A DNA stretch of 52,785 bases from Nitrospinae bacterium CG11_big_fil_rev_8_21_14_0_20_45_15 (GCA_002787235.1 PCWG01000035.1:165109-217893); one strand, 5' to 3'. Shown: positions 1-52,785, numbered from the stretch's first letter. Notes: a model not told the origin generated them from the sequence alone. Numbers and translations are program-made.

Positions 1-1
1 A

Positions 2-85
2 AAAGGTTATGTCAAAAATTACGTAGAAGATTATTTGGGAAATCCTCTACACAAGAAATTTGAAGCCGTAGCACTTCCAAATTAA
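2..85 (+). CDS. C-terminal end of an unknown protein (partial)
   Basis: The window opens inside a reading frame that stays open for 27 codons and ends in TAA at 83-85. The peptide ends in LHKKFEAVALPN. The frame was chosen because the other two plus-strand frames stop earlier or look random. The start lies outside the window, so no family can be assigned. A 32-bp gap separates it from the next small gene on the same strand, so the two may be cotranscribed. Confidence 0.5.
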   Translation, partial: KGYVKNYVEDYLGNPLHKKFEAVALPN

Positions 86-117
86 TAAAAAGTTTACACA
101 AGCAATAAGGAGCTTGC

Positions 118-300
118 ATGATTTACCGACTGAAAGTCGTTTTTGTAGACAACGAAGAACTGATTTTGGAAAACACAGAAAAACACGGTTTCAGCGACGA
201 TCTGGAACTTTTTGAGCTGACAACATCGGAAGAAGTGTTTGTGATCCCATTAAAACAAATCAAATACATTTCATGCGACGCCAAAATTTTCAAACCCTGA
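118..300 (+). CDS. small hypothetical protein, 60 aa
   Basis: An ATG at 118 is preceded by AAGGAG (about 107-112) at good spacing, which supports real translation. The 60-residue product is acidic in its N-terminal half and ends in a hydrophobic, beta-rich stretch (VFVIPLKQIKYISC). It has no signal peptide, no membrane segment and only one Cys. I do not recognise a family. The alternating hydrophobic pattern suggests a small all-beta fold, which is inference. It follows the partial gene at the window start on the same strand and is followed by a convergent gene, so it is probably the last gene of its transcript. Confidence 0.6.
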   Translation: MIYRLKVVFVDNEELILENTEKHGFSDDLELFELTTSEEVFVIPLKQIKYISCDAKIFKP

Positions 301-483
301 TCGCGTTGACCCTTGCATTACCAAGAAACAAATCATGAGTTCCTGAAGTTAAGACCAAATCACAAGAAGAAAGATCAGTGTCTTGCTCTGAAAGCCCCCT
401 GAGCGGGAAATATGAGTGCATCAAATTATTTTGTACCACTACTTGATCGACGGTATGATACCTGTGGAGATACGCTCTCCAAC

Positions 484-885
484 CTAGCTCAATTTAATTC
501 GATTTTTTTTCATCCAGGATTTCATATCGAATGATTCCTGACAAAATGCTTCAAATTGAACTTCTTTTTCTGTCAAAGGTCTGCCATCAACCGAGTATTT
601 GCCTTTCTCAACAGAAAACGATTGCCCTGATTTGGTCTTGATTTCTTTCTTATTGGACTTCGTAGGTTCCAATTTGTACATGTGACTGCTTTCTGGCTTG
701 AAAATCAATTCAGACAACTCTTCCAGGCTTAAAATCAAATTGAGTACGGCAAGATTATTGATCAATTTTTTTGATTTAAAATCAACGAGGATGTCTTTAA
801 CCTCATCTGATGAAGTGATCGCATTTAAAATAGCTTCATTCAAAATCTCGTAGTATCGGTCTTCGTTGAATTCTGATTGGCTCAT
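484..885 (-). CDS. hypothetical cytoplasmic protein, 133 aa
   Basis: The frame runs from ATG at 885 to a stop at 484. Read on the minus strand, CCGGAGA lies about 8 bases before the ATG and acts as a Shine-Dalgarno. The N-terminal half is predicted helical and acidic, with a leucine-rich segment (LAVLNLILSLEELSELI). The C-terminal half is Lys-rich, and its central part looks beta-structured. There is no signal peptide or transmembrane helix. I do not recognise the family and assign no function. It is divergent from hemB, and the 150-bp intergenic region between them contains a 12-bp palindrome. Confidence 0.6.
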   Translation of the reverse strand: MSQSEFNEDRYYEILNEAILNAITSSDEVKDILVDFKSKKLINNLAVLNLILSLEELSELIFKPESSHMYKLEPTKSNKKEIKTKSGQSFSVEKGKYSVDGRPLTEKEVQFEAFCQESFDMKSWMKKNRIKLS

Positions 886-933
886 GATAAAGTCTCCGGC
901 AGTAAGTGTTAAACGTCAAAAAATCATCAATTT

Positions 934-945
934 CGTTATATAACG
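934..945. promoter_or_regulatory. 12-bp palindrome in the divergent hemB intergenic region
   Basis: CGTTATATAACG is a perfect palindrome in the AT-rich 150-bp region between a minus-strand gene starting at 885 and hemB starting at 1036. Read on the minus strand it contains a TATAAC hexamer, so it could overlap the -10 of the minus gene. It could be an operator or simply AT-rich sequence. No protein partner is evident. Confidence 0.25.
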
Positions 946-1035
946 TCTTAAAAGCAAGTGCCGTGCCAAAGTCAAAAACCAAATAAAAAAATTTAAAACT
1001 ATTTTTAATTCCCTATTTTCAGCTAAGAGATTCCC

Positions 1036-2010
1036 ATGCCCTTCCCCATCCATCGTTATAGAAGATTGCGAAAAAATCAGCAGATATTAAGAATGGTTCG
1101 CGAGACCACCCTTTTGGTTGACGACTTGATCGAGCCTTATTTCATTTGCGAAGGCAAAGGAGTTCGAGACGAAATCAGTTCCATGCCGGGTGTGTACCGG
1201 TTCTCTATAGATCAAGTCAAAAAAGAAGTGCTGGAAACACAACGTCTGGGCATACCAGCGATCATTCTGTTTGGTATCCCCGACAAAAAAGATGCAGTCG
1301 GCTCCGAAGCCTACAATCCCGATGGCATCATCCAGCGTGCTATCCGTGAAATCAAGGACACCGCCCCAGAGCTCATGATAATCACCGACGTATGCGTGGA
1401 CGAATACACCGATCATGGACACTGTGGCGTGGTCAAAGGCGATCAGATTCTCAACGACCCCACAATCAAGTTACTGGCCAAAATGGCATTGACCCATGCA
1501 GAAGCCGGAGCGGACATCATCGCCCCTTCTGACATGATGGACGGCCGCGTACAGGCCATTCGCGGGGCATTGGACAATGCCAACTTTTCTGACACCCTGA
1601 TCATGTCCTACGCCGCTAAATACGCCTCCGCATTTTATGGACCGTTTCGTGAAGCCGCCGACTCCTGTCCCCAATTTGGCGACCGCAGATCGTACCAAAT
1701 GGATCCCGGAAACAGTGACGAAAGTCTACGGGAAGTGTTGCAGGATATTGAGGAAGGTGCCGATATTGTCATGGTCAAACCTGCTCTGGCTTTTTTAGAC
1801 ATCATCCGCAGAGTCCGGGACGAAGTACAGGTTCCCGTCGCCGCTTACAACGTCAGTGGCGAATACTCCATGGTCAAAGCCGCCGCGCAAAATGACTGGA
1901 TCGATGGACAGAGAGTGATGATGGAAATATTACTGAGCATCAAACGTGCTGGAGCTAAAATGATTTTGACTTATTTTGCACGAGATGCCGCGAAAGTTCT
2001 TATGGAATAA
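1036..2010 (+). CDS. hemB: delta-aminolevulinic acid dehydratase (porphobilinogen synthase)
   Basis: Condenses two 5-aminolevulinate molecules to porphobilinogen, the first common step of tetrapyrrole synthesis, in the cytoplasm. At 324 residues it has the usual HemB length. The two active-site lysines are visible: K195 in SYAAKYAS and K248 in MVKPA. The substrate-binding DGR loop (169-171) and the C-terminal LTYFARDAA segment are also present. The metal-binding segment reads C120-V-D122 ... H-G-H-C130. It therefore keeps two of the three cysteines of zinc HemBs and has Asp at the middle position, as in the zinc-free type, an unusual hybrid. The ATG at 1036 begins the conserved N-terminal arm (RYRRLRKN); its ribosome site is weak (AAGAGA). 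It appears monocistronic, with no other heme genes beside it. Confidence 0.97.
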
Positions 2011-2045
2011 GGAGTCTCCTCATATTATAATTTTATAAGAACCGA

Positions 2046-2073
2046 TTGCAGGAAGTTCGAGAGTAGGTATAAT
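2046..2073 (+). promoter_or_regulatory. probable sigma-70 promoter of the XRE-PBP1A operon
   Basis: A perfect -10 hexamer TATAAT (2068-2073) lies 16 bp after a weaker -35, TTGCAG (2046-2051). Transcription would start near 2080, about 35 nt before the XRE gene start at 2116. The -35 matches only the TTG part of the consensus, so activity may depend on an activator, possibly the XRE protein itself. That is inference. Confidence 0.5.
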
Positions 2074-2115
2074 CAATGGATAGGGGGACCTGTCAATAAT
2101 TGAGGCTACTTTTGC

Positions 2116-2745
2116 ATGTCTATCCTGGCGGAAAATTTGAAGACCATTCGTAAGGAAAGGGATTGCACGCAATCTGAATTTGCAAAAATCCTTGGTATTG
2201 GATTTCGAACTTATGTGCGCTACGAAGTGGGAGAGCGGGATGCTCCCATTACCACTCTGGTGAAAATAGCTCTCTTGGGTAATTTATCACTGGAAAAACT
2301 TCTGACCGAAAAAATTACTTTGTTGGATTTTTATCCCCTTGCAAATGTGGGCCCTTCTGAAGATATTCAAATTGATTTTGCCGATTTTCAAACCAACATT
2401 TTGCATTTAAAAAATTATTCCATGCCCATTGCCATTGCCTTTGAGCCTTCAGAAAAACAGTTCCTTGCGCTTTTCAGAAGGCTGTCTCCCCGTCTGCAGG
2501 AAATTTTCAGCAAAAATCTGGGGGAAAAAGACTGGAAAGTGAGCGCGTTCAAACAGAACGCCTCTATCCTCAAAGAGGACAAAACATCAAAAATTAAAAA
2601 CTCGGCTAACAATCTTCCCCTGCCATCGGGTTCCCCGGGCACAAAGAAACGCGGTCGGAAAAAACTGGATCCAAACGTTCTGCAGAGGAAAATTGAAAAA
2701 TTGAAGATGATCGCGCAATCTGCTAATAAAACCACGGTGAGATAA
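2116..2745 (+). CDS. XRE-family DNA-binding regulator with basic C-terminal tail
   Basis: A 209-residue protein with a clear Cro/C1-type helix-turn-helix at residues 5-60 (LKTIRKERDCTQSEFAKILG, then FRTYVRYEVGERDAP). The middle is without recognised features. The C-terminus (about 170-209) is strongly basic, and its KKRGRKK run resembles an AT-hook-like minor-groove contact. It is the first gene of an operon: the next gene starts 5 bp after its stop, and PBP1A and a SPOR protein follow. This order suggests a local regulator of an envelope operon, which is inference. The ATG at 2116 was chosen because the HTH begins immediately; the TGAGG upstream is rather far away. Confidence 0.85.
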   Translation: MSILAENLKTIRKERDCTQSEFAKILGIGFRTYVRYEVGERDAPITTLVKIALLGNLSLEKLLTEKITLLDFYPLANVGPSEDIQIDFADFQTNILHLKNYSMPIAIAFEPSEKQFLALFRRLSPRLQEIFSKNLGEKDWKVSAFKQNASILKEDKTSKIKNSANNLPLPSGSPGTKKRGRKKLDPNVLQRKIEKLKMIAQSANKTTVR

Positions 2746-2750
2746 ATCAG

Positions 2751-3656
2751 GTGAAATCTGTTTCCATTTTAGGTCCTCAAAGTGTACTCATTCAGTGGGG
2801 TTTAGTCATCGCTCTTGTTCTGCTTGAACTATCTACCAATATCGTGGAAACAGGCATTGGAAACTATTTAAAGTGGCAAAATTTTCAAAGACCTCAACTC
2901 GGACGAATCTGGGATCGCGACCGATTGTCCCTCGTCGCTCAATCCAAAATCCAATCGATTCGAACTTCGATGGACAATGCCCGGCAAACCACGGAATCCC
3001 TGACCTCATTTCGTCAATTACTGGAAAATCTGGAACCCGGTTACTCCCGTGTGTTATCCAAAGAAAAATTCCTGCATCTCTATTTCGACTTTCCAGGTCA
3101 ATGGGCAAACACCCTCATTTCCTCATATGATTTATTGGGGATTGACTCCAGCCTTAAATGGGAACGTGTTTTGATCAAACGCATGGGTCCCTGGATTTCT
3201 CTCGATCTGATCGATCACGACAACATCCCCTTAGAGGAAGTTTTTCTATCGCTCAACCAATTGGACACACTGGAAGCTTCCCGTATTCAACATCGGGGAC
3301 GCTTGGAAGAAGCAGGGTTTCTGCCAGAGCAAATCATTGTCTACAATCAATTTATAACTCTATTGAAAAATATGGACCCCGATGCCCGGTTACAAGTATC
3401 ACCGCCGCCACGATGGTTTCTTGAAAAACAATACCAAATCACTCGCGTTGGAATATCAGACCTTCGGTCCGACGAACCAGAAGACCGTCCTCTCAAATTG
3501 GGAATCGAATTTAAAACAGACTACTTTACCGAATATCTATTGATACCCGTACCACGCGAAACGGCAAATAATCTCTTATCACAACTAGAGCCAACAGAAA
3601 CAATAAGTGAGGAGCAGAACCTCCTTTTGGCACTTCCTGAAAGAAATACCCCTTGA
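2751..3656 (+). CDS. membrane-anchored hypothetical protein upstream of PBP1A
   Basis: GTG start at 2751, five bases after the XRE stop, with GGTGAG at 2737-2742 as a ribosome site. The 301-residue protein has one N-terminal hydrophobic helix (about 12-30, IQWGLVIALVLLEL) and is otherwise soluble, so it is probably anchored in the inner membrane with the bulk in the periplasm. I do not recognise the family. Its stop codon (3654-3656) overlaps the TTG start of PBP1A (TTGA), which implies translational coupling. A partner or regulator of the glycosyltransferase/transpeptidase is a reasonable guess from position only. Confidence 0.75.
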   Translation: MKSVSILGPQSVLIQWGLVIALVLLELSTNIVETGIGNYLKWQNFQRPQLGRIWDRDRLSLVAQSKIQSIRTSMDNARQTTESLTSFRQLLENLEPGYSRVLSKEKFLHLYFDFPGQWANTLISSYDLLGIDSSLKWERVLIKRMGPWISLDLIDHDNIPLEEVFLSLNQLDTLEASRIQHRGRLEEAGFLPEQIIVYNQFITLLKNMDPDARLQVSPPPRWFLEKQYQITRVGISDLRSDEPEDRPLKLGIEFKTDYFTEYLLIPVPRETANNLLSQLEPTETISEEQNLLLALPERNTP

Positions 3657-5842
3657 TTCGTCGAATTGCCCAGCTTCTTTTAAATTTAATTTATGCTCTC
3701 ACCCTGACAGGTGTGCTGACTCTGGCGGGAGTCTATCTGGCCTTGCGCGAGGATCTGCCTCAACTCCCTGCAAAGCTTGAGAACATTAATCTGAATTTAC
3801 CCACCGAACTGTATTCTTCCGATGGAGAACGCATACACATTGTAGGGCAACGACGCCCTGTCACTCTTAAAGACATCTCGCCCTGGTTTCTCAAAGCCAT
3901 TGTTTCTGTCGAAGATCGTAATTTTTACAATCATCGTGGCCTCGATCACTTGGGATTGCTTCGTGCCCTTGCCTCAAACCTCAAAGAAGGACGCGTCCGA
4001 CAGGGCGGAAGTGGAATCACACAACAATTGTCCAAGAATCTGTTTTTTTCATTTGAAAGAAACTGGGTCCGAAAAATCAAAGAACTCTTCATCGCTTTGC
4101 AGTTGGAAGCAACGTTTTCAAAAGATCAAATCCTCGAAGCCTACAGTAACCAGATTTATTTTGGCAATGGGGCTTACGGAGTCGAAGAAGCCGCAAGAAC
4201 CTACTTTGATGTCCCTTCTAAAAATTTGACGTTGCTCCAGGCCGCACTTCTCGCCGGTTTGCCCAATTCCCCCAACAATGCCAATCCCTTCAGTAATCTG
4301 GATCGGGCCATGAAAAGAGCACGTCATATATTGGCGCGCATGGTCCAAACAACAATGATCTCGGAAACACAAAAACAAAATGCTCTGACAGACGATCTGA
4401 AACTGACGACTCCAGTAAAAGAAACAGACCCCAACCTCTACTTTGTCAATTACGTCATGAACCAGCTGGAGGCTGATTATGGACGCGAGTTCGTTTATTT
4501 CGGTGGTTTGAAGGTTTATACAACGCTGGATGTTCGACTCCAGAAAGCCGCAGAAAAAGCCGCACAGGCTCACCTTGATTCACTGGAAAAACAACTGCCC
4601 GAACGCGCGCCCAATGCGCCCTTGCAAATAGCGGTTGCCGCCATCGAAAATAAAGGCGGGGCCGTTCGGGTATTGCTGGGAGGTCGCGATTTCTCAAACA
4701 GTCAATTCAACCGGGCCGTATCCAATAACCGGCTTCCAGGTTCGTCCTTCAAACCCTTTGTTTATTTTACAGCGATGGAAAAACTGGGATATTCCCCCGC
4801 AACCGTTGTTGTTGACGAACCGATCACTTATCCCATCCCCGGAAGCGATCCCTGGGAACCACAAAATTTTGCAAACGTCTATGCCGGAAAACTGATTTTG
4901 AAAAAGGCATTGATGCACTCCATCAATGCCGTCGCCGCCCGGTTGATCAACGACGTTGGCCCTGAAGAAGTGATCAAAACCGCTCGGCAATTTGGCTTCA
5001 AAAGTCCACTCGGTAGAAATTTGTCCCTGGCTTTGGGTACTTCTCCAGTGTCCCCCCTGGAACTCGCAGGTGCCTATAGTGTGATTGCCAACCTTGGAAT
5101 TTACAACGAACCCTATCTCATTCGACGGATTGAAGACTATGACGGCAATCGCCTTTATGAACATTTTTACGAAGGCGTACAACGCTTCCCACAAAAATCA
5201 ATCTATCCATTGCTGGACATGATGCAAGGTGTGATAGACGGAGGTACGGGACAAGTCGTTCGGCGCATGAAATTTCGTCACCCTGCCGCAGGTAAAACCG
5301 GCACCACGAATAGTTTCAAAGATGCCTGGTTCAATGGATTCACCAAAGATATCACCGCATCTGTCTGGGTGGGCTACGACGACAACGAACCCATGATCGG
5401 AAAGAATGGAAAAGGTTTGACGGGCGCAGGAGCGGCGGCCCCCATCTGGGCTTTTTTCATGCAAAAAGCCCTGGAAGGAAAAGATCAGGTTCAGTTTCCC
5501 AAACCAGACGGGATTCGAATTGAAAGTGTCGACACCAAAACCGGAATTTTACACAAACCTGGATCGGGAGAGTTTCTGAAGGTTGCCGTCAAAAACGAAA
5601 CCATCATTCCAACCCAGCTTGATGAAACATCTGTCGAGCCAGAAACAAGTTCAAAAGAGGAAACCCCTCCTAACGAAGTCCCTTCCAATATAGAGAAGGA
5701 ACTAGGAAATGAAACACCGTCAAATTCAAATACTGATGAAAAAATGGATGATGACGAACTGAAAAAAATGTCGGCGAGCGAATTACTAAAAGAACTCACC
5801 GCCGCACCGGAAACCATTTCGCCTGTCCGGAAACCGCAATGA
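3653..5842 (+). CDS. bifunctional penicillin-binding protein 1A (GT51 + transpeptidase)
   Basis: Polymerises and cross-links peptidoglycan at the inner membrane. The order is an N-terminal transmembrane helix (about 8-30), a GT51 glycosyltransferase (about 50-230) and a penicillin-binding transpeptidase (about 320-610). GT51 motifs are intact: catalytic E87 in EDRNFYNHRG, QGGSGITQQLSKNL, RKIKELFIA, and EAYSNQIYFGNGAYG. Transpeptidase motifs are S364-x-x-K367 (SSFK), S423-I-N425 and K548-T-G550. A long acidic Ser/Glu/Pro-rich tail follows (about 650-729). At 729 residues it is slightly shorter than classic E. coli PBP1A and lacks an obvious large insertion. It begins at a TTG overlapping the previous stop and ends overlapping the next ATG, so it is the core of a coupled operon. 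Confidence 0.95.
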   Translation: MIRRIAQLLLNLIYALTLTGVLTLAGVYLALREDLPQLPAKLENINLNLPTELYSSDGERIHIVGQRRPVTLKDISPWFLKAIVSVEDRNFYNHRGLDHLGLLRALASNLKEGRVRQGGSGITQQLSKNLFFSFERNWVRKIKELFIALQLEATFSKDQILEAYSNQIYFGNGAYGVEEAARTYFDVPSKNLTLLQAALLAGLPNSPNNANPFSNLDRAMKRARHILARMVQTTMISETQKQNALTDDLKLTTPVKETDPNLYFVNYVMNQLEADYGREFVYFGGLKVYTTLDVRLQKAAEKAAQAHLDSLEKQLPERAPNAPLQIAVAAIENKGGAVRVLLGGRDFSNSQFNRAVSNNRLPGSSFKPFVYFTAMEKLGYSPATVVVDEPITYPIPGSDPWEPQNFANVYAGKLILKKALMHSINAVAARLINDVGPEEVIKTARQFGFKSPLGRNLSLALGTSPVSPLELAGAYSVIANLGIYNEPYLIRRIEDYDGNRLYEHFYEGVQRFPQKSIYPLLDMMQGVIDGGTGQVVRRMKFRHPAAGKTGTTNSFKDAWFNGFTKDITASVWVGYDDNEPMIGKNGKGLTGAGAAAPIWAFFMQKALEGKDQVQFPKPDGIRIESVDTKTGILHKPGSGEFLKVAVKNETIIPTQLDETSVEPETSSKEETPPNEVPSNIEKELGNETPSNSNTDEKMDDDELKKMSASELLKELTAAPETISPVRKPQ

Positions 5843-7359
5843 TGTTTCAAAACTTTAAATATTTTACTGCTCGCCTGTGGGTCTCAACGATTCTATCGTT
5901 GACCCTGGGTTACACCGTACTCTACATCTTGCACGAAACCGCCCTGCCCGATGCCCAGTTTGATGACACAACCGTCCAATGGGCCTTGTTGGGTGTCTCG
6001 ATTTTTTTTGGCTTCTTTGCCTTTGGATTGATCGGTGAACAAAAATTTCACAACCTCTTGCACTTTATAAAAACGACACAAAGATCTGCCGAACCAAGCG
6101 CGATCATCTCATTGTATGAAAGACTCATCGACTTTTCTCGCTCTGCCTGCTTTTTATCCACAAAAGGCAAAAAACTGCGAGATCAAGCCACATGGAACTA
6201 TGCGGAATATTTATTATCTATCGGGCACGACGACGACAGAGCCGTACAAATTTATCTCACAGCATTTTTACAAGCTCCCGACCGGTCTAAATTCCGGGCT
6301 CCCCTGCTAGCCCTTTTTGCCCGTAAAAATGATTTGAGCTCCAAAGAACTCGATCTACTTTTGGTCATGCTTCGAGCAGAAAACTTTGAAGACGATTACC
6401 TCGTTCAATATTTGGCAAAAATATTTCTCCAGCAAAAACTGTTCAACGAAAAAACAGAACCCCTTTTTATTAAAGCCTTGCAGAAGCAATCCGCATTGAC
6501 GGAAGAAATTGTTCGTTTCGCATTGCCTCAATTGATCGGGTTAAAACGCTTCGACGAATCTGCCATCAAATTTTATGCGGCATCTCTGCCTTATCTCCAG
6601 GACGACGAAAACGAAATTCGAAATGCGTTGGCTAAAAAATATTGTGAAGGCATTTGGGCGGGAATGGACCCCAATTTCCATCGTCTGTGTGGCGAAGTTT
6701 TCTCTCAGTTGGATGCCGAAAGTCAGAATAAAATTAGAGACGAAATTGAAGATGGCCGTCTGACTGGCAAATTGCGCAAGGTAAAATTGTTCTCGAATGA
6801 AGATCTCAAACAACTGGAAAAACTTAAGAAAAAACTGGGAATCACACGTTCTCCACTCGATGAGATCAAAAAAGCAATCCTCTATCCGTTTCGGCAATTT
6901 TCCCGGCTTACAAAGTTTCTGGTCCTGAAGTTTGCAGATCTCCTGATCGTTTTTAGCCGCCAGGGCATACGTTTCAAGCTGGCAACTCTGTTCATTTTAT
7001 TGATTGGCATCGTTTTTGGAGTGAGCCTCAGTGAATTTTCAACTCAAAAAGAACAATTAAAACCCGAGCTGAAAATTCCCCAAAAACCCAAAGTTTCCAC
7101 TATCAGCAACAAAGTCCACACCATTCAGGTTGCGGCAGGAACCTCCAAAAAACAAGCCCAAAGACTTTTAAACTCCTTAAAGAAAAAAGGACTGCAAAGC
7201 GTGTATCTGGTCACTACCCCAAGAAAAACAGGCGGCACCTGGTACAAAGTCCGTGTCGGTGAATTCGCCACGGAAGAGGAAGCGCGACAGTTCGCCAAAA
7301 ATCTCATCACCAAAAAAACCATCAAAAGCTATTTCATCATTTCCCAAAAGAAGGATTGA
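5839..7359 (+). CDS. SPOR-domain membrane protein
   Basis: The ATG at 5839 overlaps the PBP1A stop (ATGA). The 506-residue product has two N-terminal hydrophobic helices (about 13-32 and 45-65), a long helical cytoplasmic-looking middle reminiscent of repeat proteins, and another hydrophobic helix near 383-402. A C-terminal SPOR domain follows (about 427-504: VHTIQVAAG ... GGTWYKVRVGEFATEEEAR). SPOR domains bind denuded glycan strands at division sites, so the C-terminus should be periplasmic. Coupling to PBP1A supports a role in septal or elongation peptidoglycan work. The helical middle is not identified. It is the last gene of the operon and converges on the methyltransferase gene. Confidence 0.85.
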   Translation: MMFQNFKYFTARLWVSTILSLTLGYTVLYILHETALPDAQFDDTTVQWALLGVSIFFGFFAFGLIGEQKFHNLLHFIKTTQRSAEPSAIISLYERLIDFSRSACFLSTKGKKLRDQATWNYAEYLLSIGHDDDRAVQIYLTAFLQAPDRSKFRAPLLALFARKNDLSSKELDLLLVMLRAENFEDDYLVQYLAKIFLQQKLFNEKTEPLFIKALQKQSALTEEIVRFALPQLIGLKRFDESAIKFYAASLPYLQDDENEIRNALAKKYCEGIWAGMDPNFHRLCGEVFSQLDAESQNKIRDEIEDGRLTGKLRKVKLFSNEDLKQLEKLKKKLGITRSPLDEIKKAILYPFRQFSRLTKFLVLKFADLLIVFSRQGIRFKLATLFILLIGIVFGVSLSEFSTQKEQLKPELKIPQKPKVSTISNKVHTIQVAAGTSKKQAQRLLNSLKKKGLQSVYLVTTPRKTGGTWYKVRVGEFATEEEARQFAKNLITKKTIKSYFIISQKKD

Positions 7360-7399
7360 AACTTCGTTATCATTGAAAAATAACAAGGCGCGTATTCTT

Positions 7400-8017
7400 T
7401 CAGTTTTCAGGTTTGCGACTGGTGAACATTTTCACGATGTCCAGATAAACGTTTGCGTCCGTAAATAAATCAAATCCCGCCAAACGAATATTCTTCGCTG
7501 TATCACGAATCAACGATGTGCCTGTCAGTTTGAGCGAAAGAAAATTCATCAGATACAACGGCCAGGCAAATAACGGATTTTGACTCTGTACATGTTCAAA
7601 TGAAACGAGTTTCCCGCCGGGTTTCAGCACCCGTTTCAACTCCTCCAGCACTTCCACGGGCTTTTCCACCGTGCATAGCACGCAAACCGTTAACACCATA
7701 TCAAAGGTATCGTCTTCAAACGTGGTGTTGTGTGCATCCATGATAAGAGATGTCATGTTTCCGGGATAATTTGAGATGCGTTCTTGCGCACGCTTCAGCA
7801 TCTCGGCACTGATATCAATGGCAACGATATCCAATCCGGGGGGGAAATTGACTATTTCCTGCCCCGTGCCTATCCCCACATACAAAATCTTTCCCTGCAA
7901 CTGACTGAAGAACCTTTTCTGAATCGTGCCCCATCGACGCGAATCACCACTGCGAATGAAATCAAAAAGTTTTGCGGCTCCGTCAAAATTGCCCTTCATT
8001 TTTATCGTCTGATTCAC
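7400..8017 (-). CDS. class I SAM-dependent methyltransferase
   Basis: A 205-residue Rossmann-fold methyltransferase. Motif I is ILYVGIGTGQEI (about 50-61), the acidic residue binding the SAM ribose is in VAIDIS, and the post-motif DAHNTTFEDDTFDMVLTV is followed by LKRVLKPGGKLVSFEH, typical of the UbiE/Methyltransf_11 type. There is no signal peptide. The substrate cannot be told from sequence; quinone, lipid and small-molecule acceptors are all possible. Its start overlaps the stop of the upstream small membrane protein by 4 bp, so the two are coupled and a membrane-associated substrate is plausible. Confidence 0.85.
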   Translation of the reverse strand: MNQTIKMKGNFDGAAKLFDFIRSGDSRRWGTIQKRFFSQLQGKILYVGIGTGQEIVNFPPGLDIVAIDISAEMLKRAQERISNYPGNMTSLIMDAHNTTFEDDTFDMVLTVCVLCTVEKPVEVLEELKRVLKPGGKLVSFEHVQSQNPLFAWPLYLMNFLSLKLTGTSLIRDTAKNIRLAGFDLFTDANVYLDIVKMFTSRKPEN

Positions 8018-8385
8018 AAGACCTCCGATTCATAACGTCCCGCTTCGTATCGGCGATTGAAATACTCTATAAGCCCCCAAACAAACAATCCCCAAGCCGC
8101 ACCCGATACCGCGATGCAATAATTCGGTGCGTACCCGATCATCATCGCCCCTATCATCCCTGCGGGCATGCCGATCCAATGCAAAGCGATCATCACTTCA
8201 AACGCTCCAAAGGGAGGAACCAGGACAATCATCAAGGGAATGCTCAACGCCATTCCCAACAAACCTCCGGCAATCATCATCAGTAAAGGCGACCCTCCGC
8301 TTCCGACAAGGATTTGACTCGTTGCAAAAGCGATCAATGCCGCTGAAAGTACACTTATTAAAAAATCGATAATTTTTAAATTCAT
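8014..8385 (-). CDS. small multi-pass membrane protein, 123 aa
   Basis: A hydrophobic protein with about four predicted helices (residues about 5-24, 33-56, 62-82, 87-107). Many small residues in the helices (GSGGSPLLMMIAGGLLGMA) suggest tight packing. The C-terminus is charged (FNRRYEAGRYESE). No family is recognised. It overlaps the methyltransferase gene by 4 bp and is translated first. The ATG at 8385 follows AT-rich sequence with only a weak ribosome site. Confidence 0.7.
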   Translation of the reverse strand: MNLKIIDFLISVLSAALIAFATSQILVGSGGSPLLMMIAGGLLGMALSIPLMIVLVPPFGAFEVMIALHWIGMPAGMIGAMMIGYAPNYCIAVSGAAWGLFVWGLIEYFNRRYEAGRYESEVL

Positions 8386-8589
8386 AACGGTCCTGTAATT
8401 TCCATCCCGACTCTCACTTTATATAAATAAAAAATTCAAAATATTATCTGTCGAAAATACTACATGAAAGTGATATTTCCTCTATAAGATTATATGATAC
8501 CTCTTTGCCTCTATGAATCCATCTTTCTACAAGTTGTATTCAAATCGTGTCATTTTTTATCGAGTCTGTTTTTTTAATCTGAGTTAATA

Positions 8590-9825
8590 ATGAATACCCA
8601 CTCTTACAATACAATTCAAACAAAGCAGGGTTTTCCCATCAAAGCCTGGACGCGGGGTGTGCTTCTGGATGAATCTGCCGAGCAACAGTTAAAAAATGTA
8701 GCTCAACTGCCCTTCATACATCAACATATTGCCGTCATGCCCGACGTGCATTGGGGAATGGGGGCAACTATAGGAAGTGTCATCGCCACTTCGGGTGCAA
8801 TCATTCCTGCGGCTGTAGGGGTGGATATCGGATGTGGCATGATGGCTGTGCAAACGAGTTTGAGCGCGGACTGCTTACCCGACAACTTGAAAACACTCCG
8901 CGCAAATATCGAAAAAGCCGTTCCTCATGGACGCACTCATAATGGTGGGAGAGGAGATCGTGGTTCTTGGGATCATGTTCCCGCAGATCAGGAAAATATC
9001 TGGTCTGAATTGCAAATCGGATTCAACGAAATTGTATCCAGGCATCCCAAAGTTGGTAGAAACCAGCCAAACCATGTCAATCATCTGGGAACTTTGGGCA
9101 CGGGAAATCATTTCATTGAAGTCTGTCTGGACGAAAAAAATCAGGTCTGGTTCATGCTTCATAGCGGTTCCCGTGGAATTGGCAACCGGATAGGAACCTA
9201 TTTTATCGAGCTTGCCAAAGAAGATATGCGTCGCTGGTTCATCAATCTACCCGACAACAATCTGGCCTATCTTTCCGAAGGAACCGAGCATTTTGCAGAC
9301 TATGTTTTTGCGGTGAACTGGGCACAAAATTTCGCGCGGATCAATCGCGAACTCATGATGAAGGCAGTTATCAAGGCCATTGGAACCAGCCCGGATATTC
9401 CTCCATTTTCAGCCGAGTTGAAATCGGTTAACTGCCATCATAACTACGTGGCCCGAGAACATCATTTCGGGAAAAATGTTCTGGTGACCCGCAAAGGGGC
9501 TCTGCGAGCGAGAAAGAACGATTTAGGAATCATCCCCGGTAGCATGGGCACTTGTTCTTATATCGTTCAGGGATTGGGAAATGAGGAAAGTTTTCACAGT
9601 TGCAGTCACGGGGCAGGAAGAGCCATGTCCCGAGGGCAGGCCAGAAAAATGTTCAGCATCCAAGATCATATAAAAGCGACCAACGGAGTGGAGTGTCGGA
9701 AAGACATTGATGTGATAGATGAAACACCCGCCGCCTACAAACCGATTGATGATGTGATGAATGCGCAAAAAGATCTGGTTGAAATTTTACATACCCTTCG
9801 GCAGGTGATTTGCATCAAAGGTTAG
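8590..9825 (+). CDS. rtcB: RNA-splicing ligase RtcB
   Basis: Joins RNA 2',3'-cyclic phosphate (3'-phosphate) ends to 5'-OH ends using GTP and Mn2+. The 411 residues match the bacterial family length. Visible signatures are VDIGCGMMAV (metal-binding Cys), the NHLGTLGTGNHFIEV block, HSGSRGIGN, NCHHNYVAREHHFG and RKGALRA. The block GSMGTCSYIVQG is followed by SCSHGAGRAMSRGQA, whose His accepts GMP. No archease, RtcA or RtcR gene is adjacent, so it stands alone here, as it often does in bacteria outside the enterobacteria. The 204-bp AT-rich region upstream (8386-8589) has no clear consensus promoter. Confidence 0.96.
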   Translation: MNTHSYNTIQTKQGFPIKAWTRGVLLDESAEQQLKNVAQLPFIHQHIAVMPDVHWGMGATIGSVIATSGAIIPAAVGVDIGCGMMAVQTSLSADCLPDNLKTLRANIEKAVPHGRTHNGGRGDRGSWDHVPADQENIWSELQIGFNEIVSRHPKVGRNQPNHVNHLGTLGTGNHFIEVCLDEKNQVWFMLHSGSRGIGNRIGTYFIELAKEDMRRWFINLPDNNLAYLSEGTEHFADYVFAVNWAQNFARINRELMMKAVIKAIGTSPDIPPFSAELKSVNCHHNYVAREHHFGKNVLVTRKGALRARKNDLGIIPGSMGTCSYIVQGLGNEESFHSCSHGAGRAMSRGQARKMFSIQDHIKATNGVECRKDIDVIDETPAAYKPIDDVMNAQKDLVEILHTLRQVICIKG

Positions 9826-9858
9826 CATTAGAAAATATAATTTTGAAGGGTGACTCTT

Positions 9859-10167
9859 TTGGGGATAATTCTACTGATTGTTTTATGCATTTATTTTTTG
9901 TTGGCAATACTTATCATCCGCTGGCAAATAAAGCGAAAGAGTGATTCAAAAATTATTGGTGAGATAATCCATATTCATAATAGTAGAGGATGGTTTCTTA
10001 CACTTTTGGGTGTGGGGGGTAACAATGAAAAATGCCCAAGTTTAAATAAAATTCCTGAATACAAAATTGCAGAAGCCGTATTCAAAAAAAATCCAAATAA
10101 TGAAGCTGTAATTTTACGGATGGAAGTAAACGTTAAAAGAAAATCCAACCGAATCTTAAATAACTAA
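9859..10167 (+). CDS. small membrane protein, about 102 aa
   Basis: Two starts are possible: GTG at 9850 and TTG at 9859. I prefer TTG because GAAGGG (9845-9850) is then spaced 8 bases away, whereas it abuts the GTG. The product has one strong N-terminal transmembrane helix (LGIILLIVLCIYFLLAILII) followed by a basic soluble tail with the segment GWFLTLLGVGGNNEKC. No family is recognised. Its stop overlaps the stop of the convergent 591-residue gene. AT-rich codon use in the second half differs somewhat from RtcB. Confidence 0.5.
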   Translation: MGIILLIVLCIYFLLAILIIRWQIKRKSDSKIIGEIIHIHNSRGWFLTLLGVGGNNEKCPSLNKIPEYKIAEAVFKKNPNNEAVILRMEVNVKRKSNRILNN

Positions 10168-11939
10168 GGATTGCATTCGGGAAGTGGGTATTTGAGATAA
10201 GACCATAGATCAAAACCTGGTGAGAAAATTCCACTGTCCACTCGCGACTGAGTAATACTCACGCCATGATCCATTAAAAACCAACATCGCAATAATATTT
10301 TCTCCTCCACTGTTGTGCATGGATCTTCCCACTCCGTGATGGAATGGGATTTTTCTAAAGGACCGAGAATGGATTTATCAATCTTCAAATTTCTTTTTTT
10401 GACAAACTCCTGATAACCCTGCAACAGAATGGGCTTGAACTCTTTTCGACTGATCTTTATCAACTCCGAGACGCTGGGAATTGCATCTGCGTGATAATGA
10501 AAAAATTTCAACTTATAATACTGATGGATTGTCTCCAGTCTGAAATAACATTGCAGTTCCATGACTTCAGGACCGTACTTTTCAATAAGAAATTTTTGGA
10601 TAATGGGTTTCCCCATTTTTAGCAAAATCTTATTCAAACGCCCTCGTTCAAAAAGATGAATCCGAACGGTGCTCAAATGTTTTTGACATTGTATTTCAAG
10701 ATTTTTTGCGAGTTCCTCCATATTACAAGGAATTCGATACCAATAAATTTCGTCACTTGCAACTTTTAAGGCCAAATCATAGGCATCGGTTATCTGCCGA
10801 CTGTGCGCCCCTTTCGCCTGATTTGCAATTGCATAGGACCCGTTTTCCGTGAATCCCATTTCGATCAGCTTTTTCTGGAACTTGCCACGCTCACCCATCA
10901 AAAAACCTGCACGTTCTTTGATGTGGTCCTTCGCCTTTTCTTCACCACGAAGAGCCAGACTCACATCACGCGGATTGAGTTTCAATCCCAACTCCTGCGC
11001 GAACAGGTAAATTTTTTCCAAGGTTTTGTAATTGAGTTTATCAATAAAAAGAAATTTCTGAATATTTTTTTCAGAGAAACCACAATCTTCAAAAATTCTT
11101 ATCTTTTTGTACTTTACATCATCCCAATACTTACGATTCCCATCTTTTTTATTGAATTGTTTTTCTACATCGGACCGTGCCTTAAAAAAATAACTTCTCA
11201 GCAAATACCATCTTTTTTTCAGGGTCGAGGCAATGATCCATCGATATTTAATAGTTAAAACTGTGAGTTTGGAATCATCTAAAACAGAAATATCATTATT
11301 TTCAAGAATATATTCCAACAAATCCAGGTGACGTTCTAACAGTATGGGATTGATACGTTCTATGAACTTTCTATTTACCGTCTTCCACCGATAAACATCA
11401 AATTCCTCCCCATCTCCTCTTGCTTTAACCTCTTTGCGAACAAAGGCACTGCCGTTTTTATCAATATCTTCAAATAATTTGTCTCTTCCCATCAATTCAC
11501 AAATTTTAACTCGCTGGAGACGATTCACTCCTTGAGAAATATTCTCATCCAGATAAGCATCTAATTCCGCAAAGGATTTTGCTGGCGAAAAATAAACATC
11601 CGCCAGAAAATGAAGCACTTCATCCAAAGAAAAAACACTTTTCTTTGCCAAGCCTTCATAAATTGAGAAATCCAGCGATTTTCGACCGGCCTGACATTCG
11701 CGAATATCTGTTAAATATTCACGAACCTGGTTTAATTCGCTTTTTTGGGTGTAAGGATCGTTAATAACTCGCAGAAATACCTGTTCTGCTTTATGAAGAT
11801 CCCTTTCGGCCAGTAAAGACAGCCCTTGCATGATCGGATCGAATACCAACATAAGAGAATATGTAGAAGGAAAAGGGTTAAAAAACACCCTGATTGAGAG
11901 ATAAAATCCGGGATTTTCAGAAAAGTCTGAAAAAACCAC
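10164..11939 (-). CDS. large orphan helical protein, up to 591 aa
   Basis: An intact frame without signal peptide or membrane helix, rich in Lys, Leu, Glu and aromatic residues. Helical pairs in the middle (for example GFSEKNIQKFLFIDKLNYKTLEKIYL and the later GKFQKKLIEMGFTENGSYA) resemble three-helix RecX-like repeats, but this is only an impression. The N-terminal part (MQGLSLLAERDLHKAEQVFL) looks like a TPR helix pair. The start is unsure. GTG at 11939 has an AGG six bases upstream, but the peptide there is atypical, and ATG at 11852 or 11831 would begin at the natural-looking TPR helix. It has no operon partner. Function unknown. Confidence 0.65.
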   Translation of the reverse strand: MVFSDFSENPGFYLSIRVFFNPFPSTYSLMLVFDPIMQGLSLLAERDLHKAEQVFLRVINDPYTQKSELNQVREYLTDIRECQAGRKSLDFSIYEGLAKKSVFSLDEVLHFLADVYFSPAKSFAELDAYLDENISQGVNRLQRVKICELMGRDKLFEDIDKNGSAFVRKEVKARGDGEEFDVYRWKTVNRKFIERINPILLERHLDLLEYILENNDISVLDDSKLTVLTIKYRWIIASTLKKRWYLLRSYFFKARSDVEKQFNKKDGNRKYWDDVKYKKIRIFEDCGFSEKNIQKFLFIDKLNYKTLEKIYLFAQELGLKLNPRDVSLALRGEEKAKDHIKERAGFLMGERGKFQKKLIEMGFTENGSYAIANQAKGAHSRQITDAYDLALKVASDEIYWYRIPCNMEELAKNLEIQCQKHLSTVRIHLFERGRLNKILLKMGKPIIQKFLIEKYGPEVMELQCYFRLETIHQYYKLKFFHYHADAIPSVSELIKISRKEFKPILLQGYQEFVKKRNLKIDKSILGPLEKSHSITEWEDPCTTVEEKILLRCWFLMDHGVSITQSRVDSGIFSPGFDLWSYLKYPLPECNP

Positions 11940-11987
11940 TAAACACCTGCAATTGTTCTATTAGATGCTTAAAAATGGTAAGAGATT

Positions 11988-13409
11988 TTATCGGCGTGAT
12001 CTTTTATAGATATGAACAGCTTCTCCAAGGTCGGTCTGAGCCGCCTCAGAAAGTGTTTCTGACAGGGTAGGATGTGGATGAATGGTATGGGCCAGATCTT
12101 CTACGGTGGCACCCAGGCGAATGGCAAGAGCACCTTCACCGATCAACTCTCCAGCACCGGAGCCTACGATTCCCATTCCCAGTATCTTGCCAGATTGGGA
12201 ATCGATGACCAGTTTACTGACGCCCTCGCGGCATCCAATAGATTGGGCTTTTCCTGAAGCAGACCACGGGAACCTTGCAACTCTGTGCTCAATTTTATCT
12301 GCTTTTGCCTGAGCTTCGGTCAAACCGCAAAACGCAATTTCAGGGTCTGTAAAGATTACGGCAGGAATAGGATTTAATATGATTTCATGTGAATTACTCT
12401 TTTTCAAAATCGAATCAACGGCTGTTTGGGCTTCATGGCTTGCCTTATGGGCCAACAAAGGACCTCCCACAACATCGCCGATCGCATAAATTGAGTCTTC
12501 CTGCGTTTGGCGGACCGCATTGACTTGCACAAAGCCATTGGCATCGAGCTGAACCCCGGTGTTCTCCAGCCCCAGGTTCCGAGAATTTGGGACTCGTCCA
12601 ACGGAAACCAGAATTTTATCGTAGTATTCTGTCTTTTCTCCGGCATCTGAAGATAAGGTCGCCTTCACGCCAGAACCCTCTGGCTCCACTTTTGTTACAC
12701 AGGTATTCAATTGGATCGAATCAAAAATTTGTTCCAATCGTCTTTGCAATGGACGGACTAGGTCGGCATCTACTCCGGCCAACAGGGTATTTTCTTTTTC
12801 AACCACAGTCACGCAACTCCCCAGCGCAGAATAAACGCTACCCAACTCTAACCCAATGTATCCACCTCCAACGACGAGCAACCGTTGTGGTATTTCCGAC
12901 AAGTTCAAGGCGGAAGTAGAATCCCACAATGCGGAACCTGCTTCTTCAAATAAGCCCGGCAAGATCGGACGAGAACCGGTAGCAATGATGCAGTTGTTGA
13001 ATGAAAAAATACCCGCATTTTCTACTTGCACAGAATGCGAATCCAGAAAGCGTGCGCTTCCAGAAATAACCCGCACCTTTCTTTGCTGTGCTAATTGCAC
13101 CAATCCTCCCCCCATTTTATTGACGACATCAATTTTCCATTCACGCAATTTTTCAAGGTCAATCGCCGGGGGAGAAAATGCAACGCCGCAATCTGCAACG
13201 TCCCTGCTTTCGCAAATAACTTTGGCAATATGTAATAGTGCCTTGGACGGAATACAGCCCCGATTCAGACACACTCCACCCAAATCTGGATTTTCATCCA
13301 CCAGGACCACATCCAAACCCTGATCCGCCGCCTTGAAAGCGGAGGAATAACCACCCGGGCCTGCCCCGATCACCAACAGATCAATTTTATTTATAGTTTC
13401 CTTATTCAT
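11988..13409 (-). CDS. lpdA: dihydrolipoamide dehydrogenase (E3)
   Basis: FAD flavoprotein that reoxidises dihydrolipoyl groups of 2-oxoacid dehydrogenases or the glycine cleavage H protein, reducing NAD+. At 473 residues it is full length. FAD-binding GAGPGGYSSA lies at 15-24. The redox pair is C47 and C52 in GGVCLNRGCIPSK. The NAD-binding segment is VVGGGYIGLELGSVYSALG, and the second FAD motif is YAIGDVVGGPLLAHKA. The catalytic dyad is H446 and E451 in HPHPTLSE. No E1 or E2 gene is beside it. It is the last gene of a three-gene minus-strand unit: its ATG overlaps the stop of the 200-residue protein by 4 bp. It may therefore serve complexes encoded elsewhere. Confidence 0.95.
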   Translation of the reverse strand: MNKETINKIDLLVIGAGPGGYSSAFKAADQGLDVVLVDENPDLGGVCLNRGCIPSKALLHIAKVICESRDVADCGVAFSPPAIDLEKLREWKIDVVNKMGGGLVQLAQQRKVRVISGSARFLDSHSVQVENAGIFSFNNCIIATGSRPILPGLFEEAGSALWDSTSALNLSEIPQRLLVVGGGYIGLELGSVYSALGSCVTVVEKENTLLAGVDADLVRPLQRRLEQIFDSIQLNTCVTKVEPEGSGVKATLSSDAGEKTEYYDKILVSVGRVPNSRNLGLENTGVQLDANGFVQVNAVRQTQEDSIYAIGDVVGGPLLAHKASHEAQTAVDSILKKSNSHEIILNPIPAVIFTDPEIAFCGLTEAQAKADKIEHRVARFPWSASGKAQSIGCREGVSKLVIDSQSGKILGMGIVGSGAGELIGEGALAIRLGATVEDLAHTIHPHPTLSETLSEAAQTDLGEAVHIYKRSRR

Positions 13410-14008
13410 TTTTTATGTCGACGTCGACTGAGTTGTTCCCACTGCCTTGTCGGAACTTTTTCCCTGAGCTTGCTCATTATAAAATTAAACAGACACTGCG
13501 CATCTTCCTTGTTCACCCTCTCCCCCATCAGTTGAGGAATCAATAATTTTTCCATATCAAGGAAAGGCTTGAGTTGAGTCTCCATTTTTTTCACAATCTG
13601 CACATTACTCAAATCCGATGTTTGTTTCCCGCTCAAAACGTTTTTATTTCGAGAGAATAGATGTGTTCGCTCTTTCTTTTTTTCAACCAAACCACTGGAG
13701 AACCCTAACAAACCCTCCGTCGAGATTTCAAACGGTTGTCGTAAGAAAAAATTCAAATAACGCTTACGAGAGGATGCCTCAATGATTTTAAGGAACTCCT
13801 CTTCAACCTCAGCAGAGGACCCGCCTGCGCTATGGGAGGCTATCGGTAGCAGGCCAAGATCTTTCAAATGATTTTCCAAAGCAACTGCGGTCTTTTCATC
13901 TATTTTAGGATCAAGGACATGAAGCTTCTGAAATGCAAACCCACCGGGTTGACGGTTTGCATCCGGGCTCGAAAAACCGGGAATCTCTTCTGTCAAATCA
14001 GGGCTCAT
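13406..14008 (-). CDS. hypothetical protein between MOSC and Lpd genes, 200 aa
   Basis: A soluble protein overlapping both neighbours by 4 bp (ATGA junctions), so the three genes are probably translated as one unit. The N-terminus is low-complexity and Pro/Gly-rich, the middle has a helical segment with DLGLLPIASHSAGGSS, and the C-terminus is basic (QWEQLSRRRHKK). There is no signal peptide, and its only Cys is near the C-terminal quarter. I do not recognise it. Position suggests a link to the Lpd or MOSC protein, but nothing in the sequence shows what. Confidence 0.7.
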   Translation of the reverse strand: MSPDLTEEIPGFSSPDANRQPGGFAFQKLHVLDPKIDEKTAVALENHLKDLGLLPIASHSAGGSSAEVEEEFLKIIEASSRKRYLNFFLRQPFEISTEGLLGFSSGLVEKKKERTHLFSRNKNVLSGKQTSDLSNVQIVKKMETQLKPFLDMEKLLIPQLMGERVNKEDAQCLFNFIMSKLREKVPTRQWEQLSRRRHKK

Positions 14009-14670
14009 AAAGCAGAATGTTTTTTCTCAAACTTCCCTTGAAAATACTTGCGCAGAGTTGAGGATAATTCCTCTATTGAAAGAATTTCCTCAATCAGCGC
14101 ATTGTCCTTCTTGTCTTTATAAAGAAGGCGGTTGGCTTTAGCGATCGAAAATTTTCCGGCATGGCTTTGGATCAATTCCAATTCATCTCCAGGTGACACT
14201 TGCCCTTCTTTTAGAACTCGAAAGTAAGCACCGGTAAAACCGGTCTCGCGTAAAAAGTTGATCAATTCAGGGGATTTATGAATTCTGGCAAGCTTGAAAC
14301 AAGGTTGACGCGGTTCTGTACATTGAATTTCAGCCGTACCTATTTTAAAACTATCGCCGATATGAACCTTCATCTCATCCAATCCAGATATTGTCAAATT
14401 TTCGCCAAAGGAACCTGCAGAACAGTCCAGTCCTAAAGCGGTTTTGATATGAGAAAAATGATCTGAAAAATAAACACACAAGGCTTTATCCACGCCTCCG
14501 TGAAAGCGGCGGTCCATGACCGCATCGCCGGGAAGACCTAAAATTCTCAAAGCCTGTGGCCCCGGCACCGGCTTTTTAAATATCCCCGTGTCATAGACCT
14601 TACCACTGTCGGCAGACAATTTTTCAGCAGTGCCTATATTGATTGATTCAATGATTGCCATGATGTCCAA
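14005..14670 (-). CDS. MOSC-domain protein (YiiM-like)
   Basis: A 221-residue single MOSC domain followed by a C-terminal three-helix extension (about 160-215), the arrangement of E. coli YiiM. Conserved features are RRFHGGVDKALCVY, GSFGENLTISGL and the Cys region TEPRQPCFKLARIH. In MOSC proteins the conserved Cys lies in this region and contacts the molybdenum-cofactor sulfur. YiiM-type proteins support detoxification of N-hydroxylated purines and similar compounds with Moco. No molybdenum genes are nearby. ATG at 14670 and at 14661 are both possible; the domain begins just after either. Confidence 0.88.
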   Translation of the reverse strand: MDIMAIIESINIGTAEKLSADSGKVYDTGIFKKPVPGPQALRILGLPGDAVMDRRFHGGVDKALCVYFSDHFSHIKTALGLDCSAGSFGENLTISGLDEMKVHIGDSFKIGTAEIQCTEPRQPCFKLARIHKSPELINFLRETGFTGAYFRVLKEGQVSPGDELELIQSHAGKFSIAKANRLLYKDKKDNALIEEILSIEELSSTLRKYFQGKFEKKHSAL

Positions 14671-14773
14671 TTATCCCAGTCCACATATCTGCGCGTCTCT
14701 GAACTTCTATTTATTGACGAATTCAGTAAGAGTTTAAATTTTTTAAAAAAATTCACCCTTTTCAGGAGAGTTA

Positions 14774-16693
14774 TCAATCTACCAGGCAATAGGTATTCTT
14801 CCCTTTATTTTTAGCCAGATATAATGCCTCATCTGCTTTTTTAAGTAAGGTCGAGGCACTCTTCCCGTCCTTCGGAAAAAAACTGATCCCTATGCTCAAT
14901 GAAACCGTCATCATTTGGCTATCGAAATAAAACGGCGTCCGAACGACGGTCAGTAATTTTTCAGCGAGATTCTCAGCATCTGCCACCGAACTGATTCTCG
15001 GCAAAAAGACGATGAACTCATCGCCTCCAAGACGTGACAAAGTATCTTCTTCGCGGATGCATTGAGTCAACCTGTCAGCAACGCCCTGTAAAATCAAATC
15101 ACCAATACCGTGTCCATAATTATCATTTATTTCCTTAAATCCATCCAAATCGATGAACAAAATGGCCATGATTCTTTTATTACGTTGTGCATGAGCCAGA
15201 CCCATCTTCAAACGGTCATTGAGCAACATACGATTAGGAAGACCTGTCAAGGCATCGTGATAAGCCATGTTTTTAATCACTTCTTCAGAACGTTTTCGTT
15301 CGAGCTCAGCTCCTGCTCTGGAAGCAAACATTTTTAAAATGGCCAAGGTCCTTTCTTTTTCCACCAAAGGAAAACGGTCCGCGATCCAAAGACAACCGAT
15401 GATTTTCATTGCCGTATCAAAACACGGCACTCCCGCAAAACCCCGTATTCCCAGTCGGATCAATTCCTTCGCCTTAGGAAAGGTGGTAACCACGTTATCT
15501 GGATAGTAAGTGAGCATGCCCGCTACAATTTCTTCACAGGGTGTCTGACGAACAGGAAACGAATGTGGAGTGACAAAGTGATCACCTTCCCAGCCGGCAA
15601 CTACTTTGCATTGATCATTTTGATAGCCCATCACTTCAACAAAGTTGGCAGAAAACACAGGCAGGGAAGATGCTAAATTATAGACAAGAGAACTGAAAAA
15701 TTCATCTCCAATGCCGCTGGAAGTACCTTCCACAATGGACCGGAAGGAGATTTCATCAGAATGCAATTTCATTTTTCCGCCAATGCTACCGGCAGTCATT
15801 TCCATCACGGCAAGTTCATCAAAGGACCAATCAAGACATTTCGTTTCGCTTCCAATTCCCAGAAACCCAAGTTTTTTTCCGTCCGTCATTATGGGGAACA
15901 TCAACAGTTCTGATAATTTGTCTACAGAGCACCACTCCTTTAACTTTTGAGGCAAGACGATATCTCTGTATCTAACAAACTTCGTCTCGTAAGCTTTTGA
16001 CAGAGCATCTTCATCGATCCCAAATTCTTTATAAGAGAATAACAGATTTGATTTTACGGGACTGCCTCTTCCACGACGTCCCCACCACAGAATTTCTTTT
16101 AACGTTCCCTCTTCACCCTTGGCTCCATGACAAAATATACAGACAGCTTCAACCTGAGCGGCTTTACCCAAAACAGCCAATGCCGATTCCAGAGACTCCC
16201 AAAAATTTGAGCAGGTCAATAGTATGTGATTTGCTTTCGCCGCACCTTCCAAAAGCTTCCCCGTTCTATGGAGTTGCTTCTCGGCTTTATTTTTCAACCG
16301 TTTTTCTTTATCCAATTCAACAACGTATTGAATTGCCTTTACCAATACCTCTCCATCCAATCTGGATTTATCCAGATAATCAGAAGCCCCACCCTTAAAT
16401 GCCTTGACCACAGTTTCCTGACTACTGCTCCCCGTTAACAATATAACGGGAAAAGTATATTCCTTTGCCCTTATATCCTTTAACATTTCGATCCCATTTT
16501 CTGCACCAAAATTGAGATCAAACAAAGCGACATCATAAGAAGTACCCTTCCCTAAAAAATCCAGGACACTGTCGTAAGTTGATGCCATATCAACAACACA
16601 AACACCTTCACCAAACCCCTCGTCAATGAAACGTTTGATGATATCCTGATCCTCACCATCATCATCTGCGACAAGTATCTTAAGGTTTCTCAT
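14774..16693 (-). CDS. response regulator with two GAF-like regions and a diguanylate cyclase domain
   Basis: A 639-residue signalling protein. The receiver domain (1-125) has acidic pocket D10/D11, phospho-acceptor D59 in VALFDLNFG, T87 and K109. Two GAF-like sensor regions (about 150-310 and 320-470) follow, then a GGDEF domain (about 475-639). The active-site motif RLGGDEF is intact (556-560). The product-inhibition I-site is present: R547-E-E-D550 sits exactly five residues before GGDEF. It should therefore make cyclic di-GMP with feedback inhibition. No histidine kinase is next to it. A 28-bp inverted repeat lies 37-64 bp upstream of the ATG and could be its operator. Confidence 0.92.
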   Translation of the reverse strand: MRNLKILVADDDGEDQDIIKRFIDEGFGEGVCVVDMASTYDSVLDFLGKGTSYDVALFDLNFGAENGIEMLKDIRAKEYTFPVILLTGSSSQETVVKAFKGGASDYLDKSRLDGEVLVKAIQYVVELDKEKRLKNKAEKQLHRTGKLLEGAAKANHILLTCSNFWESLESALAVLGKAAQVEAVCIFCHGAKGEEGTLKEILWWGRRGRGSPVKSNLLFSYKEFGIDEDALSKAYETKFVRYRDIVLPQKLKEWCSVDKLSELLMFPIMTDGKKLGFLGIGSETKCLDWSFDELAVMEMTAGSIGGKMKLHSDEISFRSIVEGTSSGIGDEFFSSLVYNLASSLPVFSANFVEVMGYQNDQCKVVAGWEGDHFVTPHSFPVRQTPCEEIVAGMLTYYPDNVVTTFPKAKELIRLGIRGFAGVPCFDTAMKIIGCLWIADRFPLVEKERTLAILKMFASRAGAELERKRSEEVIKNMAYHDALTGLPNRMLLNDRLKMGLAHAQRNKRIMAILFIDLDGFKEINDNYGHGIGDLILQGVADRLTQCIREEDTLSRLGGDEFIVFLPRISSVADAENLAEKLLTVVRTPFYFDSQMMTVSLSIGISFFPKDGKSASTLLKKADEALYLAKNKGKNTYCLVD

Positions 16694-16729
16694 CAGCCGA
16701 GGAAATTTTAAGGGGAATAATTACCCAGC

Positions 16730-16757
16730 TTAACTACCACCCGGTGGTGGTAATTAA
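16730..16757. promoter_or_regulatory. 28-bp near-perfect inverted repeat upstream of the GGDEF gene
   Basis: Half-sites TTAAnTACCACC and GGTGGTAnTTAA flank a CGGT centre, with one mismatch per arm. The repeat lies between the end of sppA (16835) and the start of the GGDEF gene (16693), both on the minus strand. No U-tract follows on either strand, so a terminator is unlikely. An operator for a dimeric regulator is the better reading, but the regulator is unknown. Confidence 0.4.
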
Positions 16758-16834
16758 ATAGCTCAGTCTAGAACCCTAAAGTTAAAAAATCCAACAACAT
16801 CAAAAGCTCTTAACAACCAAACTAAAAATAAAAT

Positions 16835-17836
16835 TTATGGCATCCACATATAAAGAAATTTCGGCGAAATATCACTGAAGTCCATACCAAAATTTAAATC
16901 AATTAACTTATATGCGTCCATTTTCTGCAGGGAGGAGTAAAGATTGGTTTTATATTCACCAGGGCGTTGGTAGGTTACAATTTCCAAATTGGGGTCGTTC
17001 AAATCGGATTTCATTTTTTCCGTCAAATCATCAAAATACCCCACGCCGTCGATCAATTTTTCCTTCAAAGCTTGATCCGCTGTGAACACACGACCATCCG
17101 CAAGAGAACGGACTGATTCGAGATTTAAGTCGGGCCGATTCGTTGAAATGATATTGACAAAACGATCGTGAAACTGATCTATGGTTTCCTGAAATAATTT
17201 TCTTTCTTCTTCCGTCAGTGGCCGAAATGGAGATAGAAAATCTTTCTTTTCCGCCGATTTGATCACCTCCCAGTCAACACCAACATTCCCCATCAGCACG
17301 TGCAAATCCAATTTCAACGCAATGACACCAATGCTACCAATCAGAGACGTAGGATGCGCAAAAATATAATCACCCGCCTGCGCCACGTAATACCCGCCAG
17401 AAGCGGCAAGATCAACTACAGCAATATAAACTTTTATTTTTTTGAGTTCCTTGAAAATTTTTAATTCATGATAAATGATATCACTGGATGTAACAGTACC
17501 TCCAGGGGAATTGATTCGAACCAGAAGAGCCTTGATATCATCATCCTCTTCTGCCTGTTTGAGAACTTCCCTGACCGTCTCAACCATTCCCAAAGATAAA
17601 GGAAAACCTGTCAAAGAACGCTGGGAATGATTCCCAATAGCACCGCTGATATCAATAAGAAGAATCTTGCCGGGTCCTTCTCCAGAAAGTTTTTTTTCTT
17701 CAAAAGGCCCTATTTCCGGGCCTAAGTGAATTGTTGCGCAAGAACCTAAAAATACTGCAATCATTACGATCACAAGAGGTCTTAAAAATACAGTTCGAGC
17801 TAAAGCTCGATAAGGCTCAGAGATTGAACCAATCAT
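16835..17836 (-). CDS. sppA: signal peptide peptidase SppA (S49 family), lipoprotein-like N-terminus
   Basis: Degrades cleaved signal peptides in or at the inner membrane. The short-form S49 peptidase has 333 residues. The catalytic Ser is S146 in LAASGGYYVA and the general-base Lys is K198 in SAEKKDF, a spacing of 52 residues as in the Bacillus-type enzyme. VRINSPGGTV and the PTSLIGSIGV block are also present. The N-terminus has a hydrophobic helix ending in FLGSC (C33), a good lipobox, unusual for a family normally held by a transmembrane helix. The gene overlaps the upstream 303-residue gene by 20 bp, so the two are cotranscribed. Confidence 0.92.
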   Translation of the reverse strand: MIGSISEPYRALARTVFLRPLVIVMIAVFLGSCATIHLGPEIGPFEEKKLSGEGPGKILLIDISGAIGNHSQRSLTGFPLSLGMVETVREVLKQAEEDDDIKALLVRINSPGGTVTSSDIIYHELKIFKELKKIKVYIAVVDLAASGGYYVAQAGDYIFAHPTSLIGSIGVIALKLDLHVLMGNVGVDWEVIKSAEKKDFLSPFRPLTEEERKLFQETIDQFHDRFVNIISTNRPDLNLESVRSLADGRVFTADQALKEKLIDGVGYFDDLTEKMKSDLNDPNLEIVTYQRPGEYKTNLYSSLQKMDAYKLIDLNFGMDFSDISPKFLYMWMP

Positions 17837-18728
17837 AAAATATTTTCAATTTAGCTTTAACGTTTTCAGTACCCGGAATTTTATTCAATTCGCAGTCAAT
17901 ATTTTCCCAGACTTTACGAATCATATCCAGATTTCTAGCTTCTTTTGGTTTATCCGCATTCTGCGCAAAGGTATAAAACCCATAAACGATTTCTTTTAGC
18001 AGAATGTCGTGTCCCGCGATTTCCATTTTCTTTTCCTTACGCCCACGAACTGACGGGATGGACCAAGCGGTTGATTCCTGAGTCTTGCCGATCGTTACGT
18101 ATTCCCTGATGGCTTCATCAAAATTTGCAGCAATTTCTTTCATGCCGGTCTCATCCTTCTGCGCTTCAAAAACAAGTCGAATATTTTGCAATGGCTTGAT
18201 GAGTCCCAGATCTACCAATGACGACTGATCTATCGCGTAAACATCCTCCAACCCCTGAGGTGATATACGAGCCGTTTCATTGACCTCAGCATTGATGGCC
18301 TGTGCCGTCTTGGTAGCAAATGCCTCAATATTATCTCGCGCTTTCTCAAGCAGAAAATTCACCTGCTCATCAAACTCTTCTGCTTTACCGAAGGGAACGT
18401 AAAAAACCCGATACTCGTCACTCATATCCTTCAGGATCGATTCCACCTCGTTCAAATTCTCTTTCTTGATCTCCAGCAAACGAGCCGGTGTCAACTCAAT
18501 GATATAACGCAAGCGAACCATTTTCTCGATATTAAACCGTTCCTTGGAAACAGATCGGATCAAGCGGTCATAAGAAGCCAGGCTCGCTTCGAGCCGTTCC
18601 ATTGTATTGAACTTATTACTGCTACTAAACCGCGTGTTGATTTTTTTGATGCGAACAGAATTCTCTGCCAAAAGATAACCGATTTTGTCTCGCGACATTG
18701 TGTCAATTTTCTTTTCAATATTTTCCAT
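17817..18728 (-). CDS. hypothetical protein cotranscribed with sppA, 303 aa
   Basis: A soluble, highly charged, mainly helical protein with no signal peptide, no membrane helix and a single Cys. Long Lys/Glu-rich helices (about 5-110) suggest a coiled-coil-like N-terminal half. A central segment EKKMEIAGHDILLKEIVYGFYTFAQ may be a small globular part. I do not recognise the family. The start may be ATG at 18728 or the internal ATG at 18698. The 20-bp overlap with sppA implies coupled expression; a functional link to SppA is inference only. Confidence 0.7.
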   Translation of the reverse strand: MENIEKKIDTMSRDKIGYLLAENSVRIKKINTRFSSSNKFNTMERLEASLASYDRLIRSVSKERFNIEKMVRLRYIIELTPARLLEIKKENLNEVESILKDMSDEYRVFYVPFGKAEEFDEQVNFLLEKARDNIEAFATKTAQAINAEVNETARISPQGLEDVYAIDQSSLVDLGLIKPLQNIRLVFEAQKDETGMKEIAANFDEAIREYVTIGKTQESTAWSIPSVRGRKEKKMEIAGHDILLKEIVYGFYTFAQNADKPKEARNLDMIRKVWENIDCELNKIPGTENVKAKLKIFYDWFNL

Positions 18729-18752
18729 TTCTTAAGCAACCGGGAAAAATTT

Positions 18753-19550
18753 TTATTTTTGAGCAGGTGCTGAAGCGGCTGATTTTGCGCAACGGCACCC
18801 AATTCCATAATAATCTTTTGCGTCGTCCCAACCGTAGCGTGCAGAATTTCTTAGATATACAGGAAGGCTGTTCCAGGCACCTCCGCGAATCACATGATAT
18901 TTTCCTTTTTTGGGACCCATAGGATTCTTGTAGGGACTGGTTTTATAATAGTTTTTATCATACCAATCATAAACCCATTCAGCAATGTTTCCCGCTAGGT
19001 TAAACACTCCGTCTGGAGTTTTTCCCTTTGCGTAACTTTTCACAGGTTCGAGAGCCATTCCACGCATGATGAAACAGCATTTCCCAAAATTAGACAATTC
19101 AGGATTCGGTTCCTCGGAACCCCAAGGGTAATTTCTTTGTTCCACTCCGCTTGCCGCACGTTCCCACTCCGCTTCCGTGGGAAGACGCTTGTCATTGCGT
19201 AAACAATAATTCTGACATCTCTTCCAACTCAAACCAAACACAGGACGTTCCGCCATTTCGGGTTTGACTTTGCGATCATACCAACCTGTGATCGTGGGGT
19301 ACTCCTTTGGGAATTTTTCCAGATAACGTTCAAAATCCCTGCCGCTCACCTCATAACGGTCCATATAGAAACCATCCAGCCAAACCGTGTGGCGCGGCCC
19401 CTCATCCTTTCGCCCTACCCCTTCAGGGCTTCCCATAACAAACTCGCCCGCAGGAAAAAAAACCATATCCTTTTCAACCGGCTCAGCTAAAGCATAAAGA
19501 GGAAGAATACAAAAGATCAGCACCGAGCTTAAAATCATTTTTTTTCGCAT
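18753..19550 (-). CDS. secreted SUMF1/FGE-fold protein, probably not a formylglycine generator
   Basis: From ATG at 19550 the N-terminus is a classic signal peptide (MRKKMILSSVLIFCILPLYALA). A GTG at 19568 with an upstream AGG is an alternative start. The rest is a sulfatase-modifying-factor fold (about 30-260): FPAGEFVMGSPEG, HTVWLDGFYMDRYEVS, RLPTEAEWERAA, GNIAEWVYDWYD and VIRGGAWNSL. In true formylglycine-generating enzymes two cysteines follow the RGGSW motif; here the positions read NSLPVYLRNS with no Cys. The protein is therefore probably a ligand-binding or structural member. Its stop lies 24 bp before the 303-residue gene, so it may head that transcript. Confidence 0.88.
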   Translation of the reverse strand: MRKKMILSSVLIFCILPLYALAEPVEKDMVFFPAGEFVMGSPEGVGRKDEGPRHTVWLDGFYMDRYEVSGRDFERYLEKFPKEYPTITGWYDRKVKPEMAERPVFGLSWKRCQNYCLRNDKRLPTEAEWERAASGVEQRNYPWGSEEPNPELSNFGKCCFIMRGMALEPVKSYAKGKTPDGVFNLAGNIAEWVYDWYDKNYYKTSPYKNPMGPKKGKYHVIRGGAWNSLPVYLRNSARYGWDDAKDYYGIGCRCAKSAASAPAQK

Positions 19551-19568
19551 GTTAAAAATTTCTGCCAC

Positions 19569-19897
19569 TCAAACCTGCTGTTTGCAAAATTTCGACTCCT
19601 CAAAAAAATTAAAATATACGTCAAGAACACTAAAAGATCATGCAAAAAACATAGAACTACTTTTGGAAGGCAACTCGCAAACGTATTTCAACTTCAGCAT
19701 ATCAGACGCAGTATTCATCACATCAGCAGTTCCTGCTTAAACCATCGCAAAATTATGCAGGATCAAAACCGCTTAAATTTTCGACAGCGACTCTGAATTT
19801 GATAGAATGTATATCAATAATAATGATTACGATCGTTTATTGTTGAGCCAAGGACTCGATACCCCTGTCTCTGAGATCGCAAACTCACTAGAAATCC
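19569..19897. other. intergenic region between SUMF1-fold gene and dctQ
   Basis: About 330 bp between divergent genes. It holds the likely dctQ promoter (19781-19808). An open plus-strand frame near its left end has no ribosome site and no protein-like features. I see no RNA gene or repeat in it. Confidence 0.5.
19781..19808 (+). promoter_or_regulatory. candidate sigma-70 promoter for dctQM
   Basis: TCGACA (19781-19786) and TAGAAT (19803-19808) each match the consensus at five of six positions and are spaced 16 bp apart. The start of transcription would be near 19815, leaving a leader of about 83 nt before dctQ. Confidence 0.45.
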
Positions 19898-20389
19898 ATG
19901 CACTGGATAAAAAAAATTGACGACGGACTCGGGCGTATAGAAGCACGGCTCATTGTTGCGCTTTTGAGTGGGATGATCGTTTTATCTTTTTCCCAGATTA
20001 TTATGCGGAACTTTTTCCATTCCGGTATCAGTTGGGGAGACATTCTGCTGAGGCATGCGACCCTGTGGACGGGCTTGATTGGAGCCTCACTCGCAACCCA
20101 ACAATCACGCCATCTTTCCATTGAGTTCACCTCTCATATCATCCCTTCCCACTGGGCACGTTCACTGGGAATTTTCATCAAACTATTTGCGAGTGCTGTT
20201 TGCGCCGCCCTCACCTTCTACGCCTGCGATTTTGTACACTACGAACAAGAAGGCGGAGCCCTGTTGATTTTTGAAATACCCACGTGGATATTTCAACTGG
20301 TCATCCCCTACAGCTTTGCGATGATAAGTTTTCGCTTTCTGTTAGGTGCTATACCACTGACAGTTTCGCCCTTGAAAGAAGATTCATGA
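19898..20389 (+). CDS. dctQ: TRAP transporter small permease (DctQ)
   Basis: A 163-residue protein with four predicted helices (about 16-36, 45-67, 88-108, 130-152) and the DctQ pattern RIEARLIVALLSGMIVLSFSQIIMRNFF ... SWGDILLRHATLW. It forms the membrane complex with DctM and helps dock the periplasmic substrate-binding protein for Na+-driven uptake of organic acids. It overlaps dctM by 4 bp (ATGA). No DctP-type binding-protein gene is present on either side, so the ligand cannot be inferred. Confidence 0.88.
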   Translation: MHWIKKIDDGLGRIEARLIVALLSGMIVLSFSQIIMRNFFHSGISWGDILLRHATLWTGLIGASLATQQSRHLSIEFTSHIIPSHWARSLGIFIKLFASAVCAALTFYACDFVHYEQEGGALLIFEIPTWIFQLVIPYSFAMISFRFLLGAIPLTVSPLKEDS

Positions 20390-21663
20390 CTGCGCTGACC
20401 ATTGCCGGGATTGTCCTGATTGCTTTGCTTGGCGCGCCCTTGTTTGTGGTGATCGGGCTCTCGGCATTGCTTTGCTTTTCATCAGCCGACATAGAACCTT
20501 CGGCTTTGTTCATCGAATTTTACCGCGTTGCATCCGCACCGACTCTGACGGCTATTCCCTTGTTCACCTTTGCAGGATTCGTTCTCGCCCGCAGTAAAAT
20601 GCCGGAACGATTGACCCGGCTTTCGCGCGCCTTTCTAGGGGGTGTCCAGGGCGGCGTCGCCTGGATGGCACTCGGTGCCTGTGCCTTCTTCACGGCATTC
20701 ACCGGAGCGTCGGGCGTTACTATCATTGCACTCGGAGGTCTGCTCTATCCATTGCTCCTTAAGGAGAACTACTCCAAAAATTTCTCACTGGGATTGCTGA
20801 CCTCTTCAGGCAGTATCGGCATACTGTTTCCCCCTTCACTGCCGCTCATTCTCTATGCAATCGTCGCGCAAGTCAGCGTGGACAAACTCTTCCTCGCTGG
20901 AATCGTACCGGGAATATTGATGATCCTGATCGTAGGAACTTATTGCCGAATAAAAAACCCCATCACGACCCAACATAAAATACCCTTTTCCCTGGCTGAT
21001 GCGAAGGCGGCGGTACGTGAGTCTATCTGGGAAATTCCCCTGCCGTTTCTGGTTCTGTTTGGAATTTACGGTGGCTGGCTCACGCTGACAGAGGCCGCTT
21101 CGTTGACAACGGTATATGTGGTTGTCGTGGAACTGCTGATCTACCGCGAGCTTGCATTCAAAGACCTGCCTGCAATCATGCGCGACAGCATGGTGCTCGT
21201 TGGTTCCATCGTCATCATCCTTGGAACCGCCATGGGTTTCACCAGCTATCTTGTAGACGAGCAGGTTCCCATGCAGATTTTAGACGTCATCAAAAACTAT
21301 GTCGAAAGCCCGCAAACCTTCCTCATCCTTCTCAATGTGTTTTTATTGCTGGTCGGTTGTACGATGGATGTGTTTTCCGCCATCATCGTCGTGGTCCCAC
21401 TCATCGTACCCCTCGCGCAAAATTATGGAATCAACCTCATTCATCTCGGAATCATCTTTTTAGCGAATCTCGAAATCGGCTACACCACCCCGCCGATCGG
21501 TCTCAATCTGTTCATCTCCAGTTCGCGATTTAATGAACCTGTCATAGAACTGTACCGCGCCGCTCTTCCCTTTTTGGGTCTGCAATTGATTGGATTACTG
21601 CTCATCACCTACGTTCCGGGCTTCAGTCTTTTTCTCGTTGAATGGATGAGCTCTAGCCCCTGA
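20386..21663 (+). CDS. dctM: TRAP transporter large permease (DctM)
   Basis: The 425-residue transport subunit has about 12-13 hydrophobic helices and DctM signatures: PLFTFAGFVLARS, ACAFFTAFTGASGVTIIALGGLLYP, a GSIGILFPPSLPLILYA segment and NLEIGYTTPPIGLNLFI. The frame extends further upstream, but the ATG at 20386 overlaps the dctQ stop and begins exactly at the first hydrophobic segment, so it is the true start. It moves substrate across the inner membrane using the sodium gradient. The binding protein must be encoded elsewhere. Confidence 0.93.
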   Translation: MTALTIAGIVLIALLGAPLFVVIGLSALLCFSSADIEPSALFIEFYRVASAPTLTAIPLFTFAGFVLARSKMPERLTRLSRAFLGGVQGGVAWMALGACAFFTAFTGASGVTIIALGGLLYPLLLKENYSKNFSLGLLTSSGSIGILFPPSLPLILYAIVAQVSVDKLFLAGIVPGILMILIVGTYCRIKNPITTQHKIPFSLADAKAAVRESIWEIPLPFLVLFGIYGGWLTLTEAASLTTVYVVVVELLIYRELAFKDLPAIMRDSMVLVGSIVIILGTAMGFTSYLVDEQVPMQILDVIKNYVESPQTFLILLNVFLLLVGCTMDVFSAIIVVVPLIVPLAQNYGINLIHLGIIFLANLEIGYTTPPIGLNLFISSSRFNEPVIELYRAALPFLGLQLIGLLLITYVPGFSLFLVEWMSSSP

Positions 21664-21788
21664 TCCTGAGCCAACGAATCTGCCACCTGACATTATAATT
21701 TTTCTGGCTCAACACCGGTCAAAAGGTTAGAATCAACAAGTACACACGATGACTTCTTCCTGTCTGCTTCTTCACAAACCAATCAACC

Positions 21789-22310
21789 ATGAAAAATATT
21801 CCTGTTAAATTTGCCATTTGTGAAACGCCATTGGGATTGACGGGGCTTGCCACGTCACCCAAAGGTCTGTGCAATATTAAACTGAACATTTCCTGCGTTG
21901 ATGAGTTTGAAGATTCTCTGAACAATTTGCATCACAGCACACCGCAACTCGACCCATCGACCCTGTTACCCGTCCTCAGACAATTTGATGACTATTTTGC
22001 AGGGAAATTAAAAAAATTTGATTGCCCTCTCGATATTTCACAAGGACTTCCGTTTCAACGAAGCGTCTGGTCTGCCCTCCTTAAAGTCCCCTATGGAGAA
22101 ACCCGAAGCTATCAATGGCTGGCCGATGCCATTGGCAATCCCAAAGCCTGTAGAGCTGTGGGAACCGCCAATGGGAAAAACAATCTGCCCATCGTCATTC
22201 CCTGCCATCGCATCATCCGGAAAAATGGCGACCTCGGCGGCTTTACAGGAGGACTCCACCTGAAGAGTTTTCTTCTCGATTTGGAAAAAACCGTTCATGG
22301 GACTTCATAG
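21789..22310 (+). CDS. ogt: methylated-DNA--protein-cysteine methyltransferase
   Basis: Repairs O6-alkylguanine by irreversible transfer of the alkyl group to its own Cys. The 173-residue length fits Ogt. The active-site motif is IPCHRII with C139, the preceding ACRAVGTANGKNN is canonical, and the HTH-like recognition part (PYGETRSYQWLADAIGNP) is present. The N-terminal domain (1-80) is short and divergent, as usual. Its end overlaps the start of recO by 14 bp, making a small DNA-repair unit. Confidence 0.93.
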   Translation: MKNIPVKFAICETPLGLTGLATSPKGLCNIKLNISCVDEFEDSLNNLHHSTPQLDPSTLLPVLRQFDDYFAGKLKKFDCPLDISQGLPFQRSVWSALLKVPYGETRSYQWLADAIGNPKACRAVGTANGKNNLPIVIPCHRIIRKNGDLGGFTGGLHLKSFLLDLEKTVHGTS

Positions 22311-23055
22311 CGCACAAGGCATCGTCCTTCGCCGTTTCAACCTTTCCGAGAAGGACAAACTGGTCACCTTTCTCACCGACCGTTATGGGAAGATCAAAGC
22401 CGTCGCCAAATCCGCACGCATGGCCAAGAGCCGTTTTGGTGCCGCGCTCGAACCTTTGAGCGTCGTGCAACTGATTTATTTTGGAAGAGAAAATCAGACG
22501 CTGTATCGACTGAATCAGGCAGAGATCGATCACTCCTTTCAATCCTTACGCGAAGACCCCTGCAAAATATACAGTGCCGCGTATTTCATCGAATTGACCG
22601 ATTCTCTCATCCCCGAAGGACACCCCGAACCGCAAGTTTTTCGGTTGTTGAAAGAAACTCTCGAAACACTACAGAACAATAAATTCAATGCTATTCTGGT
22701 GCGATTGTTCGAACTGCGCCTGATGGCCGTATTGGGATACACTCCGCAACTGACTCATTGTCTGGCCTGCAAAAAAGAACCGGAGCCCGGCTGGGTAGGT
22801 TTCAGCTACAATCGCAGAGGCATCCTTTGTCAGCCTTGCACCTCAAAACTGCAACCGGGAACCCGATTTCAGCAAGGTATCCTGATTTATCTAAAAAAAA
22901 TGTTGACTCTGGACCTGAAAAACAGCAATCGTTTGAAGTTACCCAAGGGAATGGAAGACGAAATTGAAACCGTAACGCATCGTTTGATCCTGTCCCATTC
23001 AGGTCGCGAATTAAAATCATATCCCTTCATCAAAGCTCTATCAGGAAATCTATAG
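22297..23055 (+). CDS. recO: DNA repair protein RecO
   Basis: A mediator that loads RecA with RecR on SSB-coated single-stranded DNA. The 252 residues comprise an OB-fold N-terminus (1-80: AQGIVLRRFNLSEKDKLVTFLT, YGKIKAVAKSARMAKSRFG) and a helical C-terminus. The zinc-binding cysteines are CLACKKEP and GILCQPC, four in CxxC pairs. It overlaps ogt by 14 bp, and ridA follows after 20 bp. Confidence 0.94.
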   Translation: MGLHSAQGIVLRRFNLSEKDKLVTFLTDRYGKIKAVAKSARMAKSRFGAALEPLSVVQLIYFGRENQTLYRLNQAEIDHSFQSLREDPCKIYSAAYFIELTDSLIPEGHPEPQVFRLLKETLETLQNNKFNAILVRLFELRLMAVLGYTPQLTHCLACKKEPEPGWVGFSYNRRGILCQPCTSKLQPGTRFQQGILIYLKKMLTLDLKNSNRLKLPKGMEDEIETVTHRLILSHSGRELKSYPFIKALSGNL

Positions 23056-23075
23056 CGCAAGAGGAGAACATAACA

Positions 23076-23462
23076 ATGCCAAGAAAAGCCATACACACCG
23101 ACCGAGCCCCCGCGGCTATCGGACCTTACGAACAAGCCATTCGTGTGGGAGATTTTCTTTACAGCTCAGGGCAAATCGCTCTCGACCCGAAAACAGGAGC
23201 AATGGTGGGCGGCGGGATTGAAAAGGAAACGGTGCAAACACTGGAAAACGTCAAAGCCATTCTGGAAGCCGATGGATTCACCCTCGAACATGTGGTAAAA
23301 ACCACCGTCTACCTTGCAAATATGGAAGACTTTGGTACCGTCAACAAAATCTACGAACAGTATTTTTCAAAATCCAAGCCCGCACGGGCTTGCATTCAGG
23401 CGGGGAAATTACCCAAAGGTGCACTCGTTGAAATAGACGTTGTCGCACATATCGAACTTTAA
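23076..23462 (+). CDS. ridA: RidA family 2-iminobutanoate/enamine deaminase
   Basis: Hydrolyses reactive imines and enamines formed by PLP enzymes. A 128-residue, full-length YjgF/YER057c/UK114 protein. Motifs are the N-terminal APAAIGPYEQAI, SGQIALDPKTG, NVKAILEADGFTLEHVVKTTVYL and the signature RACIQAGKLPKGALVEIDVVA, with the conserved Arg that binds the substrate carboxylate. AGAGGAG precedes the ATG at 23076. It lies in the ogt-recO-ridA row. Confidence 0.95.
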   Translation: MPRKAIHTDRAPAAIGPYEQAIRVGDFLYSSGQIALDPKTGAMVGGGIEKETVQTLENVKAILEADGFTLEHVVKTTVYLANMEDFGTVNKIYEQYFSKSKPARACIQAGKLPKGALVEIDVVAHIEL

Positions 23463-23468
23463 ATCATC

Positions 23469-23735
23469 ATGGCAAAAAAGCAGAAGAGTACCGGACAACG
23501 AAATTTTTTCAGAGTCATGGCCGTTATAGGCGTCGTCGCAATCTATTTTCTGGGTCGCGAATTCATGTCCGCCGCGCCACGCCTCAGTCCCAGCACCGAA
23601 CACAAAGCCGCCCAAACGGCAGAAGACTGTCTGGCCTGCCACATGGGACAAATAAAAGAGATTCCCATCATGCCCCATCGTCCCATGGGAACCTGCACCT
23701 TCTGTCACGAAAAAACCACCCTCCCGGGATCCTAA
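23469..23735 (+). CDS. small membrane-anchored diheme c-type protein, 88 aa
   Basis: One N-terminal transmembrane helix (about 14-30, VMAVIGVVAIYFLG) is followed by a short periplasmic part with two CxxCH heme-attachment motifs: C54-L-A-C57-H58 and C76-T-F-C79-H80. H45 and H70 are possible distal ligands. It is too short for a known enzyme subunit and probably passes electrons. It starts 6 bp after the ridA stop, so it is probably cotranscribed. It resembles small multiheme electron-transfer subunits in general, and I do not place it further. Confidence 0.8.
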   Translation: MAKKQKSTGQRNFFRVMAVIGVVAIYFLGREFMSAAPRLSPSTEHKAAQTAEDCLACHMGQIKEIPIMPHRPMGTCTFCHEKTTLPGS

Positions 23736-23988
23736 AACAAATGAATCTCTCCCTACCCGCGGGGAAGAACCCGCAATCCCTCGTTTTCATCAATAAAAAA
23801 ACGGGGGTTTAGCAAAACCTGATAACAAGTCTCCCTATTGGTACGATTCTCTTGCAAAACCCTCTCAGCCTCATAATTTTGAGACCAAACCAAATGGATC
23901 TGCATCTATTCTATTTGATTGTTAAACTAAATCATAAAACCATATGGCTGTCAGATCGGCTGTGATTGATTTTTGGCTGGAAAAGCAT

Positions 23989-24016
23989 TTGACATGGTTT
24001 GAACGAAACGTATAAT
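23989..24016 (+). promoter_or_regulatory. consensus sigma-70 promoter upstream of the NHL gene
   Basis: Both hexamers are perfect: TTGACA at 23989-23994 and TATAAT at 24011-24016, 16 bp apart. This is the strongest promoter in the window by sequence. Transcription should start near 24023, giving a leader of about 215 nt before the ATG at 24239. Confidence 0.8.
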
Positions 24017-24022
24017 CTGAGC

Positions 24023-24238
24023 TTTATTAGCAAACACCCAAATAAGTCCCTTTGAGTTCTACCTTGCCGAGGCTAATTTTTTAAAGAAATGCATTATCCT
24101 CGATAAAGTAGAGTTCATTGTAAACTTCTTGCCGTTCCCATAAAATTATTTTTTGGGGGTAGCTATTTTGGGAACACCTTTAGTAGCCTGTTCCAAATGG
24201 CGGGGCAGTCTTATTAAAAATTCCATATAGAGGAAACT
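24023..24238 (+). promoter_or_regulatory. long 5' leader with alternative pairing, candidate regulatory RNA
   Basis: The region between the consensus promoter and the NHL start has no credible ORF. The segment GGGAACA at 24170-24176 can pair with GTTCCC at 24134-24139 or with TGTTCC at 24189-24194, but not both. The second stem would sit 35 nt before the Shine-Dalgarno AGAGGA (24229-24234). This is the layout of a switchable leader, although stems of six bases can arise by chance. The region from 23736 to 23988 upstream shows nothing I can support. Confidence 0.35.
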
Positions 24239-26431
24239 ATGACTCTAAATTTTCGCCGGATCTGTTTTGTAGCCAGCCTGACTTTACTCTGGCAAACGCA
24301 ATTACATGCTCCACATGTCATTGCGGGAGAAGCATCCAAGCCAATCCCAGCTTTAAAAGCTGAGATCTCTCTGGTCGATGGTATCGCCATCAATAAAAAT
24401 GGCGACATCTACATTTCAATGCGCAACCACAATATCATCAGTCGAATCGACTCCAAAGGTATGATGACTCCCTTTGCCGGTTCCGGTGAATCGGGATATT
24501 CAGGTGATGGTGGACCCGCGTTATCCGCCAAACTTCGAGTTCCGGCAAACCTTGCTTTTGATGAAGATGGAAATCTTTTCATTGCCGACCGCGAAAACCA
24601 CCGTGTAAGAAAAGTAGATACCAAGGGAATCATTACAACATTCGCTGGAACGGGCAATGCCGGTTACAGTGGTGATGGTGGCCCCGCTGACAAGGCGGAG
24701 TTGAATCTCCCTTCGGGTCTCGCTTTCGACTCCAAGGGCAACCTGTACATTGCTGACCGCTCCAACGACCGCATTCGACGCATCACCAAGGATGGGGTCA
24801 TAACAACTTACGCAGGTATAGGAACGGCAGGATGGTCAGGCGATGCGGGCCCCGCACTCAAAGCGCAAATCAACAAACCATTTGGTTTGGCCTTCGATAA
24901 AAAAGACAATCTCTACATTGCAGATCGCGGCAACAATCGTATCCGCAAGGTGACCCACGATGGCATTATCAGCACCTTGGCAGGAGACGGTGGATTTTTC
25001 TTCATGGGAGATAACGGCCCCGCCTATCGTGCCAGTATCGCCCATCCCACCGATGTTGCTGTGGATGATAAGTTCAATGTTTATGTGGCCGATCGTGACA
25101 ACAACAGAATCCGCATCATTGATGCCCAGGGCATGATTCGGACCATCGCCGGAACAGGACAACGAGAATACAATGGCGATTCTGAACTGGCCCGAGAAAC
25201 CAACCTGCGCTTGCCATTTGGTGTCGAACTAGACAAAAATGGCAAACTCTTGATCATTGACCGATCCAATTACCGGATTCGTCGCATTGATCCCCAAAAC
25301 GGTCAGGTAGAAACCATTGCCGGAAATGGCAAGATACTGTTTGGTGGAGACGGTGGTCCCGCCGCAGGTGCACGACTCAATTTTCCACATGGCATGGCCG
25401 TTGATGAAAAAGACAATCTGATTTTTTCAGATAAAGGTCATTTCAGAATCCGCAAGATCACTCCGGAAGGTATCATTTCCACAATCGGCGGAGACGGTGT
25501 GCGCGGCAACATTGGCGAAAATATTCCAGCACTTGAAGCCAATCTTTACGGCGTCGCCTCTCTGGTAATCAGTCCGAAGAAAGAAATCGTTTTCCTCAGT
25601 CCCAGTGGCTTTGTCAGCTTGATAAGAAGGATTGACAACAAAGGAATCATTCACAGTATCGTTGACACCGGAAACGAAGAGTACATTAAAACAATTAAAA
25701 ATGAAAAGTTCAAAGGCATTTCCGCTTCAAGCAAAATAGAGGCCATCACCCAATTTTCAGACCTGGCTTACGATAAAGCCGGAAACCTCTACATTCCCGA
25801 CAGGATCAATCATCAAGTCCGAAAGCTCGATCCCAAAGGTGATTTTACTGTGTTCGCAGGAACGGGAGACTCCGACTATTTTGGCGATGGTGGGCCTGCA
25901 ATCAATGCCGCATTTCGAGATCCTTCTGCGATTGTGGTAGACAAAGACAACAATGTTTATATTGCAGATGCCGCCAACAATCGCATTAGGAAAGTAGACT
26001 CAAAGGGAATCATCACCACGATTGCAGGAAACGGCACTCACGAGGATACCGGTGACGGTGGACCTGCTCTTGAAGCAGGAATCCGCTCCATGGACGATCT
26101 GGTTTTCAGTCCTTCCGGAGAACTCCATATCGTGGAATCCAATCCAAACAGAATACGTAAAATTTCCAAGGACGGTATCATCAGTACCGTAGCAGGAAAA
26201 GGATACGCTGGATTTTTTGGCGATAACGGACCTGCAACCCAGGCCATGCTAAAAAATCCTACTGCGATTGCCTTCGATTCCAAAGGCAATATGTTTATTT
26301 CAGATATGGGAAACAACAGAATTCGCAAGGTAGACACCAATGGCATCATCACCACTCTGGCAGGAACAGGGGCGGTGGGCTGGGGTCAGGATGGCGAAAC
26401 AGTTGAAATTTACGTACAGAATTTTCCATAG
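24239..26431 (+). CDS. secreted NHL-repeat beta-propeller protein, about 12 blades
   Basis: A signal peptide (about 1-30, ending near VIAGEA) precedes eleven full repeats of about 56 residues plus split first and last pieces that would complete a twelfth blade. The consensus runs PxGLAFDxKGNLYIADRxNNRIRKVDxxG, then IITTxAGTGxxGYSGDGGPA. Repeats 1-6 and 9-11 are regular; repeats 7 and 8 are degenerate, with a Lys-rich insertion near residues 470-500. Twelve blades would fit two six-bladed NHL propellers. NHL proteins act as binding scaffolds, and this one is probably periplasmic or extracellular; its ligand is unknown. It is preceded by a consensus promoter and long leader and followed by a small secreted protein gene. 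Confidence 0.9.
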   Translation: MTLNFRRICFVASLTLLWQTQLHAPHVIAGEASKPIPALKAEISLVDGIAINKNGDIYISMRNHNIISRIDSKGMMTPFAGSGESGYSGDGGPALSAKLRVPANLAFDEDGNLFIADRENHRVRKVDTKGIITTFAGTGNAGYSGDGGPADKAELNLPSGLAFDSKGNLYIADRSNDRIRRITKDGVITTYAGIGTAGWSGDAGPALKAQINKPFGLAFDKKDNLYIADRGNNRIRKVTHDGIISTLAGDGGFFFMGDNGPAYRASIAHPTDVAVDDKFNVYVADRDNNRIRIIDAQGMIRTIAGTGQREYNGDSELARETNLRLPFGVELDKNGKLLIIDRSNYRIRRIDPQNGQVETIAGNGKILFGGDGGPAAGARLNFPHGMAVDEKDNLIFSDKGHFRIRKITPEGIISTIGGDGVRGNIGENIPALEANLYGVASLVISPKKEIVFLSPSGFVSLIRRIDNKGIIHSIVDTGNEEYIKTIKNEKFKGISASSKIEAITQFSDLAYDKAGNLYIPDRINHQVRKLDPKGDFTVFAGTGDSDYFGDGGPAINAAFRDPSAIVVDKDNNVYIADAANNRIRKVDSKGIITTIAGNGTHEDTGDGGPALEAGIRSMDDLVFSPSGELHIVESNPNRIRKISKDGIISTVAGKGYAGFFGDNGPATQAMLKNPTAIAFDSKGNMFISDMGNNRIRKVDTNGIITTLAGTGAVGWGQDGETVEIYVQNFP

Positions 26432-26498
26432 ACGAAACCTGCTTTAAACTTGGAAATAAAAAACACACTAAAATTAAAATGATTCTTTCGGAGATCCG

Positions 26499-27014
26499 AT
26501 GATGCTTAAAATAAAAACTCTATTCACATTCTTAACAGGAGCGGGCTTGATCGCTCTAATGGCAGGGCCTGCAGTTGCAGGTGATACCACTGCACTTGCT
26601 GATGTACTCAAGAAAATTGACGGTGTGGTATGCAAAAATCCAGAAAAACTACCCGAATTTTACACTGCCGAGCACGTTATACTGCAAGATGATAAACGCG
26701 CGCTATTGAAACACCGTGTTGAAGATTATCGCCAAATGCTGTCGGACTTCAGGGAAATGAAATGCGAGAATACACGCAAGGTTTTTACGGGAGAAACCGG
26801 GGATAAGGTTGGCTATCTCGTCTCAGACGAACTCATCAGTGTCACATCAAAAAGCACCGACACCGACGAACGCCAACACAGCATCTGCAACTATGTCTTC
26901 ACCAAAGAAGGTGGTGCCTGGAAGGTAGCCTTAGAGCATTGCTCCAGCCTGCCCGATTACTCCATCCGCCCTGGCGAAGACGCACACTATTATTATCACA
27001 ACCCGGTGTATTAA
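26499..27014 (+). CDS. small secreted NTF2-like protein, 171 aa
   Basis: Signal peptide at about 1-28 (LFTFLTGAGLIALMAGPAVAG). The mature part has the rhythm of an NTF2/SnoaL-like fold: a helical start, FYTAEHVILQDDKR, VEDYRQMLSDF and a C-terminal sheet YVFTKEGGAWKVALEHCSS. Four cysteines in the mature part could form disulfides. Tandem ATGs at 26499 and 26502 are both served by CGGAG. It lies 67 bp after the NHL gene in the same direction and ends in a hairpin that overlaps its stop, so it is probably the last gene of the NHL transcript. Ligand or enzymatic role unknown. Confidence 0.75.
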   Translation: MMLKIKTLFTFLTGAGLIALMAGPAVAGDTTALADVLKKIDGVVCKNPEKLPEFYTAEHVILQDDKRALLKHRVEDYRQMLSDFREMKCENTRKVFTGETGDKVGYLVSDELISVTSKSTDTDERQHSICNYVFTKEGGAWKVALEHCSSLPDYSIRPGEDAHYYYHNPVY

Positions 27015-27028
27015 CACCGGGTTCGTTT
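27000..27028 (+). terminator. hairpin terminator overlapping the stop codon
   Basis: A perfect 10-bp stem (27000-27009 with 27014-27023, AACCCGGTGT and its complement) encloses a 4-base loop ATTA and is followed by CGTTTC, a weak U-tract. The TAA stop (27012-27014) lies in the loop and first stem base, so the last codons of the gene form the 5' arm. Confidence 0.6.
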
Positions 27029-27084
27029 CAACCCATTGATTGGCAAAAAGATAGTTGACTGTCTTTTTCTCAGAATGACGGTTT

Positions 27085-27540
27085 TCAGGAATCGTCAGTT
27101 CTGGCTTTCCCCAGCTGAGCGGAGGTAATGCCTTCGGCCATTTTCAGGTTGGCATTGCGCAAATCGGCACCCTCAAGGTTTGCGTGCAGAAGGTCTGCTC
27201 GGGCAAGATTGACCCCTCTTAGATCAGCATTTTTCAAACTGGTCCAGCGCAGGTTGGCTCCCCGCAGATTGGCTCCCCGTAAATTAGCCTCTTCCAAGTT
27301 TGCTTTTTTCAGATACGCACCATAAAGATACGCACCTTCCATTTGCGCTCGGCTTAATTTAGCCCCCATAAACACGCCGCCCTTGAGATGAGCACCACTT
27401 AAATTGGCACACACCCCATCCTTTCCCCGACTGGATAACCAGAGCTCATGCTGTTTGATGATTTCGTCCAGTTCCGCTTTGGTCAATTCGCGAGGGACGA
27501 TTGATGCATCTGAATTATTTAGTTCTGTCATAATTTTCAA
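27085..27540 (-). CDS. pentapeptide-repeat protein
   Basis: A 151-residue protein with about 15 consecutive A(D/N)LxX pentapeptides (residues about 45-135), for example ANLEEANLRGANLRGANLRW and ADLLHANLEGADLRNANL. These form a right-handed quadrilateral beta-helix. A short helical N-terminus precedes them (ELTKAELDEIIKQHELWLSS). There is no signal peptide, so it is cytoplasmic. Some family members mimic DNA and bind gyrase, but most have no known role, and nothing here indicates a partner. It stands alone. Confidence 0.92.
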   Translation of the reverse strand: MKIMTELNNSDASIVPRELTKAELDEIIKQHELWLSSRGKDGVCANLSGAHLKGGVFMGAKLSRAQMEGAYLYGAYLKKANLEEANLRGANLRGANLRWTSLKNADLRGVNLARADLLHANLEGADLRNANLKMAEGITSAQLGKARTDDS

Positions 27541-27870
27541 TTCATTTTATAGAGGAAATTTAAAGAGTAAACTTGAGACCAATAAATATGGGGTCAAATC
27601 TATAATTCATATTCTACCAAACTTGCCACTGAACGAAAACAGGGTAAAATGCACTTCACCCGTTCAAAACAATTGTTTTCTTAAAATCGAATACACTTTC
27701 TTTGAACAATGTCTTCTCTACTGTTAAAAATCAAATCCAATAACTTTTCGAGCAACCTGCACTCTTTAGTTTAAAGCAAATACCATCAAAAGAAAATAAT
27801 GTAAACTATAAAGTATTCACTGAACAAGTCAGGTTTCAATTCAATAAATATTCATTTTAAGGAAGAACAC
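27541..27870. other. 330-bp AT-rich intergenic region
   Basis: The region lies between the pentapeptide-repeat gene (minus) and the rhodanese gene (plus). It contains a 14-bp palindrome, AAAACAATTGTTTT at 27666-27679. An open plus-strand frame that runs into it from the pentapeptide gene has no ribosome site. I see no RNA gene and no consensus promoter. Confidence 0.4.
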
Positions 27871-28176
27871 ATGCCAGAATTAAAACAAATCGATATTCAT
27901 AAAGCCCGTGAGTTGCTGGCCGAAGGCAAGGTCAATGTCGTCGATATCCGGGATCCCGGTTCATACGCTCAAGGACATATCCCTTCTGCTGTACATTTGT
28001 CGGACGACAATGTGAATGATTTCATACAAAAAACTGATAAGGAAACACCGCTGATTATCTGTTGTTATCACGGCAATTCGAGCCAGGGGGCTTCTGTCTA
28101 TTTCGCAAATCAAGGTTTCAAAGAATCTTACAGTCTGATCGGTGGCTATGCGGCCTGGGCAAGTCTGGCTGAATGA
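27871..28176 (+). CDS. glpE: GlpE-type single-domain rhodanese
   Basis: Thiosulfate sulfurtransferase of 101 residues. The active-site loop is C65-Y-H-G-N-S-S, the GlpE form, and the following SQGASVYFANQGFKESYSLIGGYAAW is the typical C-terminus. The N-terminal VNVVDIRDPGSYAQGHIPSAVHL is canonical. It moves sulfane sulfur to cyanide or thiol acceptors in the cytoplasm. AAGGAAG precedes the ATG. No glycerol genes are adjacent, so the symbol describes the type, not the regulon. Confidence 0.9.
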   Translation: MPELKQIDIHKARELLAEGKVNVVDIRDPGSYAQGHIPSAVHLSDDNVNDFIQKTDKETPLIICCYHGNSSQGASVYFANQGFKESYSLIGGYAAWASLAE

Positions 28177-28188
28177 TCTCGTTCCAAT

Positions 28189-29124
28189 TTATGGAGATAT
28201 TGGAGAAACACAGCGAAAACCCACTGCGGGATTTTTGATATCTGGTGGCAATGCGTTCCGGCTGGAAATCATTGCGGACTCTTGGCTTGATGACCAACCG
28301 CCTCCTTTGGTGATTTGATCCGTCAGCTTGCCATCCCTCCCCGGTGCGGGTACGGGTGCGTATGGCGCGACTACCCATTCCCAGACATTGCCCGCCATAT
28401 CCCAAATACCCAGTGGGCTGGCAGGAAACGACCCTATGGGCGCAACGCCGGCAAAGCCATCCGCATCCCCTTCAAGATTGGCCTTGCCCGCTTCAGGGAT
28501 CGAACCCCATGGCCATTTAAAACCACTATCCCCACGCGCCGCGGCTTCCCATTCCATCTCAGTGGGCAAGCGTTTGCCTGCCCATCGGCAATAGCTTTGC
28601 GCCACCATCCAGGGAATACCCATTGCGGGACAGTTGGAACATTGCTTTCCATCATTAAAAACTTTTTCATCGTAGGCGGGATTGTATTTCTTGAATTGTT
28701 CAACGCTGATCTCTGTTCGATCTATATAAAAGGCGGAAAGATGAGATCGCTTTGCCGTGGAGCGATTGAAATTATTTGTAACGGCACCTGAAAGATATTC
28801 TCCTTCAGGAATAAAGACCATTACGGAACGATCCAATTCATTGACTCGGGTAGGAAGAATCCATCGAATCGGCGGTGTCGTTGGCTCTAGTAATTCATCC
28901 TCTTCATCTTCATCCTTAACGGAGGGAATTTGCGATTCGACAGGTGCGTGCTTCCGCTTCATTCTTTTCTTCTTCAAAAACCTTTGCTTTGAAGCAGAAT
29001 CCTGACGTTGCTTTTTGTTTTTTCCCGCTGTGGAACTGCAACCCCACAAAAAGATCGAGCCAAGAATCAAAACAAAAAGTAGTTTCAGGATTTTTTGGGT
29101 TTGTTTTTTAAAACCTCCTGCCAT
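28189..29124 (-). CDS. SUMF1/FGE-fold lipoprotein, 311 aa
   Basis: The N-terminus LKLLFVLILGSIFLWGC gives a lipobox with C29. A highly charged Lys/Arg then Glu/Asp linker (about 32-85) leads to a SUMF1-type domain (about 95-311): VFIPEGEYLSGA, FYIDRTEISVEQF, RLPTEMEWEAAARG, GNVWEWVVAPYAP and KGGGWSSSQES. The two catalytic cysteines of formylglycine-generating enzymes are absent after the GGGW motif, so it is unlikely to make formylglycine. Cysteines elsewhere (KQCSNCPAMG) could bind a metal or form a disulfide. Its start lies inside the end of the TPR lipoprotein gene (40-bp overlap). Confidence 0.88.
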   Translation of the reverse strand: MAGGFKKQTQKILKLLFVLILGSIFLWGCSSTAGKNKKQRQDSASKQRFLKKKRMKRKHAPVESQIPSVKDEDEEDELLEPTTPPIRWILPTRVNELDRSVMVFIPEGEYLSGAVTNNFNRSTAKRSHLSAFYIDRTEISVEQFKKYNPAYDEKVFNDGKQCSNCPAMGIPWMVAQSYCRWAGKRLPTEMEWEAAARGDSGFKWPWGSIPEAGKANLEGDADGFAGVAPIGSFPASPLGIWDMAGNVWEWVVAPYAPVPAPGRDGKLTDQITKGGGWSSSQESAMISSRNALPPDIKNPAVGFRCVSPISP

Positions 29125-29534
29125 TTTTTCTTCAGTAGGTTGGATCGTTCATAGTAGGATTGCGCTTTTTCCTTTTGTCCCATCAGTTCGTAGGTATAAC
29201 CCAAACTGTAAAGCCCGTTGTAATGGGTCGGATCTAGCTTGAGAACTGTTTGAAAAGATTGCTCTGCCATTTCCAATTGGTTGATCGCGTTGTAAATTCC
29301 TCCCAAACCATAATGCGCCGAAACATTTTTAGGCTCCAGTTCTATGGCTCTGGAGAAAGCATTGATCGCTTGACGATATTCCTGCTGACGTGTGTATTCC
29401 AGCCCGTCTTCAACATATTCATCAGAACTTTTCAGGTCTTCACCACATTGTGCCAATATCACAGCAAGAAAAAAAATCAGCACTAATTGCAAGCAACGCT
29501 TACTGGAAACAAAGCGATTCGAGAAATTGTACAT
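29085..29534 (-). CDS. TPR lipoprotein, 149 aa
   Basis: A signal segment ending in the lipobox ILAQC (C30) precedes at least three tetratricopeptide repeats (about 40-140): GLEYTRQQEYRQAINAFSRAIELEP, AHYGLGGIYNAINQLEMAEQSFQTVLKLDP and GLYSLGYTYELMGQKEKAQSYYER. It is probably attached to the inner or outer membrane as a protein-protein adaptor. It is first in a two-gene unit with the SUMF1-fold lipoprotein, overlapping it by 40 bp, and the two may form a complex, which is inference. Confidence 0.9.
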   Translation of the reverse strand: MYNFSNRFVSSKRCLQLVLIFFLAVILAQCGEDLKSSDEYVEDGLEYTRQQEYRQAINAFSRAIELEPKNVSAHYGLGGIYNAINQLEMAEQSFQTVLKLDPTHYNGLYSLGYTYELMGQKEKAQSYYERSNLLKKKWQEVLKNKPKKS

Positions 29535-29688
29535 TATAAAACCCGTCTGGGTATCAAGATAATAGCCCCTTTGAATAGAATAGTTTGCGATTGCGCTGGA
29601 ACAGCATAAAATGTCTGAGACACACTTTATTTAGACCACTCACTATACCACCCCCTTACAGCGGGTGCTAGATTATCGTAACGACACT

Positions 29689-30993
29689 ATGATTGAAGCA
29701 CACTGGATTTATATTGGCCTGTTTTTCATTGTGACAGGACTGATTTTTTTCAGCACTGGAGGAATCAATCTGTGGCGCAACGGATTGGCCGTAAAGAAAA
29801 AACTACGGACACTTGAGAAAATGCGTGACGATTCGCCCCATGCTGAAGATGCGCGTGCTTTGCAGATTGTGATCACTCATGTCGAAGCCATTCGAAGAAA
29901 ATGGATCCTGAATCCAGAGGATCTCGATATTTTCAATCGTAGCATGGAGCTGACACGAGAAGTGGCAAGTGTTTACCGCCCGGAGTCGCCCTCCCCTGCG
30001 GAGGAAGTGCGACTCGGGAAACTCCTCGATGCGCTTCTATTCGCCAAAAACCAGACTCGTCTGTGGAATCAAAACAAAACCGTTGCGAAACTTTTCAACC
30101 TGCGCCTGCGTCATTTATTTTTCCTCGCTGAAGCCTGGGAAAAAAAGAAAACCTGGGATCAATCCCGTTCCGGTCGTGCTTTTTATAAATATCGGCTGGG
30201 GACCGTTTTAAATTGGCTTTACACCGCCATACGATTCATGGATCTGAGCTTCTGGCTCATAAAGATGCTGGTCCATTGGTTTCGCGGCTACGCTCTCAAA
30301 CAATTGTTGCTACGCTGGACTTTACTGGTCGGGGAAACCGCCTATCAATTGTACCGGGAAATCGACAACGATATCGCCGCGACGGAGGAAGAAAAAGTTT
30401 GGAAACGATTTGACGGAATGGCCAGCCCCGAGACACCAGTCAACCTTCCCCCAGGCCTGCAACGCATCGTCAACGCTTCACGAAACGAGCTTTTATTTGA
30501 AACAAGCGTTCTTAAAAAAGAAAGAGCCTTGGAAATCTATCGACAGCTGGCAGAAAGTATCGCCCGGTGGCATCACCCGACATCCATTGAACCTTTGAAA
30601 GAAGCCCGGTTGACCGACGTCGCTGTTGCGGCAGGAAGATTGCTGGAACGAATAGAAGCACTGCGGGATCACCCTGCGGCCGGACACCTGTTTCGGTTGC
30701 GCGTATCACATGTATTGAGAGCAAAAGGCCTCGCCGATCAATGGCAGGACAGCGAAGTCAAAGAATGGGCCGACAAATACAAACTCGATACCGCCGTCAA
30801 AATATCCTCAATATTATACAAGGCCATTCGCAAACATCCCGGAACTCTATTAAAAACTGCCGCGCTGGAATTGTTAAAGGAATCAGGTAAACGCTGGTTC
30901 TATATATACTTGCACGGTAAACTGACAGAAGAAACTCAGCGAGTTTATCAAGCTTCTGCCAAAACGTATGAGACCGAAGAAAACAACCTTTGA
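29689..30993 (+). CDS. membrane-anchored hypothetical protein, 434 aa
   Basis: ATG at 29689 begins a strong N-terminal helix (WIYIGLFFIVTGLIFFSTGG). An in-frame GTG at 29665 adds eight unlikely residues. The rest is mostly helical and basic, with amphipathic segments near residues 180-220 (TVLNWLYTAIRFMDLSFWLI) that may contact the membrane. It has many Arg/Lys/Trp residues. I do not recognise the family. It precedes yqeY by 86 bp, but that gene has its own promoter, so it is probably a separate transcript. Confidence 0.7.
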   Translation: MIEAHWIYIGLFFIVTGLIFFSTGGINLWRNGLAVKKKLRTLEKMRDDSPHAEDARALQIVITHVEAIRRKWILNPEDLDIFNRSMELTREVASVYRPESPSPAEEVRLGKLLDALLFAKNQTRLWNQNKTVAKLFNLRLRHLFFLAEAWEKKKTWDQSRSGRAFYKYRLGTVLNWLYTAIRFMDLSFWLIKMLVHWFRGYALKQLLLRWTLLVGETAYQLYREIDNDIAATEEEKVWKRFDGMASPETPVNLPPGLQRIVNASRNELLFETSVLKKERALEIYRQLAESIARWHHPTSIEPLKEARLTDVAVAAGRLLERIEALRDHPAAGHLFRLRVSHVLRAKGLADQWQDSEVKEWADKYKLDTAVKISSILYKAIRKHPGTLLKTAALELLKESGKRWFYIYLHGKLTEETQRVYQASAKTYETEENNL

Positions 30994-31032
30994 TTATTTT
31001 TCATATTTAGTGAGTAAATATCACTCCTGCCA

Positions 31033-31061
31033 TTGACAAAAGTGCAGTTGAAACGTATATT
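31033..31061 (+). promoter_or_regulatory. promoter of the yqeY-dnaG-rpoD cluster
   Basis: A perfect -35 TTGACA (31033-31038) is followed after 17 bp by TATATT (31056-31061), five of six matches. Transcription would begin about 12 bases before the ATG at 31080, so the leader is very short. Confidence 0.75.
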
Positions 31062-31079
31062 TTATTTTTACAATTAAGA

Positions 31080-31535
31080 ATGGGACAGATGACCTTAAAA
31101 GAACAACTTCAGGAAGACCTAAAGACCGCTTTAAGAGAGAAAAACTCTTTAAAACTCAACACAATCCGAAGTCTCAAATCCGTAATCAAAAACAAAGAAA
31201 TTGAGATCCAAAAAGAACTCGAAGATGAAGATGTCATTTCTTTGATTGTAACTCAGATCAAAAAAAATAAAGAAGCCGCCGAACTTTTTGGCCAGGGCAA
31301 TCGACCCGAGCTTCAAGAAAAAGAATTAAAAGAGGTGACCTTCCTTCTGGAATATTTACCTAAGCAGGTATCAGAAGAGGAATTACGCGCTCGGATTCAA
31401 CAAATCATTAAAGAAACGGGTGCTGAGGACGCAAAGGATTTAGGAAAGATCATGAAATGTGCCATTTCCGAATTCAAAGGAAAAGCCGAGAGCGCAGTGA
31501 TCAAATCATTGGCTTTAGAGTATTTGACTGCCTGA
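31080..31535 (+). CDS. yqeY: GatB/YqeY domain protein
   Basis: A 151-residue, full-length YqeY protein: LKEQLQEDLKTALREKNSLKLNTIRSLKS, SLIVTQIKKNKEAAELFGQG, VTFLLEYLPKQVSEEELR and a C-terminal ADLGKIMK-like segment. The fold matches the tRNA-binding tail domain of GatB, and a role in transamidation or tRNA binding is supposed but unproved. In many bacteria it sits next to dnaG and rpoD, as here. ATG at 31080 or 31089 may be the start. The short leader favours initiation at a nearly leaderless mRNA. Confidence 0.93.
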   Translation: MGQMTLKEQLQEDLKTALREKNSLKLNTIRSLKSVIKNKEIEIQKELEDEDVISLIVTQIKKNKEAAELFGQGNRPELQEKELKEVTFLLEYLPKQVSEEELRARIQQIIKETGAEDAKDLGKIMKCAISEFKGKAESAVIKSLALEYLTA

Positions 31536-31667
31536 CCGCTGATGCCTTGTTGAAGGCTAACCCTGACAATAGAACATCGGACAACAACGAATCGTAGTTT
31601 GTATTTTGCGGAATCTCCACAAAAGCAGTAAATCCTTAAAAATAAATTTTTTGTCTGTTTTCGCCAA

Positions 31668-31690
31668 CCTTCGCTATTTTATGGCGAAGG
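31668..31690 (+). promoter_or_regulatory. hairpin in the yqeY-dnaG intergenic region
   Basis: CCTTCGC (31668-31674) pairs with GCGAAGG (31684-31690) across a 9-base loop. An upstream TTCGCC (31660-31665) could compete for the same 3' arm. No U-run follows, so it is not a clear terminator. It may be a processing or attenuation element before dnaG, analogous in position to the internal terminator of the E. coli rpsU-dnaG-rpoD operon. Confidence 0.35.
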
Positions 31691-31732
31691 AAGTTTTCAC
31701 TTGTATTTTACGGGCTTGACCCGCGCGAAACA

Positions 31733-33511
31733 TTGAACTACTCAATTCCCGACACAGTCATAGACGATATCCGAACCCGTTCCGACTTGGTAGAAATCGT
31801 GTCAGAAACGGTGGGTCTGAAAAAGGCAGGCAATTCCTATAAAGGTCTGTGTCCCTTTCATCCAGAGAAAACCCCATCGTTTTCAGTCAGTGCTGACAAA
31901 CAGGTCTACCACTGTTTCGGATGTGGTGCGAGCGGGAACGTATTCCGATTTGTCAGGGAAACTCAAGGTCTGTCTTTTTTTGAAGCCGTTAAGCATTTAG
32001 CAGAAAAGGCCGGAATCTCACTGCCCGAACCTAGAAACAATGGTTTTGAAAACACCGACCACAATGAGAGAGAACGTATTCGTAGTATCAACCTGCAAGC
32101 TTGCCAAGTCTTTAGAGAACAGCTGAAAAATCCCCAACAGGGACAGGCTGCCAGAGACTATCTACAAAGTAGAGGGTTTGACCAAGAGGCATTGGACAGC
32201 TATGAAATTGGTTATGCCATACCTTCATGGTCTGCCATGATGACTCAACTGGAAAAGACAACAAAAACCACTCCGGCTCAGCTAGATCAAGCCGGTCTGG
32301 TAAAAAAGAAGGACGATAAAGACGAATATTATGATCGTTTCAGAAATCGAATCATATTCCCATTAAAAGATCCTCAAGGCATTATCATTGGTTTCGCTGG
32401 CAGAGCTATAAAGGATGAAGATATCCCAAAATATTTAAATTCGCCCGAAACGATTCTGTATAAAAAAAGCCGCTATCTGTTTGGCTTGGACCGGGCTCGC
32501 TCGTCAATACGCAAAGAAGACTCAACCCTGCTGGTCGAGGGATATTTTGATCAAATGCGAGCAACGGTCAACGGCATCACAAATGCCGTTGCCCCCTGTG
32601 GTACGGCACTGACCTCTCAGCAAATTCTGTTGTTAAAGAATTTGTCAGAAAATGTCACCCTGATTTTTGACTCGGATCCAGCGGGCCTGTCTGCCGCTCT
32701 CAAAGGCTTTGAGCTCTTGATAGATCATGGGATGAACGTAAAGATTTTAATATTACCCGATGGCCAGGACCCCGACTCTTACATACTGAAAAAAGGTCGC
32801 GAAGATTTTTTGCAAAAAGTCAACGAAGCCAGGCCTTTTCTGGAGTTTCACATTCTCGATGTCATATCTAAAGGAGATGCGACCACCCCTTCAGGAAGAA
32901 CAGAAATCGCCAATCATGTCCTGCCTCTTTTAGCAAAACTCCGCAATTCGGTGGAGCGGGCAGAATGGATCAAATTTCTTGCAGAACGCGCGCGACTGGA
33001 TGAGAACGCTCTCCTTTCTGAAATGAAAAAGAACGTTCATTTGCAACGTCCCAAGATGGAAGCCTACAAAGAAAATGCTCCAAGCAAGATGAATCCTGAA
33101 ACCTATTTGATTCATCTAATGCTTTCTGGGGGTCAGACGGCTATCGAAGAAATAAAATCGCGAGTAACACTGGACGAATTCCTCGATGTAAAAATGCATG
33201 CCATTGCAGAACTATTGTATAAAATGGCGGATGATGGGCGCACGATTCGCATAGACAGTATTCTGGACATGACAGACGACCCAGAAGTGACAAGCAAAAT
33301 CACTCAGATGGGTTTGAACCCGATACAATTTGACAATATTGAGCAGGCCCTTGTTGATTGCATTGGCGCAGTAAAAAGAGCCTCTGCTGAAGGCAAAATA
33401 AAGAATTTAAAAAGCTTGAGAAACCAGGCCATAGAGGCCGGTGAAATTCAACAATCCCGAGAATTTCAAATCAAGCTTAAGGAATTGGAAACCGCTCTGC
33501 GAGCTAGCTAA
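31733..33511 (+). CDS. dnaG: DNA primase
   Basis: Synthesises RNA primers at the replication fork with DnaB. Its 592 residues comprise a CHC2 zinc-binding domain with C40, H43, C61 and C64 (LCPFHPEKTPSFSV, YHCFGCGASG), the RNA polymerase domain with a TOPRIM fold (E269 in LLVEGYFDQ; D313 and D315 in IFDSDPAG), and a C-terminal helicase-interaction domain (about 450-592). The start is TTG at 31733, chosen because the usual N-terminus IPDTVIDDIRTRSDLVEIV follows at once. The ribosome site is weak, consistent with low primase levels. Ends 9 bp before the tandem duplication at rpoD. Confidence 0.96.
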   Translation: MNYSIPDTVIDDIRTRSDLVEIVSETVGLKKAGNSYKGLCPFHPEKTPSFSVSADKQVYHCFGCGASGNVFRFVRETQGLSFFEAVKHLAEKAGISLPEPRNNGFENTDHNERERIRSINLQACQVFREQLKNPQQGQAARDYLQSRGFDQEALDSYEIGYAIPSWSAMMTQLEKTTKTTPAQLDQAGLVKKKDDKDEYYDRFRNRIIFPLKDPQGIIIGFAGRAIKDEDIPKYLNSPETILYKKSRYLFGLDRARSSIRKEDSTLLVEGYFDQMRATVNGITNAVAPCGTALTSQQILLLKNLSENVTLIFDSDPAGLSAALKGFELLIDHGMNVKILILPDGQDPDSYILKKGREDFLQKVNEARPFLEFHILDVISKGDATTPSGRTEIANHVLPLLAKLRNSVERAEWIKFLAERARLDENALLSEMKKNVHLQRPKMEAYKENAPSKMNPETYLIHLMLSGGQTAIEEIKSRVTLDEFLDVKMHAIAELLYKMADDGRTIRIDSILDMTDDPEVTSKITQMGLNPIQFDNIEQALVDCIGAVKRASAEGKIKNLKSLRNQAIEAGEIQQSREFQIKLKELETALRAS

Positions 33512-33520
33512 TAATACCTT

Positions 33521-33708
33521 TGAAAGGAATTTTTCGTTGACGAAATCAAGCACACAGGATCAAGGTGATACCACCCCAATGCCCACCAAGACTTCGGATG
33601 CCACCGAAATCAACTGAAAGGAATTTTTCGTTGACGAAATCAAGCACACAGGATCAAGGTGATACCACCCCAATGCCCACCAAGACTTCGGATGCCACCG
33701 AAATCAAC
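33521..33708 (+). repeat. perfect 94-bp tandem duplication at the dnaG-rpoD junction
   Basis: Copy 1 (33521-33614) and copy 2 (33615-33708) are identical at every base. Each holds TGAAAGGA (stop and Shine-Dalgarno) and then TTG and the first 26 codons of rpoD. Because 94 is not a multiple of three, copy 1 does not add residues in frame. Perfect identity means it is recent, or is an assembly artefact. Confidence 0.95.
33537..33617 (+). CDS. 26-codon duplicated rpoD 5' end (upstream ORF)
   Basis: The first duplicate copy carries the rpoD start: AAAGGA, eight bases, then TTG at 33537. It encodes the same first 26 residues as RpoD ([10 protein letters not shown] ... DATEIN) and then stops at TGA 33615-33617, because copy 2 begins with TGA. 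That stop overlaps the Shine-Dalgarno of the real rpoD, and the rpoD TTG is only 13 bases further on. Ribosomes finishing this short ORF could reinitiate at rpoD, so it may tune sigma-factor translation. The peptide itself probably has no function. It could also be silent junk from a recent duplication. Confidence 0.5.
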
Positions 33709-35451
33709 CAGCTCATCATGCATGGGAAGGAAAAAGGTTTCCTGACCTATGAGGAAGTGAATGATGTGCTTCCATCGCATGTGGTTGCCCCTGAACAAAT
33801 TGACGACTTGATGCACTTATTCGGCGAAAACGACATTATTATTGTCGACAGTGCCGCCAAAGGTGAAAAACTCATTGCATCGAAGGACAATGGAGATATC
33901 GATGATGACGATGACGATCTTTCCTCAGACGATGAAGAAGAGGAAACCGTCACCAAAGCGGAAAGCGTAAGCATTGATGATCCGGTCAGAATGTATCTTC
34001 GCGAAATGGGTACAATTTCTCTTCTCACACGTGAAGGCGAAGTCACCATTGCCAAGTTGATTGAAGAAGGACAAAACGAAGTGCTGTTTGCGGTCGCGAA
34101 TTGCTCTATCACCCTTCGTGAAATATTGCTCATGAACGAACAGGTCAAAAACGAAGAACGTTATATTTTTGACTTGATCAAGACCTCTGAAAATGAGGAA
34201 AGCAAAGTTCACACTGAAAAAGATGTTATTAAAAAATTCCTTAAGCAAGTCAGAAACTTCAAAACTCAGGAACAGAAATTAGTCAAAATTTCCGAGCGTC
34301 TGGCCGAATGTAAAACGCAGGACAAAGTTCGCGAAAGCTGGGCACAGAAACAGTCTGAGCAACAAAAAGCAATGGCCGACTGTCTGCGCGAGTTCCATTT
34401 CCATCCTGACATTATGGATAGTATCATTGAGAAAATTTACGAAATTGCCGCACAGTTCCGAATGGCGGGCAAACAGGAAAGGCAACTCGAAAAAGAACTG
34501 AAGATCTCCTTGGCTGATATCAAAAAACTGTCAAACAACTGGGTCAAAAAGAAAAGCGTCAAAGTACCCAGTGGCAAGGTAGTCACTAAAATCCAGTACG
34601 ATGCCCACTTGAAGATGGCGCAAACCGGACGCCGAAAAATTAAAAAAATCGAAAAGGAAACCGATACTTCCAAAGACGATTTGCTGGCTACCGTTCGAGC
34701 AATCGCACGCGGCCGGGTTAAGGACAAAACCGCAAAACGTGAACTGGCCGAAGCCAATCTGCGTCTGGTCGTGAGCATTGCAAAAAAATACACCAATCGC
34801 GGGCTTCAATTCCTAGATTTGATACAAGAAGGAAACATCGGCTTGATGAAAGCTGTTGATAAATTTGAATATCAACGCGGATACAAATTCAGCACCTACG
34901 CTACCTGGTGGATTCGCCAGGCAATCACTCGTGCCATTGCCGATCAGGCCCGCACCATAAGAATTCCGGTGCACATGATAGAAACCATCAACAAGCTCAT
35001 TCGTGTTTCCCGTCACCTGGTTCAGGAATTGGGACGAGAACCCATCCCGGAAGAAATCGCTAAGAAGATGGTTTTGCCCGTCGATAAGGTACGCAAAGTA
35101 TTAAAAATCGCCAAAGAACCTATTTCCCTTGAAACTCCGATCGGCGAAGAAGAGAATAGCCATTTGGGAGACTTCATCGAAGATAAGAAAATAATGTCTC
35201 CCGTCGATGCCGTCGTCAAAAAGAATTTAAAGGAGCAGACCTTAAAAGTACTGTCCACGCTGGCATCCAGAGAAGAAAAAGTATTGCGAAAACGGTTTGG
35301 CATTGGGCTCGATTCTGAACATACGCTTGAAGAAGTTGGGCAGGATTTTTCAGTCACCCGCGAGCGCATCCGTCAGATTGAAGCCAAAGCGTTGAGGAAA
35401 TTGCGACACCCCAGCAGAAGCAAAAAATTGCGCAGTTTTCTCGAAGGTTAA
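33631..35451 (+). CDS. rpoD: RNA polymerase primary sigma factor (sigma-70)
   Basis: A 606-residue housekeeping sigma factor. Region 1.1 (about 24-85) is followed by an Asp/Glu-rich linker (about 87-106), region 1.2 ([22 protein letters not shown]), the non-conserved insert, and region 2 ([39 protein letters not shown]) for -10 recognition and melting. Region 3 follows, then region 4 (VLRKRFGIG ... [20 protein letters not shown]) for -35 recognition. The TTG at 33631 with AAAGGA at 33617-33622 is the best start. ATG at 33673 would lose 14 residues, and the GTG at 33565 reads through duplicated DNA. It is the third gene of the yqeY-dnaG-rpoD cluster. Confidence 0.96.
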
Positions 35452-35460
35452 ATCCTGCGA

Positions 35461-35503
35461 GTGATATTCTACCTGTGATAAACCACAGGTAGAATATCAT
35501 TTC
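35461..35503 (+). terminator. strong hairpin after rpoD
   Basis: A perfect 16-bp stem (35462-35477 with 35484-35499) encloses the 6-base loop ATAAAC; a G-U pair extends it to 17. It is followed only by TTTC, a poor U-tract. It probably terminates rpoD or protects its 3' end before the tRNA gene starting 38 bp later. Confidence 0.65.
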
Positions 35504-35540
35504 AGCTCTGCCCGTTTGCGGTGGGAGCATTCATTATATC

Positions 35541-35614
35541 GGGCCCATAGCTCAGTTGGTTAGAGCCACCGGCTCATAACCGGTCGGTCCCAGGTTCGAG
35601 TCCTGGTGGGCCCA
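35541..35614 (+). tRNA. tRNA with CAU anticodon, probably tRNA-Ile2
   Basis: A 74-nt cloverleaf: 7-bp acceptor stem (GGGCCCA with TGGGCCC), D arm with AGCTCAGTTGGTTAGAGC, anticodon stem CCGGC...ACCGG around CTCATAA, T arm with GGTTCGAGTCC, and discriminator A at 35614. CCA is not encoded. The CAU anticodon could mean elongator Met, but pairs C4-G69 and C5-G68 are the lysidine synthetase (TilS) determinants of tRNA-Ile2. I therefore favour the AUA-reading isoleucine tRNA. It is not an initiator: position 1-72 is a normal G-C pair. Confidence 0.9.
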
Positions 35615-35663
35615 TCCTTATTCATTAATCGAAATCAACCCTTACTATTCGAGTAATCAGTCA

Positions 35664-36020
35664 ATGAAATCCCTAGCGACAATCACTGAAAAAGAAATCG
35701 AAACTATCAAAATAGCTCTCAATGACGCCATTTCTGATATGAATACAGAGCTCAAAGGAAAAATTTCGGACAAAATGAGGATTTCTACTTTGGAATACAG
35801 GGACAAGTACACACGAGTCTTCGAATCTCTGAAGAAAAATCCTTCGATCTATGCATTGACCGAGTCTGACTTGGATCTCGTCGCAGGGGGACTCAACGAC
35901 GCGATTCAATTGATCGACGAGAATTTGAGCGAGGAAGATGATTTGCCAGAAGAAGATCAGGTGGAAATTCTAAATTACAAAAATGACTGCCTCCGCATTA
36001 TAGATATTTTGGCAGGTTGA
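35664..36020 (+). CDS. small acidic protein with internal duplication, 118 aa
   Basis: The protein consists of two similar halves of about 57 residues: TEKEIETIKIALNDAISDMNTEL followed by LEYRDKYTRVFESL, and TESDLDLVAGGLNDAIQLIDENL followed by LNYKNDCLRIIDIL. Each half looks like a helical hairpin. There is no signal peptide or membrane helix. Family unknown. A perfect terminator follows at 36056-36094. It starts 49 bp after the tRNA and may be cotranscribed with it. Confidence 0.75.
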   Translation: MKSLATITEKEIETIKIALNDAISDMNTELKGKISDKMRISTLEYRDKYTRVFESLKKNPSIYALTESDLDLVAGGLNDAIQLIDENLSEEDDLPEEDQVEILNYKNDCLRIIDILAG

Positions 36021-36055
36021 GTCCGCATTCGAAAATCCTTTAATTGTCAAATTCA

Positions 36056-36094
36056 GACGTCCGCATATTCAAATATGCGGACGTCTTTTTTTTT
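36056..36094 (+). terminator. intrinsic terminator
   Basis: A perfect 13-bp GC-containing stem (36056-36068 with 36073-36085) with loop TCAA is followed by nine T residues (36086-36094). It ends the transcript carrying the 118-residue gene. The convergent small membrane gene ends at 36104, so the hairpin may serve it as well, though without a U-tract on that strand. Confidence 0.93.
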
Positions 36095-36103
36095 AAAAAA
36101 GTT

Positions 36104-36334
36104 TCATCGGCCAAAATTCACATAATATCCGTAGTAGAACATCCAGCCCGTGATTGCCGTTCCCGCAAGCATGCTCAGTATCCAGGCAATTTTACTTTCC
36201 TTTTTTATTCCATTTTTGTCCTCGTACATCAGAGACGCATGAATCATCAAACCCATGCAAAATGAAATGGCCAGAAATGTAAACCCCAAAACAAAAAACA
36301 TAAAAGGAGAAAATTCCATATTACTCCGCATCAT
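36104..36334 (-). CDS. small two-helix membrane protein, 76 aa
   Basis: Two hydrophobic helices (about 9-30 and 48-70) are joined by a charged loop (YEDKNGIKKESK). It overlaps the upstream 69-residue gene by 4 bp, and both lie downstream of pyruvate kinase on the minus strand. It is too small for a known transporter. Function unknown. Confidence 0.6.
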   Translation of the reverse strand: MMRSNMEFSPFMFFVLGFTFLAISFCMGLMIHASLMYEDKNGIKKESKIAWILSMLAGTAITGWMFYYGYYVNFGR

Positions 36335-36540
36335 ATAAAAAATCCCGATTGCGCAATTCCAAAATGAGCCAGAACTTTGGCCAACAAAAACACCCCACCG
36401 ACCACCGCCACGAAAAATACCACCACCTGAAAAAACACTTTCAGAATTTCAAGAGTTCCCCGCTTTTCCTGCCACTTACTGATGACAAACGTACATCCCA
36501 CAACCAGAATCGTAACAACTATATAATTTCTAAGAGACAT
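36331..36540 (-). CDS. small two-helix membrane protein, 69 aa
   Basis: Two hydrophobic segments (about 4-20, YIVVTILVVGCTFVIS; and about 32-55, VFFQVVVFFVAVVGGVFLLA). It begins 15 bp after the pyruvate kinase stop and overlaps the next small gene by 4 bp, so pyk and both small genes are probably one transcript. No family recognised. Confidence 0.6.
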   Translation of the reverse strand: MSLRNYIVVTILVVGCTFVISKWQEKRGTLEILKVFFQVVVFFVAVVGGVFLLAKVLAHFGIAQSGFFI

Positions 36541-36555
36541 AAAACCTTTAATTTT

Positions 36556-37974
36556 CTAGGGAAGTGTTTCAACACGAACCACATTGATCCAGCCAGGACG
36601 ACCCAGAGGTAAGCCTGCAGTGATGATAACGCGATCCCCTTTTTTCAGCAGTCGCTTGCTTTTGATCAATCTAAAAAGTTCTCCAATATCTTCCATCAAA
36701 CTCACCTTGCCATCGACCAGTATAGGAATCGTCCCGCGGACGAGAATCAATCTGCGAGCTTGTGCCTCCGTGGAAGTGAAGGCCAGAATGGATGCTTTCG
36801 GGCGAAACGAAGCAACCGTTTTTGCAGTGCCACCCGATTCGGTAAAAACCACCAATGCGCGTGCCTGCAACCAACCCGCCATCCGTTGCGCTGTCAACGC
36901 CACCCCTCTGGCAATGGGAAGTTTCTTTAAACGTTCCCAGTTTTCCTCTTTTGCGCCAGACTCATTCAAAAATTTCTCAGCGACACAAATCGTTTCCACC
37001 ATCACCTTCACGACAGATAGCGGATGTTTCCCCACCGCAGTTTCGCCGGAAAGCATGACCGCATCCGCCCCCGACATAACCGCATTCGAGACATCCGACA
37101 CTTCCGCCCGGGTTGGTCTGGCATTTTCAATCATAGATTCCAACATCTGAGTCGCTACAATCACAGGGCGTGATTTACGAATACATTCCTTCAAAATACG
37201 ATTCTGGATGATCGGCACTTCGGACAGTGGAATTTCAACACCCAAGTCCCCACGTGCAACCATGACCGCATCGGCCTCTTCAATGATCTCATCCATCCTT
37301 TCAACCGCCTGACGACGCTCGATTTTAGCGATGATTTCCGCCGATCCACCTTTTGCTCGAATCATACGACGGAGCAGTTGAATATCCCGAGCCCGCCCCA
37401 CAAACGAAAGGGCGACGAAATCGACCCCTGCCTGCAAACCAAACTCCAGATCCCTGCGGTCCTTTGGCGTGATCGGGCTTTCGTCGATTTCCGCATCGGG
37501 AAGATTGATGCCTTTGAAATTGGACAACAGCCCACCTTCAGAAACCTTCGTTTCAACACATTTTCCGGAAACCTTTTGAACGCTGACGCAAATTTGCCCG
37601 TCGTTCAGATAAACACGGTCACCCGGAGACACCACTTGATGAAATTTGGCATACTGTACGGGAATTTCATCCCCAACCGGTTTCCCCGTCGTGAACACAC
37701 AGCAGTCGCCCCTCCGCAACTGGACGCTCCCGTTCTTGATCTTGCCAACTCGCATTTTGGGCCCCTGCAAATCTAGCAAAATGCCCAAATAGATTCCCAA
37801 TTCCTTTTCGACCTCGCGAATGTAGCCGATCCATTCCGTTAGAGCTGGGTAAACTCCATGCGATAAATTGAGACGAAAAATATTCACACCCGCCTGTGCC
37901 AAAGCCTTGATCTGTTTTTTTTGCCCGACAGCAGGGCCCAACGTGGCAATGATTTTGGTTAATGGAGGAAGCAT
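36556..37974 (-). CDS. pyk: pyruvate kinase
   Basis: Converts phosphoenolpyruvate and ADP to pyruvate and ATP in glycolysis. A 472-residue, full-length bacterial type. Signatures are TKIIATLGP, IFRLNLSHG, LLDLQGPKMRVG, DVDFVALSF-type GVDFVALSFV, the catalytic IIAKIER, VMVARGDLGVEIP, and PTRAEVSDVSNAVMSGADAVMLSGETAVGK. The C-terminal domain is present. No sign of an extra PEP-utilising C-terminal domain. Its ATG directly abuts the stop of the upstream hydroxylase gene (no gap), so translation is probably coupled. Confidence 0.96.
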   Translation of the reverse strand: MLPPLTKIIATLGPAVGQKKQIKALAQAGVNIFRLNLSHGVYPALTEWIGYIREVEKELGIYLGILLDLQGPKMRVGKIKNGSVQLRRGDCCVFTTGKPVGDEIPVQYAKFHQVVSPGDRVYLNDGQICVSVQKVSGKCVETKVSEGGLLSNFKGINLPDAEIDESPITPKDRRDLEFGLQAGVDFVALSFVGRARDIQLLRRMIRAKGGSAEIIAKIERRQAVERMDEIIEEADAVMVARGDLGVEIPLSEVPIIQNRILKECIRKSRPVIVATQMLESMIENARPTRAEVSDVSNAVMSGADAVMLSGETAVGKHPLSVVKVMVETICVAEKFLNESGAKEENWERLKKLPIARGVALTAQRMAGWLQARALVVFTESGGTAKTVASFRPKASILAFTSTEAQARRLILVRGTIPILVDGKVSLMEDIGELFRLIKSKRLLKKGDRVIITAGLPLGRPGWINVVRVETLP

Positions 37975-38790
37975 TTAGCGTATATCTCCTGAAAAATATG
38001 ACGGTCCTTTGCGCTTAAAAGGCATAAGGAGCAGTTTTAAGAGTCCAACTTCTTCCGGTTTTCTATATTCTGGAACACCAATCACTATATCCGGTTGAAG
38101 TTTCTTTGCACGAGCAATATAAGTACCCAGCCAGCGGTCCCAAAGTGAAAGATTGAAGCCATAGTTCGAATTGGTCTCTGCCCTCTCAACAGAATGATGA
38201 ATGCGATGCATGTCCGGCGTCACAATAACCTTACGCAGAGCCTCCTCCCAATCATCTCGCAGTTTGATATTTGAATGTGAAAATTGCGCCATCCCGTTCA
38301 AAATGGCCTCAAAGATCAATACCGCCACGGGAGATGCACCCAAAGAAAAAATCAAAACAATCTTGAATAAAAGAGAACCCAATATCTCAATCGGATGAAA
38401 ACGTAAACCCGAAGAAACATCCAGATCGAGGTCGGTATGATGAACAATATGGAACTGCCAGAAAAAAGGGATCATATGCACCACAACGTGTTGCACATAA
38501 ATCATGAAGTCTAAAAACACAACCGCGAAAAATATTTCGATGGCAGGAGGAAGCTCCGTCCAGTTCAACATTCCCCATCCTTGCACCTCGGCAAACTGTG
38601 CCGCACCGATAGCCGCAGTCCCTAAAAATAACCGCACCACCAAAATATCGATCCCTGTGATTGCGAGATTAATACCCAATCGACGAAGCTTGGAATCCAC
38701 CGTCGGATGCCGTGGGATCATCGCCTCCAGTGCCAGCATCAAGACAAAAACACCCAAAAAAATGGAAAATCTTATGGTCGCAACGTCCAT
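37975..38790 (-). CDS. fatty acid hydroxylase / sterol desaturase superfamily membrane protein
   Basis: A 271-residue integral membrane di-iron protein with about four to five helices. The histidine boxes are complete: H101-x-x-x-H105 (HVVVH), H114-x-x-H-H118 (HIVHH) and H195-x-x-H-H199 (HRIHH). These bind the two irons that activate O2 for hydroxylation or desaturation of a lipid. The substrate cannot be told. Bacterial members include sterol and hopanoid modifying enzymes and carotenoid hydroxylases. It is cotranscribed with pyk without a gap. Confidence 0.93.
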   Translation of the reverse strand: MDVATIRFSIFLGVFVLMLALEAMIPRHPTVDSKLRRLGINLAITGIDILVVRLFLGTAAIGAAQFAEVQGWGMLNWTELPPAIEIFFAVVFLDFMIYVQHVVVHMIPFFWQFHIVHHTDLDLDVSSGLRFHPIEILGSLLFKIVLIFSLGASPVAVLIFEAILNGMAQFSHSNIKLRDDWEEALRKVIVTPDMHRIHHSVERAETNSNYGFNLSLWDRWLGTYIARAKKLQPDIVIGVPEYRKPEEVGLLKLLLMPFKRKGPSYFSGDIR

Positions 38791-39364
38791 TGAATCGATC
38801 CCAAAAATATTGTTAGAAAAACGTTATCGGGCATGATCACCCTCAAATCAGAAACTTTACTCATAAGAAAGGATTCCGCACTGCTTTTTTCTTTCGGGTC
38901 ACTCACTATAAGACTAGATTCCATTTATTCTACTATGAAAAGGCCCTGTGTCCCAAACATCCTTGCCATAAATAAATCTAGCCCAGACGATGCCAGAAGT
39001 CAGAAAATTCCAGGTTACAAAATAAAATAAATTTTTATCATTTTTTTTAACTTTTCTATTGCCAGACAGATATTAAAGCCTTAACCTTGAAGAAGGCTCT
39101 TATATATTAGAAGGTTTACATTTCCATTGAAATCCAGGATGTTATTCTATATAATCCCTTAATTTATAGTATTTTACATGAATTTCTCAACAAATATGAA
39201 ATCCTCCAAATTCAATCCTTCGGGAAATATTTGAAGGTAGCTACCATTATTCTTTGAGAGAGTAAAAATATACAACTTTGATCAGTTTAGGTAAATATCT
39301 GCGGTCACAAAGATTTTTAGACCGTAAAGTTATTGTTAATTTTAATCTTATGGAGGAAGTATTC
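38791..39364. other. 574-bp AT-rich intergenic region
   Basis: The region separates the hydroxylase gene (minus) from the small secreted protein gene (plus). It is very AT-rich. It contains a minor 6-bp stem (AGCCTT...AAGGCT near 39073-39095). No convincing protein gene, tRNA or consensus promoter was seen. An in-frame ATA-rich extension upstream of 39365 is not protein-like. The region is long enough to hold promoters for both genes. Confidence 0.4.
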
Positions 39365-39610
39365 ATGAAAAGAATTCTTTTATTAACAGTTTGCGCCTTG
39401 GCAATGGCCTTATGCGCAACTCCAGCTTTTGCGGCAGATTGCGCGGCTGAAATCGCCGCTCTGACGGCAACCGTTGCGGGTGTGACCGATGCCAGTCTCG
39501 CTTATGAATTGAACTACATGCTGGCTCAGGCGACCAATTTGTGCGGTCAAGGGGATGAAGCAGGAGCAATGAGCATCGTATCCCAAGTAAAAGGCCTCCT
39601 GGGTAACTAA
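39365..39610 (+). CDS. small secreted protein, 81 aa
   Basis: The frame opens at 39278, but the ATG at 39365 is preceded by GGAGG (39352-39356) and begins a perfect signal peptide (MKRILLLTVCALAMALCATPAFA). The mature part is about 58 residues, Ala-rich and helical, with two cysteines (AADCAAEI and TNLCGQGDE), suggesting a disulfide-linked helical hairpin. It ends in a short amphipathic segment (SIVSQVKGLLGN). No family recognised. It lies 67 bp before the large PKD/HYR protein in the same direction. Confidence 0.82.
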   Translation: MKRILLLTVCALAMALCATPAFAADCAAEIAALTATVAGVTDASLAYELNYMLAQATNLCGQGDEAGAMSIVSQVKGLLGN

Positions 39611-39677
39611 AAAAGATTTTGACTCATTAAATTAAAGAATTACTCATTATAAAGAAATAAAGGAGAGGGACAATTAA

Positions 39678-42236
39678 ATGAAACGAACATTAACTTATAA
39701 AAGTGTTTTGGCCGGAGTGTTGGCCTTGGCGTTTTTGTCGATCATGACATCAGACGTCCTGGCCTCGCATTTTCGCGGCGGACACATCACTTGGCAACGT
39801 GTTAGCGGAAACACGGTCGATATCACAATCAAACAATACTGGCGTTGTTGTCCATCCGGGGTTAGCCTTGGAGACGGCACGAACATAGGTGCCGGATCTC
39901 TGATTTTCTCTGGAACCGATTTGAGCGGGGAAGCTGTAGAAATTTATGATCAAACAGTCCGCCATACATACGCAACGGCTGGCCCATACACCATACAACT
40001 TCAACCCGGATGTTGCCGAATCAGTACGCTACAAAATTCACACGATTCTAATTGGAGTGTACAGACCATCCTTGATTTGAGAAACGGTCAACAAGGTTCT
40101 TCGGTTTCCTCTTTGCCTCCTATTCTTCAGGTCGCTAAAGGTCCCAACTCAATCAATCTGGTCGTCGCCGATCCGGACAGTTCCGCCATCACCTGTCGAC
40201 AGGCAACAACGGCTGAGTCTTCTATCACCAGTCCTGTAGGTACGGGTGGCTCACTCGCTGATGTTACCTCCAGTTGTATTTTGAACTGGGATGCCACTAA
40301 TTTTGCAGACAAATCCAAACATGCATTGCAGGTGGCCATCTTCGAAGGCGGTTTGCGAACCTCTTTGGATGTCATCCTGGAAGTCAATGGCGGCCTCGTG
40401 AATAACGATCCACCAACGTGTAATTTGAATGGACCGGCAAACAGCACGGTACCCGTGGGACAAGCTTTCTCGATTTCTGCAACCGGTACCGATCCAGAAG
40501 GCGGCAACCTGACAATAAATCATTTGGGTCTGCCACCGGGTGCGACTCTGAGCCCTGCAACGGGTTCCAGCGTGGCCTCCCCTGCAACGGGAACTGTTAA
40601 CTGGACACCAGCCAGCTCTGGAACGTTTGCAGTAACCCTCACGTTCACGGACAATGGCAACCAAACTTGTCAAACATCATTTGCTGTTACCGTACCCGCT
40701 AACCAACCTCCTGTTGCAAACGCTGGCGCAAGCCAAACGGTTGAGCAAGAGGGTCCTGCAGGTTCTAACGTAACCTTGAACGGAACCGCCTCTTCTGATG
40801 CAGATGGCGATCCATTGACCTACAGCTGGACCGGGCCTTTCGGAACAGCCTCTGGTGCAACACCTACTGTTTTGATGCCTGCTGGAACGAACAACGTAAC
40901 GTTGGTAGTCAACGACGGTACCGTTAATTCCGCTCCTGCAACAACAAGCGTTACCGTACAAGACACGATTGCTCCTGTTGTAACCGCTCCGGCGGATGTA
41001 ACAGCTGAAGCGACCGGCCCACAAACGGCAGTAGCAATTGGTACCGCTACAGCTACCGATGCGGTTGGCGTTGTTTCTATCTCAAGTGATGCTCCTGCAG
41101 ACTACACCGCAAGCACCACGACAGTTGTCACCTGGACGGCTTGTGATGCGGCGGGCAATTGTGGAACCGCTACACAAAACGTCACCATCGTTGATACGAC
41201 TGCTCCAGTTGTAACCGCTCCGGCGGATGTAACGGTTGAAGCAACCGGTCCACAAACGGCAGTGGCTATCGGTTCCGCTACGGCGACCGATGCGGTTGGC
41301 GTTGTTTCTACCGTTAATGATGCTCCTGCAGACTACACCGCAAGCACCACAACGGTTGTCACCTGGACGGCTTGTGATGCGGCGGGCAATTGTGGAACCG
41401 CTACACAAAATGTAACGGTACAAGACACAACAGCTCCTGTCATCACAGCTCCGGCTGATATCACCACAGCGGCTACGGGTCCATTGACACCCGTCAGCAC
41501 TGGAACGGCGACAGCAACTGATGCGGTTGGCGTTGCTTCTATCACCAGCGATCAACCTGCTGGCTTCCCGGTAGACGCTACCACTGTTGTGACATGGACG
41601 GCTTGTGACGCGGCGGGCAACTGCTCCTCTGCAACACAAAACGTTACAATCGATCCTTTCGTTCTTGACCTGACTGTCACCAAAGCCAAGTTGAAATTGC
41701 ATCACGATGGCGATAAGGACAAAGACAAGGATAAAGACAATGACCGTGGTCCGAAAGACTGGATGCAAGTTTCCGGTACGTTCAGCGAATTTGCTAACGG
41801 CGACGGCTTGAACTTCACTTCCGAGACTGTGATCATCACCATTGATGGTTTGAGCTGGACCCTTCCTGCAGGTTCCTTCGTTGCCAGAACATCTGACCAC
41901 GACAAGGATAAGGATTCGGACGGCAAAACGACATGGAAGTACAAAGGTCCGAAATCGGGTCTGAGTGAAGTCACGTTTGATTCCAATGGCAAGTTCAAGA
42001 TCAAAGTAAAACGAATGGATCTCAGTGCTATTCCTTTTGGTGTAGCGCAACCTTTGACGATCCGAATCGGTAATGATCTTGGCGAAACCACTGTCACCTT
42101 TAACACCGGTCGTGGGCATGATGGCGACAAGGATAAAGACAAGGACAGAGGCAAGAGCAAAGCAAAAAAAGCACCTGCTAAAGCAAAAAAAGCACCTGCA
42201 AAAGCAAAAGCACCTGCTAAAGCAGTAAAGAAGTAA
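39678..42236 (+). CDS. large secreted PKD/HYR adhesin-like protein, 852 aa
   Basis: A signal peptide (1-29, ending SDVLA) is followed by an unknown N-terminal domain (30-235, with SHFRGGHITWQ and a CC pair), an Ig-like/cadherin-like region (about 245-340), a PKD domain (about 345-428) and three HYR repeats of 77 residues (about 429-659). Each HYR carries TAPADVTxxATGP ... VVTWTACDAAGNC. An Asp-Lys tract (near 675-690), a beta domain shared with the gene at 43211, a second Asp-Lys tract and a Lys-Ala-Pro tail (KAPAKAKKAPAKAKAPAK) end the protein. No membrane anchor or sorting motif is seen, so it is probably exported to the surface or matrix. Shine-Dalgarno AGGAGAGG precedes the ATG. Confidence 0.88.
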   Translation: MKRTLTYKSVLAGVLALAFLSIMTSDVLASHFRGGHITWQRVSGNTVDITIKQYWRCCPSGVSLGDGTNIGAGSLIFSGTDLSGEAVEIYDQTVRHTYATAGPYTIQLQPGCCRISTLQNSHDSNWSVQTILDLRNGQQGSSVSSLPPILQVAKGPNSINLVVADPDSSAITCRQATTAESSITSPVGTGGSLADVTSSCILNWDATNFADKSKHALQVAIFEGGLRTSLDVILEVNGGLVNNDPPTCNLNGPANSTVPVGQAFSISATGTDPEGGNLTINHLGLPPGATLSPATGSSVASPATGTVNWTPASSGTFAVTLTFTDNGNQTCQTSFAVTVPANQPPVANAGASQTVEQEGPAGSNVTLNGTASSDADGDPLTYSWTGPFGTASGATPTVLMPAGTNNVTLVVNDGTVNSAPATTSVTVQDTIAPVVTAPADVTAEATGPQTAVAIGTATATDAVGVVSISSDAPADYTASTTTVVTWTACDAAGNCGTATQNVTIVDTTAPVVTAPADVTVEATGPQTAVAIGSATATDAVGVVSTVNDAPADYTASTTTVVTWTACDAAGNCGTATQNVTVQDTTAPVITAPADITTAATGPLTPVSTGTATATDAVGVASITSDQPAGFPVDATTVVTWTACDAAGNCSSATQNVTIDPFVLDLTVTKAKLKLHHDGDKDKDKDKDNDRGPKDWMQVSGTFSEFANGDGLNFTSETVIITIDGLSWTLPAGSFVARTSDHDKDKDSDGKTTWKYKGPKSGLSEVTFDSNGKFKIKVKRMDLSAIPFGVAQPLTIRIGNDLGETTVTFNTGRGHDGDKDKDKDRGKSKAKKAPAKAKKAPAKAKAPAKAVKK
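40962..41654 (+). repeat. three 231-bp tandem HYR-encoding units
   Basis: Units begin near 40962, 41193 and 41424, each 231 bp (77 codons). Units 1 and 2 are nearly identical at the DNA level; unit 3 has diverged. They encode in-frame HYR domains, so unequal crossing-over could change the repeat number. Confidence 0.85.
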
Positions 42237-42243
42237 TCTGGAA

Positions 42244-42326
42244 TCAGGCCTTTGGGAAGTTTTCCTAAAGGCCTGAAGCTGTAAAAATTGATGGGAGGGA
42301 CGGAATTCCGTCTCTCCCATTTTTTA
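42244..42326 (+). terminator. two successive hairpins, the second a terminator
   Basis: The first hairpin pairs TCAGGCCTTT (42244-42253) with AAAGGCCTGA (42267-42276). The second pairs 42291-42303 (ATGGGAGGGACGG) with 42308-42320 around the loop AATT, with one G-U pair, and is followed by TTTTTTATT. The second is a good intrinsic terminator for the adhesin gene. The first may be a 3' protecting stem. Confidence 0.85.
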
Positions 42327-42357
42327 TTAACGTTCAAAAGTTAGCTGGGGAAATTGA

Positions 42358-43089
42358 ATGCGGTTGACCTTGGTTGTTCTAGCGATATTTTCGTTTTCTG
42401 CTTTCCCCACTCCCATTCATGCCGGAACCTTTGCGTCATTTGATTCTATTCTTGTAAGGTTTGCCCTGTCTGCCCCCTCTCCGAATCTTCCGGAAGGTAT
42501 TACCCAAAATTCTGCAGGCGTGACCATCCGTTTTCACCATCAAACACTGGAAGCAGTCCTGCAAAAAATTTCCAATCAAACAGGCATCAAATTTCATTTA
42601 AACTACCCAGTCTCTGAAACACCGATCCAGATCGATATCACCGCTCCTGACTGGCGTCAGGCCATCAATGCACTTCTGGGTAATCAAAGCCGATTGGAGT
42701 TCTGGACAGGTGATCCATCCACCAGCAAGTTTTGGTTGATGGAGGGAAGTCTGTACGATGTGGAGAGCGTGAAAAAATTCAATAAACGCGAAGAAACGGT
42801 CTCGGCTAGCGGGAAAAATCGCCCGGCGAATCCAAATAAAGTGCCGGCAGATGCCACTCAAAAAACGATGTCAATTCTCCCGCCACATATTCTTTTTGAT
42901 CCGGGTCTCTTACTGTATCTGAAATCGGTGGGAATTGCATTACCGATAGAATTTCAAATGAGATTCGAACCGGTGCTGGAAGGATTGCCAGAGGACTACC
43001 CTATTTCTCAACTCGTTTTATCGGACCCGCAATTCAAGACATTCATCGAATATCTGGAATCCATTGGAATTGAGCCTCCAAAAAGCTAA
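42358..43089 (+). CDS. secreted protein with STN-like domain, 243 aa
   Basis: Signal peptide 1-22 (LTLVVLAIFSFSAFPTPIHAG). Residues about 54-125 (GVTIRFHHQTLEAVLQKISNQTG ... DITAPDWRQAINALLGNQ) match the short N-terminal STN pattern of secretins and TonB-dependent receptors, a beta-alpha-beta signalling or docking fold. Two similar C-terminal segments (LYLKSVGIALPIEF and FIEYLESIGIEPPKS) end the protein. No secretin or receptor barrel follows, so it is a free-standing STN protein. It lies after the adhesin terminator and before the adhesin paralogue, all on the plus strand, and may help export or assembly, which is inference. Confidence 0.75.
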   Translation: MRLTLVVLAIFSFSAFPTPIHAGTFASFDSILVRFALSAPSPNLPEGITQNSAGVTIRFHHQTLEAVLQKISNQTGIKFHLNYPVSETPIQIDITAPDWRQAINALLGNQSRLEFWTGDPSTSKFWLMEGSLYDVESVKKFNKREETVSASGKNRPANPNKVPADATQKTMSILPPHILFDPGLLLYLKSVGIALPIEFQMRFEPVLEGLPEDYPISQLVLSDPQFKTFIEYLESIGIEPPKS

Positions 43090-43210
43090 ACTAGAATGCA
43101 TTCACGCCATTAAAAAATGCGCGGAAAAGATTTGAAGCCACTCATTTTACCAGAACTTTTTAAATAACTTTACCTCGCGTGACTTGTTTTCCGGTCGCCA
43201 CCCTATAGAT

Positions 43211-44239
43211 ATGCTAAAGCAAATTTTAATATTCCTGTTCGGTTGCACGCTGATGCAAAATAATGCCTTGGCCCAAGCATCTGTATTGCAGGCAAATGCC
43301 GGGCCAGACCTCGTACTGGAGCAGGAAAGCAGAGGTGGAGCCCAAGTCACTCTGAAAGGTTATGTGGAGCTGTCACCGAATTCTCCTCTAACGAATCCCG
43401 AAAACCTGGTTTATATCTGGCAGGGTCCTTTTGGTTCCGTTAAAGGCCAATCTCCCACGGTGATCCTGCCTGCGGGAGTCAACGAAATTTCCCTTGTGGT
43501 GAAAAACGGTGAGATAACATCGTCTCCTGACAAGGCAATCATCACCGTTCAAGATACCGTAGCACCTCGAATATTCATTCCGCCCAATCCAGTGATTTTT
43601 TTTGCCAGCGGACCTAAAGTTCCACTTGTACTCAATAAACCCGCAGTAAGAGACCGTGTGGGGCCGGTAAGGGTGAGCCGCGATGGGCCAAAGGATTTCC
43701 TGCCTGTCGATTCGACCACAGTCATCACTTGGACTGCTATGGATGCGGCAGGTAACCAAAGCTCTGCGACTCAGAAGTTGATCGTTCTCCCTTTTGAGTC
43801 CATCCTCCATGTCCATAGTGTATCGCCGGTCTCTTTCCCTGAGCAAAACGCAGAGAAAAGCGATCTGTTCCATTCACCTACGGAGACAATTTTTCTAAAA
43901 ATAACGGGACAATTTATCACGACCGGCGCAACCGATGGAATCGACATCACTCGTGAAGTGGTAACGGTTGTATTCGGGGAAAATAAAGAAACATTAGCTT
44001 CCGGGTCATTCGTCTCAGCCACTACAAAAGATTCCTATATCTACAAAAGTGAAAACAAGGGAATCCGGGAGATACTATTTCAGGAGGACGGTTCTTTTAC
44101 ACTCTTTGCCGAAGGTTGGGTAGAGGAAGGAAGAAAAGAACCTAAAGTAAAATTCTTTTCTTTTAAAATCGGCAACGACCGAGGTGAGGCCTACTTGCCT
44201 CTGGATAAAAATTGTTCACTGGAATCCCACAGACATTGA
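43211..44239 (+). CDS. secreted PKD/HYR protein, shorter paralogue of the adhesin, 342 aa
   Basis: The frame opens at 43184, but the ATG at 43211 begins a signal peptide (LKQILIFLFGCTLMQNNALA). It has one PKD domain (about 25-115, with IWQGPFGSVKGQSPTVILPAG matching the adhesin's TGPFGTASGATPTVLMPAG), one degenerate HYR domain (about 116-200, VITWTAMDAAGNQSSATQK, its Cys pair lost), and the same C-terminal beta domain (VVTVVFGENKETLASGSFV ... FKIGNDRGEAYL). It lacks the Asp-Lys tracts and the Lys-Ala tail. It is probably a partner or older duplicate of the 852-residue protein. Confidence 0.82.
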   Translation: MLKQILIFLFGCTLMQNNALAQASVLQANAGPDLVLEQESRGGAQVTLKGYVELSPNSPLTNPENLVYIWQGPFGSVKGQSPTVILPAGVNEISLVVKNGEITSSPDKAIITVQDTVAPRIFIPPNPVIFFASGPKVPLVLNKPAVRDRVGPVRVSRDGPKDFLPVDSTTVITWTAMDAAGNQSSATQKLIVLPFESILHVHSVSPVSFPEQNAEKSDLFHSPTETIFLKITGQFITTGATDGIDITREVVTVVFGENKETLASGSFVSATTKDSYIYKSENKGIREILFQEDGSFTLFAEGWVEEGRKEPKVKFFSFKIGNDRGEAYLPLDKNCSLESHRH

Positions 44240-44289
44240 GTAGTTGCTGTATATTGTCAGGCCTGCGGGCTCTTTGAATTGCGTTGGAT

Positions 44290-44883
44290 TTATTTTGCCC
44301 CTTGATCTTCTAAAAACTTTCCAATTTCTTTATGTTTTTTATACAAGGCCCAATACAAGGGGGTTTTCCCATCATCATCTTTGGCATTCAAATCTGCCCC
44401 ATGCGCTATAAGTAAATTCAGCATCTCTTTGTGCCCTTCCCCAGCGGCCCGGTGCAAAGGAGTCGCTCCTTTTTCGCCCCGTGTCTGCACATTGGCCCCC
44501 TTTTGAATCAATAATTCCGCAGTCTCCTGATTCCCCATATATGCGGCCAGATTCAACGCCGATTCGCCCCATTTATTTTGGTGATTGGGATCGGCTCCAT
44601 GATCCAATAAAAGGGCAACCACTTTGGAAAAGTTTCCCCATGAAGCTTTTAAAAGAGCGGTATTGCCATCCTCATCCTGTTCATCGGCCTTGTGTCCTTC
44701 CTTAAGAAGCTTTTCGGTGCTGGCAACATCACCACCACCGGCTCGAATATGTAGCAACGGCACATCCATGTGGGGGATTTCCTCAGACGCATTGCCACTA
44801 TGCCCCAAAGCTTCAAGGGGCAAAACCAACACTGCAAATGCAATAAAATGAAACAGAATACGCATCAATCCCTTATGCATCAT
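44290..44883 (-). CDS. secreted ankyrin-repeat protein
   Basis: About 197 residues. The ATG at 44883 has GGAG six bases upstream; an ATG at 44895 overlaps that Shine-Dalgarno and is less likely. Signal peptide (MRILFHFIAFAVLVLPLEALG), then four to five ankyrin repeats (about 55-195): NTALLKASWGNFSKVVALLLDHGADPN, ALNLAAYMGNQETAELLIQKGANV, TPLHRAAGEGHKEMLNLLIAHGADLN and TPLYWALYKKHKEIGKFLEDQ. It is periplasmic and presumably binds a protein. Bacterial periplasmic ankyrins have been linked to catalase and oxidative stress, but no partner is adjacent. Confidence 0.88.
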   Translation of the reverse strand: MMHKGLMRILFHFIAFAVLVLPLEALGHSGNASEEIPHMDVPLLHIRAGGGDVASTEKLLKEGHKADEQDEDGNTALLKASWGNFSKVVALLLDHGADPNHQNKWGESALNLAAYMGNQETAELLIQKGANVQTRGEKGATPLHRAAGEGHKEMLNLLIAHGADLNAKDDDGKTPLYWALYKKHKEIGKFLEDQGAK

Positions 44884-44980
44884 TACAATCTCCATTTTTT
44901 ACTTCTCTCGTGTTTAGGAAGTAACGATCAAAAAATACAGTTCAAATTCTCACAAAGTTTTCTCCTATCAAGGGCGACTT

Positions 44981-45502
44981 TTAAGAGTTACTTTCTGACT
45001 TGTCATCGGTCTGTGGATTGGTGGTTTCGGACTTCTCGTTGAATTTTCGAATGCGCTCGGTCCTCTCTTTTTTCATGATGACCAGAGCCCCTTCTGTCAT
45101 CAGGCCAAAAAACCAAAGTGTGGTGAAAGCGATGATCCACAAAAACACCATATTGAACCAATACTGATAGGGTGTGTAATCGATTGAAACATGAATCATG
45201 GCTCGGATCTTGTCGCGATCCGCTTCTGATTTTTCAAGAAAACTTTTATAAAAAGGGTGTCTCTTTTGCTCGGCATATTCTTTCATCTCATCTCTGGGCA
45301 ATGCGATAAAAACCGAAACATCCCTACTATTTTCTTTGAAAAATATCCGCATCTTTTGCACCTCCTTGGAATCAGGAGGATGGGTGGCGACATACCACAC
45401 CACAATAGCTGTTGAAACAATGATCGAAATCCAGAAGGAAATCCGACTCATCAACTTCCGGTTTTTTTCACTTTCGTCGTCTTCGATCGAACTGATTTCC
45501 AT
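44981..45502 (-). CDS. two-helix membrane protein, 173 aa
   Basis: Helices at about 22-42 (ISFWISIIVSTAIVVWYVA) and 117-140 (FNMVFLWIIAFTTLWFFGL) flank a basic periplasmic or extracytoplasmic loop of about 70 residues (NSRDVSVFIALPRDEMKEY). Both termini are charged, Asp/Glu-rich and Lys-rich, and should face the cytoplasm. No family recognised. It is divergent from the MFS gene and stands alone. Confidence 0.7.
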   Translation of the reverse strand: MEISSIEDDESEKNRKLMSRISFWISIIVSTAIVVWYVATHPPDSKEVQKMRIFFKENSRDVSVFIALPRDEMKEYAEQKRHPFYKSFLEKSEADRDKIRAMIHVSIDYTPYQYWFNMVFLWIIAFTTLWFFGLMTEGALVIMKKERTERIRKFNEKSETTNPQTDDKSESNS

Positions 45503-45605
45503 TCTTTAAATTACTCCCCTCATTGATTTTAAAATGGTCTATTATACCTGTTGTCTTGCCTCGCTTCCAAGTGCGTAATATCGAATCATTCCCATAGAAC
45601 AACCC

Positions 45606-46850
45606 ATGATTGCCAATCGCAGTGACAGTTATCTTGCCATTATAAAAAAGAACCGATCTTTTCGATACCTTTGGTACGGACAAGTCGTCTCTGAACTGGG
45701 AGATTGGCTCAACAGTATTGCCATATACACTCTTATCCTTGAAGTCAGTAACTCGAGCATGGCTCTGGCGGGTGTAATGATGGCAAAGTTGCTTCCTATC
45801 GTAGTGATAAGCCCGATTGCGGGGGTTGTCATCGACCGTTTTGACCGTAAATGGGTGATGATTGCATCCGACCTCGGACGATTTGTTATCGTTTTGGGAT
45901 TTCTAACGGTGGACGGTCCCGAAGACATTGTCATTGTTTTTATCTTAACGCTTTTGTCAACGGCACTCACAGGTTTTTTTGAGCCTGCGAGAAGTGCCAT
46001 CATCCCATCTCTGATTCCCAGAAAAAATCTGGTCGCGGCCAATGCACTGAGTGGTTCTACCTGGTCGGTCATGCTGGCCTTTGGCGCGGCCATGGGAGGG
46101 TTGATCGTGAGCATTGCAGGAATTCGAACGGCTTTCATCATCGACGCATTCACTTTTTTGCTTTCGGCCTTTCTCTTATTCAATCTCCCTTCAAATGCAC
46201 CCGGTTTAAAAAAAGATGAGCTTGCAAACGGCTGGTCCAATTTACGCGACGGTCTGCGCTATCTATTGGCCGAGCCGGTTATTCTGGTCCTCACATTGCT
46301 CAAGTCGGGTTTGGCTCTGGCTGGAGGAATAATGACCCTCATCCCTCTTTACGCAAATCAATTGTATTCCAAACCAGAAAAAATATCGTTGGCCATAGGA
46401 ATATTATACTCAGCCCGAGGGCTGGGTGCCGCTATCGGGCCACCCCTGGCTCGAAAAATTTTTGGTGATTCGCCAAAGGCATTGCAGGTATGTATTGGAG
46501 CCAGTTTTATTTTGGGAGCGGTTTGTTATTACCTGTTCGCCTTGTCTGCAAATTTATGGAGTGCCTCATTAGCACTCGGACTGGCAACCTTGTTCGGGTC
46601 CATTGTCTGGGTCTATAGCACCGCCCTGATTCATCTGGAAGCCCCCAACCACTATCTAGGGCGAATTTTCAGTGTCGAGCTGGGCTTGTTGACATTGATC
46701 ATGGGGTTGAGCAACTGGGCCGTCGGAATCGGTATCGACCAATTTGCAATGTCTGTATCGACGACCGCGATGTGGATTGCGGGGATCATCGCCATTCCAG
46801 GCTTTTTATGGGGAGGATTTATCTGGCTACTTCAACACCGCAAAGGCTAA
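45606..46850 (+). CDS. MFS transporter (MFS_3/EntS-like)
   Basis: A 414-residue protein with about 12 hydrophobic helices. The start FRYLWYGQVVSELGDWLNSIAIYTLIL is typical of the MFS_3 group containing EntS and related efflux proteins. The loop 2-3 motif reads VVIDRFDRKWVMIASDLGRF, and PARSAIIPSLIPRKNLVAANALS is characteristic of that group. It probably exports a small molecule by proton antiport. No siderophore or antibiotic genes are adjacent, so the substrate is unknown. Confidence 0.88.
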   Translation: MIANRSDSYLAIIKKNRSFRYLWYGQVVSELGDWLNSIAIYTLILEVSNSSMALAGVMMAKLLPIVVISPIAGVVIDRFDRKWVMIASDLGRFVIVLGFLTVDGPEDIVIVFILTLLSTALTGFFEPARSAIIPSLIPRKNLVAANALSGSTWSVMLAFGAAMGGLIVSIAGIRTAFIIDAFTFLLSAFLLFNLPSNAPGLKKDELANGWSNLRDGLRYLLAEPVILVLTLLKSGLALAGGIMTLIPLYANQLYSKPEKISLAIGILYSARGLGAAIGPPLARKIFGDSPKALQVCIGASFILGAVCYYLFALSANLWSASLALGLATLFGSIVWVYSTALIHLEAPNHYLGRIFSVELGLLTLIMGLSNWAVGIGIDQFAMSVSTTAMWIAGIIAIPGFLWGGFIWLLQHRKG

Positions 46851-46891
46851 AACGTACGGAAACAAGCAAATTTTTTCTCGCTTGGATACAT

Positions 46892-47233
46892 TCAAGGGGT
46901 CTTCGTATAATAATCGGCCAGTGATTTGCCGATATCATAATGATGTGTGAAATTGAGAGGATTGTCTTGCTTTTGCGCCCATTGATAAGCCTCTTCTACG
47001 GCAGAATCTTGCCCCAGAGCGTGCAAGACGCCAACCGAAAGATAACTCGCGCTCAAATCAAATGATTTGGAAAAATCTATCACAATGGCGAGCATTTCCT
47101 GCATTTCCGACTCATTCAAAGAACGATATTTTTCGACAAGATTCTTTATATTCAGTTCGCCGTAGGTATTGATATAAGTCGCCCCTATTCCCGGCTCGCT
47201 ATACAGGTGTTGAACTTCTTCTGATAAAGACAT
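46892..47233 (-). CDS. hypothetical protein, 113 aa
   Basis: A small soluble helical protein with no signal peptide, no membrane helix and no Cys. Segments such as LGQDSAVEEAYQWAQKQ resemble TPR-like helices, but there are too few for a firm call. It lies between the MFS transporter (convergent) and def (same strand, 76 bp downstream of def). Family unknown. Confidence 0.65.
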   Translation of the reverse strand: MSLSEEVQHLYSEPGIGATYINTYGELNIKNLVEKYRSLNESEMQEMLAIVIDFSKSFDLSASYLSVGVLHALGQDSAVEEAYQWAQKQDNPLNFTHHYDIGKSLADYYTKTP

Positions 47234-47309
47234 GTTTTAAGCCCCTGGCACACTCGTTACAATCTCAAAACGTGTGGCCTAAAATTTTTTCAAGCAAACA
47301 CAAAATTCA

Positions 47310-47864
47310 TCAAACTTCGACCGTGTCATCTGCCACCCAGAAAGTTTCAAATTCTTTCACATAAGACAATTGAGTGAGGTCCGTCATCCGGTCCAGAAAC
47401 ACTTTACCGATCAAATGATCTGTTTCATGTTGAATAACCACCGACTCGAAGCCCTCTGCAAGAATAGAAACAGCTTGGCCTTCCCGGTCAAAACCGTCCA
47501 GACGAAGGGTTCGGGAACGCGCGACCTTCCCGCGAAAATCATCCAAACTCAAACATCCTTCCCATCCCATGACCGTTTCTTCACTCAACTCGGACAAACG
47601 TGGGTTGACCAATACCGTCAATGGAATTGTCGGTCGATCGGGATAACGCTCATTCCCCTCGCATTCATAAACAACGATCTGCAAAGAGCGTGAGACCTGC
47701 GGTGCCGCCAACCCTGCACCATTGGCATCTCGCATGGTTTCAATCATATCGTCGATCAATTGCTGCAGTTCACTTCCCGGACGCGTCAACTCATTCAAGT
47801 CTACAGGTTGGGCCTGTTGACGTAAAACAGGATTGCCAAGTCTCGCAATTTCAAGAATCGCCAT
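47310..47864 (-). CDS. def: peptide deformylase
   Basis: Removes the formyl group from nascent N-terminal methionine. The 184-residue enzyme has its three motifs intact: G-A-G-L-A-A-P-Q (49-56), E-G-C104-L-S and Q-H146-E147-T-D-H150, giving the Cys-His-His metal site with the catalytic Glu. No fmt gene follows, unlike in E. coli. The other strand of the 220-bp upstream region holds the HU promoter. Confidence 0.96.
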   Translation of the reverse strand: MAILEIARLGNPVLRQQAQPVDLNELTRPGSELQQLIDDMIETMRDANGAGLAAPQVSRSLQIVVYECEGNERYPDRPTIPLTVLVNPRLSELSEETVMGWEGCLSLDDFRGKVARSRTLRLDGFDREGQAVSILAEGFESVVIQHETDHLIGKVFLDRMTDLTQLSYVKEFETFWVADDTVEV

Positions 47865-48015
47865 AATATAACCTGAATTTTATAACCAAAAATGAAAATT
47901 CAAAAGCAAAACAATGCTTCAATGTAGTACTGAATAATAACATCTAAACACTATTTTGAAAATGATCAAAACCCCGTTTGCTCCCATATTGTCGCTAAAT
48001 TTCGGTTTTTTTATA

Positions 48016-48044
48016 TTGACATTATTCCTGTATTTTTTGATAAT
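48016..48044 (+). promoter_or_regulatory. promoter of the HU gene
   Basis: TTGACA (48016-48021) is followed after 17 bp by GATAAT (48039-48044), five of six matches. Transcription would start near 48051, giving a leader of about 35 nt that includes AAGGAGGGG. Confidence 0.8.
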
Positions 48045-48084
48045 GCAGATGCCGGATAACCTAAATTAAGAAGGAGGGGATACC

Positions 48085-48363
48085 TTGACCAAAGATGAAT
48101 TGATCACCGCTGTTATTAAGAACTGCAAGGATCAGGAGCTTACAAAAAGATTAGCCGCTGATGTGGTAGACGCAACATTTGATACCATTTCCAAGGCAAT
48201 CAAGAAGGAAAAAAGATACTCCTATCCAGGCTTCGGAACATTTACCGTAAGACTCCGTAAAGCTAGAAAAGGACGTAATCCACAAACCGGGGAAGAAATA
48301 AAAATTAAAGCGAGCAAGACTGTTGGATTCAAACCTGCACCAACTTTAAAGAACATTTTGTAA
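48085..48363 (+). CDS. HU-family DNA-binding protein
   Basis: A 92-residue nucleoid protein. It begins at TTG 48085, preceded by a strong AAGGAGGGG. Motifs are TKDELITAVIKN, the GFGTFTVRLRKARKGRNPQTGEEI arm with the conserved Pro that intercalates into DNA, and the C-terminal TVGFKPAPTLKNIL. It bends DNA as a dimer. Alternatively it could be an IHF subunit, but the RNPQTGEEI arm and KPAP end read as HU. Near-consensus promoter and strong ribosome site suggest high expression. Confidence 0.94.
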   Translation: MTKDELITAVIKNCKDQELTKRLAADVVDATFDTISKAIKKEKRYSYPGFGTFTVRLRKARKGRNPQTGEEIKIKASKTVGFKPAPTLKNIL

Positions 48364-48382
48364 GAAAAATAGAGTTCGCAAT

Positions 48383-48414
48383 AAACGCCTCTCTTTTAAG
48401 GGAGGCGTTTTTTT
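48383..48414 (+). terminator. intrinsic terminator of the HU gene
   Basis: AAACGCCTC (48383-48391) pairs with GAGGCGTTT (48402-48410), followed by a T-run to 48414. The convergent FimV-like gene ends at 48418, so the hairpin may serve both strands. Confidence 0.9.
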
Positions 48415-48417
48415 GCA

Positions 48418-50442
48418 TCAAGGTTGAATCACTTCATAAGTGATTTGAAGTTTTCGTAATTCCAACCCCATCTTTTCTGCAGATTTTTTATCCGCAAACG
48501 CACCGAGCATCACCTGAAATTCAATGTTGTCGAATCCTTCTTTACTTTTCGCAAGCAAATAGCTCGAATATCCTTTTGCCAGCAATTCAGAGGCTTTCCC
48601 GATTGCCTCTTCCTCCCGGCTGTATGTACCCACTTTTAACGAATAAGGAAGATCCCAGGGAGAAGCGTTAATACCTCTTAGCTTGAGAACACTCACTTGC
48701 CTCTCGGCTGTATCGCTATCCCTGAAACGCCCCATAAAAAGCCTGAAAACTTTTTTGTCTTCGCTAAAGTAATAGGGGGAAATATACGTTTCAATTCCTG
48801 CTTTTTTGAGATTCCGCCATCCGTCTAAAGCATCCTCCCAATTTTTGTGACTGGATAAATAAATCACGTAGGGAATTCCTGAAGCTCCATCTTTCTGAAT
48901 AGAAAATTTTTGTTTTTTTTCTGCATCATCTATATTTCGAAAACTTTTTCCAAGTGAAAAGAGCTCATCCTGAACTTTCCACTCGCCTTCTTCAGCAACC
49001 AAATGAATTTCTTTTTCACCTATACTGTTTAGTGATGTGGAGGAAAACTCCTGATCAAAAAAAACACCAGGACCATCGGGTAATAAAGTCAAATAAGTAT
49101 TTCCTATCGACAGATGAACATCTTTATATCGATGGAATACAGCTTCTTTGTAGTTTTTTGTTCCAGCGGAAGTTCTCTTTGAAAACAATCTCCAGTGACC
49201 TTCCCAATCGGCACGCTCCCAGGTAGAACGCCATTCCTTCAACACAGAAAATGTTTGTGTGAGTGAAAGATGTTCAAAGAGGAAAGCGGGTGACGGCTTC
49301 AAATCAAAAGTGCGAAACGAGTGATCCGCTTCTCTTAAATATTTCCACTCTAGCAATTGGTTTTCAAAAACCTGCGAAGCTTCTTCTTCAGAAACACTTC
49401 GCAAGAGTTCCTCTAAATTATCCGTCCTTAATGTACTATGGACTTTCAGCCCACTCATATTTCCGAAAATAAAACTGTCCCTATTGGCCATCCAAAGTGC
49501 GACGGCAACTCGCTTGATGCCCGCATTCTGATCTATTTTTTTTGCAATGATGGACAAATTTTCGCCCCGGCGGACGGTCCATACTTTTAGATCATCGGTT
49601 TTTTTCAATTTACCCAAGGGTATTTCTTTCGTTGAAGCAGGCGTTGTAGATTTTACAGATTCCAAAACTTTTGCAGGAAGAGATGTCAGTTGTCCCGGTG
49701 GTAACTTGGGGGAAATACCCTTCGTTGCGGTCAGCTGAGTCGGGAACTCTCTCGTCAACAAGGAAGCAGGCTTTTGACTCGTGATAACGGTATAAGCGTC
49801 AAAAGATCCCGGTGCTTCAAGCTCTACAATCCGCAACGGTTTCTCGACAGAAACATCATGCTGTAACGGAGTGGGCTCTTTCACTATTTTTTCTTCGTTT
49901 GGTGAAACTTCTGCCGAAAGCACCGGAACGGGAATATTTTTTTCTTCCTCAACTCCTTTAGTGGACAACACTGCGGTGGATTCTTTTTTGTCAGGCTTTT
50001 TTAAGGAAAGATCGTTTTCCGAGGAAGAACCTCCCAGTGACAAGCTACTCTGAAAATCGACCGCAATTAAGTAAGATTCCAACAAAGTCCCGCCATTGTG
50101 GCTGGCTTTTAATATCAGGTGAAAGGAGGGATAAAATAACGCAGAGCTGGAAGCAATTTGAGCTAGAACAGAATTAGCAGTCAATCGACGGATTTCGACG
50201 ATCTCCAATTCATCAAGTATCGCAGGGCGTTCGAATTGTAATCTTTGGTAATCTTCTCGACTGCCAATTTCAATCTCAACCACACCACCCACTTCATGAA
50301 ATAGTTCCACTTCAGCAAGAAAGGGGCCTCCAAATTGACTGAGCAGGCGGATTTCACCAAAAGAAAACGCATGACACAAAGCTACATTTCCAACAAATAT
50401 TGCCCAGAAAAATACACACCAGCGAAAAACTTTCAGCTTCAT
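48418..50442 (-). CDS. FimV-like envelope protein with LysM and two SPOR repeats, 674 aa
   Basis: The frame opens at 50568, but the ATG at 50442 begins the signal peptide (MKLKVFRWCVFFWAIFVGNVALCHA). The order is a FimV-type N-terminal domain (about 27-130, FGEIRLLSQFGGPFLAEVELF), a Ser/Pro-rich linker, a FimV-core LysM (about 287-339, VWTVRRGENLSIIAKKI then ALWMANRDSFIFGN), an NTF2-like domain (about 395-500) and two SPOR-like repeats (about 525-600 and 605-674). LysM and SPOR both bind peptidoglycan. In FimV the C-terminus is cytoplasmic with TPRs; here it is replaced by SPOR modules, an unusual fusion. Probably a periplasmic, wall-bound scaffold. Confidence 0.85.
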   Translation of the reverse strand: MKLKVFRWCVFFWAIFVGNVALCHAFSFGEIRLLSQFGGPFLAEVELFHEVGGVVEIEIGSREDYQRLQFERPAILDELEIVEIRRLTANSVLAQIASSSALFYPSFHLILKASHNGGTLLESYLIAVDFQSSLSLGGSSSENDLSLKKPDKKESTAVLSTKGVEEEKNIPVPVLSAEVSPNEEKIVKEPTPLQHDVSVEKPLRIVELEAPGSFDAYTVITSQKPASLLTREFPTQLTATKGISPKLPPGQLTSLPAKVLESVKSTTPASTKEIPLGKLKKTDDLKVWTVRRGENLSIIAKKIDQNAGIKRVAVALWMANRDSFIFGNMSGLKVHSTLRTDNLEELLRSVSEEEASQVFENQLLEWKYLREADHSFRTFDLKPSPAFLFEHLSLTQTFSVLKEWRSTWERADWEGHWRLFSKRTSAGTKNYKEAVFHRYKDVHLSIGNTYLTLLPDGPGVFFDQEFSSTSLNSIGEKEIHLVAEEGEWKVQDELFSLGKSFRNIDDAEKKQKFSIQKDGASGIPYVIYLSSHKNWEDALDGWRNLKKAGIETYISPYYFSEDKKVFRLFMGRFRDSDTAERQVSVLKLRGINASPWDLPYSLKVGTYSREEEAIGKASELLAKGYSSYLLAKSKEGFDNIEFQVMLGAFADKKSAEKMGLELRKLQITYEVIQP

Positions 50443-50686
50443 AACAAATGGTTTCTTAATGAATATAGGAGTTATTTTTAAAAGTCCATAACCCCTTTCA
50501 GGGAGCAATAAATTTCTAGAGATAAAATATTTTTTGAATGGGTTGGCCTGAAAACTCGGGGTTTGCATTCACAGCACAAACAATTCTTGTGTGTTTAAGA
50601 AAGCAAACTATTGCCTGTGAGATCATAAAAAAGTTAGACGTCCTATAAACGACAAATCATCTGAAGGAAAAAACACAAAAAAATAA

Positions 50687-51148
50687 CTAGGGTGCTTTGG
50701 AATCACTCTCCTTAGAATTCTCTTTTTCAGTTTTTTGTTTTTCAGTTTTTGCTTCGTCTATTGACTTTTTCATAATTTTAAATTGTTCTCTTTCGAAACT
50801 CTTATACAATCCTCGGTTAGCATCATCAGGGCGCCGGGTTTTGCGGAGAAATTGATCGTATATCAAATGCTTCTCAACATAATGACAAATACGACATTCT
50901 TCGGCCTTCTTGAAAACGGTTCGTTTGTAATCCGTCTGCATTAAATGTATATGCTCTGAAGGATCGAAGTCCTTATGGATATGGCAATTCTGGCAATAAG
51001 TACTGATAATCTTATTATTTTTATCCTTATCGTAACTGCCTTTGAAAGCCTCGGTCACTTCAACCTTTGCGCACCCCAGACTTGCAAGCAAACCAAACAC
51101 CAGCAACGCATTTTGTCCATTACTCAGAAAAACCCGGATCAGTTTCAT
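50687..51148 (-). CDS. diheme c-type lipoprotein, 153 aa
   Basis: The lipobox LASLGC (C26) ends the signal peptide. Two CxxCH motifs attach heme: C52-Q-N-C55-H56 and C85-R-I-C88-H89. H58, H66, H68 and H94 are candidate distal ligands. The C-terminus (about 115-153) is a Lys/Glu-rich tail. It is probably a membrane-attached periplasmic electron carrier. It differs from the 88-residue diheme protein at 23469, which uses a membrane helix. Not assigned to a known family. Confidence 0.82.
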   Translation of the reverse strand: MKLIRVFLSNGQNALLVFGLLASLGCAKVEVTEAFKGSYDKDKNNKIISTYCQNCHIHKDFDPSEHIHLMQTDYKRTVFKKAEECRICHYVEKHLIYDQFLRKTRRPDDANRGLYKSFEREQFKIMKKSIDEAKTEKQKTEKENSKESDSKAP

Positions 51149-51302
51149 TTGATTGATTTAAAGTACGTCACAACCTGCATTCAGTGAATGTTCGGTCTCA
51201 GATTATAGAGAAATGGGGGAAATAGAAAATTTCTCCAGGCTTTGGAATTCAACTGAATTCAAGCTTGGATACAGACAAGTCACCCTTGACTGGGCAACTT
51301 GT

Positions 51303-51974
51303 CTAAATTGAAAGGGACTTGATTCGCTGATAATGATTATGAACTCTTTTGGAGTATTTTTTAGGGCGGTAACCCTTGCGGAGGTATCGCGATAATTGAG
51401 AAGGGCCATGATTGTAAGCTTCCAATGCCAGATTGAGGTCACCAAAACGTTCAATCATTTTATTCAGATAATAAGCACCCAAAGCAATGTTTGAATCGGG
51501 TTCATACAGCGTTGGTGCCCCATTCCACACCATCTGGGTTTCCTGAGCCAAAATCATCCCCGTCCTCGGTCGAATTTGCATCAACCCTAAAGCACCTCGG
51601 CTGGACTTGGCCCAATTATTGAACGAACTTTCTGTTATAATCAACGCAGTGAGGAACAACGGATCATAACCATATTTGTCGCTTTCACGCAAAATCAAAT
51701 CCGGCGTAGAACGAACAAAGTCATCATTCATTCCCGTCTTGTATCCTTCCATGACTTTTGTAATGCGAGCCTTGGCCTTTTCTCGCTTAAGATGGGTGAG
51801 CTTTTCACGCTCCTCCACAAAACGATTGAAGACCTTGGTCTCAATAATTTCATAGGAAGAATTATGAAAAACGGAAACCAACGGACTCTGTTGCATTTGC
51901 TCAAGCAATACAAAAGTCAAAGCAAATGACAAAACTCCCGATATGAATGTACTTTGTTTTCGAGTAATAAACAT
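51303..51974 (-). CDS. lytic transglycosylase (SLT family)
   Basis: Cleaves the glycan strand between MurNAc and GlcNAc with formation of the 1,6-anhydro ring. It is 223 residues: a signal-anchor helix (about 9-26), a helical spacer and the SLT domain (about 92-220). The catalytic Glu is E115 in IITESSFNNWAKSSRGALGLMQI. NIALGAYYLNKMIERFG and ALEAYNHGP are further family motifs. It may be inner-membrane anchored. Its neighbours (FimV-like LysM/SPOR protein) are also wall-related. Confidence 0.92.
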   Translation of the reverse strand: MFITRKQSTFISGVLSFALTFVLLEQMQQSPLVSVFHNSSYEIIETKVFNRFVEEREKLTHLKREKAKARITKVMEGYKTGMNDDFVRSTPDLILRESDKYGYDPLFLTALIITESSFNNWAKSSRGALGLMQIRPRTGMILAQETQMVWNGAPTLYEPDSNIALGAYYLNKMIERFGDLNLALEAYNHGPSQLSRYLRKGYRPKKYSKRVHNHYQRIKSLSI

Positions 51975-52332
51975 GGAACCTCATTATACTAGTTTATAAA
52001 CACGACCCAAATCGTACTTCATCTTAAACATTCAAACAACAGATGAATAGGGCAACTTCAATTTCTCATCGACTGCATCTGGCCGCTCAACATCCGAAAG
52101 AAATCGGAATGAGAACGACGTCCCTTAATGGTAAATCTGAATCATGATTTGCGCAAACAAAATATCTGCACAGTTTCACATTATAAAATGGTGCTAAAAT
52201 CTTGTCAATCGCACAAAATGTAAAAAAATGTTGTGGTTTCTCCATTTCTAGCCGTTAAAAATAAGGTATCTATTGCTATTTATTGTAAAACATCTATAAT
52301 AAATAAGCTAACCTATTAATTTTAATACTGTT
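51975..52332. other. 358-bp AT-rich divergent intergenic region
   Basis: The region lies between the lytic transglycosylase (minus) and the zinc-ribbon gene (plus). Apart from the candidate promoter at 52273-52300, I see no gene, RNA or repeat in it. Confidence 0.4.
52273..52300 (+). promoter_or_regulatory. candidate promoter of the zinc-ribbon gene
   Basis: TATAAT (52295-52300) is perfect. TTGCTA (52273-52278), 16 bp upstream, matches four of six -35 positions. The leader would be about 25 nt. Confidence 0.5.
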
Positions 52333-52785
52333 ATGCGAATCGACTGTCCTTCCTGCAAAGCTGTTTACGACGTTGAATTACCCGGTTTGGGCAAAAAACC
52401 GGTGAGTGTGAAATGTGCGAAGTGCCAAAACAAATTCACCGTCCAAAAACCATCTTCCCCAGCACCCGATTTATCCAAGGACAAATCTGTGGCAAGCCAA
52501 TCAAACTCTGGTGCCAATGATGAATCGAAGAAAGACAAACCCAAGTCTAAAAATCCCGAATTAAAATCAAGTTCTGCAGATCAGGATTTGGACAGCCTGC
52601 TAAGCAATATCATGGATGAAGAATTTTCAGCGGGAAGTACGCCGCCTGAAGAAGAAACACCTGTCAGCGAATCCGCCAGCTCGGAAGACATGGACCTCGA
52701 CGGTCTCATGGACGATATCATGGCGGATGACACCGAAGAAACTTCTGAGCCTGAAGAAGAAACACCTGTCAGCGAATCCGCCAGC
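52333..52785 (+). CDS. MJ0042 zinc-ribbon protein with acidic repeats (partial)
   Basis: The N-terminal 35 residues are an MJ0042-type zinc ribbon with two CxxC pairs: CPSCKAVYDV and CAKCQNKFTV. A Lys/Ser-rich linker follows, then an acidic region of 35-residue repeats (DLDxLLxxIMxxE ... PEEETPVSESAS), at least two in view. The gene runs off the window without a stop. In related proteins the zinc ribbon precedes a transmembrane helix or periplasmic domain, so the rest may carry these. Function unknown. Confidence 0.8.
   Translation, partial: MRIDCPSCKAVYDVELPGLGKKPVSVKCAKCQNKFTVQKPSSPAPDLSKDKSVASQSNSGANDESKKDKPKSKNPELKSSSADQDLDSLLSNIMDEEFSAGSTPPEEETPVSESASSEDMDLDGLMDDIMADDTEETSEPEEETPVSESAS
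52644..52785 (+). repeat. 37-nt direct repeat within the zinc-ribbon gene, 105-bp period
   Basis: The 37 bases at 52644-52680 recur identically at 52749-52785, 105 bp (35 codons) later, in frame. The window ends exactly with the second copy, so more units may follow. Confidence 0.85.

Follow-up and report, generated by a model that had tools for sequence, protein, structure and literature searches.

Free STN/secretin-N0 proteins encoded beside exported repeat proteins and type II secretion genes in Nitrospinota

What does a free-standing STN protein do between two genes for PKD/HYR proteins? This question is raised by a cluster of four genes in Nitrospinae bacterium CG11_big_fil_rev_8_21_14_0_20_45_15, which the original prediction, made from the sequence alone, took for a surface or matrix assembly system in which the STN protein docks the adhesins. 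We analysed the window (the whole 52,785-nt stretch of DNA that holds the cluster; contig C32) together with the 3.37-Mb genome (97% complete) and its relatives. The phylum is Nitrospinota, and the named relatives that encode the gene 3 protein are Nitrospinaceae/Nitrospina MAGs.

The four consecutive plus-strand ORFs that had been described are present (Table 1), and inspection revealed a Sec-type signal peptide at the start of all four proteins. The small Cys protein encoded by gene 1 was found in just three genomes, the window's own counted; its orthologues in G001 (39%) and G002 (83%) each lie directly 5′ of the gene 2 orthologue. The gene 2 protein comprises a signal peptide, an N-terminal 'SHFRGGxITW' domain, a PKD domain, three HYR domains, a C-terminal beta domain and a Lys-rich C-terminus; Pfam returned PKD_4 (E 3e-7) and three HYR matches (E 1e-8), and the orthologue in G001 matches at 47% across the N-terminal part. 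The Lys-rich tail occurs in the long HYR proteins and is absent from gene 4; the idea that it is a general sorting signal was considered and not retained. The gene 4 ORF reaches back to TTG 43184, with ATG 43211 the probable start because the orthologue (L064:1231-2253) begins at a matching ATG. Pfam detected in gene 4 a sub-threshold HYR domain (E 7e-4) and no PKD match; BLASTP aligned it to gene 2 across PKD and HYR (41%, E 5e-38) and across HYR and the C-terminal domain (33%, E 2e-28), and the layout that the two genes were predicted to share is therefore real. The AF2 model of the gene 4 protein is all-beta and was matched by Foldseek to Ig/cadherin-like multi-domain proteins. In the scanned surface proteins paired with STN genes, Pfam detected no autotransporter or YadA anchor domain.

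Table 1. Features of the four-gene cluster; positions are counted from the first nucleotide of the window
Feature	Position	Strand	Basis
Sigma-70-like promoter candidate, TTGAAA-17-TATAAT	39127–39155	+	Consensus scan, 11/12 matches; 5′ of gene 1; alone no proof of function
Gene 1, small exported two-cysteine protein, 81 aa, SD GGAGGA	39365–39610	+	ORF
Gene 2, surface-type protein, 852 aa, SD AAGGAGAGGG	39678–42236	+	Pfam, orthologue
Strong intrinsic-terminator-like hairpin between genes 2 and 3	42290–42321	+	14 pairs and T-run
Gene 3, exported free STN/secretin-N0 protein, 243 aa	42358–43089	+	hhalign, AF2 model, family
Gene 4, exported PKD + HYR + C-terminal-domain paralogue of gene 2, 342 aa	43211–44239	+	BLASTP, orthologue

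The assignment of gene 3 as an STN protein was upheld by profile comparison. At its reporting threshold Pfam misses the domain (STN E 0.58 in the genome scan; sole match FecR_C, E 0.23), and the best family member reaches E 0.0011 against Pfam STN. Aligned with hhalign, the family profile matched the PilQ N0 domain at 93% (E 2.7e-7) and the N0 domains of three secretins from the same genome at 87% (alignment A3), and it lies nearer to the N0 of PilQ than to that of GspD; the matches of gene 3 to PDB profiles are weak, with three PilQs among them. The AF2 model (E47-51 E54-62 H64-75 E77-80 E90-96 H99-107 E114-117 E126-128) has the strand/helix order of STN/N0 followed by a helical tail, in a low-confidence model (mean pLDDT 62) for which Foldseek, searched with the whole model, returned nothing significant (PilQ N0 at rank 10, E 1.3). 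Taken together, these comparisons support the presence of a putative STN/secretin-N0 domain at approximately residues 46–130, ahead of a two-part helical tail at approximately residues 165–243 with the pattern LPPHILxDPxxxxYLKxxGI...LSDPQFxxF...GIxPP. Pfam detected neither a secretin core domain (PF00263) nor a receptor barrel in the 243-aa protein, and no lipobox or outer-membrane anchor was seen in it. Gene 3 thus appears to share the domain of secretins (PF07660; GspD N0, PF21305; PilQ N0) but is free-standing and exported. A split-off N0 of GspD was ruled out as its origin, since the GspD proteins of G000, G014, G029 and G030 all keep their own N0 (PF21305), as does GspD of the window's genome.

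The gene 3 family was matched in 43 of the 64 genomes of the order (E ≤ 1e-6), with up to six copies per genome. The window's own genome has five further matches, on contigs C38, C35, C7 and C12 and, as a tail fragment, at the start of C2. Within the phylum but outside the order, matches occur only in G055 and G059. Other phyla were sampled by a peptide-pattern scan alone, built on an 8-row alignment (a 16-row alignment gave no conserved stretch), and this returned Nitrospinota only. The STN domain is, by sequence, the module common to all members, whereas the C-terminal part varies: tails of the window's type carry a conserved two-part motif (LPPHIL-x-P...YL..G...P / YPI....LNDP.F..FL...G...P), and other members carry HEAT repeats (G016, G027 and G043) or a signal-peptidase S26 domain (G039).

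One sister genome, G002, repeats the four genes in exactly this order, split over two contigs, one (C141, L124) ending in the small Cys gene and the PKD/HYR gene and the other (C37, L064) carrying the end of a PKD/HYR gene, the STN gene, the gene 4 orthologue and an ankyrin gene. In G001, on a single contig, the arrangement is altered: the small Cys and PKD/HYR genes stand together, and the STN gene is divergent and followed by a different, 270-aa PKD protein. The window's own genome may hold a second locus of the small-HYR-STN-HYR type, as contig C12 has, in the reverse frame at its left edge, the last part of a C-terminal domain of PKD/HYR type, then an STN gene and a nidogen/HYR protein, and contig C15 has a 140-aa exported protein and, after it, a PKD/HYR gene at its end; no exact end overlaps joining contigs C12, C15, C31 and C19 were found. 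The exact set of four genes does not extend beyond the genus, and of the co-occurrence anticipated in relatives only the association of STN genes with surface-type proteins is conserved more widely.

That association is the conserved unit, i.e. an STN gene together with an exported repeat protein of one of several unrelated types. Adjacent co-directional genes encode exported repeat proteins in 13 of 49 cases, compared with none of 236 control genes (Fisher 2.6e-11; counted by a simple score for signal peptides and repeats, with controls at least three genes from an STN gene), a p-value that overstates independence because the loci are related. The variety of partners is the stronger argument: TSP3 (thrombospondin-3; C7), collagen/beta-roll (C35, G001, G043 and G034), collagen with beta-helix (G027 and G039), collagen-TIG (G005), FG-GAP (G059) and PKD/HYR proteins (G016, G027 and G043). 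Some STN copies lack an exported repeat neighbour, namely that on C38, beside a TonB_C protein, and those of one g5/g8 clade, beside a cytochrome-c-like protein and a radical SAM gene.

The family is also linked to type II secretion (T2SS). The window's genome encodes a complete-looking T2SS operon on its contig C37 (GspC-E-F-G-H-I-J, then K-, L- and M-like genes and GspD), in which GspC was missed by Pfam T2SSC; similarity to L087/L100 did reveal GspC-like proteins. All six STN copies of this genome lie away from that operon. Among relatives, 11 of the 36 genomes with both have an STN-family gene no more than 10 kb from GspG (0.45 expected; 4/11 genera when collapsed), counts which, coming from related genomes, represent fewer independent events than they suggest. 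In G014 and G029 the STN gene immediately precedes GspC, and contigs of G013 and G032 show the same order; in G009, G023 and G030 a cytochrome-c-like protein and a radical SAM gene separate it from a nearby GspC. G016 and G027 have, on a single strand, an STN-HEAT gene, a PKD/HYR protein and GspC-E-F-G-H-I-J, and are the only genomes in which PKD/HYR proteins adjoin T2SS genes; the G016 protein is 44% identical to gene 2 over the PKD and HYR repeats. A terminator-like hairpin separates the PKD/HYR gene from GspC in both, so this is adjacency and no proof of co-transcription. Among genomes at least 90% complete, the presence of STN goes with that of GspG: 21 have both, one STN only, five GspG only and four neither (Fisher p 0.017). 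Exceptions occur in both directions: G043 and G007 (the latter 95% complete) have an STN match with no GspG detected, and G004 and G018 have GspG without any STN match.

We favour, at slightly less than even chances, a reading in which the members of the gene 3 family are free periplasmic STN/N0 proteins serving the T2SS, or another secretin machine, as accessories dedicated to particular substrates. Each STN protein would be encoded alongside the exported repeat protein that it serves. The gene 2 and gene 4 proteins would pass Sec and fold in the periplasm, where the variable C-terminal module of the STN protein (a helical tail here, HEAT repeats elsewhere) may hold the cognate substrate, while the STN/N0 domain may dock on the secretin/GspC-type periplasmic vestibule, the usual site of N0-N0 and N0-GspC contacts. 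The substrate would then be released through the outer membrane and might work as an adhesin or matrix protein. As the profile is closer to the PilQ N0, the secretin concerned could instead be of the type IV pilus or MSHA type. The domain assignment by profile, the pairing of the genes, the T2SS linkage among relatives and the T2SS of this genome are observed; the binding, the docking, the route of export and the part played by the surface proteins are inferred. The reading has a precedent in VirB7-XAC2622 and DotD, free N0 proteins that belong to secretion complexes of the outer membrane (PMC3093366).

In a second reading, which we consider unlikely, the secretin of the T2SS or type IV pilus would include the STN protein as a structural component, comparable to a pilotin or scaffold and with no substrate specificity, and the copies beside surface genes would be paralogues left by neighbourhood duplication. 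The position directly upstream of GspC described above would suit such a subunit, as would the precedent of VirB7-XAC2622 and DotD, free N0 lipoproteins of the outer-membrane complexes of type IV secretion systems (PMC3093366). Against it, a single genome may hold as many as six divergent copies next to exported proteins of unrelated types, the T2SS operon of the window's genome has no STN gene, and G004 and G018 have GspG without an STN match. The likeness to VirB7-XAC2622 and DotD, which are also small N0 proteins found outside secretins and part of outer-membrane transport, has limits: those are lipoproteins of type IV systems, whereas gene 3 has no apparent lipobox, is linked to T2SS and surface proteins and has an extra tail.

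The assembly originally proposed, in which the STN and PKD/HYR proteins form an extracellular or outer-membrane surface or matrix complex with STN as the docking module, appears rather improbable. The genes are adjacent and signal peptides are present on all four proteins, but the STN/N0 domains known so far work at the periplasmic face of the outer membrane, the gene 3 protein has no visible lipobox or outer-membrane anchor, and the linkage to T2SS suggests a periplasmic role. The association of STN with surface proteins thus stands, while the T2SS linkage points to a factor for export across the outer membrane and not to a cell-surface dock or matrix scaffold.

Transcription bears on a further possibility, namely that these are signal-peptide genes of a variable surface-gene island that lie together by chance and share no functional link. 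The hairpin that separates genes 2 and 3, with a folding energy of about -25 kcal/mol, is also conserved in G002; its presence argues against reading the 'four-gene cluster' as one simple operon. Similar hairpins lie between the exported repeat gene and the STN gene in five other pairs (L014, L015, L068 and, twice, L070), so that co-transcription is not assured at several loci; they are commoner before STN genes (7/14 versus 19/143, p 0.0024), suggesting that STN is transcribed either by a small amount of read-through, which would yield little STN relative to the surface protein, or from a separate promoter. The terminator and the restriction of the exact order to the genus would fit a chance grouping, but pairing with unrelated exported proteins recurs across genera and STN genes recur at T2SS loci, which makes it quite improbable. 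Finally, a role in cell-surface signalling, with the STN protein binding a FecR-type anti-sigma factor and coupling surface state to gene expression, is highly improbable: STN domains of FecA/PupA-type receptors do bind FecR and the FecR_C match of gene 3 hints at this, but the two FecR genes of the genome lie only on C17 and C21, away from every STN copy, and this absence of linkage rules against a FecR-type module.

Other systems likewise encode secretin N-terminal modules as separate polypeptides, as in the GspDN1-3 proteins of the mitochondrial T2SS (PMC8134430) and rhizobial RhcC1 (PMC4500985). Mitochondrial GspDN is, however, N1-N3-like and its GspD has lost the N domains, whereas in the present case GspD is complete, and the free domain resembles N0 and occurs in several copies. 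For a substrate-dedicated accessory, the lipase-foldase pair LipA/LipH, described in PMC13381987 as a T2SS substrate with a dedicated periplasmic helper, offers a possible analogy in function, in that the helper would be substrate-specific and act before T2SS export; LipH is a membrane-anchored foldase, whereas gene 3 looks like a soluble STN protein. A literature search, with most subscription journals outside its reach, revealed no description of a free STN protein that accompanies a surface protein or sits at a T2SS operon, nothing linking STN proteins with adhesins or HYR proteins with T2SS, no paper on a Nitrospinaceae adhesin and none centred on Nitrospina type II secretion.

How the T2SS recognises folded substrates is a long-standing open question, and a free secretin-N0-like family whose genes accompany both unrelated exported proteins and T2SS operons would provide testable candidates for dedicated substrate adaptors, as well as a way into the biology of the cell surface in Nitrospinota, which are major nitrite oxidisers of the sea. 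A broader scheme, possible but on balance unlikely, is that Nitrospinota use modular free N0-domain adaptors, one per surface protein, in the secretin vestibule, which would give a single T2SS interchangeable substrate specificity.

An STN-family gene adjoins a gene for a short TonB C-terminal-domain protein, a pairing kept in two genomes (contig C38 of the own genome and locus L063 of the sister genome G002). On contig C55 of genome G039, a free STN domain and a signal-peptidase S26 domain form one protein, an unusual combination.

Among the type II secretion components, the GspD proteins of loci L154, L152 and L158 differ from textbook GspD: their N-terminus is lipobox-like, and N0 is preceded by a weak match to a bacterial SH3 domain. 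Nitrospinaceae GspC and GspI (L087 and L100) terminate in repeats of 'ISG' motifs (HISGR, PRISGN and NISGF).

Coordinates of the features discussed
Feature	Location	Pfam E value
STN-family gene with neighbouring TonB C-terminal-domain gene (E value for TonB domain)	L013:7604-9018	3e-15
STN/S26 fusion (E value for S26 domain)	L097:5949-6770	5e-26
GspD	L154:3324-5864	
Lys-rich tail	window 42160-42233	

The number and length of HYR-type proteins are uncertain in the own-genome assembly, as contigs C12, C15, C19 and C31 break off within such repeat genes. Long HYR proteins (gene 2 of the window; L069, L150, L151, L161 and L019) carry a C-terminal Lys-rich tail (e.g. terminal KKGKK), unlike the shorter paralogue, gene 4; this tail is a possible retention or sorting signal.
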